Origin: Chytridium lagenaria
Taxonomy: Eukaryota > Chytridiomycota > Chytridiomycetes > Chytridiales > Chytridiaceae
Direction of reading: 5' to 3'
DNA: 64,000 bases
Assembly: GCA_025449115.1 (NCBI GenBank)
Contig: JAHLKC010000001.1
Coordinates: 62,001-126,000 of the forward strand
Part shown: positions 1 to 64,000 of the stretch, one piece after another
Position numbering within the stretch: the first letter of the stretch is position 1
Layout: every line of letters starts with the position of its first letter
Made by a program: the position numbers and the translations under genes
The notes under the pieces: model-generated
Seen by the model: the letters and a program-made list of their open reading frames with translations, nothing else
Told to the model about the DNA's origin: nothing
Databases searched by the model: none

Positions 1-2766
1 CAAAACAGGCAATGCCATCACAAAGGGATGGTCATCCATGTCGTCATCAAGCAATGAATCTTCAGATCTCTCAGATCGAACGAAACATGCTCTAGTGCTA
101 CTCCCATCCTCATCCGCAACCTTGACTTCAACCTCAACACCCTTGACTTCAGCCTCCCCTTTCTCCTCACTCTCTCCAGCCTTCACCTCAATATCATCAC
201 CACCCTTCACCTCCTTCACCTCAACCTTCACCTCGTCCACCTCAACATCCCCACCCTTGACCCCTTCATCTCCTTCGCCTCCTTCACCTCAACCTCCACA
301 CCCACTCCCTTCCCTCCCTCCACTCAACCCCAATCTCCGGTACAGGCGGCACAACCTCCTCCTCCACCTCCCCCCTCTTCCCCGGCGTCCTCGGCATCCG
401 ATAACTCCGTGCAATCCCAACCCAATCACACCCCCCGCAATACTCCCCATACTCGGCCTCGGCGTCTTACTCACAACAACAACCTCCTCAACACTCATCG
501 AAAACCTGTCCATCACACTCTCACCAGCATCACTCTGCAAATTCACCTCCTCCCGTCTAGCCTCAGATCTCTCCTCTCGTCCAACTTCAGGTGACTCCAA
601 AGACCGTCCCCGTCGTCCTCGACGCGTCAAAGACCCCATGAGTTCTTCCGTCGAACATGGTCATCATCGGAAACATCTCCACCAAGATGTCGAACCGCAG
701 CCACCTCAACAACAGGCGCTGCAGTCACACGTCCTAAACTCCATCGTCTCTTCATCGTACCACCCTTCACTTCCGCATCACCAGGTATTTCAGGAACACC
801 AGCAGCCACAACGGGAGACACCGTCTCTCCACCATTTTTCATCTCTACTACAGGCAATGCCACATTATTATCCCTTGCCCTCCCCTCTTCCACCCAAACC
901 ACCCCCTTTCTCATCACTCTTTAAAGAAGGCGAAGACGCCCTCCTAAAAATCGATCGCGTCGGTGTCCCCAACGCTGAAACCGATGCTCGACGCGTCGGC
1001 GTCACAGGAACCTTGACCGCCGGCGTCGCAACCGACACTTGCCGTGTGGGCGTTACAGGACCCTTCACTGCAGGTTCACAAGCAGCCATAGTCAGCACTT
1101 CCGGCAAAAAGAGGTTGCTCAGCCACCGTTGTCACAACCTCCGGCGTCACTTTCGGCACAACCATCTCCTCCACTTTCGGTGCAACCTTTGGCGCAACCT
1201 TCACCTCAACCTTTGGCACAGCAACCTCCTCCAGCTTCATCGCACCAATTCTGTCCTTCACAGGCTCAACCATACTCTCCATCACCACCTCCACCTTCCT
1301 CACAGTCACAACTCCTTTCTCCTCTCCACTCCCTCGTCTCCTCCAGACGCCCTCCCACCATTTCACCTTCTGTTTCACCGACAATCCAGGGGGCTCCACC
1401 ACCTTGTCAATCTTGTCCAGGATAGGCGCGGATGAGGAGAGGGGTGGTGTGATGGGGGCAGGGACAATGATGGTGGGTTGGAAGAGGTGGGGTGGTGATA
1501 GCGGTGGCGGGGTGACGGCGTCGTTATCATCGTGGCAGCGGACGGCACAGACACTGGAGTAGGTGTGGTAATGGTAGCGGATGGCAGAGGAACGGGGATA
1601 GGTATCATTGTAGGCAAAGCATACGATACAGCGGCAATCTCGGATGTCGCAACAGCAACAGGCGTAACAGCCGCATGAGAACCCGAGGAGATAGCAGTCG
1701 GTACAGCCACAACCGATGACAAAGTCGGAGGCACGCTGAAACCATCAGCCGGCCAGCAACACGCTTATCAACAACATCGGCAACCGTCGACATTGCCGTC
1801 ATAACAGTCTCGGTCAGAGACACTGGGGACGTCACCATCCCATCCGACGATCCTGTCACAAGAGTTTGAATCACAGGCTTACCCTTAATCACAGCTTCAT
1901 CACCTTCTCACAGCCCATTCCACCTCCTCCCCATCTGGGCCGACTCACAAATGCCCTTTCCCAGCCCATTCCACCATCTCCCTCAAAGCCACCGGAACAA
2001 TTCCCTCCTCCTCCGCCAAATCCCATTCGCAATCACCCAAGCCTCGCCTCACTGCTCTCCCCGCTCCACCATTCCTCCCACTATCCTCCTCACTCCCAGC
2101 CTTTAGCCTGATAATCGACTCGATGAGCTTACACCGTCTCTCCTCATCCTCCTCCTTCGTCCTCGTTGACGACCACGAAGAAGGTGGCGACACGTAAGCC
2201 TCTTTAGGCGTATTCAACAATACCATAAGCGCCGACTTTCTCTTCTCAGTCTTCCCCCTCTTCTCTTCCCGTTTCGTAAACTGCTCAGGAATAGCAGGCA
2301 CAGGTTCATCCGTCCCCGCCAGCCCCCCAGGCCCAGCAGGCAACGACCTTGTCCGTCCCATCATCAACTCCTGCAATTCATGCACCGACGCGGATTCCGA
2401 ATGTCGTAACCGTGAAAGCGTCAATGGGAGTTCAGAGTCATCAGGAATTCCATGACTGAGTAGACTAACAGTATCAGCGTTCCGCCATAAACTCGATGGG
2501 GTTCTCAGCATATTTGGGGTACGGGTTGGAGAAGGGGATTGAGAGTGCGTTCTTCTTTTTGATCGTTTTCGGATGGGTGTTTGAGTGAGTGTGGATGCTG
2601 ATGATGATGGTTTGTCTCTTGTGACGGACTTTAGGGAGGCGGGTCTCGATGAAAGGCCTTTGGAGAAGGTAGAGATGGCGGCTTTTGCAATGTCCGTAGC
2701 ATCTTCGGACTTTTCTTGAGGCTGGGACGAACGTCGAGTCCTCTTTTTCTTCCAGAAAACGTCCAT
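1..2766 (-). CDS. Unknown Ser/Pro/Thr-rich disordered protein, frame-broken, 3' end outside window
   Basis: I do not recognise this protein. The intact part, 1945-2766 on the minus strand, encodes 273 aa starting MDVFWKKKRTRRSSQ. It has a basic N-terminus, Ser/Thr/Pro-rich stretches with TPTRTP and SPSP motifs, and an acidic segment rich in E and R. Below 1945 the same style of protein continues in other minus frames: a V/T-rich part near 1605-1892, a V-P-K repeat region near 1076-1402, TPTR repeats near 868-1107 and an R/E-rich part near 289-639. Composition carries on across the breaks, so this is probably one long disordered protein interrupted by indels. The 465-aa plus-strand frame over 38-1435 is its Pro/Ser antisense shadow. 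Strand confidence is moderate; function is unknown. Confidence 0.45.
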
Positions 2767-4519
2767 GTTGTCTTGAGATTATCGAGAGCGATATGGTTTT
2801 CTACGCACGCTGTTTTCTCTTCTTCTTGTTTTATAGGGATCTGGGGTGCCTGATAAGAGACGCAGGGTGAGTTGAAATGCTTGGAAAATATGGGGGCATG
2901 CAAATTGGATGATTAAGTGGGTGTTTGTTATCAGCGGCCGAACCTGATAAGTGGAGCGAACGATTTGACGCTTGCTTTTGGATGATGTGGGTATGTATCA
3001 GCGAGTGTTGTTGTGATGCTTCGTTTCAGCTCCTCATACAATCTTTTCGTACGGTTGTTGGATTGGAGACGGATGGAGCTATGAAAAAGGGAACCTTCAA
3101 ATCTTTCAAGCAGGTATAGGTGTCTCGGAAGAAGGAAAACGAGCACGTTGACTTTGACCAGACCCCCCTGAACCTTACTGCAGGGATAGAGCGCTTCCTT
3201 GAACCTCGATTAATTGCTATTATTACCTTTTCTTTTCTTTTTTTGTTTTTTTTTTGTTTTTCTCAACCCCTTGCCAACAAGCCCCTTGGGCATTGATTTT
3301 GACGGCGACCGACCCAACGGCGTTTCTTTATTTTAGTTTTGAAGGCCCGCTGAGGCCTAGGGGGGCTGGAAAGAGTTGTTGGTGTTGAGTTGTCAGATTT
3401 GACACCTAAAAATAAAAAAGCGCATGTCCTTTGTTTTGTGTCCCGCGACGAGCGAAGGATGAAGCGTAGATGGAAGGACGGTAAGAATGGAAAAGCGGGG
3501 AATGATAACAATGATGGCTGAAAGAGCGATAGTGCTCGCTCCATCAGTTGTGAAGTTTTGACGGCGCACGATGGAGTTGATGATGCAAGCAATGATGGTT
3601 TTTTAACGGGTCAGATGCATATGAACGCATGGGATATGACTCTTTTTAATCACAAATGTTGTCATCAGCGCGTATGAGAATGATATGCTCGCCTTTTTCT
3701 CGTTAGCTGTTTAAGTGCACCCAACCATTGTCACGTGAATTACCGTCATTTGGCACATGCAAATGGTAATCAGGTATTTATTTAACTGGTACATATGTAG
3801 ATATTTACATGATGATCATAATTGGAGTATTCATCGTATTCTGTGAATACGATCATCAATATTCTACAAATATCATCACAGTTCATTTACATTCTACCTA
3901 TGTAGTTTAATATAAATACGTATTTAAGATAAAGAATCATACATATATTATGAAGAATAACGTATTAGATATTTAAGAAATGTAAAGTCTGGGATAATAA
4001 TACATATGGATGTAAAGAAACATGAATATTCAAATTCGTATTATTTTGTTAGTAATATTTATATAGTTGTTAATAAATAATAAAAGATAAAAGATGAAAA
4101 TGAATAAATAAATAAATAAATAAATAAGTAATAAATAATAGTAAACATTTACCATTAGGTACATGTACAGGCCATAGATATTAGATGTGTTTCTTATTAT
4201 TTACATATGTATTTACATACCTACATATATACATATGTTTTCACAGTAAGTACATATTGTAGGTGGATGAATAAAATGTATTTATTTACCTATGTGCAAT
4301 TCATAAGATTTAATTATTAACTTGAAGTGTAAATATGCAAAGGAAAAGAATAAAAATATATATAAATAATATAATAATTATTACCTATTATAGTAATAAT
4401 AAAAAAATAAAAAACAAAACAAAAATTGTCGGAACGGAACGGACCGGGAAAAGGGGTAAAAAAAAAATAAAGAGACAAACACAACCCTAAATACTTATGT
4501 AAAACAATTATAATGAATT
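2767..4519. other. Intergenic region, increasingly AT-rich
   Basis: No supported gene. From about 3,720 onward the DNA becomes strongly AT-rich with many ATACATATG-like motifs. A short AAAT array lies near 4,103-4,130. The short frames here have no recognisable protein content. Confidence 0.6.
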
Positions 4520-4719
4520 AGTGATGACTTCATTGCCATTTCCATCATCTCGATATCGCATCCACCGTCCTTCCCATCGACATCATCATCATACGTCCAC
4601 GCCAGATCCTTTTTCACACTCGACTGTCCATCTGTCGTCGTTTCAACTCACAAACTACGCACCAACTATCTCACCAACAACGACTTCACTCCATCTTCAG
4701 ATACATAGATAGATAAATC

Positions 4720-5145
4720 ATGTTCAAGGTCTTTATCACCAACTTTGTCCACTTGCCTATGGCAATGCTACCCCTGTACGCTGCAACGGGCACATTTCCT
4801 CAAACATCTGCATTCAACGAAGGGCCCGCAAGTTGGTCATGGAATGATAGTACCTCTACACATGAAGATGACCACCATCACTACTCTTACTCTCACTCTT
4901 CATCCTCTTCCTCTCAAGGTCCTTCACCTTTACTCCCCAACCCACATCTCGTCAACCTCGTGGAACAAGCCGCCTCATCATCTGTTATACGCAATGTCAA
5001 CGTGTTGGCATCTTCTTTCGATACCTCCCCAGTCACTTCAGATGTCTCACAAGTCGCCTCATCTTCTGCATTAAAAACAAAACAGATGAAGGAAGCTTGG
5101 CATAATGCCCTTCACGTTGTCGATGCTACAGCGAGGGGAATTTAA
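4720..5145 (+). CDS. Possible small Ser/His-rich hypothetical protein (141 aa)
   Basis: An open frame with an ATG at 4720 and a stop at 5145. The N-terminus (MFKVFITNFVHLPMAMLPLYA) is hydrophobic and could be a signal or anchor segment. It is followed by a DDHHHYSYSHSSSSSS low-complexity run and a Ser/Val/Ala-rich tail ending NALHVVDATARGI. I recognise no domain. An overlapping frame of 109 aa uses the same DNA, so the coding call is weak. It could also be the last exon of a gene whose upstream part (4521-4712) lies in another frame. Confidence 0.3.
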   Translation: MFKVFITNFVHLPMAMLPLYAATGTFPQTSAFNEGPASWSWNDSTSTHEDDHHHYSYSHSSSSSSQGPSPLLPNPHLVNLVEQAASSSVIRNVNVLASSFDTSPVTSDVSQVASSSALKTKQMKEAWHNALHVVDATARGI

Positions 5146-6013
5146 ATGGGGATTTAAATGAAAAATAATCCGCGTACTCTTTTTGTCGCGCGATTTTTTT
5201 TAATTTTTTTTTTACCTTTGGTGATTTGCTTTTCAACACTTCATTACTCTACTCTACTCTACTCTACTCTGTTATATACTTAAAGCCCCACGATCGGCAC
5301 AACGTTTAATTATTTATATTTGTTTTTTTGAACTCTCCTCTCCTTGAACCCCTTATAACCACATGTACCTTCCCGTCGTATCTTTTTTTTAAAATTCATT
5401 TATAACCTACCATCCCCTTCCCTTTCATACTTTACCAACCCAACCCCATACAGAAATACCAAACAACTAGATATTCGTGACCTCTGAACAATAATACTGC
5501 TTTATTCTCACTTTCAATTTCACTGCAGATGACAGAGGTGGATTTATATCGCAGGGCTTTGAGCGCCACCGATGGATGAACCAGCTATTTTGTTGCTGTT
5601 CTGATCCACGTAGATCTGCAACAAATGCCTTTAACAACACGATTACTTGAAGAAGACTATACATATTACCATTTATTATCACTAAACGTGATTTATGGCA
5701 AAGACAAGAACTTGAAAAAGAGTTCAAAACCTCAAGTTTTCCAATCGCCTTGATTGTACAAATAATTATTAAAGAAAATAGAGGAAAAGATGACAGAATG
5801 CTATAACGATACAAAAGGATTCCAACAACAAAGATAAAAAATAAAATAAAATAAAAATGCATGAACAATAAAACTAAACTCCACCTCCAGTCATTTCAAT
5901 ACTTAGAATTAGACAAGATCAAAAGTATATAGGAATGGAGGTAGAAAAAGAATATAAGCAATTGTAAAAGGATGAATATAAGACCAACCCGACCCTCTCT
6001 CCCAATTACAAAA
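5146..6013. other. Intergenic region with a pentanucleotide repeat
   Basis: No supported gene. It holds pyrimidine-rich DNA, a short tandem repeat at 5246-5270 and AT-rich sequence near the 3' end of the minus-strand poly(A) polymerase gene. The 133-aa minus frame at 5467-5868 is hydrophobic with no recognisable domain, and I do not support it. Confidence 0.55.
5246..5270. repeat. (ACTCT)5 microsatellite
   Basis: Five perfect copies of ACTCT, about 100 bases after the stop of the small hypothetical frame. Simple sequence repeat. Confidence 0.9.
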
Positions 6014-8569
6014 CTACTCATTTCTCCTTCTCCTACTCTTTCCACTCCCACTGCTTCGCCTCCGTTCACCCACACCATCATCATCATCATCATCAACAAC
6101 ATCATTCCCAACCTCACCCTTTCTCCTCTCCCTTCTTCTTCGTTCACCCTCGTCATCAACACCCTCACTCTTTCTCCTCTCCCTTCTTCTCCGTTCACCC
6201 TCATCATCAACACCCTCACTCCCACCCCTATCACTTTTCCTCCTATCCCGTCTTCTCTGTTCACCATCATCATCTCCACCGGCACCATTCCCAACGTCAC
6301 TTTTCCTCCTCTCCCTTCTCCTCCGCTCCCTCCGTTCCACAACATCGTCAACACCCTCAATTCCAGCATCGCTCTTTCTCCTTTCCCTTCTCCTCCGTTC
6401 ACCCCCTCATCCTCTCTTCTCACTCCTCCTCCTCCTCCTCTCTCTCTCTCTCTCTCCATCCTTCTCCTCCCTTTCACTCCGTCTCCGTCTCTTTCTCTCC
6501 TCCCTCCTCACCTCCTCCCCCTTGCCTCCCCATCCCGTCTCCTCCTCTCCTCCCCCTCAGACCTCCGTCTCCGTCTCCTTTCCCCATCCCCCTCATCCCT
6601 CTCCCGTCGTCGATGCGTCAACACTCCCTCATCAGACCGTCTCCGTCTCCTCATCACAGACCGTTCCCTCCCCTCTCTCCGTCTCCTCCTCCTCCTTTCA
6701 TCCCCTCCTTCCTCCTTCCCCGCATTCCCTCCTCAACCCACACTTCCACATCCCCAACAACAGCCTTCCCAACCTCCCCCTGATCCCCATCCTCAACCTC
6801 CATCCCCATCCCCACCTCCTCCTCAACCTTCACCACATCACCATCCCAACTCCAACCCCCTCCTCCAACTCCTCCAACTCCTCCTCCTCCGATCCATTCC
6901 CACTATCAATCGTATCCTCCGTCACCACAGTCTCGCTCCTCCCACCATTCTCCCCCTCCCACCGTTCAGGTCGAATCACCCTAGCCTCATCAAGCGACCG
7001 TCCCAAAACATCCACATCCACAATCCCCCTCATAAAAGGTGGTGGCACCTGTCCAGAAAGCCCCAACTGCAATCGCATATGACTATCAAGAAGCGCAACC
7101 TTAATCTACGCAAAACAAACCACGTCAGCCTCATTCAACAAAAAAGGAAAATCACAAACCTCTCCCATCCGAAACGTCCCTTTGGACACATTATTCATTC
7201 CACTCGGATCAGCCGGGTCCTCAATCGCAACAGTCACAGCTTGCGTCTCATAATAATACCCTGGAAACCTCGGTCGGAAAGGGGGTGCAAAAGGTCCTCC
7301 ACCTCTTAAACAAATCCCTCGACCTCCCTTGACGGAAATCATGAGCCGGTCATAATCAAACGTCGATCCAAACACGTGGAAAAACTCGTAAAGAATCCGG
7401 CCAAGCGCGTTCTCGGAACGTTGAAGGTCCGGGTTTTGTTGGAGAATCGCGACAATCATGTTGACTATTGGAGCGAGGGAGATAATGGGTTTAGAACTTT
7501 GATACTAGCAAGTTGCTTGGAGAAACATCAAAAAAAAACGTTTCTCAAACTCACTTAATGAGTAACCTCCAAGTCCGCCTTTATAAACTTCATCAAAGCT
7601 CCTATCCACCAGCCTATACAAACCACAAATATCTGCATTAGGAAAAACTTTACCAAATCTTTTCTCACCATCTCTTCAAAATCAACGTCGTAGGTTCCAA
7701 TACCGGATGATATCGATTCACCCACATTTTGACAAGACTGGACGACACATCTCCCGTTAAAGCGTTCGCTGTGACGTCAAATTTAATCCCCTAAACTAAT
7801 GTGTTAATAATGAAAATCCAGCGTAGAAACAGAAGGAAGAGTAACATACCCAACTTGCTGTCGAGAATTTAAGAACAGGGATCCGCGCATTCAAGACAAG
7901 ACGAATAGAATTTAGATCTATGAGAGCCCGTCCTACAGACGTTTGAAGAAGCGCATCATGTACGCGTTGCAGTAAAAACCCGCATCCAAGGTTCATGTTA
8001 CTAAACCCAAACCAATGTCAGCCTCACAAAACAGTATAAAGAGGTCTTCACAAAACGGGCTCATAACAAAACAAAACCCACCATAAAACCACATCTACAT
8101 CCCCATCCGGTAACGATAACCCCGTCAAACGATCCAAACACTTTCATCTCCACCAAACCCCCAGGCCACAACGACATTACCAGCCCCTCCAACTGCGTCA
8201 CAGCCGCCCTCCTCGCCGTAACCTCCTCCGGCGTCAACCTCAACTGCGACGCAATCAACGTCGCCTCCGCATGCAGCGTAGAGAAAAACTGATGCTCAAC
8301 AGGGTCAACGTCATTGCTTGGTTGGTCTATTGATGGACGACGAGAGGAGGGGAGGGGAGGAAAGGTTTGATGATGGATTGGAATGATGACGTACGAACGT
8401 CTTGAGATCGAACTGCGGAGGAGGGGTATGGAGCCGATGCATCCCTGAATCGAAAGGCTGTTGCAGAACGTTGTGCGAGGAGAGCGTTACGAGAGGAAAG
8501 AAGGGAATGTGGTTGTTGTTGTGAAGGTTGAATGGGGTCGAGGTTGGTTGATGGGGTGACTTGTTCCAT
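6014..8569 (-). CDS. TRF4/5-type non-canonical poly(A) polymerase (PAPD5/Cid14 family)
   Basis: Nucleotidyltransferase that adds short A-tails to nuclear RNAs for exosome decay (TRAMP complex) in this family. Several minus-strand exons show it. 8061-8258 gives LTPEEVTARRAAVTQLE and then VFGSF. One base later in another frame comes TGLSLPDGDVDVVLW, the GS...DxD catalytic motif. Near 7,700-7,790 FDVTAN carries the third Asp. Near 7,560-7,640 is FDEVYKGGLGGYSLS. Then 7106-7459 is the PAP-associated domain (LGRILYEFFHVFGSTFDYD...IEDPAD). The C-terminal tail (about 6014-6340) is made of ERRRRERRKS/GVDDEG charge repeats. The GSF/TGL break (near 8,124) splits the active site, so this is either an assembly error or a pseudogene. 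The start at 8569 is uncertain. It shares a short upstream region with DSS1. Which of TRF4 or TRF5 it resembles cannot be decided. Confidence 0.82.
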
Positions 8570-8650
8570 CCCCTTCCAAACCCTCCCCTCAATGCTTTGG
8601 GAATTTTATTTTTTTATTTTTGAGTTGGATATTTTGTTTTGTGGGCAGTC
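8570..8650. promoter_or_regulatory. Probable bidirectional promoter between TRF4-like gene and DSS1
   Basis: About 80 bases separate the two divergent starts. It contains a T-rich run followed by TTTTTGAGTTGGATATTTTG. No classical TATA box is certain. Inferred from gene arrangement only. Confidence 0.4.
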
Positions 8651-9176
8651 ATGACGGATCATAAGCAGCAACAGCAGCAGCAACAGCAGCAGGGGATGGT
8701 GACGGAGGCGCCAAAGCAGTTGAAGCAGTTCAATGACTTTGAGGATGACGATGAATTTGAGGATTTTGGGTTGAATGGTGAGGGACTTTTGTTGGTTGTT
8801 TGCGTTGGTTGATGATTTTGTTGAAAGCTTGTCCGAGTGTATGCTGTATGCAGCTTATCTTCACTGAATGCGATGACATCCTTAAATACAGAAACCCACT
8901 CGCATTCCACACATTGAAAGCACCATCTAATTGTATACGTTTTAATTGGTATTAGAATGGAACCCAACACAGGAGGACGCAACGGACGCTGATCTTTGGG
9001 TTGAAGACTGGGATGCGGAGGACATGAGTGACGAGTTTACTATTCAGCTTAGGTACGCCATTTCATTGCTTACCCATATGTAAGAATATCCTGACTGTTT
9101 CCATTAAAGAGCTGAACTCCAAAAGCCCACTGCAGCTGCACGTGAACCGTCTTCTTCTGAGACTATGCAGGAGTAA
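8651..9176 (+). CDS. SEM1: DSS1/SEM1 26S proteasome lid subunit with N-terminal polyQ
   Basis: Small acidic protein of the 19S proteasome lid, also found in TREX-2 and as a BRCA2 partner in this family. Three exons (8651-8777, 8956-9052, 9110-9176) join in frame to 96 aa. Evidence is the two acidic-aromatic blocks typical of Dss1, FNDFEDDDEFEDFGLNEW in exons 1-2 and DADLWVEDWDAEDMSDEF in exon 2. The conserved FTIQLRAEL end spans exons 2-3. Introns are GT-AG of 178 and 57 nt. The oddity is a run of Q residues (KQQQQQQQQQQG) right after the start, encoded by CAG/CAA codons. The family is normally 70-90 aa, so the polyQ and a Ser/Glu tail account for the extra length. It is divergent from the TRF4-like gene and the reading frame is intact. 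Confidence 0.93.
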
Positions 9177-9559
9177 ATAGTAATTAAACATGTTCAATGC
9201 CTATACCATACGCCTTTGTTACCCTTACATGTACAAACCGTTATCCGACCAAACCTTCCTTCATTTTCCTTTCATATTCAAGAAAATACCCTTTACCTTA
9301 CTTGCAATCCTCGTACTTGTACCTGTTTCCATCCCCCCATCGGCTACTTTACTCTTCTTGTGCGTTTTTTGTTTTATTTTTTCTCATGTTTGAGATGGTG
9401 GCGTGGGCAATGTCAGCTGAGATTACAGCACAAAATATATTTTTGGTTCCAAAAAAAACACTCAACAACCCGTATCCTCACCGTATCTTGCACGTTAACC
9501 CGAAAGCAAAAGAAATGCACTCCGTCATTCAGCAACCACCATCCACACCTTCATCAACC

Positions 9560-12412
9560 GATCATCTCACGTCCTCGCCCCTCACCTCTCCAGCTCCAAT
9601 CCGTCCTTCTTCAACTCCTATTCCACGCACAGCACCACCATCTCAAAAGCTTTATCTCCAACCATCCACTTTCATCACCCCGGCATCGCCCTCAAGGAAA
9701 CCTACAAGCCCCTCCATGTACACATGGCAAACACCTCCAGCAGCTACCCGTCGACCAACAAGCTGCACAGCGTTCTTTTTAAAGACAACGTCTGCAAGAG
9801 CTTTTATGCAGCATTCGGTGACGGCATCGTGGAATGTGAGGGATCCTTGGGCAGTAGAAAGGATTGGAGGGGAGTCCAGTAGTGTAAGTTTCTTTTCGTT
9901 TTGTGGCTTTTGGTTTTGGGCTGAAGGTGACATGGATGGATTTTTATGGCCTATATTTCTGGACACCCTGTTACTTTACTTGATATTTTTGTTATGCTCG
10001 AGGGATGGGGGTAACAGAAGGAAATTATCGTTTATTGGGTTTTTTAAAGCCTTTTGGAGTAAGGCCTGAACAAGACGAAGACGAGGAACGGGAAGGATGC
10101 GGGAAAGAGAGTATACAGTGGCCTCGCGCATTACATGAGACTTCCAGAAAACCTTCATGGAGGGGTGGGAGGGAGAAGCAGGTATTGAAGGAAGGGGGAT
10201 GACGGAGGAGGCAGCAGCCTTTGTTGAGTGGTGAAGGAGACGGTTAAGGGTTTGAGGGGATCAGCAGTGTGGTCGCGTGTTCGCGTCACAACCAAAAAAC
10301 TGACTCATAAAATTTTCTTTTTTTGGGCTGGACTTTCTTTTTTTTTTTTTTTTTTTTTTGTCGATCACATGGATTTCTTTTAACCCTCATTTTTTTGGTT
10401 TTTATCCCCTTTCAAAATGCCCTACTTATCTATAACCGTCGTCACAACGGGCTTTTCCTTAAAATTCTAAAATTTCCTTTCCTTTGTCTCTTTTGTTTTT
10501 TAATTTTATAGCGGTGCATGTCTGTCGCTATTGACTCTACTATTGGTGACGCGCTCCGTATCATGTCTCTTAAACGCGTCATGGCTGTTGCTGTGCATTC
10601 ATTCGAGTCCGCATACACGCCAGAGACGGACGAAATGATTCAAGAATCCCATCACGAAGGCATAGTTAACATAGCCGATATCTTGCGCTATCTCTCACTC
10701 ATCGCATCGTCAACTTCAGCCGCGTCACCAACCTTATCGTCTATCACTTCCGAAATCCTCCTCACTATCGCCGATTCCCCCATCAAATCTCTTTTGGACG
10801 CGAACGTTACCATCGCTTCATCATCTACACCTTTCCAAGACTCATCCTCTTCTCCACTGCCAACCATGTATTCGCAACCTTTCGACATTACCCCAGTAAC
10901 CTCTTCGGGGCACCATCCACCACCTCGGCGCGCCCTCGACGGTGATGCCTCCCTCCTTGAACTCCTCGAAGTCTTCCGGGTCGGCGCACACTGGGTCATC
11001 CTCACAGATCCCATCGATCGACCCCCTCAACCTCCACCTCAGCCTCCTCTACCCTTCCCCAACGTCGTCTCTCCGTCTCCCACACCGCGCGTTCAACCTC
11101 CCACTCCCGTCACCCCTCCACAAAACGCGTCTCATCTCCACTCCCAGACGGTGACGGCGGTGGATTACGCGCATCAAGATGTTCCGTCAATGCTCCATTC
11201 CAACGCATCCATGATCCTTCTCTTCCACGCCCAGCGCGACTCGTTTCCACACCATCGTTGTTTCTCTCCACCGTGTCAACGCAATGTCTAGGTTCTTCTT
11301 ACCACTCTCGTCTCGCCAATGTCTCAAGCGCGTGTTTCGTAAATCCCGGTTGTACCACGACGTTAACCCCAACCTTCTCAACGCTCATGTACACGCTCCA
11401 TGATTTCCTTGCATACGTGGTTGACCATCATAAACGGTTCCAGGATATTCTTGAACAAAGCGTGCAAGCCCTGCAAGGAGTGGAGAAAGGGTTTCGGGGA
11501 ATAGTGGGGAGCAAAAGCCAGCGTGGGGGAGGTTCTGGGGTGATGATTGGGGAGGGGGTTGCAGAGGTTGGGCTTGTTGATGAGGGGAGGGTGGTGGGGG
11601 GATGGGATTGGAAGAGGTTGCAGACTTTCTTGTAGAGTGTGTAGGAGTTGCAAGAGGGGGTGGGGAGGTACCGTGGGACAGGGGGGTGATGGAAGTGAGG
11701 AAGAGGGAGGATGAAGAAGGGTCGATTTGTGGGTCCCACGCGTCGTCACCAACGGATGTACCATCATCTCCTCATATGATGGGGAAATCAACGTCGCCGG
11801 GTTTATCTCCGAGACTTGTTGGGCAGGATGGGTTGATTGTTGTGATGTTTCTGAGACGTCCACATTGAAGGTTGAAGAAGCGGGGAAGATGAGACCGTTG
11901 TTGTGTGACGGCTGGGACGACGATTGGGGACGTTGTGAGACGGATGGTGGAAGATGGGAGACAGAGGGTTTGGGTGGTATCAGAACGGAGAGGAAGGGCC
12001 GATGAAGAGGAGAGGAAGAGCGAGAAAGGAGCGGGAAGGAAGATGGTGACTTTTGCGGATGGGACCATTGGAGGTGGGGGAGGTGGGGAGTCGATGACTG
12101 GAAGAAGGCGGTGCGTGTCTATGCCTGCAGCTGCTGTTGGGATGGATGGAGATGTATGGAGTTGGCAGGCGGCGCCTATCACGTCGCTGAATGCACAGCA
12201 AACACAAGTTGATGGGCAGTGGGAAGATGAGGATGAGGATGAGGATAGGGTCGCTGTGGCTGTGATATCTGCGACGGATATTGTGAGAGGCCCTTGCTGG
12301 CGCCTATGCAGCCTTTGGTTGCTGGGACACCTTTGCTATCGTATTCGTCGCTGTTTTCAGGGTATTGATGTTTGTATTTATTTGCTCGCTGCGTCTTTTT
12401 TTGTTGTAATAT
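9560..12412 (+). CDS. CBS-domain protein, multi-frame and broken
   Basis: Likely a multi-CBS protein of the AMPK-gamma/Sds23 type (nucleotide-sensing CBS pairs); the exact family is not clear. The best part begins near 10,515 after a TATAG acceptor: AIDSTIGDALRIMSLKRVMAV...EGIVNIADILRYLSLI, a complete CBS unit. DASLLELLEVFRVGAHWVILTDP (about 10,940-11,010) is the start of a second. SYDGEINVAGFISET (about 11,775-11,820) looks like the end of a third. TTIGDVVRRMVEDGRQRVWVVSE...VAVISATDIVRG (about 11,905-12,290) is a fourth, split by a Gly/Glu-rich insert. Between these the frame changes several times without good splice sites. The 5' part (9,560-9,870) is coding-like but unassigned. Start and exon structure are unresolved. 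Confidence 0.45.
10338..10359. repeat. T22 homopolymer tract
   Basis: Uninterrupted run of about 22 T in the middle of the CBS-protein gene, probably intronic. Its length is likely unreliable in the assembly. Confidence 0.8.
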
Positions 12413-13055
12413 AGTGGTGCCTTATAATGATGAATTACCTTATGTTGGGGTGTAAATTATGATACGCAAAGTTGTTTTATTATTTATTAAAGCGTCAACA
12501 CGACGACAGGAATATGATGATGGATGTCCAAACTGTCATGAGCAAATAAATAAATAATCTCTTTAAACATACATATTTACATATTTAATTAATGACGTCT
12601 TGTTTTCTTTTTTTTATTAAATATTTATGTATTATATAGTCTGTACATATTAGAATAAATGAATACATGACATAATAAATATGTTTAATTGATTGATGGA
12701 TTGATGTAGTTGACCAATAAGAGCGCATACTGATTACATTTGAGAGATGGGCTGTTTTGTGTAACCTCATGTTCTTTAATTATTTATTTATTATTATTGT
12801 TTTTATTTATTATTATTTTTATTATTTATTCAAGGAAAGAAAGAATGAAAGAAAAGAAAAAAAAAAGTGGGAAAAAGACACTCCGTATATTTAACTGGAA
12901 TTTATCTCACTACAGTACAATACTCATCTCCATACTTTTTACACTAAACAAAATCAACACCTGCATCCCATCGTCATAACATATATATATTTACGATACG
13001 ATAACGGATACATTTGCTATATATATCAAAATACAATACAAATTACGATACGAAT
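12413..13055. other. AT-rich intergenic region
   Basis: Strongly AT-rich spacer between the CBS-domain gene and DAHP synthase. It contains poly-A/T and ATATAT stretches just before the DAHP synthase start. No gene is supported. Confidence 0.6.
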
Positions 13056-14879
<1,824 letters not shown>

Positions 14880-15012
14880 GCTCCATGTTCCCCACTTTTC
14901 CTTCTTCAGTAATCTCATCTTGCACTTTATTAGAAATAAAAAGACTCCCGAAGGCTTCGGGGACAACTAGCCAATTAGGGTCGAATTTGAAATCTTTGAA
15001 ATCTGCTCCGTC

Positions 15013-16393
15013 ATGTCGAAGTCCAACGCTATTATCATTCAGGCTGAAGCGCAGCTGGAGGCATTCGTAAAGGATAGAAGAATATCCATCATCAACTTCT
15101 TTGCACCATGGGCTGAACAGAGCAAGGATATGGATGAGGTGAAGTGAAGTGAAGGTTGTGGAGAATCGCCTGTTAATTTGATGGTCTATCCATGCAGGTT
15201 TTCGATGAACTATCCAGGAGGTTCCCCGCTCTGCCTTTCCTCAAGGTGAGATCGCATGCGTTAGCATATAAGGATGTTAACCATGATATCAGGTTGAGGC
15301 CGAAGAATTCCCTGACCTGTCCGAGAGCTATGAAGTCGCCATGGTCCCCACCTTCATCATCATAGTGGTACGCATCCCCCCTTTCCTCATCCTCATCACT
15401 AACCGCTTCCAATAAAAAGGACGGCAAAGTCGCTCAACGCATCGAAGGCGCCAACGCTCCCCTCCTCACTAGTACCGTCGAGAAATTCTCTAAAATCGAA
15501 GCGACACCCCTCCCCACCGCGCCCACCCCGTTGCGACAGGTAACATCACCGACGCGACTCAAGACTCTTGTCAACTCGCATCCTGTCATGATCTTTATCA
15601 AGGGAACGCCTGAACAACCTCGATGCGGGTTTTCTAGACAGCTATTTGGAGATACTTACAGAGAAGGAGGTGGGAGTTTGGGTCGTTTAATATTTTGGCG
15701 GATGAGGCTGTTAGAGCGGGGTTGAAGGAGTTTAGTAATTGGCCAACGTTTCCGCAAGGTTCGAGTCTTTGTTGGGTTTACTCTTATTGACTCTTTTTAG
15801 TTTATGTGCATGGTGAACTTGTGGGTGGGTTGGATATTATTAAGGAACTTATTGCCAGCGGGGAGTTTGCGAGGCATTTCCAAAGCCTGAGACATTGAAT
15901 GAGAGGCTTACCAAATTGTAAATAGTCTCGTTTTTATTTGTCCTCATATGTTGCTGTAGGGTCAACAGGGCCAATATCATACTCTTTATGAAGGGTAACC
16001 CGATCAACCTCGTTGCGGATTCTCTCGTCAGGTACATATCACCCGTCGCTTCTTTCGCCCTTTCAGACACCGACCATTAACTTTTTGTTCCATGCATAGA
16101 TTGTGAAGCTGTTGCAGGATCAGTCCGTCAAGTTTGACACTTTTGATATTTTGGAGGAATGAGGAAGTCCGGGCTGGATTGAAGGAGTTTAGCAATTGGC
16201 CAACGTTCCCTCAACGTAAGTGTTCCAGTCCTCCCATCTTATGGCGTTCTTTTCACTTTTTCCATCGACCTCATATGTTTACTGACACACCTGATGTTTT
16301 CTACCAAAAGTTTACATCAAGGGTGAGTTGGTGGGCGGACTCGACATTGTCAAGGAGATGATCGAATCCGGGGAGTTTACGTCATTGCTCTGA
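15013..16393 (+). CDS. Monothiol glutaredoxin Grx3/4 type (PICOT) with Trx domain and two Grx domains
   Basis: Cytosolic/nuclear Fe-S glutaredoxin used in iron sensing and iron trafficking. The N-terminal thioredoxin-like domain (exon 1, 15013-15138) has FFAPWAEQS where a Trx has WCGPC, as usual for PICOT. It continues with VPTFIIIV and [14 protein letters not shown]. Two Grx domains follow, each with the monothiol CGFS motif: [20 protein letters not shown] near 15,580-15,640 and a second near 15,965-16,030. Both end in [12 protein letters not shown] and a GGLDI motif. Several breaks exist, all explained by one-base length changes in short runs: TTT 15645-15647, GGG 15672-15674, CC 15880-15881, CCC 15999-16001, and one near 16,154. 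The second CGFS motif is visible only in the shifted frame. Only 133 bases separate it from DAHP synthase. Two Grx domains plus Trx resembles animal PICOT, whereas yeast Grx3/4 have one. Confidence 0.9.
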
Positions 16394-16510
16394 AATATAT
16401 CTTTAGTCAACCTTACAAAATACAAGGCCACATGGTGCTATATTTTCAAAAGCGCAAAAAAAAAAAAAGCCGAGGAGTCAAAATAAGATCTTTGAACAAA
16501 AAAAAACGAG

Positions 16511-17099
16511 ATGTTGAGGGCTCAAAGGATGGCACGCCAGCTTGCCACGAATGCAACATCACCCAAGACCCCGTATGATCATCTGAAGGTGATCAAGTTT
16601 GGGAATGGCGAGTTCTCGTCGAAACTTGTCTCCCAGAAGGCTTTCAAGAAGGGAGAGGTTGTCGCTTCCATGGAAGGGTTCACTAAAGGCGTAGTGAAAC
16701 GATGGAGTTCGGTGCAAGTCGACGAGAACCTTCACATTGAACTCAACTCCAACCTTGTGTACATGGTAAACGCCCTCATCATCACCCGAAACCTTGACTG
16801 ACATTTTAGTAGAACCACACTCGTGTGCACCCTCGGTCTTTGTGGACACGACGGATATGCGAATTGTCGCTTTGAAGGATTTGTCGGAGGGCAGTGAGGT
16901 GACGTTTTTCTACCCATCAACAGAGTGGAAGATGGCGCAACCGTTCAAGTGTTGGTGTGAGGCAAAAGATTGTGTGGGGACTGTGGAGGGGGCGCATGCA
17001 TTGACGGAAGAGACTTTGAATAAGTTTAGAGTAAATCCGCATATTATCAAGTTGTTTAAGAAGGCAAAGGAGGCGGAGAGAAAGCAGCCGTCCATCTGA
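16511..17099 (+). CDS. Small SET-domain protein
   Basis: A compact SET-domain lysine methyltransferase-like protein of the short fungal type. Exon 1 (about 16511-16765) begins MLRAQRMARQLATNATSPKTP, which may be a mitochondrial-type leader. It continues KVIKFGNGEFSSKLVSQKAFKKGEVVASMEG and ends NSNLVYM. A ~46-nt GT-AG intron follows. Exon 2 gives SCAPSVFVDTTDMRIVALKDLSEGSEVTFFYPSTEWKM, the NHSC and (V/I)TFFYPS hallmarks, and then a C-W-C-x6-C post-SET-like part (FKCWCEAKDC). Just after the intron the NH of NHSC is in one frame and SCAPS in another, because of an extra AC in ACCACACTCG (about 16,815). Without that dinucleotide the motif reads NHSCAPS. The substrate is unknown. Confidence 0.82.
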
Positions 17100-17279
17100 T
17101 TCTTTGTTATTTTTTATTGTTTTTTTTTTTTTAATCTGCAATGGCCGTTTGTTCTCATCTCGCATCCTTTGTTTTTTAACTCACATTAACCACGATTTTT
17201 TGTTCTTACTGGTATTTATTTCAATACATGTTACGGACACTTTTGTTTTGATTTGTCTTTTACTTCTTATACATAGGTT

Positions 17280-20200
17280 TGGATGAAAGAATGCCTTCTT
17301 TTTACTGCGCTGAGGAAGCGCGTTTTCTGAGATGAGGGATGATATCGTGTGCCTCACGTCATTAGTCATGGGTGGGTACCGTTTAATCTAGACATTGAAC
17401 AGAAGAAGAAAAAAATGGATTACGTCAAACACTCCATTAAAAAGGGCTATTATGACAACATACCTGCCGAACCACCATCGCCTCCACTCCCACCCGTTTC
17501 TCAATATAATTGACCATCGAAACCTCTACAACTTCATCCTCCCCAACCTCCTGCGTCATCTTCATCAAAGCGTGTCGTTGCATATGTCTCCACACGTCCT
17601 CATCACGGAGGAGCTCAAAACCCGTCCCGTCTTCTTCAACCACAAAAAGACGAGGGGGATTGGGGGTGATGGAGATTTTAGGCATTTAGAGGAGCGGAGA
17701 AAGTCGAGGACGGTGGTGGGTGGGAGGTGGGGGACTGGGGCTGGACCGGGACTTTTGATGTTTTGGAGATAACGGCCCTGATGTTGTGGTTCGGGGTTCA
17801 TATTTAGTACATTAAAGATGGTTTCCAAAAAGGTGAAGGGCCCATCTACCTCGGCCTTTCCTTCTCGACTGACAGTGATTTCATAACTCTCGTCGTCGAC
17901 TATAAGGAATTCACCAGTAACCCAATTCAAGTTGTAAGTTTCTGAAGACGCCTTATTCGGTCTAAATATTGCTTTCCCTGTTGAACTAAACTCAAGGGTG
18001 CTATTGTTCTATAGCCAAAATATATCAATAAACGAGAAAGATAAAAAGACCCAATCTCACCTGCTCCATTCTAAATTTAAAACTTCTCGTCCCATCTTCC
18101 TCCTTCACAACCCTCCTCAAAGTAGCTCCATTCGGGAACTTTATCTCCACACCCTTTTCAAAATCCATCGTAACGCTCCCAAACCCTTCACCAGATACTA
18201 CCACCGATTTTGGTTTCATTGTCGTCCACGGAGACACCCTCGCATCCACCGGTCCCGCATCCCCTGCAAATCTCGATACAATTCTCGTCCTATCCGCATG
18301 ATCCGCGATAGCCTCCCCATCTCGTGTCAACGTCAATGATACAGCGTCTTCACGTGATTCAATGATTCTCCCAAGCGATATATGGGTTTCTTTCATGGAC
18401 CGGATGGGAGATGTCGATGTGATTTCACCCGTTGACGTTGTTGTGAGACGTTTCCCATCAATGCTTGTGCTTGTCCAACTCCCGTTTACGCGTTTAGAGG
18501 TGGACCCGTTTGGTTGGAGAATCTCAACAGTGTCGCCTGTAAAAAACCTCATCACGACACCCTACAAAACCGTTAAGCCTCCATGATTTCCCTTGTTCCC
18601 GTTAATCAACCACTTACATCTGGTTGGATCACACGGTTGATCTCGATGGACCGCGTGGTGGAGATCTCTCGGTTTGATGATTTTTTGGGAAAACCGTCCC
18701 GTCTGCGCGGAGTTCAATGGTGAGACCTGTTGGAATGGAAATTTGGACAGAGGCTGTATCCGATGATGGTGAACGCTCAACACAAGGCCTGTCTCAAATG
18801 TAGCTGTTAGGTAAGCCCATCTCTCGATAGCTCCTCATTTCCCCATACAAAAGTATCACCGTAACAATTCAACACGGTGTATAAATCTGGTGTGATTAAT
18901 GAAAGATGTAGACGGATTTTGAACGGTACCTGTTCCTGCGTACATGGAGTTTATGTTGTGAACTTGGATGTTGGAGCCCCAGGACGAATACAAGACGGAG
19001 ACTTCGTCCATGTGTTGGACAATTGGTCGCCGGCCATGTAGACGCTAGGGACGTCCTGGCTGAAGGGCTGTATAAACGCGCGTTGAACTTTGTCGAGGTC
19101 ATGGAAGAGGCCAAAGTTGACTTTAGTTTTAATCTATATCAAAAGTTGTTAAGAAACAATGAAAAGGGCGGATGTTCAAGTTTATACAGAGCGAACGGAA
19201 AAACCTAGGCCATACCCGAACACCGTTTGAGACTATAGTGCGACGGTCAGAGACCTTGCCATGGTTGTGAAGAGCCACCAAAAGTCTTTGAGAATTTAAC
19301 GTTGAAATTCTTGCAGCCACACAGGGATTCGTGCATCTCGCATTATTGATCACCTATTAAGATATCACACATTAACGCATTTAAATCAACAATAGACTGC
19401 AATCAGCCTCCCACTCACCTGTGTTAAAGTTGCCTTCTCAAATCTTTCTACCCAACACCAACTATCCAAGTTCCATTTTTCAACATCACATCCCAACATT
19501 TCCTCAAATTCCGCCTGAACAAGAAACTGGTCAAGATTCGCTTTCCCAAATTTTTTCATATAGAAATCAAGGTAATCGAGTTCAGGCGGTGGGAGTGCTT
19601 TCTGATGTTTTTGAAGTCTCGAGAGAAGAGATGGTTGAATGTCAAAGATTGTTTGAAGCATCTCATTCGAGTTTATGCCGTACATCGCTAACGAATCCAA
19701 GACAAACACAGTCAACGCGTAAGTGTCTCCATGCTTAATCAAATGGCTTTTTTTCCTTTGCATTAAATAATATAAAAAAATTTCGTATACCTTGACTTAT
19801 CCCTTATTTTCTCCCTCACAGGTCCAGCCAACGGCATCCGTTCAATAAAACTATTCAGATGCATCGTCACATGCCCCAAATCATCCAACACGGGTGAATT
19901 ATCAGACATTGCGGGATCTAGATCGGCCTCCGCCGAAAACTTGTCACAAGTTCCTCCAACAACCCCAAAAGCGCCTCAACAGGAGGACACGAACATTCAC
20001 CCAAAATCGTCTCAAACACTTTCAAATCGTACCTCCCGTGTCCGCTTTCCTCATAATTGGGTATGTGAATCACATTTTCGTTTGTGTACAATGAATTGAA
20101 TGTGTTGGTTTCACTGAGGACCTCATAAAGTTGGTATGCTATCGCGTCGAATAATTCCTTTGGGTCTAAAGATTGGGGTTTGGGGATTTCGCACCATGCT

Positions 20201-21411
20201 ACTTGTTTCCAGAGGGATTCTTCGCTTGATAAAAGTGCAAATTCGCGGACAGAGGCGACGCTTTGGCTGCGATATTTGCTGAGACGGAAATCGCGTCCTC
20301 GACGGCTGTAGTTGGGACTGTTGGAGATGGAAATGTCGCAGCACGGAACAATGACGACGGCGTTGATGGATATATCGTTTTCTTCCATCAAAGCGTTGAT
20401 CACTCCCGGAACATTAAAATCTCTAAGAACATAGTAGGCGTCTGGTCCATCCTCTGGCTCGTCTCCTAAAATTGATTTCGTTAAGTGTAGTGGACGTTCA
20501 TAGGAATACAAATACATTTGTATGTGAAACAGAAGTAACTTACCAATAGAGGCCGGTTTAGCGTCTGCCTTGTTTCTTCCTTTCCCTCAACTTTATTTTT
20601 CTCTTTGATATCTCAACAGCTGCTTGAGCGGATTCAGGCCTTGAAGGGACTTCGGCCGCTTTACTGCCTCCTATTTCACAATGTTGGCGAATGGCATTTT
20701 CATAACGAATCTCGAATAGTTTGGCACTCTAGGTCCCTAATTACCTTTTGTTGCCTTTTTTTGAGGCGTTTGTTTTGCCTTTTCCTTATCCTTTTCTTCC
20801 TTTTTCCCAGGCTTTCCATTCTTAGGTGCTTCAATCACCTCTGTCGTATTTGGAGCCTGCTCAGCTTGCTCCTTTTAAACCAAAGTTGATAAATAGAAAA
20901 GATTTTAAAGAAAAAAAATCATTACTTTAGCTTGTTTTGCAACATTTCTTGCGTCAATTCCCTCTTGCTTTAGTGCCCATAGTTTAAGTTTTAAAAGACG
21001 TCCCATAAGATGATCCGGAATGTCCGGATCTGTCTGCGATGAATCCACGAATCCTTTTGCTTCCTTGCATAAGTCGTATGTTTTGACGTTTTCTAATGCC
21101 TTTCTACGATTAGAATGAACATTTTTACAAATTAAAATGCTTACCCATGTTATGAGATCTTGTTTAGATAGAACTGAAAACCTTTGCCGATAACCAGTTC
21201 CAATATGCGAGAAGAGGGGGGTTAAGATCGATGGAATATGCTCATCACAATCCGCCAATAACACATAAATGAATGCTCTCCAAGTATCCTATGATATATT
21301 TACGATGTTTGCTTCTTGACACCAAGGTTTCTGTTCTAAACTTACGTCGTTTAATGGCACATTCTGGTAAGGCACTGCCTGGAATGCAGGGGTTGCAGCC
21401 TTCTTTGACAT
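17280..21411 (-). CDS. SPAG17/PF6-like axonemal central-apparatus protein
   Basis: Homologue of sperm-associated antigen 17 (Chlamydomonas PF6), part of the C1a projection of the axonemal central pair. Exon 1 is 21346-21411 (MSKKAATPAFQAVPYQNVPLND). Exon 2 is 21145-21288 (DTWRAFIYVLLADCDEHIPSIL...) and exon 3 about 20926-21103. Next comes the Lys/Glu-rich linker typical of the family (GKPGKKEEKDKEKAKQ). 19918-20517 gives LYSYERPLHLTKSIL...GPDAYYVLRDF. The C-terminal half carries repeated DGT/PNG beta units: ISIPTGLTIELRADGTVF near 18,700, FPNGATLRRV and ADRTRIVSRFAG near 18,100-18,300, PPRLFVVEEDGTGFELLRDE near 17,600. Several frame changes occur, including one near 17,680. The true 3' end is uncertain (about 17,280-17,437). 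It lies in tandem downstream of APC1 with 68 bases between. This gene is the main reason for calling the organism flagellated. Confidence 0.8.
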
Positions 21412-21479
21412 TGCAAACTGGAATTGTCAGGGATGATTGTCATGCAGCCAAAATAAAAAATTGTTTAAGTTTAGTACAT

Positions 21480-24400
21480 TCACTGTTGGTGCCTTTCTAA
21501 ACCCAATAGCCTCATCCTGAACTCTGAGAAGCAATATCGCATGAAATAGTAAGTCATCCATGGGTCCTCGCTGAGTTCTGCTTCACAAAACGCAGAAAAC
21601 TCCTCGCTCTTTGAGTCCCAAATGAGTGACTTGAATTTGTTTCGAAGAAAGTGCTCCACAGAAAGATTATAGTTTGCTGATGGCACCGCAAAGTATTCGT
21701 TCAGGTTATCCCAAAACAGTTGAGACTTAACTTGCTGGCTCTTTAAAAAAAAGTAAGAACTTGACAAGAGAGATCACCATACATTTTCAACTAGCTTTCG
21801 ACGTTTCGCTTGTGCAATTGCCAGCAGTTCCGGATAACGAGAGAAAACCTGGAATGTTTGAGCATCAAAGATTAATTCGGTGGCACCCACCGAGTTAGTG
21901 TTAATTGATATTTTTGCTTTTTAAATAAAAGACCATAGACTGGTGCTGCTTCTCAAAACGTCGCTCAAAATCTATTCCCCAGTACTTCGAAGTTTCGGAC
22001 TTTAATCCGCAGATTGAGCTCATGTTCGGTAAAATGCATGGCGTTGATAAACTTATCGTGATATTATCCTGATCGAAGCAAACGTCATTGTATCTGCGAC
22101 ATGCTCCAGCCGAAAGATTGCGACAAGTCACTTTCATCGGAAGCTGGATAATAGCGTTTGAGTCAATATCACGCGTGACGAGACAGCGTGATTCTAAGGC
22201 GAGAATCCACATGTGGCGAAGCGCCTCAAGATGAGTTCTGTTATCTGACGGCGACGCAGGGAATCTTGGTATAACGCCATAAGGAGCCCAACAACAGCCT
22301 CTTCGGAAGAACCAAACGTATATTGCCCGCCGCCAAGGAACAAAAATCCCATAGCTGAGTAGCACGCAACATAGTTGCCATACGAAGCGTTGATATACGT
22401 CGTTTGCATGAGTTTCTCGATGTAGTTAAATAATTCTTGGTTTCCAGTGCCCGCCATTATAACGGCAGCAGCTGTGATCATAACATCATGCGAAAGGCGA
22501 GCTACACTTTTACGAGACCTCGCGTTGAATGAAGAATCTGGCGAGCGTTAATAACTACTAAATGGAACACCAAACCGTTTAAGTTTATCTCCTTTGAAAC
22601 AAAACGAATCTTATCCATTATTGCTTTAAATCCGATAGGGCATGCCGTTCCCGCAAGCTTCAAGCCTAAACTTAAACAAGCACCCGCCAATATTCCTAGG
22701 TAAGCTTGGCGTGTGGATTCTACATATGCAGATGCAGCTGCGCCATCCCTGAACGTGTATTCCCCCCTTTTCAAAGATTCTGCGGATGAAACGGAAAGAG
22801 ACTTAATATAATCGGGAATTTGACTACAAAACCAGATGTCGGCCGGTTCTATAGAATCCCACATTATCAAGTTTCTCCCAAGCGTTTTCAAAAGAATTAC
22901 ATCATATCGAGAATAGTCCAAAAGATGCAAGGTTTGGGGGAGGTGGAGCTCTTCCGCCATTGCGGCATCGTTTGATTTCAAAAACATCAGCATGATTGCT
23001 ATAATTGCACCGACAGGCGAATGGTAGGCGTTGTGTTTAGAGGACTGGCCTTGAGTTCTTGCCGATATCAGACGAACGAGATCCTCCACCACGTTGATTC
23101 GAACCGCGTTGACATCGTTTTTCTCATTTATCAAATGCCCTTTCGCCAACGTAATCATTCCAACAGCGAACCCAGAACAAACAGATTGTATCTCATATCC
23201 ATTTGTAATGTCAACGTCAGGCGAGAGACTGCCGCAACTTGATGACATGAGTTCAGAAAGCATAGCTTGCAAATGCTTCTGACTAAACGAGCTCATGTAG
23301 TTCAAGCCGATACCAATAAGACTTGCTGAATGAAGTAAGTAAGACACCTTTAATGCTTTGGCATCGGGACTTTTTAAAGAAGGGATATGAACACTGAGAA
23401 TATTCGTCAGAAAAGAATACTGACGGCCCTTGTATGATGTCGCCAAGCCAAGAACTAGCCCAACTAAAGTGATATCGTGGCTAGTGTTAAAATGCTCTGC
23501 ACGGTCCAATCTCTCCGTTTGATCAAAATTTTCCTAAGAGACCTAAGCCAAACATAAATCCACCGTACAGAGCGCTCGGCTCAGCTGGTCGGTTGAGCAA
23601 CATCCAAGTATTCGTAATTATTCGTTTGTCATTGTATAAGCATAATGCGGTAGCGACACCATGATGAAAGTCTGGCCAATCTCGAAAGTCAGGCGCAAGA
23701 CCACTAGGCTCCAGAAAAACAATGGTGTTCAATGGAGGCATAATGGCTGATACTTGCATCGGCGAGATGTCTAATATCTCCGGAAGATAGGATTTTTGGG
23801 ATTGATAGAACGCTAAGCTCTTGCCAAAGGAGCAAGCGAAAATGCCGTTTGACATCGTCATCAAAAACTCTTGTTGGGAGAATGTGTTCCGGACTATAGA
23901 AGTTTAGATAGTAGAGTGAAGATATAACACCTCGATTCCGGATTAAATGGCAAGTCGACTACGCTTGGCCCGTCAAGAAACATCAATTTTGCAAGTCGCG
24001 GGACTGCGTCATAACCAAGCAGATATGACGACAGGTCTGGAAATGAATATAATGATCCATCTGGAGCCCCCGACTTGAGCCTTGAAGAGAGCATTTCGTC
24101 TTTTCTTCTTAATGAGGTGGCATCCTGCTCATGTCAGCTACAACCATAAGTCTTGCATTACCAATCCACGAACTAAAGATCCACGCGATCTTCTTGTAGT
24201 AGATGTAAGACCTCGTTGGTTAACAAAAACATCTTCTCTGCCTTAAATCATTTAGATTAGCGAGTTAACAAGTCATGCACCTATCAATCGTAGAAATTCC
24301 TGATTATGTAGAAATTTAGGATTATCACGGTAGAACTTCAAGATCTCGAGAAGACCAAGAGACAAGCATCCTGGAATTAAGGCCAAGTAATCTTTATCTA

Positions 24401-26260
24401 AGTCAAACAAGTCTCGTGGTGTCATCTCCACAGTCTGGATCGCCTTGAAAATACTTGGAAGTAATCTGGTGATGTTCAACTGATTGCTCCCAGAGAACGG
24501 AACATTCAAAATCACAGGAACGTCGTTTATATCCAGGCGCGAAGCTGTTCCCTCTTGTAGCAGAGCACAGAGGTCTTTGCAGAAATTCGGCGGGGACTCT
24601 GCTAGGCTCGACATCCTGATGCTCTTATCTCTGCCCTGCATCAAAATCTTCGAATCTCCGCTTTTGATTTGGTTTAGAGATGTAACTCCGTCATGGTAAT
24701 CTCGAAGGATATTCCAATGGAGTAAAAATGCTAAGTTCACGTACAAATGATGACAATCGACGGCATAACGTGAATAAAAGCAATTTGATCGCAATTCTTC
24801 GTAGCAAAAATGCAAGGATAAAACGACGGGTGCCAACACTTCGGTGAAATTGAAGTTTTTTTCAAATCTCATCGCTTCCAGAGCTCAAAATCGAACGCAT
24901 AAGTTTCTGAAGTAGTTGATTGATTAGCGTACGTCTTTTCTTACAGGCATCTGGGAGATCCAGAAAGCGGGAGGACGCCCACGTTGTGACCCAAGATTCC
25001 TCGCCTTCATCAAAAGAGACGACCGAAGCATACAAATGCTGAAGGTTGTTATGTTCTAACCCCACATGTAACGCTGTAAGAAGGCCGATATCCCAATCTT
25101 CAACTCCATGGTAGTCAGCGACGAACTTGTGGCGAAAGGAAAAGAAGGCTAGGTAAAAATCCTCCCAGATAGCTGCGGGAAGAGATGTTCTCATAAATTC
25201 AAGAAGAACATTGACACAAGAGGACGTAGGTGTGAATGCAACCCGAACGCCGCCTGAGATACCAAAGGGTGGCGACGTAAGAAAGAGAGATATAGAGTCT
25301 TCTTTCTTGAACGACTGTAACTCATTCAGGGTATAATGTTTTGATTTTTCCGCAGGGCCTTGTGCCTTATACGTCGATCGTCCCGACAGGCAACCTAAGC
25401 AATCACTCGAGCTGACTTTTCGTCGTTTTCTTCTCCGAGTTTCCTCATTGTCCGCAGAACACTTCGGCACAGAGGTCATCAATGAAAAAGGAATAATGGA
25501 TGAGTATCCTGTCCACAAAGACAGGGATTCATCGGGCTGAACCATCAGAATGTCCGCGTGATCATCACGAAAATATACTGAACCTCGGCAAAGAGCACCT
25601 GATAATCAAACCGCGTTTCTGCAAAGTTCGACGGGCTGATGCCAAAGGCTCTTAGTCTATCGTTGCTGTAAAACCAGAATAGATAATCCCCTCTCCTGTC
25701 TTTTGTCGAGGACACCTGAACAGATCTAATCAACAATTGTTATTTATTGTTCAAGGAAGGTGATATTACCCGTAGGGATCATACCATCGCCATATGTGAG
25801 CCAAATATAAATTTGCAGTCTTTGAGCAGGGCACTCCTTGGTCATCGGAGGATGTTGATGTCAATAGGCCCAGAGCGGATTTGGTTAGAGTTCCGGGAGG
25901 GCAGCATTTATCAATCACCGTTGAAGTCAGCAGCCTCCATACATTATAGCATTTAGCCCCAAAATCATAGGTGAATACAATATCATCGTTCGTAGTCTCG
26001 CTATCAGTGCCGACAATGCTTTCAGCTGGCGAAAGGCAGCTTCTACACTTTCGGTCCTCTTCGAGAGGGAAAGTAATATCCAATGGAATAAGGCCCTCAG
26101 ACTGATGCTGCATTAAGTACAGGCTGGTGGATAGCTCCGGGGGATAGGATATTGATTCCCAGCCTGCACATTCCACCAATTGCCCAGACTTGAGCCTCCA
26201 TATTCTTCTGTTGTCGGAATGAGTGAGGGAAGACATGTTTCGTCCAGAGCTTTCGGACAT
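21480..26260 (-). CDS. APC1: Anaphase-promoting complex subunit 1 (APC1)
   Basis: Largest scaffold of the APC/C ubiquitin ligase that drives mitotic exit. The N-terminus (MSESSGRNMSSLTHSDNRRIW) starts at 26260. Exons follow at 25545-25736, 24862-25545 (basic stretch RRRKRRK, residues typical of a regulated loop) and 24273-24872. The proteasome/cyclosome (PC) repeats lie in 22502-23509: ITLVGLVLGLATSYKGRQYSFLTNILSVHIPSL, then LIGIGLNYM and SGFAVGMITLAKG. Further on are MGFLFLGGGQYTF and PRFPASPSDNRTHLEALRHMWILALE. The frame breaks between LLMALY and PRFPASP at a CC run (plus strand 22268-22269) that would need one more C. The last exon ends at 21480. About 1,450 aa, shorter than human APC1. 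Its start is only 63 bases from the divergent RPC40 start. Confidence 0.92.
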
Positions 26261-26323
26261 TTATGGGTGTAACAACATCGGCCTTTGACTTTTTTTTTTT
26301 CTGTCAGATTTGTAGAGGCATCC
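26261..26323. promoter_or_regulatory. Bidirectional APC1/RPC40 promoter region
   Basis: 63 bases between the two divergent start codons, with a T11 tract in the middle. Role inferred from arrangement. Confidence 0.45.
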
Positions 26324-27647
26324 ATGGTTTCCATTAGAAAAGATCATATCTCCAATGTAAGTCATCATACACTGTGTAGTTGATGATTTCAAAAGGTTTC
26401 ATCAAGGGATTTTCCAGGGATCACTCCCTTTTCACAGGAGGATTTCGGCTGGAACCTTGCTACTTTCAAAAGGGTAAAGCATGAAATCCTGAATATATGG
26501 TTTAACATTGTGCAGGATTTTAAAGTTGTTGTTTCTCAATTGAATAAGCACGACTTGGAGTTTGATTTGATTGGAATTGACGCTTCCATCGCAAATGCTC
26601 TCAGACGAGTTATGATTTCTGAGGTTTGTCTCTTCAAATTCTTGTTTACTCATTCTTCAGGTCCCGACGATGGCGATAGAGAAAGTATATGTTCACACAA
26701 TACTTCAGTTATGCATGACGAAATTCTTGCGCATCGCTTGGGACTTGTACCTATTTTGGCAGATCCCCGGCAGTTTCAATTTAAGGACGACATCCCTACA
26801 GATTTAAACACTATAGTTTTTAAGTTGAACGTAAAGTGTGAGGTTCCTCCCAACAAATCCAAATCAGGAGAAACGCTTGAAGGAATTAACAGCTGCGGTT
26901 AGATTTGGTATTCAAAATCTAGCTAACGAACCAGTGTATTCAAAGGATTTGAAGTGGATACCAGAAGGGGACCAGGAAGAGCGTTTCGCTCTCACTCCGA
27001 TTAAGCCGGTTCACGATGATATTTTGCTCGTCAAACTCCGGCCTGGACAGCAAATAATTATGGACTTGCACTGTCAGAAGGGAATCGGGAAAGAACATGC
27101 GAAGTGGTCACCTGTTGGTGCGTACAGTCTTTATATTCTAAATTTCCTTTTTCATCTCCCTCCCTTTGATGTTAATATCTAACTTATACATGTTGATTTC
27201 ATCAATAGCCACGGCTTCGTATAGGCTTCTGCCAGAAATCAAAATACTTTCACCAATTATCGGTTCGAATGCAGTCAAGTTTCAAAAGTGCTTTCCGAAA
27301 GGAGTCGTTGAGCTTATTCACAATGATAAAGGCAATACTCAGCACGTTCAATCGCTAACGTAAAATCAGGTGAGCAAGAGGCTCGTGTGGTAAATCCGAG
27401 AAAAGACACTGTAAGTCGGGAAGTGCTTAGGCATCCAGAATTTGAGGGGAAGGTGGCTCTTTCTAGGATACGGGACCATTTCATTTGTGAGTTTGCTCAA
27501 TATGTCCTTCTAATCGTTGCAGTTTCTATCGAGTCAAGCGGAATTCTTCCTCCGCACACTATTTTTGAAGAGGCTGCTCAGGTGTTGATCAACAAGTGCC
27601 AGATTTTGAAGAAGCATTTGCAAGTGTTAGAGGATAATGTCTACTAG
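26324..27647 (+). CDS. RPC40: RNA polymerase I and III shared subunit AC40 (RPC40/RPAC1)
   Basis: Alpha-like assembly subunit of RNA polymerases I and III. Exon 1 is 26324-26356 ([11 protein letters not shown]), exon 2 26396-26473 ([22 protein letters not shown]), exon 3 26516-26623 ([22 protein letters not shown], the RPB3/alpha signature). Exon 4 holds [30 protein letters not shown] and then [30 protein letters not shown] and [13 protein letters not shown]. Next comes [14 protein letters not shown], then [19 protein letters not shown] and finally [17 protein letters not shown]. Two one-base breaks occur: near 26,695 (VYVH/NNTSV, an A missing) and near 26,870 (an AAA run). The intron at 27332-27369 appears to be GC-AG, with CTAAC upstream of the acceptor. 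It is only 38 nt, and removing it restores the frame. Confidence 0.94.
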
Positions 27648-27779
27648 GGATGTCACCATTGAAATATATTATTTATAAGATTGCAATTCCTTTGGAGCGT
27701 TTTCAATGATTTTACATGTGAAAAGGCTTCAGGCTGTCTACTTAGAGAGTTCTACCACATCAAAGGCTTTTGAAGCATA

Positions 27780-28740
27780 ATGGTCAAACATTACATCATT
27801 AATCTCTCTTCTATCCCATACCAAGCTACTGAGACAATTTCAGTCCAAAAAGATACAATGGACAAGAATGATGTTGCCGACTCGAGCGGATTGCTGGTCT
27901 CAGACGAGATATTCGTGGTTCTGTGCAATGTCTGCCAAAAGCCACTGGTTCACAGTGGATTACTTTCACATATCGGTAAATATATGCATGGATTTGGGCT
28001 TACTGGTTTAGAAAATTGCAGGAAGGTCAATCCATCAGCAGATCTCTTCCAGCAAGAAACAGGGAACAACGGCGCATCATCGAAAAAAAAAAGGAAAAAG
28101 GAGTTGACTTCGGAAGGTAAGCCACATCCATCACTTGCCATTTACATTTTAGCCAAAGTCGAACGAGATAAGCCAAAAAAACGCCAAACAAGATAGCCGC
28201 AAAGTAAAAGGTTCTTTCCTAAATTGAAGCGACTATTTTTAACTTTATCAAGGTCCAATTGATTTGGATAAACAATGCGGTGTTCCTTTGGAGAACGGCC
28301 AGTTATGCAGCCGGTCAATTACATGCAAGATTCATTCTGTTTCAGCCAAGCGGGCAGTATTTGGCCGAACTCAACAGTATGATACTCTTTTTCAGGAGTA
28401 CCATTCTAAGAATAGAGGTGGTTGATTGCTTTAATTTTTATTGCGTTCTATTTACTGCACATTTAATGGCGACTAAATTTGAAATTAAACTAAAACAGAG
28501 GCCAAAGGCGGCGTGCAAAAACCAAGTGCGGCTCGTTCATCAGCTCCTTCAAACGCGAACATTGAAATGACAACGGAGGCAGAAGCAACAGCTATTTTCG
28601 AGGCCATCAAATCAAATACACCACTTCCAGTCGCTCTTCCAAACCATTTTCGACTCTCCGCCTTCATTAACACGCTAACATCATCAACATTCCCAAGCCA
28701 TCTGCGAGATATACGTGACAAGAGAATTTCATCAGAATAA
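27780..28740 (+). CDS. SAGA deubiquitinase-module subunit Sgf73/ataxin-7 (SCA7 domain)
   Basis: Anchors the DUB module to SAGA and activates H2B deubiquitination in this family. The N-terminal zinc finger is [20 protein letters not shown] (C-x2-C...H-x3-C), joined across a 36-nt intron at 27976-28011. A Lys-rich linker ([13 protein letters not shown]) follows, then a second 36-nt intron (28117-28152) and a third (about 28211-28252). The SCA7 domain then reads [40 protein letters not shown]...C...C-x2-H with the usual K-S-H-S-like core. The last exon (about 28499-28740) is a C-terminal tail ending [11 protein letters not shown]. The frame into the third intron needs A6 rather than A7 at about 28,175-28,181. 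It is convergent with NOT1, 30 bases between stops. Confidence 0.9.
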
Positions 28741-28770
28741 AAACAAGTTAGCAAAGTCACATACCCTAAC

Positions 28771-31700
28771 TTAAGCACGCATCAACGAAGATTGAATACT
28801 CTTTGCAACAGAGCTGAACAGCCTCTCAATTTCAGGGGCACATCGAATGAAATTTGTGTGATCCCAGAAGCTATACCGTGGATTTCTGATCAACTCAATA
28901 AATGTTATCAGAAGGCCGTAGGGATGAGGGCGATTGACGATTAATCTTTCGATCAAAACTCTTGTTCACCGTTAGGGCATTTCAACCAAATAAATATACC
29001 TTGTGATTTGTTCCTGTATAATCTCCTGATTTGCTTCCGCGAAGAGGTAAAGTAGAACACAACTGAAGTAGTGTGTATGACTGTTAGGATAACGAAGCTG
29101 ATTTGCGATAGCACCAATAAAAAGGTAACGCCCTTCTTTCATTTAGAATCACTTAGTACAAACATTTTACCTTCTGTGTCCAAGTCGACAATCAGCTGCT
29201 GAAAAATGTCCATCGGTGCACTGTGAGTGATTGGAGGTGAACCTTGAAGCGGCTTGCTTTGAGCTTGCGTTATTGCCTGAACGCCAACGTATAGGACGAG
29301 GGCGTTTATAACGGGTACATTGTACTTCGTCCCACCGTCGATTGCTTGAGAACTGCTTGAGATCAGGCGACCCCGTAAATCCAGCAAGAAAGAGACTGGG
29401 CCACGGGTTTTTAAGTAGGTGTCAATGTCACCCTTTAAGTTGCCGGGAATAAGGCTACTGGTGTAGTCTGACATTACTCTGGGAGGCTGATTGATTTCAG
29501 GAAGCAAATCGACTTTCAAGTTTGGAGTAAATGGATCAGGTAATCGCATATTGCGGGGAAATGCGCTGAGGATGAGATTTCGAAGTTGAATGCAAGAATG
29601 GGAATCACGTCGACAAAGCTGAAGTGGTAGTCGCAAAGGAACTCGGGAAAATCATGTAGAAGCACGAGCAGAATGCGCAATGTTGCCTTGTACAGTAATC
29701 TTGTGGTCTCCACCATTTCGTTTTCCCGCAAAAAAGGTCCGAGGAACTTGAATAAATCAACAAGGAGGCGCTGGAAAAATGGCCATCCCTTCAAATTCAT
29801 TAAATTAATGAGGGTGTAGAAATGCCCGGGTACCTTTGAATTATCAGCCAACAACAGCTTCGGCATGAAATAGCGGTGCGAAATTAATTGAATCCATGAG
29901 AATGTAAAGCCAGGAAGAAAGGAAGGCTGCAACGTGTGGAAAGTATTGCTGCAGTCATTAGATACATATCTAATCGTGGCATTACCTCATGGCAGAGAGA
30001 ATTTGAAATGACAGAGGCTGAAGTTGCTCGTCGTAAGAGTCCAATTCACTCAAAAGACTTGAGAATAAACGGAAGAACGGCCTTTGGTTAAAAGTAGAAC
30101 GTTTTTGCTCATGAGAATGAACCAAAACTAAAACCACTATTGACAAAATTTTTGTCATCAGATTGGTCATCAAATTTAAATTATAGCGAACAAGCAATAC
30201 GATCAGTTTGGCAAAGGCGTCCACGGCCTGAAAGGGCGTGGCATTCAAAAGTGGAGACGACTTCGACTTGACGTAGCTTTCCACGCTCAATTCAGTGCAA
30301 ATTCGGAAAGAAGAGGGATGACACATCTTCGCCCAATATGCCTTGCTGTTGCAACTATAAACATCAATATATTGTACACAGCATAATCAAAACCTTAAAT
30401 ATAAATAGCACGTGAGTTCGAGCATTTGACGTCGGGCTGTGATACACACGAACCCACTCCAAGAACAAAGATCCAAGTTTTTCACGTAACGTGAGCGGGT
30501 CGTTCTCTTTTACCGTATCTTTTCCCAATGACGGGTTATCCCTTTTCACAACCTCGTCCAAAACATCTCGCATGCTTTCCTATATTATTCATTTGTAAAT
30601 ATATCCTACAGTACCTTGGTGAAACAGTTCCGTGGGAGTTGAGCTTGTTAAGCACTTCTACACAATTTTGTAGACTTTCCTTAGTCAAGACCTGCGAATC
30701 ATCCAAAAACGCTTGCTTTATCAATGCTAAAGCAAACTCCGAAGCGCTGCTCTTCCCACATTCTATCAACCGCGCAAGATGCGAGTCCAAATCTGACAGT
30801 GACAGTACTTGAGTTTGCAAAAGCGAGAGGGTAACTTCAACATTAAACTTTCGCTAGCCCAAATCAGTTTTAAACAACATTCGCAACTACCTCGTCTTCC
30901 GAATACAAAAACCAAGATGAAAACTCTCTCGATGCACGCTTGGACATGTCTAATAAGCGCTCCAGTAGGACGACGTAGCAATCCCGCAAAAGCTTGTTAT
31001 CACTCGAAAACATATGCCTGACAATTTTTTGTAAAATGACTAAAAGCCACTCGTCGCGGGTGAGAGACTGAGCGAAAAAGCTAACAATCTGACGAAGGAG
31101 TGTTCGTAGATCATGATGCTGCGGCAAAGTAGATATTGTTACATTTCCTGCAGCAGAGGACAGATTCTCCAGTTCCGTGTGGTAAGCCTACAGGTTTAGA
31201 AAATATCATATCATTCATTTACCGCATATTTTTCAACAATCGCCTGAATTTGGGACGCAGAATCTTCGTAAGCAGTGTTCATTAGAGCTGAGTTTTCAGG
31301 TCGAAGTCGTGAAAGTCTTTCAGATGCATCTGCTTTGACTGTTGGAAAGTGATGACAATAAAGAGCTACCTTGTGAAGACTTCGTGATTCTGGAAAAATC
31401 ATCATAAACCCGTAACTGCTAACTTTAGTCGTGTCAATACATGAAAACAAACCTGCAGGGGTGTTAAACCTCCGGCTTTTAATCTTAACGGATCCGGTAA
31501 GCTCGAAGGATATCTAGAAGCTGCATATATTGCAACGTCATAGAAGGGCTGATTTGTGCGCTATTTAAGTATTCATATAGTCAGATCACTATTAAGCAGC
31601 CAAGGGTAAAAAAAAGACATACCTCGCGATGCTTTCTTCGGCTAACATATGCTGCTGAAAGGCTTTCATCAATCTCATGTGTTGCCTTTTCTGCAGCCGC

Positions 31701-34700
31701 CTTCTCCATAACTGAACAGGCAAGATCTAGATTGTCCGCCACGATAATATAAACTACCTGCTCAGGTATAGATTGCTGACAAAGTGAGTATAGCAAAGAA
31801 AATGGCTCTCAGTTACCTCAGTATAACCATTTTGCAGTAATAAGCTTCGAAGCTGCGACATCATGCTCACTCTAAGGGGCTCGCGAGAGCTAACAGAAGG
31901 CAAGGCTCCCTTTATAATTTAGTCTCACAACTTGAAAAATTAATACCTGCTAAGTTTTGGACCATTAAATGCGCAGACTTCCTCATTCTATCTTTCACTG
32001 GGCTCAAGCGCAAAAATCCTTTAAAACCAGTTCCCTTGTTGCGATACCTGCGATAGTGACGCTGCGCTCGACGACGGGCGAAATAATCTGCAATTACATT
32101 AAATAGATTTGAAGATGGAAACTACCTCTCTGATAGCCCTATCGATCGCGATGTAAACGATACGCTTAAGAGAGGGCTGGGCGTTTGAATATTGGAAGGT
32201 TCGGATTGAAGGTAAGATACGAGGCAAGCTGGGGATACCCCATTTGACTATCGTCTAGACTCGTTAGTGTTAATGCTTATATAATACAAACCAGAAGTTT
32301 GTGACGCAAGGGAGAGAGCCGGTGCTTGCACACTAGAAAGTGACGCAGGAGTCGCCGATAAATCATCCTCGCCCTGAGTAGTACCCTTGCCTTGACTGCC
32401 CCTCATGTTCTTTATCTGCCGGTTCCTAAGGATAAGCGTAGGGGAGATATCTTAAAAAGTTAGGCCACGATGTCATATATGAATATACCTTTAATATCCA
32501 GTCGAATCTTTTTGCATAAAACTTCAATTTCAAATTTCAAGTTCAATCGCAAGTCTGCAAAGTGATATAATTCCGCCAGAAGCTTCATTATCGCCATCAA
32601 CCACGGATTAGGAGGCTTGAAGATTTTGCTGTTATGGCACTGCTCAAGAACTTTGCAGCAAAACGGTATTACAACGATCAGCCTATCACTATCGTAACCC
32701 TCGAGGAGAGATCCTAACCAAATCAGTTTATTCTTCCAAAAAATTATTTACCTTAAATGAAAGATTTTTGTGCTTAATAGGTCTGTTTTGGCAAGGGTAA
32801 TGCCTCCAAGCCATGTCCCCAAGTTCTTCAGCAAAGACCGCTCGGACGAAGAAGTAACCGTCTTCTCGGAATTTAATAGTATCTTAATGTTCGAAAATGT
32901 TTCATGCAAAATGTTTCTATGCAAAGCCGATTGCTTCAAGTTTTTAGAAAGGATATATACAACTCATGGAAGTTGGGTTCAATGCTTGATCTTTTCACCA
33001 TAAGTAGTGACTGAACCACCGAAAATGAGATTCCCTCAATATATCCTTCAACTCCGAAACTTTCAAATCCAGATTATCAAAGGATACATTGTTTATAATA
33101 AACAAAATCTTTGTCTTGAACGCCTTCGCTCGGAACTTCGAAAGAATCTTTATCAGCTGCCTCCAACAGAGTATCCAGCTTTAACGCCGTGAAAACCGTT
33201 GGCTCTCCACTGCGAGAATCCCGCGTCGACGAGGCGGGAGCGCTACCGACGTCCCCACTTAACAGCTTCCGGGTAATTTGAGGTTGTCCATCGAAACTAC
33301 GAATAAATGCGATAATCTCCGGATGGGCTTGATGAAGGTGAGGTATTTGCAGTAGCAATGTCGAGTACTGTGGCCATTCGACAAGTCTTGATTGAAATTG
33401 AAGAGAGCTTGGCTTCCGAATCTGAACAATTTGGAACCAATAGGTTGGCGAAGCGCTTCCAAGACGAAGGTCAACGCAGTCATAAGAGTTGAGGTCACTA
33501 CCAAAACACTCTGTATCAAGGCGCCAAAGAGAACACTAGTCACATAGAGGTGCTTATCCGGATAATCCTTCAAGCAATTTTTCGACTCCTCGAACAGGAC
33601 GTTGATAAAATAGTTGTAGATATCAACCTCCCGTTTGTTCGTCGAGTCACGAAACTTCTTTAAAAGCTCAACGATTTGAGGAATTGTTACAACCCCTTTG
33701 TAAATCTTTTCAAAAAGAGCCTCAACCTCATCTCCGATTTCCGCTGACAAAACCGACTCAGGTTGAGAGATTGGAAAATTTGCGAGTCGTGGGTATGCTT
33801 GTCTGGACGAATTTACGACGTCTTTCAGTAATTCAACATTATCTGGAGAAAGAGAGCTACATGGTCTATAAGCATCATAATAAAATATCGCAATAAAAAA
33901 AAAAGCAACACGGAGATAGGAAGAACAAACGTACATGCTCCTGCTATGAAGGATGGTCAGAAAAATAGCAACAACATCGACCGAGAGAGGAACAGATTGA
34001 TGAAAAGGATTTCCAAGGTCCGACCGAAGAGTGTGAGAAACCTTTTCGTTTAGAAATTCAAGGCAAGCCCGCACAAATGCATTTCCATCTGAACGTATAC
34101 GATCTTGTAGCCATTTTTCCAGGTTCAAGTAATCCCTCCTTGATGCCAAAGCAGCCAGATCAATAGAAAACGAGTAGGGCTTCGTTTCCAAAATCTGAGG
34201 TAAGGCCTAATAAATGTTATTTCGGAAGTTTACAACCTTCTACCTTTATCTCTTGTGCAATGTCCAGAATCCGGGACAACAAACTTGGATCTTTTGTGTA
34301 TAGATGCACTAATCCCGCAAGGGTCAGTGAATGGTTGATTTGCCATAAAAGCGGCAGAACAGCGGCGGAGTTCGGGTGACCAACCAAAAACATCATGACA
34401 AGGTTTGAAGCCAACTCTTTGTGAAGCGGTGCCCAAGGTACCTATAAATATTTTTTAAAAATAAGGTAATATGAAGATTCAAACCGTTAACTGCGCTAGA
34501 CCTAACAGGATAAGCTCGGGAGAGCTTTGAAAAGAAAATTCAAGAAAAGCCTTGACGTCGTCGTAAAGACCCTTTTCAGAAAGAGCCATGAGGGTGTTAA
34601 GAGGTCCAAATTGTTCAAGGCTGGGAGATAATGGATCCGAAAAGAGCCTTGCCAACAGGTGGAATCACTAAGGCTTCGTTAATCACACCATGCGGAGGGT

Positions 34701-35394
34701 GCGTTCCATGAAAAAGTTCCGGTGCAAGCTGTACTGTATTCTTGATAAAACTGAATTGACCTTTAACGTTTTTTCCAGTCACCCAAAAACGCTTGGATAG
34801 GAAAGCGATTTAAGTCCTTTTTAAATGTTAGATAAATGCCAAAAACGTAGTACGCGGTTAAAGTTTTCAAGAAAACATCGCCTAGCATTCTAACCTTCAA
34901 AGCAACTTTTTGAAGACGTCAAGATGATGTTAAGAGCTTTGGCATCAAAGACGATGAAGTCCGGATTGTCCAACTTTTGAAGAACTCGCATCCAATCAAG
35001 ATTCTTCACCTAAACCCATTAATGAAAGCCAAGATGCTTCCCGTACCAGAAGCAACATGGTCGTTGTAAAGACTTCGATATCCCAAGACTGCGACTTTCT
35101 CAAATCGGACTCGTCCAGTCCAGTGAATATGACCTTCCCAATTTCTGGAAGGCTATCACCATCACCCAAACCCGTGTGTGTCTTGCACATCATGGTCAGT
35201 ACACCTGCCACGGTTTCCTCGGAAACCATATTGGATGATAGAAAGCCTCCATGGCCGAGAACAGCTCGCAATGCATTGCTGGATGATGTGGATATGTATC
35301 CAATGTCTTTCAACAGCTGTGCGAGATTCGCCATCAGAATGTTGAGAATGTAAAAAAAATTTGTTCTTGAAAATGACTTCACTCGTTTGGGCAT
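28771..35394 (-). CDS. NOT1: CCR4-NOT complex scaffold subunit NOT1 (CNOT1)
   Basis: Scaffold of the main mRNA deadenylase complex. Order of landmarks from the N-terminus: 34996-35394 ([11 protein letters not shown]...[19 protein letters not shown], matching human residues around 240-300). 34217-34414 ([15 protein letters not shown]...[11 protein letters not shown]). 33259-34191 ([24 protein letters not shown], then the CAF1-binding MIF4G part FKKIxx...[19 protein letters not shown]...[14 protein letters not shown]...[17 protein letters not shown]). About 31,580-32,160 ([25 protein letters not shown]9-binding region). 29139-29636 and 28771-28956 give the C-terminal NOT module ([38 protein letters not shown]). 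Many short introns. The first ~220 residues of the usual protein are not found and the start is unclear: 35394, or the Met at 35334. The region upstream is occupied by the acyltransferase gene. Confidence 0.93.
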
Positions 35395-36571
35395 CCATCT
35401 TGTTGGGTGTTGTTCTAGGATTTAACATCAGCACGCGGTTTCGCTTCTTCTGTCGTATAATCCTCTTATTGGGAGTGGTCACGATTCTCATGTGTTTACG
35501 GCTTGATCATGGTGGTGTACTTGAAAATCAAAGGGCGAGCGGGAGGCAAACGGTTACCATAGCTCACTGCATTGCAACTATCGGCCCTCCTGTTCTAGGA
35601 TTATCAATATCTATTGAAGGACAGGAGAATTTAAAGGATGTTCCAAGACCTGCAGTTGTCATCAGGTTTTTTTAAGTTCAACACGGATCTGACATTTGCA
35701 GCAATCACCAGAGCGAACTGGATCTTGTTATGCTGTAAGTTTATTTCCCGCAGATCATTTTTAACACTTTAGGGGTTCTTTCCTTCCGGATTTCACTGTG
35801 GTCATGGTAAGATCGCTTTTTTTGTCACAACACTAAGAGGTGCAAGGCCAAATCTGATCTAAAATGGGTGCCTCTGATGGGTCAATATAGTAGGGATTTT
35901 ACCGAATGTTCGCTTACTTTTTGCAGTGATGATCGCTCAGAATGTGTTTATTGATAGGTTTTTGATTCAGGTGTATGTATGCTAATTATACAAGAAAAAA
36001 TTTACGAAGCGCTTTGGAAACAATGAAGCATGTAGCCGACACGTTGTCCAAAAGAAAGGTTTCGATATGCCTCTATCTTCTACTTACTTCTTAGCTTGCA
36101 TTGTTCATGTATCCGGAAGGAACTAGATCATATCAAACTACAAATGAATTACTGCCATTTAAAAAGGTTATACAATTTTTCGCTCCATTTAAAATAATTG
36201 GTTGTAGGGAGCTTTCCACTTAGCTATTCAGGGTCAAATCCCAATAGTTCCAATTGGTAAGTTTGGAAGTTTAGGGCATTGATCTTAACTGATGATTAGT
36301 GACCTCATCTTACCATCAAGCATATAATTTAAAGAATCTTCTTTTCGAGGGGGAAAAATTCGGATCAAAAGTGAACAATATCTGTTAGATTATTCTAATT
36401 TTATTAGTTTTGCCAAAGATTGAAACTACAGGACTTCAACCAGAAGACGTGGATGATCTCTGCAAATCAACTCAAGAGTTGATGCTGAAAACCTTGCAAG
36501 AAATATCAGGGCCCATCCCCACATTTGCTCAGCCTCTTAAACATCGTGCTCCTAAAGCAAAAAAAGATTAG
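35373..36571 (+). CDS. 1-acyl-sn-glycerol-3-phosphate acyltransferase (PlsC family)
   Basis: Makes phosphatidic acid from lysophosphatidic acid in the ER/lipid droplet membrane. The N-terminus [17 protein letters not shown] and the next stretch (FCRIILLLGVVTILMCL) are two membrane segments. All four acyltransferase motifs are present over several exons. Motif I is NHQSELD, with S at the splice junction (about 35,660-35,740). Motif II is FIDR (35,945-35,957, joined to KNLRSALETMK). Motif III is YPEGTRSYQ (about 36,113-36,140). Motif IV is IPIVPI (about 36,238-36,255). The end is ILPKIETTGLQPEDVDDL...KAKKD, stop at 36571. Introns are about 31-43 nt (for example 35958-35994 and 36371-36407, both 37 nt). 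One break: the G5 run at 36349-36353 must be G6 to give GGKIRIKILPKI. The ATG lies inside the 5' end of the NOT1 reading frame. Confidence 0.92.
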
Positions 36572-37358
36572 ACATTTTTCTTCTTTCTTTTTTCTTTAAT
36601 TCGATGTCTCCATGTAAGCCGAGATTCGTAAGAAATGTTTTAGTCTTAGACACTTAATTACGCCGTAACTTTCAATTCCGACACCTTAAGTGTTTAATAA
36701 AGCCAAAAAAGCGTCCACATAGCCGATGGAAAATACTGCGTTTAGAACCACGAAGCCGCCGCTTTGGAGGATACTCAGTTTGGATAAAATAGTTTGATGG
36801 CTTTTTAAGCAGGTTTCCTTTTGGAATAGAAGAGATGAGTGCTTGCTTCCTTTTGGAATCGAGACGGAGATAAGGACAGTTATGCTCACGCTGGATGATA
36901 TTCAATGCGTTTGAAAACACGAAATATCATTTGATGGTTCGAATTTGTTGTTGAATCCACGGGAATATCATTATTGGATTTCCTTTGATATGACAACGAG
37001 CCTATGCTCAAGAACTGTAATGGAAAGTCTTTAAAGAACGGCTTGAATGGACAAAAATTAACAAATTTCGTTGACTGGGGTTTACATATGTAGAGCGATC
37101 GCGAGAAGAGAATATCCTTCCTTATACAATAAAATCGAAAGGATCAACGTTGAAAACGCCATTTCCGAGTTCTGGGGCTTCCGAGCAGTCAAAGAGAAAC
37201 CCATCCAAAAATTCGAAACAAGAGGTTGTCACAACGAATGATGAATTATAAAATAAATAATTGACTTGGAGTTACACAGAGATGATTACTAGTAACACGG
37301 GGTTCGGACGTGTCCGAACAGTATTATATAGGAAGCGGAGAAATGGATCAATTATGAA
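36572..37358. other. Intergenic region before the transposon island
   Basis: No supported gene. An 82-aa minus frame at 36672-36920 is rich in R/K/N with no recognisable domain. Direct repeats or inverted repeats are not obvious here. Confidence 0.5.
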
Positions 37359-38359
37359 TTGCCCACTTCTCTTATACTTTTCGCTGGGCTCAGTCCTTCT
37401 TTGTCTCTCTCTCGACTCTTCGATGGCTGCCCTCTTGGACGCAGGTACGACTACCTAGAACGGTTAACTGCTCAATACTTTTACGTATCAAAACCTGCGT
37501 CCTGTCGCATTAGCCATCGGTTTGAATCCTCCCTCCCAAATTCCCATGCCGGTCTTCTACCATTAGTTATGACTACCCTTTCTGCCATTGACCCCCTCCC
37601 ACCTATTGATCCTGAGACTCATCTAATCCATTTTGTGTCGAACGTGGTACTTGGAAACGGAAATCTTGTCAACGACGCCGTTAACGCCAATGACATTGTC
37701 CACGATGCAATCGACCCCGCTGCCGCACCTAACGCTGTTCAGGCTGCTCCCAACCTTGGCCTCAACGACGCTGACGCTCTTGCCAAAGAACTCCTCACAC
37801 TTAAAGCCAAAAATGCGGCTCCGCGCTAAAGCGGCTATTCGGGTTTCGGTCCACACTGTTCCTTCCGACGTCCTCGACCTTGGCCAGTGGCTCGTCCTAG
37901 CTGACAACCGCGTCACTGACCCTCGCATTCCTGTAAGTACTTACTCTTTCCTTGGCTCTCCTTTTACTTGGTCCATGAGACCTGAGCTCATCATTCCCTC
38001 CGTCTACGGCCGTTTGGAATATGCCTCTCTTTCTTTCCTCTTTGTCCTGCTCTTTTTTCGTTCTTTCCCTCTTGCTTTGCTCCTACTTTTCCTCCTGCTT
38101 CCAGCTTGCCTTCTGTTTTCCTTCTGCTTCGCGTTTTTTCTGCTCTTTCCCTTATTTCTCTCTTTTTCGACCTCATGCAACGCTCCACTGCGTTGTGCTG
38201 AGGTTTTCAAACCCACCCACTTCAAATATGACAATTTCCTATGTCTGTCAGTCCCAAGCCCAAACCTCCCACGGCTTCCTCCAGCCTCCTCATACCACCA
38301 CCGGCTTCCCAAGCCTCCAAACCACCCACATAGGCACCTAACCTATCCAGTGATCTTGT

Positions 38360-39312
38360 GATCTTCTCTTGACCCATCCCTCCCTACCTAGCTTCGACTA
38401 GGGGTAGGGGAGAAGAGTAAAGGAGTTGCTCCAGCAGAGCAAGTCCACAGAGCATCTAGGGACAGGATGTACTCCTGAATCTAAGTGATGTTGTTGTTTG
38501 GCGATGGTGTGGGTGAGTGATCGCGAGATTCTGCTTATTAAAGGGAGAAGGGAACGTGTTTAGTATCTTCTATGTTGACTTACCTTGCTAATAAACCAAT
38601 ATGAGCACCAGATGTCTCCTGGCATCGGGGATGGCTGAAAGCCTCCTTGTCTTCCTGCTATGGCACCTTTTGGAACGTGATGATCTCGTTGCCTCACGAG
38701 CTGGCACAGGGTAACCTCACTTATCACCTGCCTGCAGCGTCGATCACCGGCTCGGGGATCATCAGAGGTGGAATGCAGCCACCAAGCCTAAGCTAAAGGA
38801 CACTGACAATGAGGAGGACCCTTGGGCTCCCATTGCACCTTCTGCTTCAAACAGCTGGATTGCGGCTTCACCAGGTGGCAGGGGGTAGAGGGGTGGGCTG
38901 CCATCCAAGAAGGAGTGAAGGGAGATCACGGCGAGGCCACGCTTGTGAGATAGAGGATGGGGGATCAACTCAATATCAACTACTTAATTCAACAGGTACA
39001 AATTAAATCAAGAAATCTCTCTTTAAAGTAATACACAAAATACAAATAAATAATAGACACAACATATGCACACACACATAAACGGCACATATGCGTGCCA
39101 CCTCCTTCAATAAAGACCCTATAAACGTGGGAAAAAGTATATATCAAAACCCAAAGGGAAAAGAAGGGAGGATTTCAATATGACGCGTAAATATACGCGT
39201 CGACGCGGGATATAACGGAACTTAACGGACGTAGACAAATGTCCATATGAGCCATAAACCATGTGAATAATGTAATTCTTCACAATCCTACCTGTTCTTC
39301 CTCCCATACAGA
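38360..39312. other. Unassigned insert between gag-like parts of the DIRS-like element
   Basis: Non-coding sequence with no recognised protein. It contains a block around 38,600-38,670 that resembles one near 57,440-57,500 (see findings), so it may be a non-autonomous repeat. The right part (39,000-39,110) is A-rich. Confidence 0.4.
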
Positions 39313-40149
39313 ACATCGACCTCTTTATTCAAGCGTTTAGTCGTTTCCGCAACGATGCTACCTCCTACGTCTTGATGGTGGCTCAAAACCCACCTGGCTT
39401 ACTACCCGTGAGTCAATCTACGACCAACTTGCGCAGATCAATCGTGTTGGTATCGAATGTCACTGGTTGGATTACGCCCAATCTGATGCCTGGCATACTC
39501 TCAACTGTGGCCACCTCTTCAAACTGGCGGACGATTCCTTTGCTTCCCATCAAAACTGAACTCTCCGCGCTAATCAAAGCGCTGGGTTGGTTAGTGCCAA
39601 ACAACAACGCTAATATCCTTACCACCACCAAAGAAGCCGCAGCCCGCGATTTTGCCAAAAGCGTTAAGGCCTCCTCTGCCTTTAAACGCCTACTCACCAC
39701 CATACCACTCTTCTCGTCCTTACGACCGGCCCATGCCTCAACCCTCCCAACGAATTGCCTTCCTTCCCGCGCGGTACCCCTCGCTCCAAAGCTGACAATC
39801 TTGTGGCCACTGCCGCGTCAAAGGCCATTTTGGACATCATGCACTGCTCAGTGTGCTAAAGCAAGCCCCTCCAGCGCTCTTTGCTTGCGTAATGCTTGCC
39901 CTACTTGATTTCTTTCTTTCTCCCCTATTTTCCTTTCATTCCTACTTCCTTTCGCGATAGTCCTCTTTCTTTAAGTCTTTTGATTCATTTCATTTCAACC
40001 ATACCGTTTCCTGTTATGTTTTTTCTTAAACAAAACTCTTTTTTCTTACCTCAACTCCGTTTCCCAATATTTCTTTTGCCCTTATTAGCCACCACATCCA
40101 ACCAAATGGTGTACCATAAACGGTATTCCGGTACCTCCTCCTCACCGAG

Positions 40150-40953
40150 GTGTTCTTACAGAAGCCTTGCACGGCCTTCTTCAAGGTACTTCCCACATGC
40201 AACCTTCCGGAAATTTATTTCCCAGACCCGGTCAACTTTGTTGCTGGATGCGTTAATTCCAATACTCTACCCATCTGGTACAAGGTCCTCGCCTACTCTC
40301 CTCCCCCAGAAGCTGCTCGTATTCGTCGCTGGGTTACCAAAGGCGTACGCGTCGACGATTTTATGACTCCCTTCAATGGCCTTTACCGAGGCCAGAAGTA
40401 TTGCTCTGATATACCCTCTCAAGGCCATGCTCCCTCATACGCAATTCCTCCTGAATTCCTGTCGTGTGTTGAGGAATCCACCAAAAAAGATATCCGTTCC
40501 GGCGCACGCCGTTTAGTCTGCCCCGTTAGCGACGGTTTCCCAGAATCCATCCACCTCGTCTCGCCTATCCTCATTGAACCGACGAAACCCCGCAAATGCG
40601 ATGATTGCACTCTCCTTAATTGTTGGATGCGACCACCCTCTTTCACGATGGAAGGATTGTCGTCTCTTACGTACTGGACTGCCAAATGCGCTTCTGTTAT
40701 TGATATTGCTAGTTGTTTCAATAACATACCCCTCCATCCTGAAAGCTACAAATACTTCGGCACTATCTCAATAATAGACGGCATACCCTATTACTTTGTC
40801 GCTACCGTTCTCGTGTTTGGATGGTCCCCCTCCCCCTATATTACCCAAACATTGGCAAATGCACTCACCTGTTTTATCAATGACACTGCTATAGCGCCTT
40901 CTCACAGCGCTCGTTGTTCACTTACCTGCGCCTCCTCCGACGCCGTTTCCATC
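40150..40953 (+). pseudogene. DIRS-type reverse transcriptase fragment
   Basis: Reads PVSDGFPESIHLVSPILIEPTKPRKCDDCTLLN, then FTMEGLSSL, CASVIDIASCFNNIPLHPESYKYFG and VFGWSPSPYITQTL. The order (K-x-R...D-x-x-x-LN; D-x-x-x-x-F-x-x-I-x-x-x-P-x-x-x-x-Y-x-x-F/G; FG-x-SP) is that of DIRS/Ngaro RT domains rather than Copia. The YxDD box that should follow is missing because the Copia LTR starts at 40954. The call is by motif only. Confidence 0.6.
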
Positions 40954-41292
40954 TGTAGGGGTTACGGGGCTCAAATGTTATAAAATATAATGATTTAATA
41001 AAGTGAATTAAACTATAAAATGGTGATGGAGTCTCCAGAGGTGACAGGGAGCTAATGACTATGAAACTTCCATATATTAATGTTAACTTCTTTTCGCAAC
41101 ACATGTAGGAGATGGGATTTACATCAGATCCGTAAATCCCTCCTTTTACGTATCATAAACTAAACATAAAATAATAAAGTTAAGGGATTAACACATCCTC
41201 AAATGGAATGAAGAGTTCAATACAACTGATCAAAGCAAAACTTAAATTAACGCGTAAACAAATAAAGTTCGGGGATAAACAACTTAGACAAA
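40954..41292 (-). repeat. Left (3') LTR of Copia family B, inner end missing
   Basis: Matches the right LTR at 45980-46375 from TGTAGGGG up to AACTTAGACAAA, with scattered substitutions. It then switches to internal sequence. Confidence 0.8.
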
Positions 41293-44200
41293 AATACAGC
41301 TTTCTAACCTTGCAGTTTTAATCAACCACTTTAACCATTCCAAACTTTGCTCGTAATTCTTCAAATTTCGTTCGAGGCAAGGCTTTCGTGAACAAGTCTG
41401 CAGCTTGCTCCTTGGTGTTCAGGTACTAAACGCGAATTTTCTTCGCGTTAATTCGGTCCCGTATAACGTGGAACCTTCTATCCACATGTCGAGAACTCTG
41501 CGAAATTATCGGCGTGCTTGCGAGGGAATTTGCCGTGGTGTTGTCTGTTGGGTTTATTCATCTTTCTATTTTGTTTCACTCACCCACATTCGTTATTTTG
41601 TCTAAGTTATTTTTCCCCCGAACTTTATTTATTTACGCGTTATTTTAAGTTTCGATTTGATCAGTTTTATTGAGCTCCTCATTCCATTTGAGGATGCGTT
41701 AATCCCTAAACTTTATTATTTCATGTTTAGTTTATGATACGTAATTGGAGGGATTTAAGGATCATGAGTTCTGATGTAAATCCCCACCCTCTACACGTAT
41801 TGCGAAAAGTAGTTAACATTAATACATGGAAGTTTCGTAGTAATTACCTCCCTGTCACCCCTGGAGACTCCATCATCATTTTTATAGTTTAATTCTCTTT
41901 ATTAATACATTTCAAAATAATTACAATTGAACTCCGTACCCCCTACATTGTCACCGTAAATCACCGGAGGGTCATTAAACGTATAACCCAACTCCCCCAG
42001 AAGTTAGCTGACCCATATCATATGCGACGATGCTTCACTAAGGGAAACACATACAGCCTCGGCAGTAGACTGAGCCGTCGTTGCTTGCTTTTTCGTTCCC
42101 CACACCACAGCTCCCCCGTTCAAAGTGATTACAAAACCATTCGTTGACTTCATGTCGTCCGGATCAGTTCCCATGTCGGCATCTGCATATCCCACCAATT
42201 CCAGCTTATCCTTTCGAGTATACTGAATTCCCAACTGCTTCGTTTGCTGCAAATATCCACACGTTCGGTAAAGCGCATCCCAATGCGCAGGGTAAGAGTT
42301 CTCTTGAAATCTAGCACTTATTCCGAGTGCGAATGCAATATCAGGTCTAGTCCCGATCATCGCATGCATCAAGGATCCAGTGTACTGTCGGTATCCTTGA
42401 TTCTTCTCGTTCGTTTTAGTTATCTGGCCTTCCATGTTCTTCAAACGTTTCTTGACGGCGTCCATTGGGGTATAGTGTAAAAGAGTTTTCGGTAATTCCA
42501 GCTTTTGACCCATCGTTTCAATGTATCTCTGCTGGAACACCACAATCTTCCCTTTTACATGATCATAGCGGCATTGCCACCCCAGGACGTATCGAAAACT
42601 TGGAGCTCTCGTACCTCGGTAACGTCTCATGAACCGTTTTTTCTGATCGGTCTAACTCCTCCTTGCTTGTCGAAGCCTCTATGATATCATCGACATAGAC
42701 TCCCTTCAAGGTAGAGTCCTTGCCGTTTCGCTTGTAGTAAAGACACGGATCCGCCGCGGAGCGAGTAAACTCTTCCTCGTTGACTTGGAATGTGTTTAAG
42801 TCGGTGTTGAAACACATTGGTGCTTGTACGAGTCCGTAGAGGCTCTTCATGCATAGCACACCCAATCTTCTTTCCCTTCGACGACGAATCCTTCTGGTTG
42901 TTCGAATCTATCTCATGATCTTCAAGCTTCCCATTCCAAGGAAACCGCAAGCATCACCCTCAGCGTCGCTTGCTTGATGACAGGTGCGAACTTCTGTCAT
43001 AATTCATGCCTTGTTTTTTGCGAATAACCTTTTGCGACAAATCTAGCTTTGCGTTTGTCGAGTTTCCCAGCTCATCTCGCTTGTTTTGTACACCCATCCT
43101 GATTAAATAATCTTTCGTCCCTTTAGGTCGGGGAACCAACCTCCATGTTCCCATCTCAACCAAACTCTTCATTTCCTCCTCCATCGCTTTCCTCCACTCG
43201 TCCTTCTCCTTCCTACCCATCGCTTCCTGGTAGGTCTTTGGTTCGTCGTCATCTTCTAACGAAGCGGTGTTCGCTGATGGTCTAATCGTCCAGAATTCTC
43301 CAGGCTTCTTCTTGTTCCGTGATGACCTTTGAAGGGATGTCTCGTATGGTTCATCCAGGTCTTCACGGAAGTTCGGAACTCTTCTTCCACCGGATCGACA
43401 AACAGTAGGTGAGTGAGGTTCCTCTCTTTCTTCATCTTCATCGTCTTCGCGATCGGGTGTGTGATAACTAACATTATCATCTCTGTCATCTTCAGAATCT
43501 TCGTCGTTTACCGCCGTATCTACTTCACTTCCACCAGAGCTTGACAAGTCTGTGGAGTAATCCGGTAAGTCTAGGTCGTTTTTCCACTCTTGAACCTCCC
43601 CTTCAAAATTTGATTCTTCCTTCTCTGTTTCTGCCGCCATTACTCCCTCGTTAAAAATTACTGACTTGCTTCTAACCAACTTATTCGTTTGCAAATCCCA
43701 AAGGCGATAGCCCAACGGTTCATACCCCACGAGAGCACACCGTCGTGCGTTAAAATCTCCCTTCTTTCGTTGCTGCTTGGGTATCAAGACGAGCGCCAGG
43801 CAACCCCATCCACGAAGTCTTGACAAGTCAGATTTCACTCCAGCAAATCTCTCAAGTGGCGTTGCATCTTGTTCGTTCGTTCGGGTCGGTGATCGGTTAA
43901 TGAGGTAAGCTGCAGCCATCACGGCTTCACCCCAAAAACGCGTCTCGAGTTTTGAAGAGCTTAACATGCTTTTAGACCTCTCGTTCAAGGTCCTGTTCAT
44001 TCTTTCAGCAACACCGTTCTGTTGCGGTGTGTACCGCATGGTGAAGGTAAGGCGAATCCCATGCTCTAACTTGTTGAATTCGCCGCCGTTGTCTGCCACT
44101 ACTTCAATGAGCTTCCTTTTGATTTTCTTCTCGGCTTCTTCTTTGTAGCTTTGGATGTACTTGAACGACTTATTCTTCTTCTTGCACAGGTAAACGGTAA

Positions 44201-44430
44201 CGTAATTTGTTGCGCTATCGACGATGGTAAGGAAGTAACGTGCGCCACCAATCGACGCGGTCTTCATAGGTCCAACGATATCGACATGGATTTTCTCGGA
44301 GGGTCTTTGGCCTTCAACTCGTCGGGTTTGTCAGGAAATGATGTCCTTGTCATTTTCCCATCAACACAACCCTCACAAAGGCAAGTGTCTTCTTCATTCG
44401 TCATGTTGACCCCCTTGCTATTTCAATAAC
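41293..44430 (-). pseudogene. Copia family B integrase, RT and RNase H (broken)
   Basis: Integrase core at 42960-44267: DSATNYVTVYL (D), VADNGGEFN (D), TPQQNGVAERMNR (E), followed by an acidic linker and the start of RT (PKTYQEAMGRKEKDEWRKAM...GTWRLVPRPKGTKDY). The middle of RT is deleted between GMNYD (about 42,990) and LYGLVQAP (about 42,840). The polymerase box is intact as YVDD (VYVDDIIEAS). RNase H runs from 42630 (KLELVGYADADMGTD...STNGFVITLNGG) and meets a stop just after IWVS near 42,005. It continues as LLGELGYTFNDPPVIYGDN and is then split by the solo LTR. It resumes at 41545 (NTTANSLASTPIISQSSRHVDRRFH...TKALPRTKFEELRAKFGMVKVVD). Several breaks make it non-functional as read. Confidence 0.85.
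41546..41947 (+). repeat. Solo LTR of Copia family B nested in RNase H, with 5-bp TSD
   Basis: 402 bp, TGTTGGGTTTATTC... to ...CCCTACA, in the opposite orientation to its host element. It is flanked on both sides by TTGTC (41541-41545 and 41948-41952). Removing the LTR and one TTGTC makes the host RNase H read GDNTTAN, so the insertion point is exact. Confidence 0.93.
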
Positions 44431-44434
44431 TTCT

Positions 44435-45720
44435 TCACTCCTTCTTTCCTAGGTGACCCATCCGCAAGTGCCATTGGTGCGGTGTCAGAGACTTCTCGGC
44501 CTTTACTGAGGCGGTGCTTGGCTTGAATTCGATGACTTGATCAAGGTAAATGAGGTTCTCTTTGCTACTGTAGGTGAAAGTTGCAAGTGCTTGCGCTGAC
44601 GGTTTTCTTTGGTTCAAGGTCGTATCCGTCATCCTTCAGAAAAATGTCAAGGTCCTTCTTTCTCGCCATCACAAGCGAGGTCAGGTTCCGTCCGATGTTT
44701 GGTACGTATAAGACGTTCTTGAGTATTAACGTTTCAGTTCTTTGCCATTTCTAATCTTCACTTCACAGTCACCAACTCCACGGGATTCAAGATTGCTGTT
44801 GTTGTCGGCAGTGCTGATGTTGCACTGGATGGAGCGGTAGTTCGACAGGATGCTGCGCTGGAACGTCATGTGGTGAGTGGCTCCAGAGTCTAACATCCAT
44901 CTAGTGTCTCTAGTCTGCGGACCGCCTTCCGAGCTCATGTTGACGGTAGGTACTGCTGCAACGAAGACCACAGGATTTCCTCCGTTGTTGTTGTTCTGAT
45001 AGTTGTTTTGGTTTGCCAGGTTTGCGTTAGGTCCTCGATTCCAACCACCTCGGCCTCGACCTCCTCTTCCGCGTCCTCCTCGACCACGGAAGCCTCCGCG
45101 CCTCTTCCACGGAAAAAGCCTCTTCCTGCAGCCGCAGGTTGAGCTTGAGGTTCGTTGTCTCTTTCGTTTCTGTTGTCGTTATTTCTTCTCGCGCTCCAGC
45201 AGTCTCTTGCTAAGTGACCTTTCTTTCCGCAATTGTAGCATTCTCGGTCCTCGCCCGCCGGTGTCTTTGTTGTTGGTTGTTGTAGCGTCCCGCAGCGTGA
45301 GCCTAGGCGCCTTCGTTCTCTTCATTTTCTTTCTTTCTCTGTTTCAGTTTCGTTTCATGGTCTAACAGCTTTCCAACGACATAGGCATAGTCAGCCTCGG
45401 CTTTGGGTTCGTTCTCGAGAAGATTGACTATGATGTCGTATGCTTCCGGCAGGGTCGTCAAGAGGATGGAGATGTGTTGCGGGGTTGCCGTGTCTTCCCG
45501 CAGCCTTCAGTTGCTGAATGGTTGATGAAACCTTCGCGATGTAAGTCTTCAAGTCGTCTTCTTCTTTCATCTTCAAGTTCGTGAGTTTGCGTCTAATCGC
45601 GTTTCTGTTGTCTGAGCCTTTCTCTCATAGGTCTCGATGATTTTATCCTCATCCTGTATCAACGGTAGGATGATGTAGTGAACTCTTGATTCGATTCTTG
45701 CTTTTGCTTTCATGTCCAGG
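44435..45720 (-). pseudogene. Copia family B gag and protease (broken)
   Basis: From about 45,600 the minus strand reads gag-like KMKEEDDLKTYIAKVSSTIQQLKAAG. The zinc knuckle ECYNCGKKGHLARDC (C-x2-C-x4-H-x4-C) is at about 45,200-45,245. An RGRGGRG-rich basic tail and an N-rich stretch follow. The protease at 44726-44971 reads RWMLDSGATHHMTF with the DSGA active site. The gag-pre-integrase motif HLRMGHLGKK is near 44,440. Frames change between these parts. Confidence 0.8.
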
Positions 45721-45979
45721 TCTTCTTCTTCTAACCTAGTCTTCTTTTCGGCATTTGAGGCGTGTCAACGACTGCATAGGGCATCCAGCCCTTCTCGACG
45801 ATCCTCTAAAGGCCTTTGCCTTTCAAGTACCCGATCATGCGGTACTTCGTTTTCTTTCGTCATCTTCTCGTGTTGACAGCTTTCTTTCTTGGGATGATCG
45901 CTTTCTTCTCGTTTACTCTTCGCCCTCAAATGGATCGATTCACGCCTCCTTCCCACCAGGTGAAGTGCTACCTACCACT

Positions 45980-46375
45980 TGTAGGGGTTACGGGGCTCAA
46001 ATCTAATTAAATATTATGAATTAAAAAGTGAATTAAACTATAAAATGGTGATGGAGTCTCAAGAGGTGACAGGGAGCTAATGACTATGAAATTTCCATAT
46101 ATTAATGTTAACTTCTTTTCGCAACACACGTAGGAGATGGGGATTTACATCAGAACTCATGATCCGTAAATTCCTCCTTTTACGTATCATAAACTAAACA
46201 TTAAATAATAAAGTTTAGGGATTAACGCATCCTCAAATGGAATGAGGAGCTCAATACAACTGATCAAATCAAAATTTAAACTAACGCGTAAACAAATAAA
46301 GTTTGGGGGAAAACAACTTAGACAAAGTACGAATGTGGGTGAGTAAAACAAAATAGAAAGATGATAAACCCAACA
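45980..46375 (-). repeat. Right (5') LTR of Copia family B
   Basis: 396 bp, TGTAGGGG...CCCAACA on the plus strand, so TGTTGGG...CCCCTACA in the element's own direction. It shares this layout with the solo LTR at 41546-41947. Confidence 0.88.
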
Positions 46376-46955
46376 TATAGTGTCCGTTCTATGTGTACGT
46401 GTTATGAGAGGATATGAACATCTCTCATCTCTCTTAGTTTGACGATAAACTTGTTCAGTGGATGAACAGCAGAATAGACTATGAATGATAAAGTGTTTTG
46501 TTGTATTGGATATGACCAACACGAGAACTTAACACACCAGTTTGCATTCGTTATTATTAGTTTATTAGTTATTCTGTGTAATTACAAGAGCCCTGTAAAC
46601 CCCTACAGAATTATGATGCAGATCACATCAAAAATCGCCAATTCCTCAGGCAGCAGGAAGGGAGGGAAGAGATTATGAAGTTCTTTGGAAAAGTCCACCC
46701 AGGGTGCCGTTGACAACAAAGAAAAGAGCAAGAAGAAGAAAACTAGTGAATAATAAAGAGATGGCCTAGAAGCCTTATATTGTTTAAACAACAAGAGCCT
46801 TATCAATCGTTTCATATCCATATATATATCCATCCTCGCATACATCCCTCCTCCCACCAATCCAGCCCATCCATCCATTGCGTCCATCCGATGTATATCT
46901 CTTGACAACTTACGATATTAGCTGCAGGGGATTCTTGAACTCCCCTCAACCCATA
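46376..46955. other. LTR-like remnant and junction between Copia families B and A
   Basis: 46,590-46,607 ends GAGCCCTGTAAACCCCTACA, an LTR-type terminus similar to the Copia LTR ends here but in plus orientation. The rest of the block has no full match in the window. From 46,608 to the breakpoint at about 46,956 it is unrecognised. Confidence 0.45.
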
Positions 46956-46956
46956 C

Positions 46957-49290
46957 AACGCGATCTCTTACCGCGTGGAATCGAAGATCCACGTGTCGCG
47001 TCCTTGAGATGATGATGGGGTTCTTTGCAATGGCATCTGCTGCCGTGTTATCACACCAAAGCGTTGGTGGATCGTCAAAGGAGTATCCTATCTCCTCCAG
47101 AAGCTGCTTCAACCAGATGAGCTCGGACGATGCCTCACTCAACGCGACATACTCGGCCTCTGCGCTGGAAACAGCTGCTGACACTTGTTTACGCGCACCC
47201 CACATCACAGCTCCTCCATTCAGCATCGCTGAATCCTTCAAGCTTCAACTTGTTCCCTTGACGCAAATAGCTTATGCCCAAGCTACGCGTCAACTGTAAA
47301 TACCCGACTAGATCACGAGCACACTCCCAGTGCTCGTGTCCAGGACGCGCCTGGTAGCGCGCCAGCATTCCAACTGCAAACGCCACGTCAGGACGCGAAT
47401 TGACCATCGCGTACATCAATGAACCGACCACTGTTCGATAGGCTAGTCCCTCCACTTCTTCCAATGGAGTCTCGTTGTCTTCAACGCGTCTGAGACGCGT
47501 TCCTGGCCTTAGCGGAAGCTTCTTGAGATGTCCTTCTGGCACTCGTAGCTTCTTCATCATAGAGATAATATAGGCCTCTTGCTTGATACGCACATGCCTC
47601 TCATGTTGATTGTAACGAACTTGGGTTCCAACCGCGTATCTTGGCTCCCCCTGGCTTGTGACCGTAAACCGACGCTTGAGATCGTCTTGAAACGCGTCTG
47701 CCTCTTCCTGATCAGGACACGCGTGCACCAGGTTGTCAACATAGACAACCAGTAACAATAACCTCTCGCCGTTGCGTCGGTAGTAAAGACATGGATCCGA
47801 GAGCGAACGTGTGAAGCCTATTGAGATGAGGAACTCATCCAACACTTCATTCCATCCAAGAGGTGATTGCTTCAACCCGTACAAGGTCTTCAAGAGAAGA
47901 CAAACCCAGTCTTCCTTCCCAAGAATCACAAAACCCTCTGGTTGCTCGATGTATATCTCCTCCTTGAGATTGCCATTGAGAAAACGCCGTCTTGACGTCG
48001 TATTGGCGTAAGACCATCCCCTCGTGAGCTGCTACCGCGAGTGCTGTCCGAAAGGTCGCCCCTTTCATTATTGGCGCGTAAGTCTCCAAGTAGTCCACGC
48101 CTTCTTTCTGCGAATATCCCTTCGCGACGAATCGAGCTTTTCTCCTTTCCACGGATTCGTTTTCCGTTCGCTTGTAACGGAGCACCCATTCACTCTTGAT
48201 GATGTGCTTGCCCTTTGGTCGAGGCACCAGACGCCACGTCTGATGCTCCAGCAACGACTGGTACTCATCCTGGAGAGCCTTCATCCATTCTTCTGAATCG
48301 ACGCATCCCAACGCGTCCTCAACGGTTGCTGGATCTGTCACGTCCTCGTCACTCATCACGGTAACGGTGTGTGCTGCAGGCTTACGTGGAGCAGGAGCGC
48401 GCTTTCCTGGCGCTTGAGCCTTAAACCATTCTGCGTTTGCTGGCCTCCTCTCTCTCAGGGAATAACGACGAGTGCCTTCCTCTGCTGGTGGTGTTGCTGG
48501 TACCGGGAAACGTGAAACGCTGCGTGTAGCGCGTAGAGGGGTCCTTCTTGGCGAAGTTGGCGCGTCTTCAAACTCTTCTGACGCGTCGCTCTCTTCCTGA
48601 GCATCCTCGACATCATCCTCCAACTCTTCGCTGTCTTCACGGACCTGTGACGCGTCATCTCCATCATCCTCAGAGCTCAATGACTCATCTTCGGAATCCT
48701 CGGAGTCTTCATCGCTCCCCCAAATCCCTGAATCGCTCCCCACCTTGTCCAGCAGCTTCCTGTGTACCTTCCAGGTGGACACGTCTGCGTCGTGTCCTTC
48801 CCAAACGCCAGTTTTCAACTCATCAAAAGCAACAGTCTTACTGCGCACTACTTTCTTCGTGACTGGGTCATAAAGGCGATATCCCATTGCCTCGTATCCC
48901 AAGAAAATGCATTTGCGCTCGTTCTTCTCCATCTTCTTCCGTCGTCCCTTTGGGACGTGCGCATAACATGCGCAACCAAAGATTCGAACGCGTTTCAGGT
49001 TAGGCTTTCTTCACGTGAAGCCTTCCAGAGGTGAAATCCCATCCTTACGAGGAGATCGATTGTACAAGTACGTGGCACACGTAACGGCCTCTCCCCAGAA
49101 TTTGTCGTCGAGACTCGCGTCGCTAAGCATGCACTTTGCCTTCTCAATGAGCGACCGATTCATTCTTTCCGCGACACCGTTCTGCTGAGGCGTGTAGGGC
49201 ATGGTGAACGTGAGCTTGATGCCTTCCTCCAGGCACCAAGCCTCCAGCTGCTTGTTCTTAAAAATCCCCACCGTTATCTGCAACAATCTC
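46957..49290 (-). pseudogene. Copia A minus copy: integrase C-part, RT and RNase H
   Basis: Integrase end (VAERMNRSLIEKAKCML, 49011-49286). Acidic linker and RT (47847-48932 and 47189-47929): WRLVPRPKGKHIIKSEWVLRYK, LRQYDVKTAF, LYGLKQSPLGWNEV, and VVYVDNLVHA at the polymerase site. RNase H: GGAVMWGARKQVSAAVSSAEAEYVALSEASSELIWLKQLL...FHAVRDRV. Frameshift at the A4 run (47981-47984). Confidence 0.9.
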
Positions 49291-51050
49291 CAGGAGATGC
49301 GGCTTTTCTCGAAGCCGTTCCATCTCCTCAGGGTTCCTTTCCAAGTATCTCAACGCGTCAATCTGTCGACCTGTGAGTGCCTCGGCCTCTCTCTTGTACT
49401 GCTTGATGTACTGAACCGCTTGCTTCTTTTCCTTGAGCATGTACGTGTTGCAGTAACCCGTCGACGTGTCCACAACCACCATGAAGTAACGCGACCCTCC
49501 CAAGCTCTTCCGCTTATGGGTCCCGCCAAATCCACGTGAACGCGTTCCGGGACTTGTAGTCCTTCTCAACTCTCTCCTGGTGAGAGGAGCGCGTAAGCTT
49601 CCAATCAATGCATCCCTTGCAAAGCACATCGTCGTCGTCGTTATACAACGTGATCGGTACACCCGTTTCCGATTTTTCAAGCTTCTTCACCGCCTTCATC
49701 GAGATGTGACCCATCCGTCGATGCCAAATCTGCGCGCTGTTCAGCGACTGGCTTTTCACACCCATCGTGGGGTTTGCTGCGGTGTCTGGCTGCACCAGAT
49801 ACAATAGGCTGTCCTCAACCTTGAACTCTGCCGTCACGTCGTTCGATCCGACGTGTCTGAGGCGATACTTGCCGCTGGATGACTCCAAAACAACGCCACG
49901 CGACGCTGCTGCACCCAGGGAGATGAGATTACGCGTGAGCTCCGGCACATAGAGTACGTTCTTGAGCGTGATCGTTTGCGTGGCCTTCCCGACCTTGATG
50001 CTGAGAGTTAAATCTCCTACCCTCCACGCGTATTCCTTCGCCGTGCTCTGCAGTTTTTACGCGGCTGCTCGCGGCGCGGTAACCCTGCAAACCTTCCTTC
50101 GAGAAGGTCATATGCTGAGTGGCTCCAGAGTCCAGAATCCATCGGTTATCCCGCTTCTCCAGCTTAACCGACAAGGATTCCCCAGCCTCCGCGTCAGACT
50201 GACGCAAAATAGCCATAAAGGCAATTAGACTCGCACGCGCCGTGTTTGCAGACTTCTTCTTGTCCGAGGCACGCTTCTTCCACCGCTTCCCACGATGACG
50301 GTTCCTACCACCACCATCTTTCTCGTTCTCTGAGGTATCATCACTCGACTCCCCCGAGTCTTTCTTCTTCCCAGAGCGACACTTGTTCGCATAGTGTCCT
50401 ATCTTCTTGCACTTAAAACAAGTCTTTGACCTTTTATCTCCACCTTTCGACGCGTCCTTTCCTGCTGGTTTCTTCCCCTTACGCGCTCTTGTCGTAAAGA
50501 AAGCCTCCGCTTCCTCGGATGCCTCAACGCGGTCCTTGATCTTCTCTTCACAGTTGAGAAGTCTGGCGACGACCAGGTTGTAGTCCTTGACCGCTTTGTC
50601 GTCCGTTTCAATGTTGGCAACCGCGACGTCGTAAGCTTCCGGGAGTTTGGTAGTTTGGTGAGCAGGTGAGCAATGTGTTGCTTGTTGGAGACAGCCTCGC
50701 CGGTTGCCTTGAGTTGGTTGACCATTGTCGAAAGTTCAGCAACGAATACGCGTAAAGACGCGTCCTCTTTCATTCTGAGACGAGTGAGCTTGCGCGTGAG
50801 AGCGTTGCGGTTGGGTTCGGATTTACGCTCAAATGATGACACGAGGCACTCCCACGCTTCCTTGGCCGTGAAGTCCTCTCCAATCAAGTGTAAGACCGAA
50901 TCAGTCACTTGAGACTCTATCCGGTTCTTAGCACGATCGTTAGCCGACTGCTCCTTGATCCGCAGATCCTTCTCTTCTTTGGTTGGAGCGTTCTCGTTAA
51001 CGTACGGCGTAAATCGTCTTTCTTTCCCATGTCGTCAGAGAAGTGCTACG
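49291..51050 (-). pseudogene. Copia A minus copy: gag, protease and integrase N-part
   Basis: Gag 50399-50908 (VLHLIGEDFTAKEAWECLVSSF). Zinc knuckle CFKCKKIGHYANKC near 50,370-50,420. Protease RWILDSGATQHMTF (49929-50216). Gag-pre-integrase IWHRRMGHISMKAVKKLE (49514-49948) and SRYFMVVVDTSTGYCNTYML (49258-49680). It carries the same gag and protease frame breaks as the plus copy. Confidence 0.88.
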
Positions 51051-51052
51051 AC

Positions 51053-51592
51053 TGTTGAATACTTGTTGTTTACAGGGCTCAATTAAAACAAAGTTTAACG
51101 CACTTTTGCTCGAACAACGTTCTTAATTTATTTCGACTCAAAACACGAGTCTTTAAATACTCAAACAAAACGAACAAGTAAAGAGGAAAGACAACACAAA
51201 GGGAAACCTATCGGAGACGCGTACACTCACACGTTAAACTCTCCATTACAAAGATAAACAAATCAGAGAACCTTGACGGAACAAAGGGAATAAAGCCTAG
51301 AAGGGAATGTACCTTCACGACGAGATAAGACAGTTTGAGCGAGAGTCCAATCACAAACAGGTAGAGTTATAATTAAACTGGCATAAAGAAAATAAACCAA
51401 TCAAGAAAGGTAAATCAAAGTAGGAAATTCAAATGAGTCCAGAGAATGAATAAGAAGTCCAGTGGGCGACTTTGCGCTCAACTCTAGCGACGCGTAAATT
51501 CCAGAGCACTCTAGTGTTGCGCCCGACGCCCTGGACTAATGGTGCGAGTGATCCTGACGCATCCTCGTGAGTCAAGAGAGCGAAACCCAACA
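51053..51592 (-). repeat. 5' LTR of Copia family A minus copy
   Basis: 540 bp. TGTTGAATACTTG... to ...CGAAACCCAACA on the plus strand. Terminal TG/CA and a TTTAAA-rich core are shared with the plus copy's LTRs. Confidence 0.92.
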
Positions 51593-52385
51593 CATTTAAG
51601 GCGAAAAAAGGCTTGACTTTGATTTTTATTGGAGTATACCGTTATAGGTTAGAGCTTCACTTTTTGTTTGCTCCATCCAACCTTGAAACACTTCTTTGTC
51701 GTCCTTTTGTCACAATCCATTGTACAAACTGCTGACCACACACGCACCCCCACGATTCTTTCATCTGAACCAGATTGCTCTGTATGCGTGAGCACAACCA
51801 AATTACACTACATCCGCATCCACTCCATCATCGCCATCGCTTAACGCTTCCCCAAATCAGTCTGCGCGGCCGCAACACACCCATCCTTGCTACCAACAGT
51901 TAATCCCACTCAACCATCACCGCGCCAGTGGGGAAGGCCTCCAAGATGCTCTCAACAACCACCTCCCCCTCCTTAAGCTCTTAATCATTTTGATGAAGTC
52001 GTCCCACCCTCAACACTGACCTTCTGATCACCTTCGTAAACCGATCCTGCTGCACCATCATTGTCGCCCGCATTTAACTATACTTTACGCGCCGCAACAC
52101 ACCCTCCGCCCCAAAAACGTCAGCAGCAGCAGCAACAATTATCATCATTAGCACCAGCTGCGTCGCTTTCTGTAAACGTCTCACCTCCTAGAACACGCGC
52201 ACCGTCATCCCTTCCACCATCACTGATTAAATCTAACCCATGGATTGTCGTCGCAGCTCCATATCTCGCCCTCATCGCCTCCAACACCTTTCCATCCGTT
52301 CAGGCTATTGCACGGCTGGCACCTGTAGACCCATCCCCACCACCAATTATAACGCAACCTAACGTTTAAGGTGGAATACGGAAGC
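51593..52385. other. 793-bp spacer between the two inverted Copia arms
   Basis: Single-copy DNA between the LTRs. A 102-aa plus frame (52061-52369) with a QQQQQQ run and Pro/Ser-rich content is present, but has no recognisable domain and may be chance. I see no hairpin in this spacer. Confidence 0.55.
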
Positions 52386-52920
52386 TGTTGAGTTTCGCTC
52401 ACTTGACTCACAAGGACGCGTCAGGATCACTCGCACCATTAGTCAGCGGCGTCGGGCGCAACACTAGAGTGCTCTGGAATTTACGCGTTGCTAGAGTTGA
52501 GCGCAAAGTCGCCCACTGGACTTCTTATTCATTCTCTGGACTCATTTGAATTTCCTACTTTGATTTACCTTCTTGATTGGTTTATTTCTTTATGCCAGTT
52601 TAATTATAACTCTACCTGTTTGATTGGACTCTCGCTCAAACTGTCTTATCTCGTCGTGAAGTACATTCCCTTCTAGGCTTTATTCCCTTTGTTCCCGTCA
52701 AGGTTCTCTGATTTGTTTATCTTGTAATGGAGAGTTTAACGTGTGAGTGTACGCGTCTCCGATAGGTTTCCCTTTGTGTTGTCTTTCCTCTTTACTTGTT
52801 CGTTTTGTTTGAGTATTTAAAGACTCGTGTTTTGAGTCGAAATAAATTAAGAACGTTGTTCGAGCAAAAGTGCGTTAAACTTTGTTTTAATTGAGCCCTG
52901 TAAACAACAAGTATTCAACA
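52386..52920 (+). repeat. 5' LTR of Copia family A plus copy
   Basis: 535 bp, TGTTGAG...TATTCAACA. It is nearly identical to the minus copy's LTR except for one-base run-length differences and a diverged first ~100 bp. Confidence 0.92.
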
Positions 52921-54050
52921 GTCGTAGCACTTCTCTGACGACATGGGAAAGAAAGACGATTTACGCCGTACGTTAACGAGAACGCTCCAACCAAAGAAGA
53001 GAAGGATCTGCGGATCAAGGAGCAGTCGGCTAACGATCGTGCTAAGAACCGGATAGAGTCTCAAGTGACTGATTCGGTCTTACACTTGATTGGAGAGGAC
53101 TTCACGGCCAAGGAAGCGTGGGAGTGCCTCGTGTCATCATTTGAGCGTAAATCCGAACCCAACCGCAACGCTCTCACGCGCAAGCTCACTCGTCTCAGAA
53201 TGAAAGAGGACGCGTCTTTACGCGTATTCGTTGCTGAACTTTCGACAATGGTCAACCAACTCAAGGCAACCGGCGAGGCTGTCTCCAACAAGCAACACAT
53301 TGCTCACCTGCTCACCAAACTACCAAACTCCCGGAAGCTTACGACGTCGCGGTTGCCAACATTGAAACGGACGACAAAGCGGTCAAGGACTACAACCTGG
53401 TCGTCGCCAGACTTCTCAACTGTGAAGAGAAGATCAAGGACCGCGTTGAGGCATCCGAGGAAGCGGAGGCTTTCTTTACGACAAGAGCGCGTAAGGGGAA
53501 GAAAACCAGCAGGAAAGGACGCGTCGAAAGGTGGAGATAAAAGGTCAAAGACTTGTTTTAAGTGCAAGAAGATAGGACACTATGCGAACAAGTGTCGCTC
53601 TGGGAAGAAGAAAGACTCGGGGGAGTCGAGTGATGATACCTCAGAGAACGAGAAAGATGGTGGTGGTAGGAACCGTCATCGTGGGAAGCGGTGGAAGAAG
53701 CGTGCCTCGGACAAGAAGAAGTCTGCAAACACGGCGCGTGCGAGTCTAATTGCCTTTATGGCTATTTTGCGTCAGTCTGACGCGGAGGCTGGGGAATCCT
53801 TGTCGGTTAAGCTGGAGAAGCGGGATAACCGATGGATTCTGGACTCTGGAGCCACTCAGCATATGACCTTCTCGAAGGAAGGTTTGCAGGGTTACCGCGC
53901 CGCGAGCAGCCGCGTAAAAACTGCAGAGCACGGCGAAGGAATACGCGTGGAGGGTAGGAGATTTAACTCTCAGCATCAAGGTCGGGAAGGCCACGCAAAC
54001 GATCACGCTCAAGAACGTACTCTATGTGCCGGAGCTCACGCGTAATCTCA
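52921..54050 (+). pseudogene. Copia A plus copy: gag and protease
   Basis: An ATG at 52,942 gives only MGKKDDLRR before the frame moves to RFTPYVNENAPTKEEKDLR. Gag from 53065: VLHLIGEDFTAKEAWECL. An 8-bp tandem duplication (ACCAAACT twice, about 53,312-53,327) shifts the frame away from LTKLPEAYDVAVANIETDDK. Zinc knuckle CFKCKKIGHYANKC about 53,558-53,595. Protease RWILDSGATQHMTF about 53,830-53,870. Confidence 0.88.
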
Positions 54051-56630
54051 TCTCCCTGGGTGCAGCAGCGTCGCGTGGCGTTGTTTTGGAGTCATCCAGC
54101 GGCAAGTATCGCCTCAGACACGTCGGATCGAACGACGTGACGGCAGAGTTCAAGGTTGAGGACAGCCTATTGTATCTGGTGCAGCCAGACACCGCAGCAA
54201 ACCCCACGATGGGTGTGAAAAGCCAGTCGCTGAACAGCGCGCAGATTTGGCATCGACGGATGGGTCACATCTCGATGAAGGCGGTGAAGAAGCTTGAAAA
54301 ATCGGAAACGGGTGTACCGATCACGTTGTATAACGACGACGACGATGTGCTTTGCAAGGGATGCATTGATTGGAAGCTTACGCGCTCCTCTCACCAGGAG
54401 AGAGTTGAGAAGGACTACAAAGTCCCGGAACGCGTTCACGTGGATTTGGCGGGACCCATAAGCGGAAGAGCTTGGGAGGGTCGCGTTACTTCATGGTGGT
54501 TGTGGACACGTCGACGGGTTACTGCAACACGTACATGCTCAAGGAAAAGAAGCAAGCGGTTCAGTACATCAAGCAGTACAAGAGAGAGGCCGAGGCACTC
54601 ACAGGTCGACAGATTGACGCGTTGAGATACTTGGAAAGGAACCCTGAGGAGATGGAACGGCTTCGAGAAAAGCCGCATCTCCTGGAGATTGTTGCAGATA
54701 ACGGTGGGGATTTTAAGAACAAGCAGCTGGAGGCTTGGTGCCTGGAGGAAGGCATCAAGCTCACGTTCACCATGCCCTACACGCCTCAGCAGAACGGTGT
54801 CGCGGAAAGAATGAATCGGTCGCTCATTGAGAAGGCAAAGTGCATGCTTAGCGACGCGAGTCTCGACGACAAATTCTGGGGAGAGGCCGTTACGTGTGCC
54901 ACGTACTTGTACAATCGATCTCCTCGTAAGGATGGGATTTCACCTCTGGAAGGCTTCACGTGAAGAAAGCCTAACCTGAAACGCGTTCGAATCTTTGGTT
55001 GCGCATGTTATGCGCACGTCCCAAAGGGACGACGGAAGAAGATGGAGAAGAACGAGCGCAAATGCATTTTCTTGGGATACGAGGCAATGGGATATCGCCT
55101 TTATGACCCAGTCACGAAGAAAGTAGTGCGCAGTAAGACTGTTGCTTTTGATGAGTTGAAAACTGGCGTTTGGGAAGGACACGACGCAGACGTGTCCACC
55201 TGGAAGGTACACAGGAAGCTGCTGGACAAGGTGGGGAGCGATTCAGGGATTTGGGGGAGCGATGAAGACTCCGAGGATTCCGAAGATGAGTCATTGAGCT
55301 CTGAGGATGATGGAGATGACGCGTCACAGGTCCGTGAAGACAGCGAAGAGTTGGAGGATGATGTCGAGGATGCTCAGGAAGAGAGCGACGCGTCAGAAGA
55401 GTTTGAAGACGCGCCAACTTCGCCAAGAAGGACCCCTCTACGCGCTACACGCAGCGTTTCACGTTTCCCGGTACCAGCAACACCACCAGCAGAGGAAGGC
55501 ACTCGTCGTTATTCCCTGAGAGAGAGGAGGCCAGCAAACGCAGAATGGTTTAAGGCTCAAGCGCCAGGAAAGCGCGCTCCTGCTCCACGTAAGCCTGCAG
55601 CACACACCGTTACCGTGATGAGTGACGAGGACGTGACAGATCCAGCAACCGTTGAGGACGCGTTGGGATGCGTCGATTCAGAAGAATGGATGAAGGCTCT
55701 CCAGGATGAGTACCAGTCGTTGCTGGAGCATCAGACGTGGCGTCTGGTGCCTCGACCAAAGGGCAAGCACATCATCAAGAGTGAATGGGTGCTCCGTTAC
55801 AAGCGAACGGAAAACGAATCCGTGGAAAGGAGAAAAGCTCGATTCGTCGCGAAGGGATATTCGCAGAAAGAAGGCGTGGACTACTTGGAGACTTCCGCGC
55901 CAATAATGAAAGGGGCGACCTTTCGGACAGCACTCGCGGTAGCAGCTCACGAGGGGATGGTCTTACGCCAATACGACGTCAAGACGGCGTTTCTCAATGG
56001 CAATCTCAAGGAGGAGATATACATCGAGCAACCAGAGGGTTTTGTGATTCTTGGGAAGGAAGACTGGGTTTGTCTTCTCTTGAAGACCTTGTACGGGTTG
56101 AAGCAATCACCTCTTGGATGGAATGAGGTGTTGGATGAGTTCCTCATCTCAATAGGCTTCACACGTTCGCTCTCGGATCCATGTCTTTACTACCGACGCA
56201 ACGGCGAGAGGTTATTGTTACTGGTTGTCTATGTTGACAACCTGGTGCACGCGTGTCCTGATCAGGAAGAGGCAGACGCGTTTCAAGACGATCTCAAGCG
56301 TCGGTTTACGGTCACAAGCCAGGGGGAGCCAAGATATTTGACGATCCACCAACGCTTTGGTGTGATAACACGGCAGCAGAGGCCATTGCAACGAACCCCA
56401 TCATCAGCTCGAGGACGCGACACGTGGATCTTCGGTTCCACGCGGTTAGAGATCGCGTTGCCAAGCGTTTGCTTCCGGTGTAGCACATTGGAACCAAGGA
56501 ACAGCCTGCAGACATGCTTACGAAAGGGCTGGCGCGTAGGGACCTGGAGAGGTGTCGTGAACGCGTGGGGATGGCAGTCGTTGAGGATAACGCGTCAGAG
56601 ATAGGGGAGCCAGAGAAGTCGTGAGTAAAG
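54026..56630 (+). pseudogene. Copia A plus copy: integrase, RT, RNase H remnant
   Basis: Integrase: HVDLAGP (D), VADNGGDF (D), TPQQNGVAERMNR (E) in 54026-54963. RT in 55042-56340: RYSLRERRPANAEWFK linker, WRLVPRPKGKHIIKSEWVLRYK, LRQYDVKTAFLNGNLKEEIYIEQPEGF, LYGLKQSPLGWNEV, and VYVDNLVHA in place of YVDD. After GEPRY the frame is lost. RNase H end HVDLRFHAVRDRV and TKEQPADMLTKGLARRDLERC can be read in another frame up to about 56,620. Confidence 0.9.
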
Positions 56631-56648
56631 TTCACGAAAGGGGGAGAA

Positions 56649-57149
56649 TTTTGGGTTTCGCTCTCTTGACTCACGAGGACGCGTCAGGATCACTCGCACC
56701 ATTAGTCCAGGGCGTCGGGCGCCACACTAGAGTGCTCTGGAATTTACGCGTCGTTAGAGTTGAGCGCGAACGCGCCCACTGGACTTCTCATTTACATCCT
56801 GGACTCATTTGAATTTCCCACTTTGATTTACCTTCCTTGATTGGTTTATTTTCTTTATGCCAGTTTAATTATAATTCTACCTGTTTGTGATTGGACATTC
56901 CCTTCTAGCCTTTACTCTCTTTGTTCCCGTCAAGGCTCTCTGATTTGTTTATCTTTGTAGTGGAGAGTTTAACGCGTTAGTGTACGCGTCTCCGATAGGT
57001 TTACCTTTGTGTTGTCCCTCTTTAGTTGTTCGTTTTGTTTCAGTATTTAAAGACTCGTGTTTTGAGTTGAAATAAATTAAGAACGTTGTTCGAGCAAAGT
57101 GCGTTTAACTTTGTTTTAATTGAGCCCCGTGAACAACAAGTATTCAACA
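56649..57149 (+). repeat. 3' LTR of Copia family A plus copy
   Basis: 501 bp, ends TATTCAACA. Aligns to the 5' LTR but lacks about 35 bp (the CTCAAACTGTCTTATCTCG block) and has more substitutions than the two 5' LTRs have between them. Confidence 0.88.
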
Positions 57150-58725
57150 AAATGTTGTCCACCTGTGAAACTCCACTACATTTCTCTGTGGTTTTTGTGA
57201 TTGGTGGGGGCTGTAAGAAGAACATTACATATGCTGGTTTTTTACCGCCCGTGGATGTCATACAATCCAAGAGTGGGAAAATTTGAAAAGGTAGCCCAGG
57301 GGGGATGCAAAAACCTCACCCAAAAAATATTAATGTACTTTTAATTAGAATGGAATCACTGCCAATCAAATTGACTGTTGCTTACTCCATTCACCAATAT
57401 TGACTTGCCTTCTTCCTGAACCAAGATCAGGACCAGATTGTCTCCTGGCAATCAGGGATGCCTATAAGTCTCCATGCCAAACTACTATGGCAGATTTAAC
57501 ACGACTGCACACTGTTGGTTATATTATGGCCAAGCACAACCACAGTGGAACGTCTGATGTTCACTTTCCTGGAATACTTGTTATATTCATTATATTCATT
57601 ATATCTTTTATGTATATTAAAATACATCCAGTGAAATAGAAGAAAACCTTCAATATTTCACATTAGACTTTTACTAGGTCGTCTGGTTATGGCTGCTTCT
57701 ACATTATTCAACACTCAGGTGTAGTTGTTGAACCCCACTGTTGAAGTATCCATGGGTCTTTAGACTCTCGGGTTATGACTTCAGTTTCAGGACCCTGGAT
57801 ACGCCTGTAGACTCTTACATATGTCAGCATGTGTAAAAACACGAGTCAGATGGTAATAAAAACATGCAGTTATACTATAACATGTGTTAGAAGGTTCTAC
57901 ACAACAAGGCTGTAAGGCTGCAATGCCTCCTGCAGAAAAAACCCCTCTATATCTTGCCTCCAGCGTGAGAAGGCAATGTTTTGACGCCTTTCTGGAAGGA
58001 ATAACTCAATGCATACATGAAAACACCAGAGACTGAACGAAACAAGGAGCTAGAGGAAACAGCACCTCCATGGTCATTATCTGAAGTCAGGTGTTTGGGT
58101 GTACAGGTATACCCACTTTTTCCTGACAATTGCCCACTGTGGTTGGTATGGACAATAGGGTTAATAAAGCTTGACAACAATTTTCCGCGTGCTTATTATT
58201 CACAAACCTTCTTGTTGTTCTCACTTACAAATGAGGACTACACTATTGTTTACTAGTGTTCTGTCCTTAAATGAATTGGGACGTGCTTTGTTGAGTTCTT
58301 TACTGAATTGGGACATGTTTAGTCGCATTGTTTTTCATGTGGTTTGCTTTTATGCTGATGGCTGACAGAGATTAATGCTAAAGGCCATATTATTATAGAC
58401 AAGACATAGCATGGCCATTCTTTAGGTGCTTCACCTGACAACCCTGTCTACAAACATTCAATTATCGCTGATGCCTATACATTAGAAAGTGCCAAACCAT
58501 TGGACTTGCGCTGCAGTATTACATAAGTTCCGGATATGTTGGCATTATTATCCTCTTTAAAAAAGCCGTGCAAATGAGCGTCACAATAGAGTGGAGTGGC
58601 ATTATTTTAAAAATGGTAAAAATTTTGTTATGCGATGAACTCTGTATGGTTAAGTGTGGGCTTTGGCCTTGGAGCTGGAATCAGTAAGTTGCCAAATGAA
58701 ATTGAAAGAGTAAACCGGAGGATCA
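57150..58725. other. Long non-coding region between Copia A and TRMO
   Basis: No supported gene. The largest frames are under 90 aa and have no domain. A block at about 57,440-57,500 resembles one at 38,600-38,670. Confidence 0.5.
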
Positions 58726-58763
58726 CTTGGTGGGAGAGATTATGCTTGGTGGGAGAGATTATG
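58726..58763. repeat. 19-bp tandem duplication
   Basis: CTTGGTGGGAGAGATTATG occurs twice in a row (58726-58744 and 58745-58763), just upstream of the tetranucleotide array. Confidence 0.85.
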
Positions 58764-58767
58764 CTTT

Positions 58768-58958
58768 GAATGGATGGATGGATGAAGGAATGGACTGAAT
58801 GAATGGACTGAATGAATTGAGTGAATGAATGAATGGATTGAATGAATGAATGGATGGATGAATGAATGGATTGAATGAATGAATGGATGGATGAATGAAT
58901 GGATTGAATGAATGAATGGATGGATGAATGAATGGATGGATGAATGAATGAATGAATG
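58768..58958. repeat. ATGA/ATGG tetranucleotide array with a longer periodic unit
   Basis: About 190 bp built from GAAT and GGAT/TGGA four-base units, arranged in repeating ~32-bp blocks of the type GAATGGATTGAATGAATGAA. It runs straight into the first exon of TRMO. Confidence 0.9.
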
Positions 58959-60332
58959 AATCAATACGCTGTCTATTCTATGTGTTTAATCGTAACTCTA
59001 CTGCTTTTTTTATCCAATACAGCTCTTCTTGTACTGCGCATACAATCTAATCATGCCGTTGATAAAGCAAAAAATGAAAACGATCTGCATAAGCATTGCA
59101 AGCAAAAGATCTATGCAGAGCGTTCTGGGAGAATAGCTGCAGAGAAGACCATCCGTCAACAGGTACTACTAAGCATTATTCGTATTGACGTAGCTCATTT
59201 CTTAAGGTAGTCAGTGCAATGTGTCAGCCCGAAGTTGGGTTTCCAGCATTAACTATTGGATTTGTGCAATCTCCATACATTGGAAAGCGGGGAACCCCAA
59301 GGTAACCAAAGCTCGCTACATTAACAATCAATATTATCAATTAACACAATCTAATTTGTGCATTAGGCAAGGCATGCTTGTGTCTGAAAGCAGAGGTTTT
59401 ATTCAACTTCATCCTGAGATTCCTATCGATGCATTACAGGGCCTTGATGGGTATATCTTATCTTTATTTGCCATCTAAATAACCACGATATGAAAAGATA
59501 CTCCCATGTTTTCGTTTCCTTCGTCTTTCACGAAAACACAAATCTGCCAAAGATGCTGTCGAGGTCTACTCGTCGCGGAGGATCCGAAAAACAAGCACTT
59601 GACGAAAGAAGCAAGTCTTTTCGAACAGCCGGTTTCAGCTCCACCGTGCCACAGTTTGCAGCAAAGGTTTTTCCTCCTCTCATGAATGGAGGCAGCATTG
59701 GCGTCTTTGCAACTCGCTCGCCCCATCATCCCAATCCTTTCGGCTTATCTTTGGTCAAGATTGAGTCTATCGATGTAGCAAATCGCCGGATTGAAATCAG
59801 CGGTCTCGACATGTGTGAAGGAACGCCAATATTGGATTTAAAGCCTTGGAATCCCGCGGATTGTCCTCGATGCTTCCACGGTCTCGTTAATCATGATCGT
59901 CCTCTCACGGATTCGCCCTTTTGCGCAAACGAGGCTTTGGCTACATGCGGTGGTTATTTTAACGTTCGAGTGCCAGAATGGGTCACGGCAGGAGTCACCC
60001 AGGCTTCTCACCTCCCTGTCAGTTTCGATGAAATTGCTTATAATACCCTTATGGAGAACTTGCGGAAGGGAACATTACAATTTTACAAAGCTGGCGATGA
60101 AGAAAGATTGGAGAGAGCGCTGACAAAGATTCTATCGTTAGATATCCGCAGCTTTCATCAAGGCCGCGGAAAGAAACACCTTCCAGAGTCTGACTTAATA
60201 TGCCAGGATGGGTCTCAGCATTATGAGCTGGACTTCGATACATTGAATATAAAATTCATTGTGACGGATAATTTACATATAAATGTCAAGGAGGTGTCAT
60301 TACGAATTGAAGAGAAAAAGAATAAAGAATAA
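58956..60332 (+). CDS. tRNA (adenine37-N6)-methyltransferase TRMO (TsaA-like)
   Basis: Methylates t6A37 to m6t6A in tRNA-Thr in this family (UPF0066/TsaA fold, SAM-dependent). Exon 1 (about 58956-59161) gives an N-terminal membrane anchor (MCLIVTLLLFLSNTALLVL) and a helix rich in K, E and R. Exon 2 gives LTIGFVQSPYIGKRGTPR, then QGMLVSESRGFIQLHPEIPIDALQGLDG. A GT-AG intron (59451-59497, 47 nt) leads to GYSHVFVSFVFHEN. Then come AAKVFPPLMNGGSIGVFATRSPHHPNPFGLSLVKI and GLDMCEGTPILDLKPW, the family's RSP-H-x-PN and D-x-GTP-x-LD-x-KP motifs. The last exon is open to 60332 with a C-terminal extension. No frame break is seen after 59,498. The ATG sits at the end of a tetranucleotide array. An in-frame TGA directly precedes it. 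Confidence 0.9.
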
Positions 60333-60341
60333 AGAATAAGA

Positions 60342-60840
60342 TTAACCATCCATTTGTTTTCGTGCCAAGGAAGGGCTAGGTGGGTTTGCCACATTTGAAG
60401 TGAAGCTTAGGGCTGCTAGAACAGCGCTTGCGCCTCCAATAAGAGATTTTTGAGTGGCACCAAGGTTCCATTGGGAGTTCTGTGCTTGGTGGGCTGCTGA
60501 CGTGGCTGCACCGACCAATCCAACCACACCATTAAGGACGGCGTTAGTGACTGTTCCTGCCGGCAATGGCTTTGCTGCAGCACTGTGCAATTTAAACGAT
60601 ATGGGAGGCTTTCGATACACATCGTTTTCACTTAAGGATAGCTCGTCTCTGCCATGCTCTGATACATGAGACTATTAGATTTTGGCCTTTATGGTGGCAA
60701 TAAAATGTACCTTTCTTTTCAGAATTAAGGCCAGTTGTCGGAAGCAATGCAAATCGAGGGAGATTTACCAGAACGGAGAATGGCGCCGTCTTTTCAGAGT
60801 GGGGCAGCTTGCGGGTTCTATACTTTAGCGACGAATTGCA
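60342..60840 (-). CDS. Small unknown protein with a hydrophobic Ala/Gly segment
   Basis: I do not recognise this gene. Two minus-strand exons join in frame. An upstream exon (about 60,710-60,830) reads KLPHSEKTAPFSVLVNLPRFALLPTTGLNSEKK. The downstream exon, to the stop at 60342, reads EHGRDELSLSENDVYRKPPISFKL and continues TVTNAVLNGVVGLVGAATSAAHQ and ASAVLAALSF. The Ala/Gly/Val segment may be membrane-embedded. It lies in tandem just downstream of COG1. The start codon could not be placed without overlapping the end of COG1. Confidence 0.5.
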
Positions 60841-60848
60841 ATTAGGAC

Positions 60849-63800
60849 TTACTGTTCTATCAACCGGGAATTGTTAATAATACACGATCCATAAAGAATC
60901 ATAACACGGGAACAATACTTGTCGACGAAAATTTGAAGATGTGGCTCGAGGATTGTCAACGAGACAGGATCGATCTAGACATATTAAATGTTATAAATTT
61001 ATAAGACCAAAAAACAAAAAAGCGTACCTTTGACTTGACAAAAGTCAACAATTGATTCCATGTCATGGACTCTTCCTTTAAGTCTTCTAATTTTTGAGAA
61101 TCAAATCCGGTTCTCGCCCCCTCAAGAATTTTCCACAGCAGCTTTATGTCAAAGTATGCCTGAATTAGGTACTTTTCGTCTAACTCATCTTGTGAAAACT
61201 GACTAAACACTTCCGAATATATCTTTGGGAGCCGCTGAGCAAGTTTCTGTATGAGCATAAAACGACAAGACTAAAAAAACTGTCAACGTGATAATGGTTG
61301 TATGGATTACCTTTTCTAATGACAGGTCACCAATTGCGTGCAAGTTCTTTGCAAATTGCGAATACGGCCAACGACAAAAAACGAGACATTTTAGCGGGAA
61401 TCGGGAGTTCAGATTCTGTCAATTCTGCTCCGTCATCAGGGGTATGTGCTGAATGACATCATGAGAAAAATTAACAATAAAATCTCACCCTCGCAAAGTC
61501 CTATTAAATTTGAATAATGCTTCCATTCAGAGTTTTTTAATTCCCTTTGCAAGCTTTCGGCAAATCTTTCAAGCGTTCCATCAACCCATAGACTATGAGC
61601 TGCAAAGTAAACATCCATAAACTTTTTCTCGACTATTCGAATCTTCTGATCTATGTAGCGTAACGTGATGTCAGGATTATACTTGCTCATGAGCAAGTTT
61701 TCAATGCCATAAAGAGGTATCATAATAAAAATCCTCACCTTGAGAATCCTGCACATGTTTCGCCTTCATCGATGACCCTGCACCGAACATTAAATCTGTT
61801 ACAAACAAATGCGACAACTGTCGCATTCTCAGTGCAATAGCCCGAGCAAATCTTCCGCAGAACAGACGCTCCTCCCCTATTGGATGTCAGATATTAAATT
61901 TTCTTTTTTAGAACCAGATAGTGAAGCTATCAAGTCTAATAGCTGTGCAGCAAAGGAGCCGATAGCGGAAAGAACGCATTCCTCAAAGCGTTGACGAAGA
62001 TTTGAGCTATCCCTATTTCCAGTGCATCAGCGTAAACGAGTCTAGAAAATAATTACTCCATGAGAAGCGCTGCTGGGCCCGTAAATGCACCATGTGAATC
62101 CGATGACTCCCATAAGCAAGCTACGTTTCCTCTTGCATTTGATAAGATGTATTCAAATTTGTTGATCAATTCTAAGCAAAGTGTGGACTCGACTTGTAGC
62201 AGTGATTTTGTATCCCATAGCGCCGGTCCCTTCTCATCTAAAGTCCACACGATATATGACCCATCTAACAAAGATTTAATCCTTCAATGCAATGTCAACC
62301 TACCTGAGTGAAATCGCGGATCATTCGTTATCTGTTGAGACAAAGCATATATAGGTTCTAATGAGCTTGTCATGAGAACCACTGAGAAATCGTGAAATGG
62401 TTTTCGAAGGTAGTTGTTCCATATAGAAAAATCTTTGAAGTCTAACATATCACAAAGCAACTTCCAAGTTGGTAATGAAACACCTAATGTGCAATCAATG
62501 AGCAAAGACAAATTATGTAAAACTTACGCCAAGTCTCGGGATTATTCATTGGATTGATATGCGAGTCTTCTTCCAAATTTACAGTAAATGTAATCTCACG
62601 CGACAAATCCGCCAAAGATTGCCCCGTTTTAATATTTGCAAATATCATTTGAAGCCCTTGTTCGATAATCTCTGTTATGGCGTCTAACCACATCCTCGTC
62701 TCGTTCATCACAACCTCCTTCGCGATGAGTCCGTCTTTCTGAGAAGGAAGTAATGACGAGTACGCTTGTATGGTTTTAGGCAAGTGGCGGAAGACCGTAT
62801 GTGCATTGGTGTTTGAGGAGTAAAGTTTCAAAATGGAAAATCCAGATCCAACGGAACCAGCATCTCGAGATTCCTCATATGAAGCCATTAAAAACTGGTG
62901 AAAAAAAGGGACATTTGAATTCGTAGCAAGAGAGGAATCGAGAAATAGGACGACACTTTGATACAAAGTGGCTTGAATCAACGTCACTAGGCGTCGAAGG
63001 ATATCTCCAGATTTTTGAAACTTTACGGTTTGAAAAGCTTCTCCAATTGCTTCCTTCCGCATCGATAAGAATATTTGAAAAGCGTCAAGCGGTGAGGTTT
63101 TTTCCATAAACATTATTGCACATAATGCCTGAGCTAGTGACTATTTTAAGTTTGCGTTAATAAAAAACGCAGTTAGGCCTTATAAAGAAATCGATCACTC
63201 TCACCTTTTCTGTCAAAATAATTTTCTTCAAAAACTGCTTCGCTTTCTTTATAATTTTCGGGCGATAATAACTTATCACATCCATTGCCGTTGGACTATT
63301 GGAGAAAACATCTGTGTTTTGGATCAAGATAAGTTTCGGCCAAATATAAAACCTTCATTTGCGATGTTTTCGCATCATTAGTTGAGCTTAAAATTACGAT
63401 AGACAGAGCTGGCGACCTGCCAAAGTCGACTGGCTCGTAAATACTTGTCGTCTTCCATCGCGTGCCAGATCTTGACCGTTATTTTCTTATCGGGGGGGGG
63501 GGGGAAACAAACTCACTTGTTCTGGAGTGTCAACCAACAATTTAATTTGAGCTGCAAGAGAGTAAAAGGTTTTCTTTTTGTTTTCTAAACTTTGATTAAA
63601 GTCAACCGCGGCGAAAGAAACCAACCAAAGTCCATGTCCTTTCCAGAGCATAGGGTCTCTTTGACATCAAACTTCAGTTGAGAAACATGGCATCCATCAT
63701 GCATGCACTTTAATCCACTTTGCATGGATAGCAAGCCTCTCTCATTGATGAAACGGAATCAGCAGCCTCCAGTAAATCACGGTATCGCTCGCTGCAAACT

Positions 63801-63987
63801 TTAGCTAATGTTCCAGACCTCATCCATCCATACCCAACCATAATACGAAGGTCTTGCTTCTTAGTTTCGATCTCTTTTCCTAAAAACTTAATGATCGCAT
63901 TCATTGCTGGTGCAATCACCTCATAGTTCCTTCCTTATGCCGTAGATCGGCGACGGCATTCCGTCGGAACAAGGCATCTACCTCCAT
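60849..63987 (-). CDS. COG1: Conserved oligomeric Golgi complex subunit 1 (COG1)
   Basis: Tethering-complex subunit for retrograde intra-Golgi vesicles. The first exon starts at the ATG at 63987 with MEVDALFRRNAVADLRHKEGTMR, the typical LF...(V/I)R opening. Next comes KFLGKEIETKKQDLRIMVG, and SERYRDLLEAADSVSSMREAC (63710-63919) matches the family's ERYRDLIEAADTI block. Then 62484-63113 (DAFQIFLSMRKEAIGEAF...SQKDGLIAKEVVMNETRMWLDAI), 61436-61756 and 60956-61258 (LIQKLAQRLPKIYSEVFSQFSQDELDEKYLIQAYFDIKLLW). The last exon begins IDPVSLTILEPHLQIFVDKY and ends at a TAA at 60849. Between 61,760 and 62,480 the exons are short and frames are uncertain. Several GT-AG introns. The 5' end lies only 13 bases from the window edge. 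Confidence 0.88.
63492..63504. repeat. G13 homopolymer
   Basis: A run of about 13 G in or near a COG1 intron. Length is likely unreliable. Confidence 0.8.
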
Positions 63988-64000
63988 CACAAATTTTTTA

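Follow-up and report, generated by a model that had tools for sequence, protein, structure and literature searches.

The ~9.5-kb palindrome in this part of the Chytridium lagenaria genome probably goes back to two Copia elements, A and B, that inserted separately and head to head. A would then have been copied in inverted orientation into B and the spacer between them inverted, by way of one homologous switch and one blunt join. We hold this reading with moderate confidence. Comparison of the two copies with their relatives establishes, as far as sequence can, two separate insertions, an A-type core in the right copy, a mosaic left LTR, a target-site duplication matched across the inversion and a joint without shared bases. 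We infer, in addition, that both joints come from one repair event and that the assembled orientation of the spacer is the real one.

Two Copia copies arranged head to head

The window analysed here is the whole stretch of 64,000 nucleotides (G000:C1:62001-126000), taken from a genome of 41.9 Mb in 356 contigs. Self-comparison matched the left arm (47637-51592) to 52386-56336, read as its reverse complement, at 99.5% across 3,960 columns; the outer pieces, 46956-47079 and 56337-56460, match at 95.2% over 124 bp. An unduplicated spacer of 793 bp lies between the arms, and 557 bp of the left arm (47080-47636) are absent from the right arm. The inverted repeat, its spacer and the right-arm gap were all placed correctly in the initial annotation. 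That annotation had also reported the same 8-bp ACCAAACT duplication in both arms; it is present at 50644-50659 and 53314-53329, and in 0/28 other gag pieces.

The palindrome was divided into the following features, of which the element assignments are explained below.

46956-47079, minus strand: outer piece of element A in the left arm, truncated at 46956; 5 private substitutions relative to six copies, 0 of them in the right arm; 6/124 sites differ from the right arm
47080-47636, minus strand: 557-bp stretch of element A that the right arm lacks; 12 further private substitutions
47637-51487, minus strand: A-type core of the left arm from the RT to LTR position 106, the copied tract; 2 substitutions and ~10 short length differences relative to the right arm
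51053-51592, minus strand: left 5' LTR (L5), mosaic
51488-51530, minus strand: homologous switch zone, LTR positions 63-105; B-specific sites end at 62 and A-specific ones start at 106
51531-51592, minus strand: putative B-type tip of the left 5' LTR; AG at 61-62 and T at 16, as in the right 3' LTR
51593-51597, minus strand: AAATG, read in the direction of L5; putative half of B's target-site duplication
51593-52385, no strand: 793-bp spacer, apparently inverted relative to B's insertion
52381-52385, plus strand: GAAGC, flank of A's 5' end; its partner was lost with A's 3' end
52386-52920, plus strand: right 5' LTR (R5)
52386-56336, plus strand: putative copy of A, 5' LTR to RT, inside B; 24/25 A-private substitutions of the RT piece, plus 67 from gag and integrase
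56336-56337, plus strand: blunt joint of the A copy to the B remnant; no shared bases
56337-56648, plus strand: what remains of the outer part of element B; in the first 124 bp, 1-2 sites differ from six copies and 1-5 from ten
56649-57149, plus strand: 3' LTR of element B (R3)
57150-57154, plus strand: AAATG, putative other half of B's target-site duplication

The arms are two Copia copies in opposite orientation, head to head, and both elements are Copia (Ty1/copia) LTR retrotransposons of one family. The right arm contains the domains Retrotran_gag_2, gag_pre-integrs, rve and RVT_2 in that order, and LTRs with TG...CA ends were found together with a 5-bp target-site duplication, as is characteristic of Copia elements. 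The right 3' LTR starts with TT rather than TG. A protein search with the RT part returned distant Copia-type RTs with at most ~50% identity over part of the query (best 120 of 7,993 candidates scored). The left-arm ORF after the RT, a part that is putatively RNase H by its position and the usual gene order, had no Pfam match. Both copies appear non-functional: A, which is old, breaks off at 46956 and has no 3' end, and in the right copy 557 bp are missing at the RT end and past it. The family is numerous, a genome search with the gag region having scored 40 of 113 candidates, two of which were the arms themselves. Because the genome searches score the best candidates only, all copy counts are lower bounds.

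One lineage in the core and two chimeric copies

Differences between the arms are unevenly spread. From LTR position 106 to the RT there are 2 substitutions in 3,851 bp, along with ~10 length differences of one or two bases, 6 of them in the LTR. Elsewhere the arms differ at 8/105 sites in the 5' LTR tip and at 6/124 in the outer piece, or 5-8% outside the tract (Fisher p 8e-12 and 2e-8 for tip and outer piece, respectively, against the tract). The interior tract is far closer between the arms than the homologous sequence on either side of it, and the lineage switches at its edges, the pattern by which gene conversion is recognized.

The arms had 0 substitutions between them in a gag piece (1,300 sites) and in an integrase piece (1,398 sites), compared with 38-50 (28 copies) and 40-60 (25 copies), respectively, between the arms and other copies, and so resemble each other far more than they resemble other family members. 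Substitutions common to both arms and seen in no other copy numbered 37 in gag (28 aligned) and 30 in integrase (25 aligned), 67 in total, counting substitutions only, without gap columns and piece ends. Other copies differ among themselves by a median of 0.5% in gag and 1.1% in integrase. Because the arms combine 0 differences between them with common private substitutions, their core was assigned to one diverged lineage, A. The tract's two substitutions fall one to each arm: at one site it is the left arm, at the other the right, that departs from six other copies. The tract (2/3,851) was also compared with the LTR pairs of ten complete copies (38/5,027; p 1e-7), and by this measure the presumed copying of A into B is recent relative to insertions of the family. 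The ~10 short length differences suggest an imperfect consensus in the arms and count against the explanation that we favour.

The right arm is of lineage A only in part. RT states were compared in 6 copies taken from the genome-search match lists. Relative to these six, private substitutions of the left arm number 25 within 47637-48400, and 24/25 are common to the right arm. Another 5 lie in the left arm's outer 124 bp; the right arm has 0/5 of them and shows the common family state at every one (24/25 vs 0/5, p 4e-5). The right outer piece differs from the six copies at 1-2 sites and from ten copies at 1-5, while the left arm differs from those ten at 4-9. At the resolution of private sites, the switch from A to ordinary family sequence coincides with the 557-bp deletion, and the joint at 56336/56337 has no shared bases. 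Since private-site sharing ends at this joint, the right end, 56337-57149, was assigned to a different element, B.

The two 5' LTRs had been ranked as the closest pair of the three LTRs, and substitution counts bear this out: 8/534 between the two 5' LTRs, 30/500 between left 5' and right 3', and 35/496 between right 5' and right 3'. Site states in the LTRs were then set against 41 oriented copies. AG at LTR positions 61-62 occurs in the left 5' and right 3' LTRs and in 0/41 others, and T at position 16 in the same two LTRs and in 1/41 others; the right 5' LTR has neither. Within positions 1-62 the left 5' and right 3' LTRs still differ at 2 and 32. From position 106 on, both 5' LTRs have a 36-bp insertion, the right one being a base shorter, that is present in 0/41 others, and 20 substitutions are common to both, at which the right 3' LTR has the common state; 9/20 are absent from all 41. 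By these states the left 5' LTR is a mosaic, with a B-type tip (the outermost 62-105 bp) and A-type sequence from position 106. Both copies are chimeric, the left through this LTR and the right through its change of lineage at 56336/56337. The tip of the right 5' LTR is presumably A's own, by continuity. The apparent B-type tip rests on three private positions plus the 5-bp match described below, which limits the best explanation.

Target-site duplications and the origin of the palindrome

Target-site duplications were examined in 10 complete relatives only, picked from the genome-search match lists. With the cut points chosen here, the 5-bp duplication is exact in eight; in one, whose LTR end is altered, it is shifted by 2 bp, and one has a duplication of 4 bp. 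Flanks taken from different elements matched in 0/90 pairs, and the chance of a 5-bp match is ~0.001. At the palindrome, AAATG precedes the left 5' LTR in its own direction and also follows the right 3' LTR, while GAAGC precedes the right 5' LTR. Given the private LTR variants and the AAATG match, the best reading makes the left LTR tip one end of an insertion, B, and the right 3' LTR its other end. On that reading, the assembled sequence has the spacer and both LTR tips reversed relative to their state at B's insertion. A's 3' end and the partner duplication are lost, so only one of the two presumably exchanged duplications, AAATG, can be checked.

The initial annotation had argued that an element already dead was duplicated or spread by gene conversion, rather than that two insertions took place. 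The palindrome represents neither a pair of fresh insertions nor a plain duplication. The first part holds for the 3.85-kb core and fails as a simple duplication, the right outer part being of the other lineage. The second part is contradicted: each 5' LTR begins at its terminal TG and adjoins unduplicated spacer, the right element ends in sequence of a different lineage, and a single AAATG-flanked insertion has its ends in the left 5' LTR tip and the right 3' LTR. Overlooked there were the uneven differences between the arms, the mosaic left 5' LTR and the matched target-site duplication spanning the inversion.

The identity of the core, the B-type left tip and the AAATG pairing are the grounds for proposing that A was copied into B and the spacer stretch inverted. 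Two Copia elements of one family would have inserted apart, head to head at ~0.8 kb, with A on the left (minus strand) and B on the right. A break in or near B would have been repaired with A as an inverted template. The left part of the present sequence would then be A as far as LTR position 63-105, followed by an unbroken inverted copy of B's LTR tip, the spacer, A's LTR tip and A from LTR to RT, and last by a blunt end join that omitted 557 bp and led into the remainder of B. Two joints would suffice, namely an end join and, inside a 43-bp stretch of LTR, a homologous inverted switch; break-induced copying from A with end joining could provide both in one event. That a single replicative repair event made the ~9.5-kb palindrome and flipped its spacer, through the inverted-LTR switch and the blunt join, is a more tentative proposal, to which we give somewhat less than an even chance. 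If true, it would be a one-step route from ordinary pairs of retrotransposon insertions to long near-perfect inverted repeats.

The main rival holds that B was converted by A without crossover, B's break having been repaired by strand annealing and end joining, and that the spacer never moved, the assembler having mis-oriented the 793-bp spacer and LTR tips between the 3.9-kb arms. Such a history would give identical arms and joint, AAATG would simply be B's normal target-site duplication without any inversion, and the clustering of short length differences in the LTRs hints at weak consensus. On the other side, the residual differences and the 557-bp difference mean that the arms were assembled apart, and the C1 contig is continuous over 665 kb with no N in the window. 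We consider this history unlikely, though it deserves to be kept in mind. The caution first raised about assembly survives in this sharper form, a spacer possibly placed the wrong way round between near-identical arms, and not as a hairpin read.

A two-step history, in which B was converted by A and a later natural crossover between the near-identical inverted arms flipped the spacer, would leave an identical final sequence, and both spacer orientations may then coexist in the population. Conversion and occasional inversion are both described for the human Y palindrome P6 (PMC3723533). It needs one event more than a single pass of repair, and we think it improbable; it overlaps the explanation preferred here except in the number of events. 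Single-event and conversion-first models, whether with crossover or with a mis-oriented spacer, would predict the same arms, and sequence alone does not separate them.

A simple inverted duplication of one dead element would account for the 99.5% identity over 3,960 columns. It was rejected as very improbable: the right outer part and 3' LTR are of another lineage, the LTR tips differ at 8/105 sites, the spacer borders are exact LTR ends, and AAATG pairs L5 with R3. Long inverted repeats are a known class of artefact, and a hairpin (missed adapter) or collapsed repeat was considered on that account; a read turning back on itself would not be expected to leave a 793-bp unduplicated spacer, inner arm ends that differ by 8%, a change of lineage or different outer flanks, and this origin was rejected as scarcely credible. 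Autointegration or an inverted cDNA dimer was dropped by reasoning, the spacer having a paralogue elsewhere and not being element sequence.

Known parallels and neighbouring sequence

The locus is a clearly resolved instance of known processes, not of a new kind. When ectopic recombination between transposons has caused an inversion, exchanged target-site duplications and chimeric copies serve as its signature (PMC2775673). The palindrome resembles that case in its opposite copies, an apparently exchanged duplication, chimeric elements and the inverted segment between them. What sets it apart is that LTR retrotransposons are involved, that the inverted segment measures 0.8 kb, that just one duplication is checkable, that ~3.9 kb of one copy is pasted over the other, and that one joint is blunt. 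Human palindrome P6 undergoes conversion over several kilobases and rare inversion (PMC3723533). It shares with the present locus near-identical inverted arms, an unduplicated spacer, multi-kilobase conversion tracts and occasional inversions; its arms are kept alike by repeated conversion, whereas here a single event between two insertions would suffice. In very short inverted repeats of yeast, template switching homogenizes the arms and inverts the spacer jointly, so that one event can do both, as in the REG2 case (PMC8604942). The REG2 arms are 5-16 bp and the spacer 5 bp, whereas here kilobases were apparently copied and one joint is non-homologous.

Near-identical inverted transposon pairs tempt one to read them as recent duplication or assembly error. 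Lineage-private variants together with a 5-bp target-site duplication distinguish two insertions from later copying, and here they also indicate that the assembled spacer orientation differs from the original. Any head-to-head LTR pair can be tested for a duplication common to one inner LTR tip and the outer LTR on the opposite side, and the test would flag real small inversions as well as mis-oriented spacers.

The spacer is a degraded paralogue of C34:253617-254242, to which bases 126-793 align with gaps at 87-93% in three pieces; bases 290-418 are matched instead on C171:49457-49581. The C34 paralogue continues past A's insertion point (GGAAGC). The stretches of C34 and C171 that were compared match the palindrome flanks in a tandem repeat only, so no empty site was found there. 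A search with 57150-58000 gave matches outside the window solely in query bases 242-343, a repeat (best 40 of 148 candidates).

In the right 5' LTR, 52571-52723 contains five deletions of one or two bases in ~150 bp relative to the left 5' LTR, with 0 substitutions. Four of these are comparable to 41 other LTRs and absent from 40 or 41 of them, and the cluster looks like weak consensus sequence. To the right of the palindrome, 58766-58965 is a short tandem repeat array, and a related stretch lies on C171 near the spacer-like piece. Near the left arm, 46535-46607 is a 73-bp sequence that recurs at 86-96% in 32/41 among the matches listed. Further left, 41546-41947 (minus strand) is an LTR of a second family (TGTAGGGG...CCCAACA) with GACAA on either side; it looks like a solo LTR whose 5-bp duplication is intact. 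Two LTRs related to it, 40954-41292 and 45980-46375, are on the plus strand.
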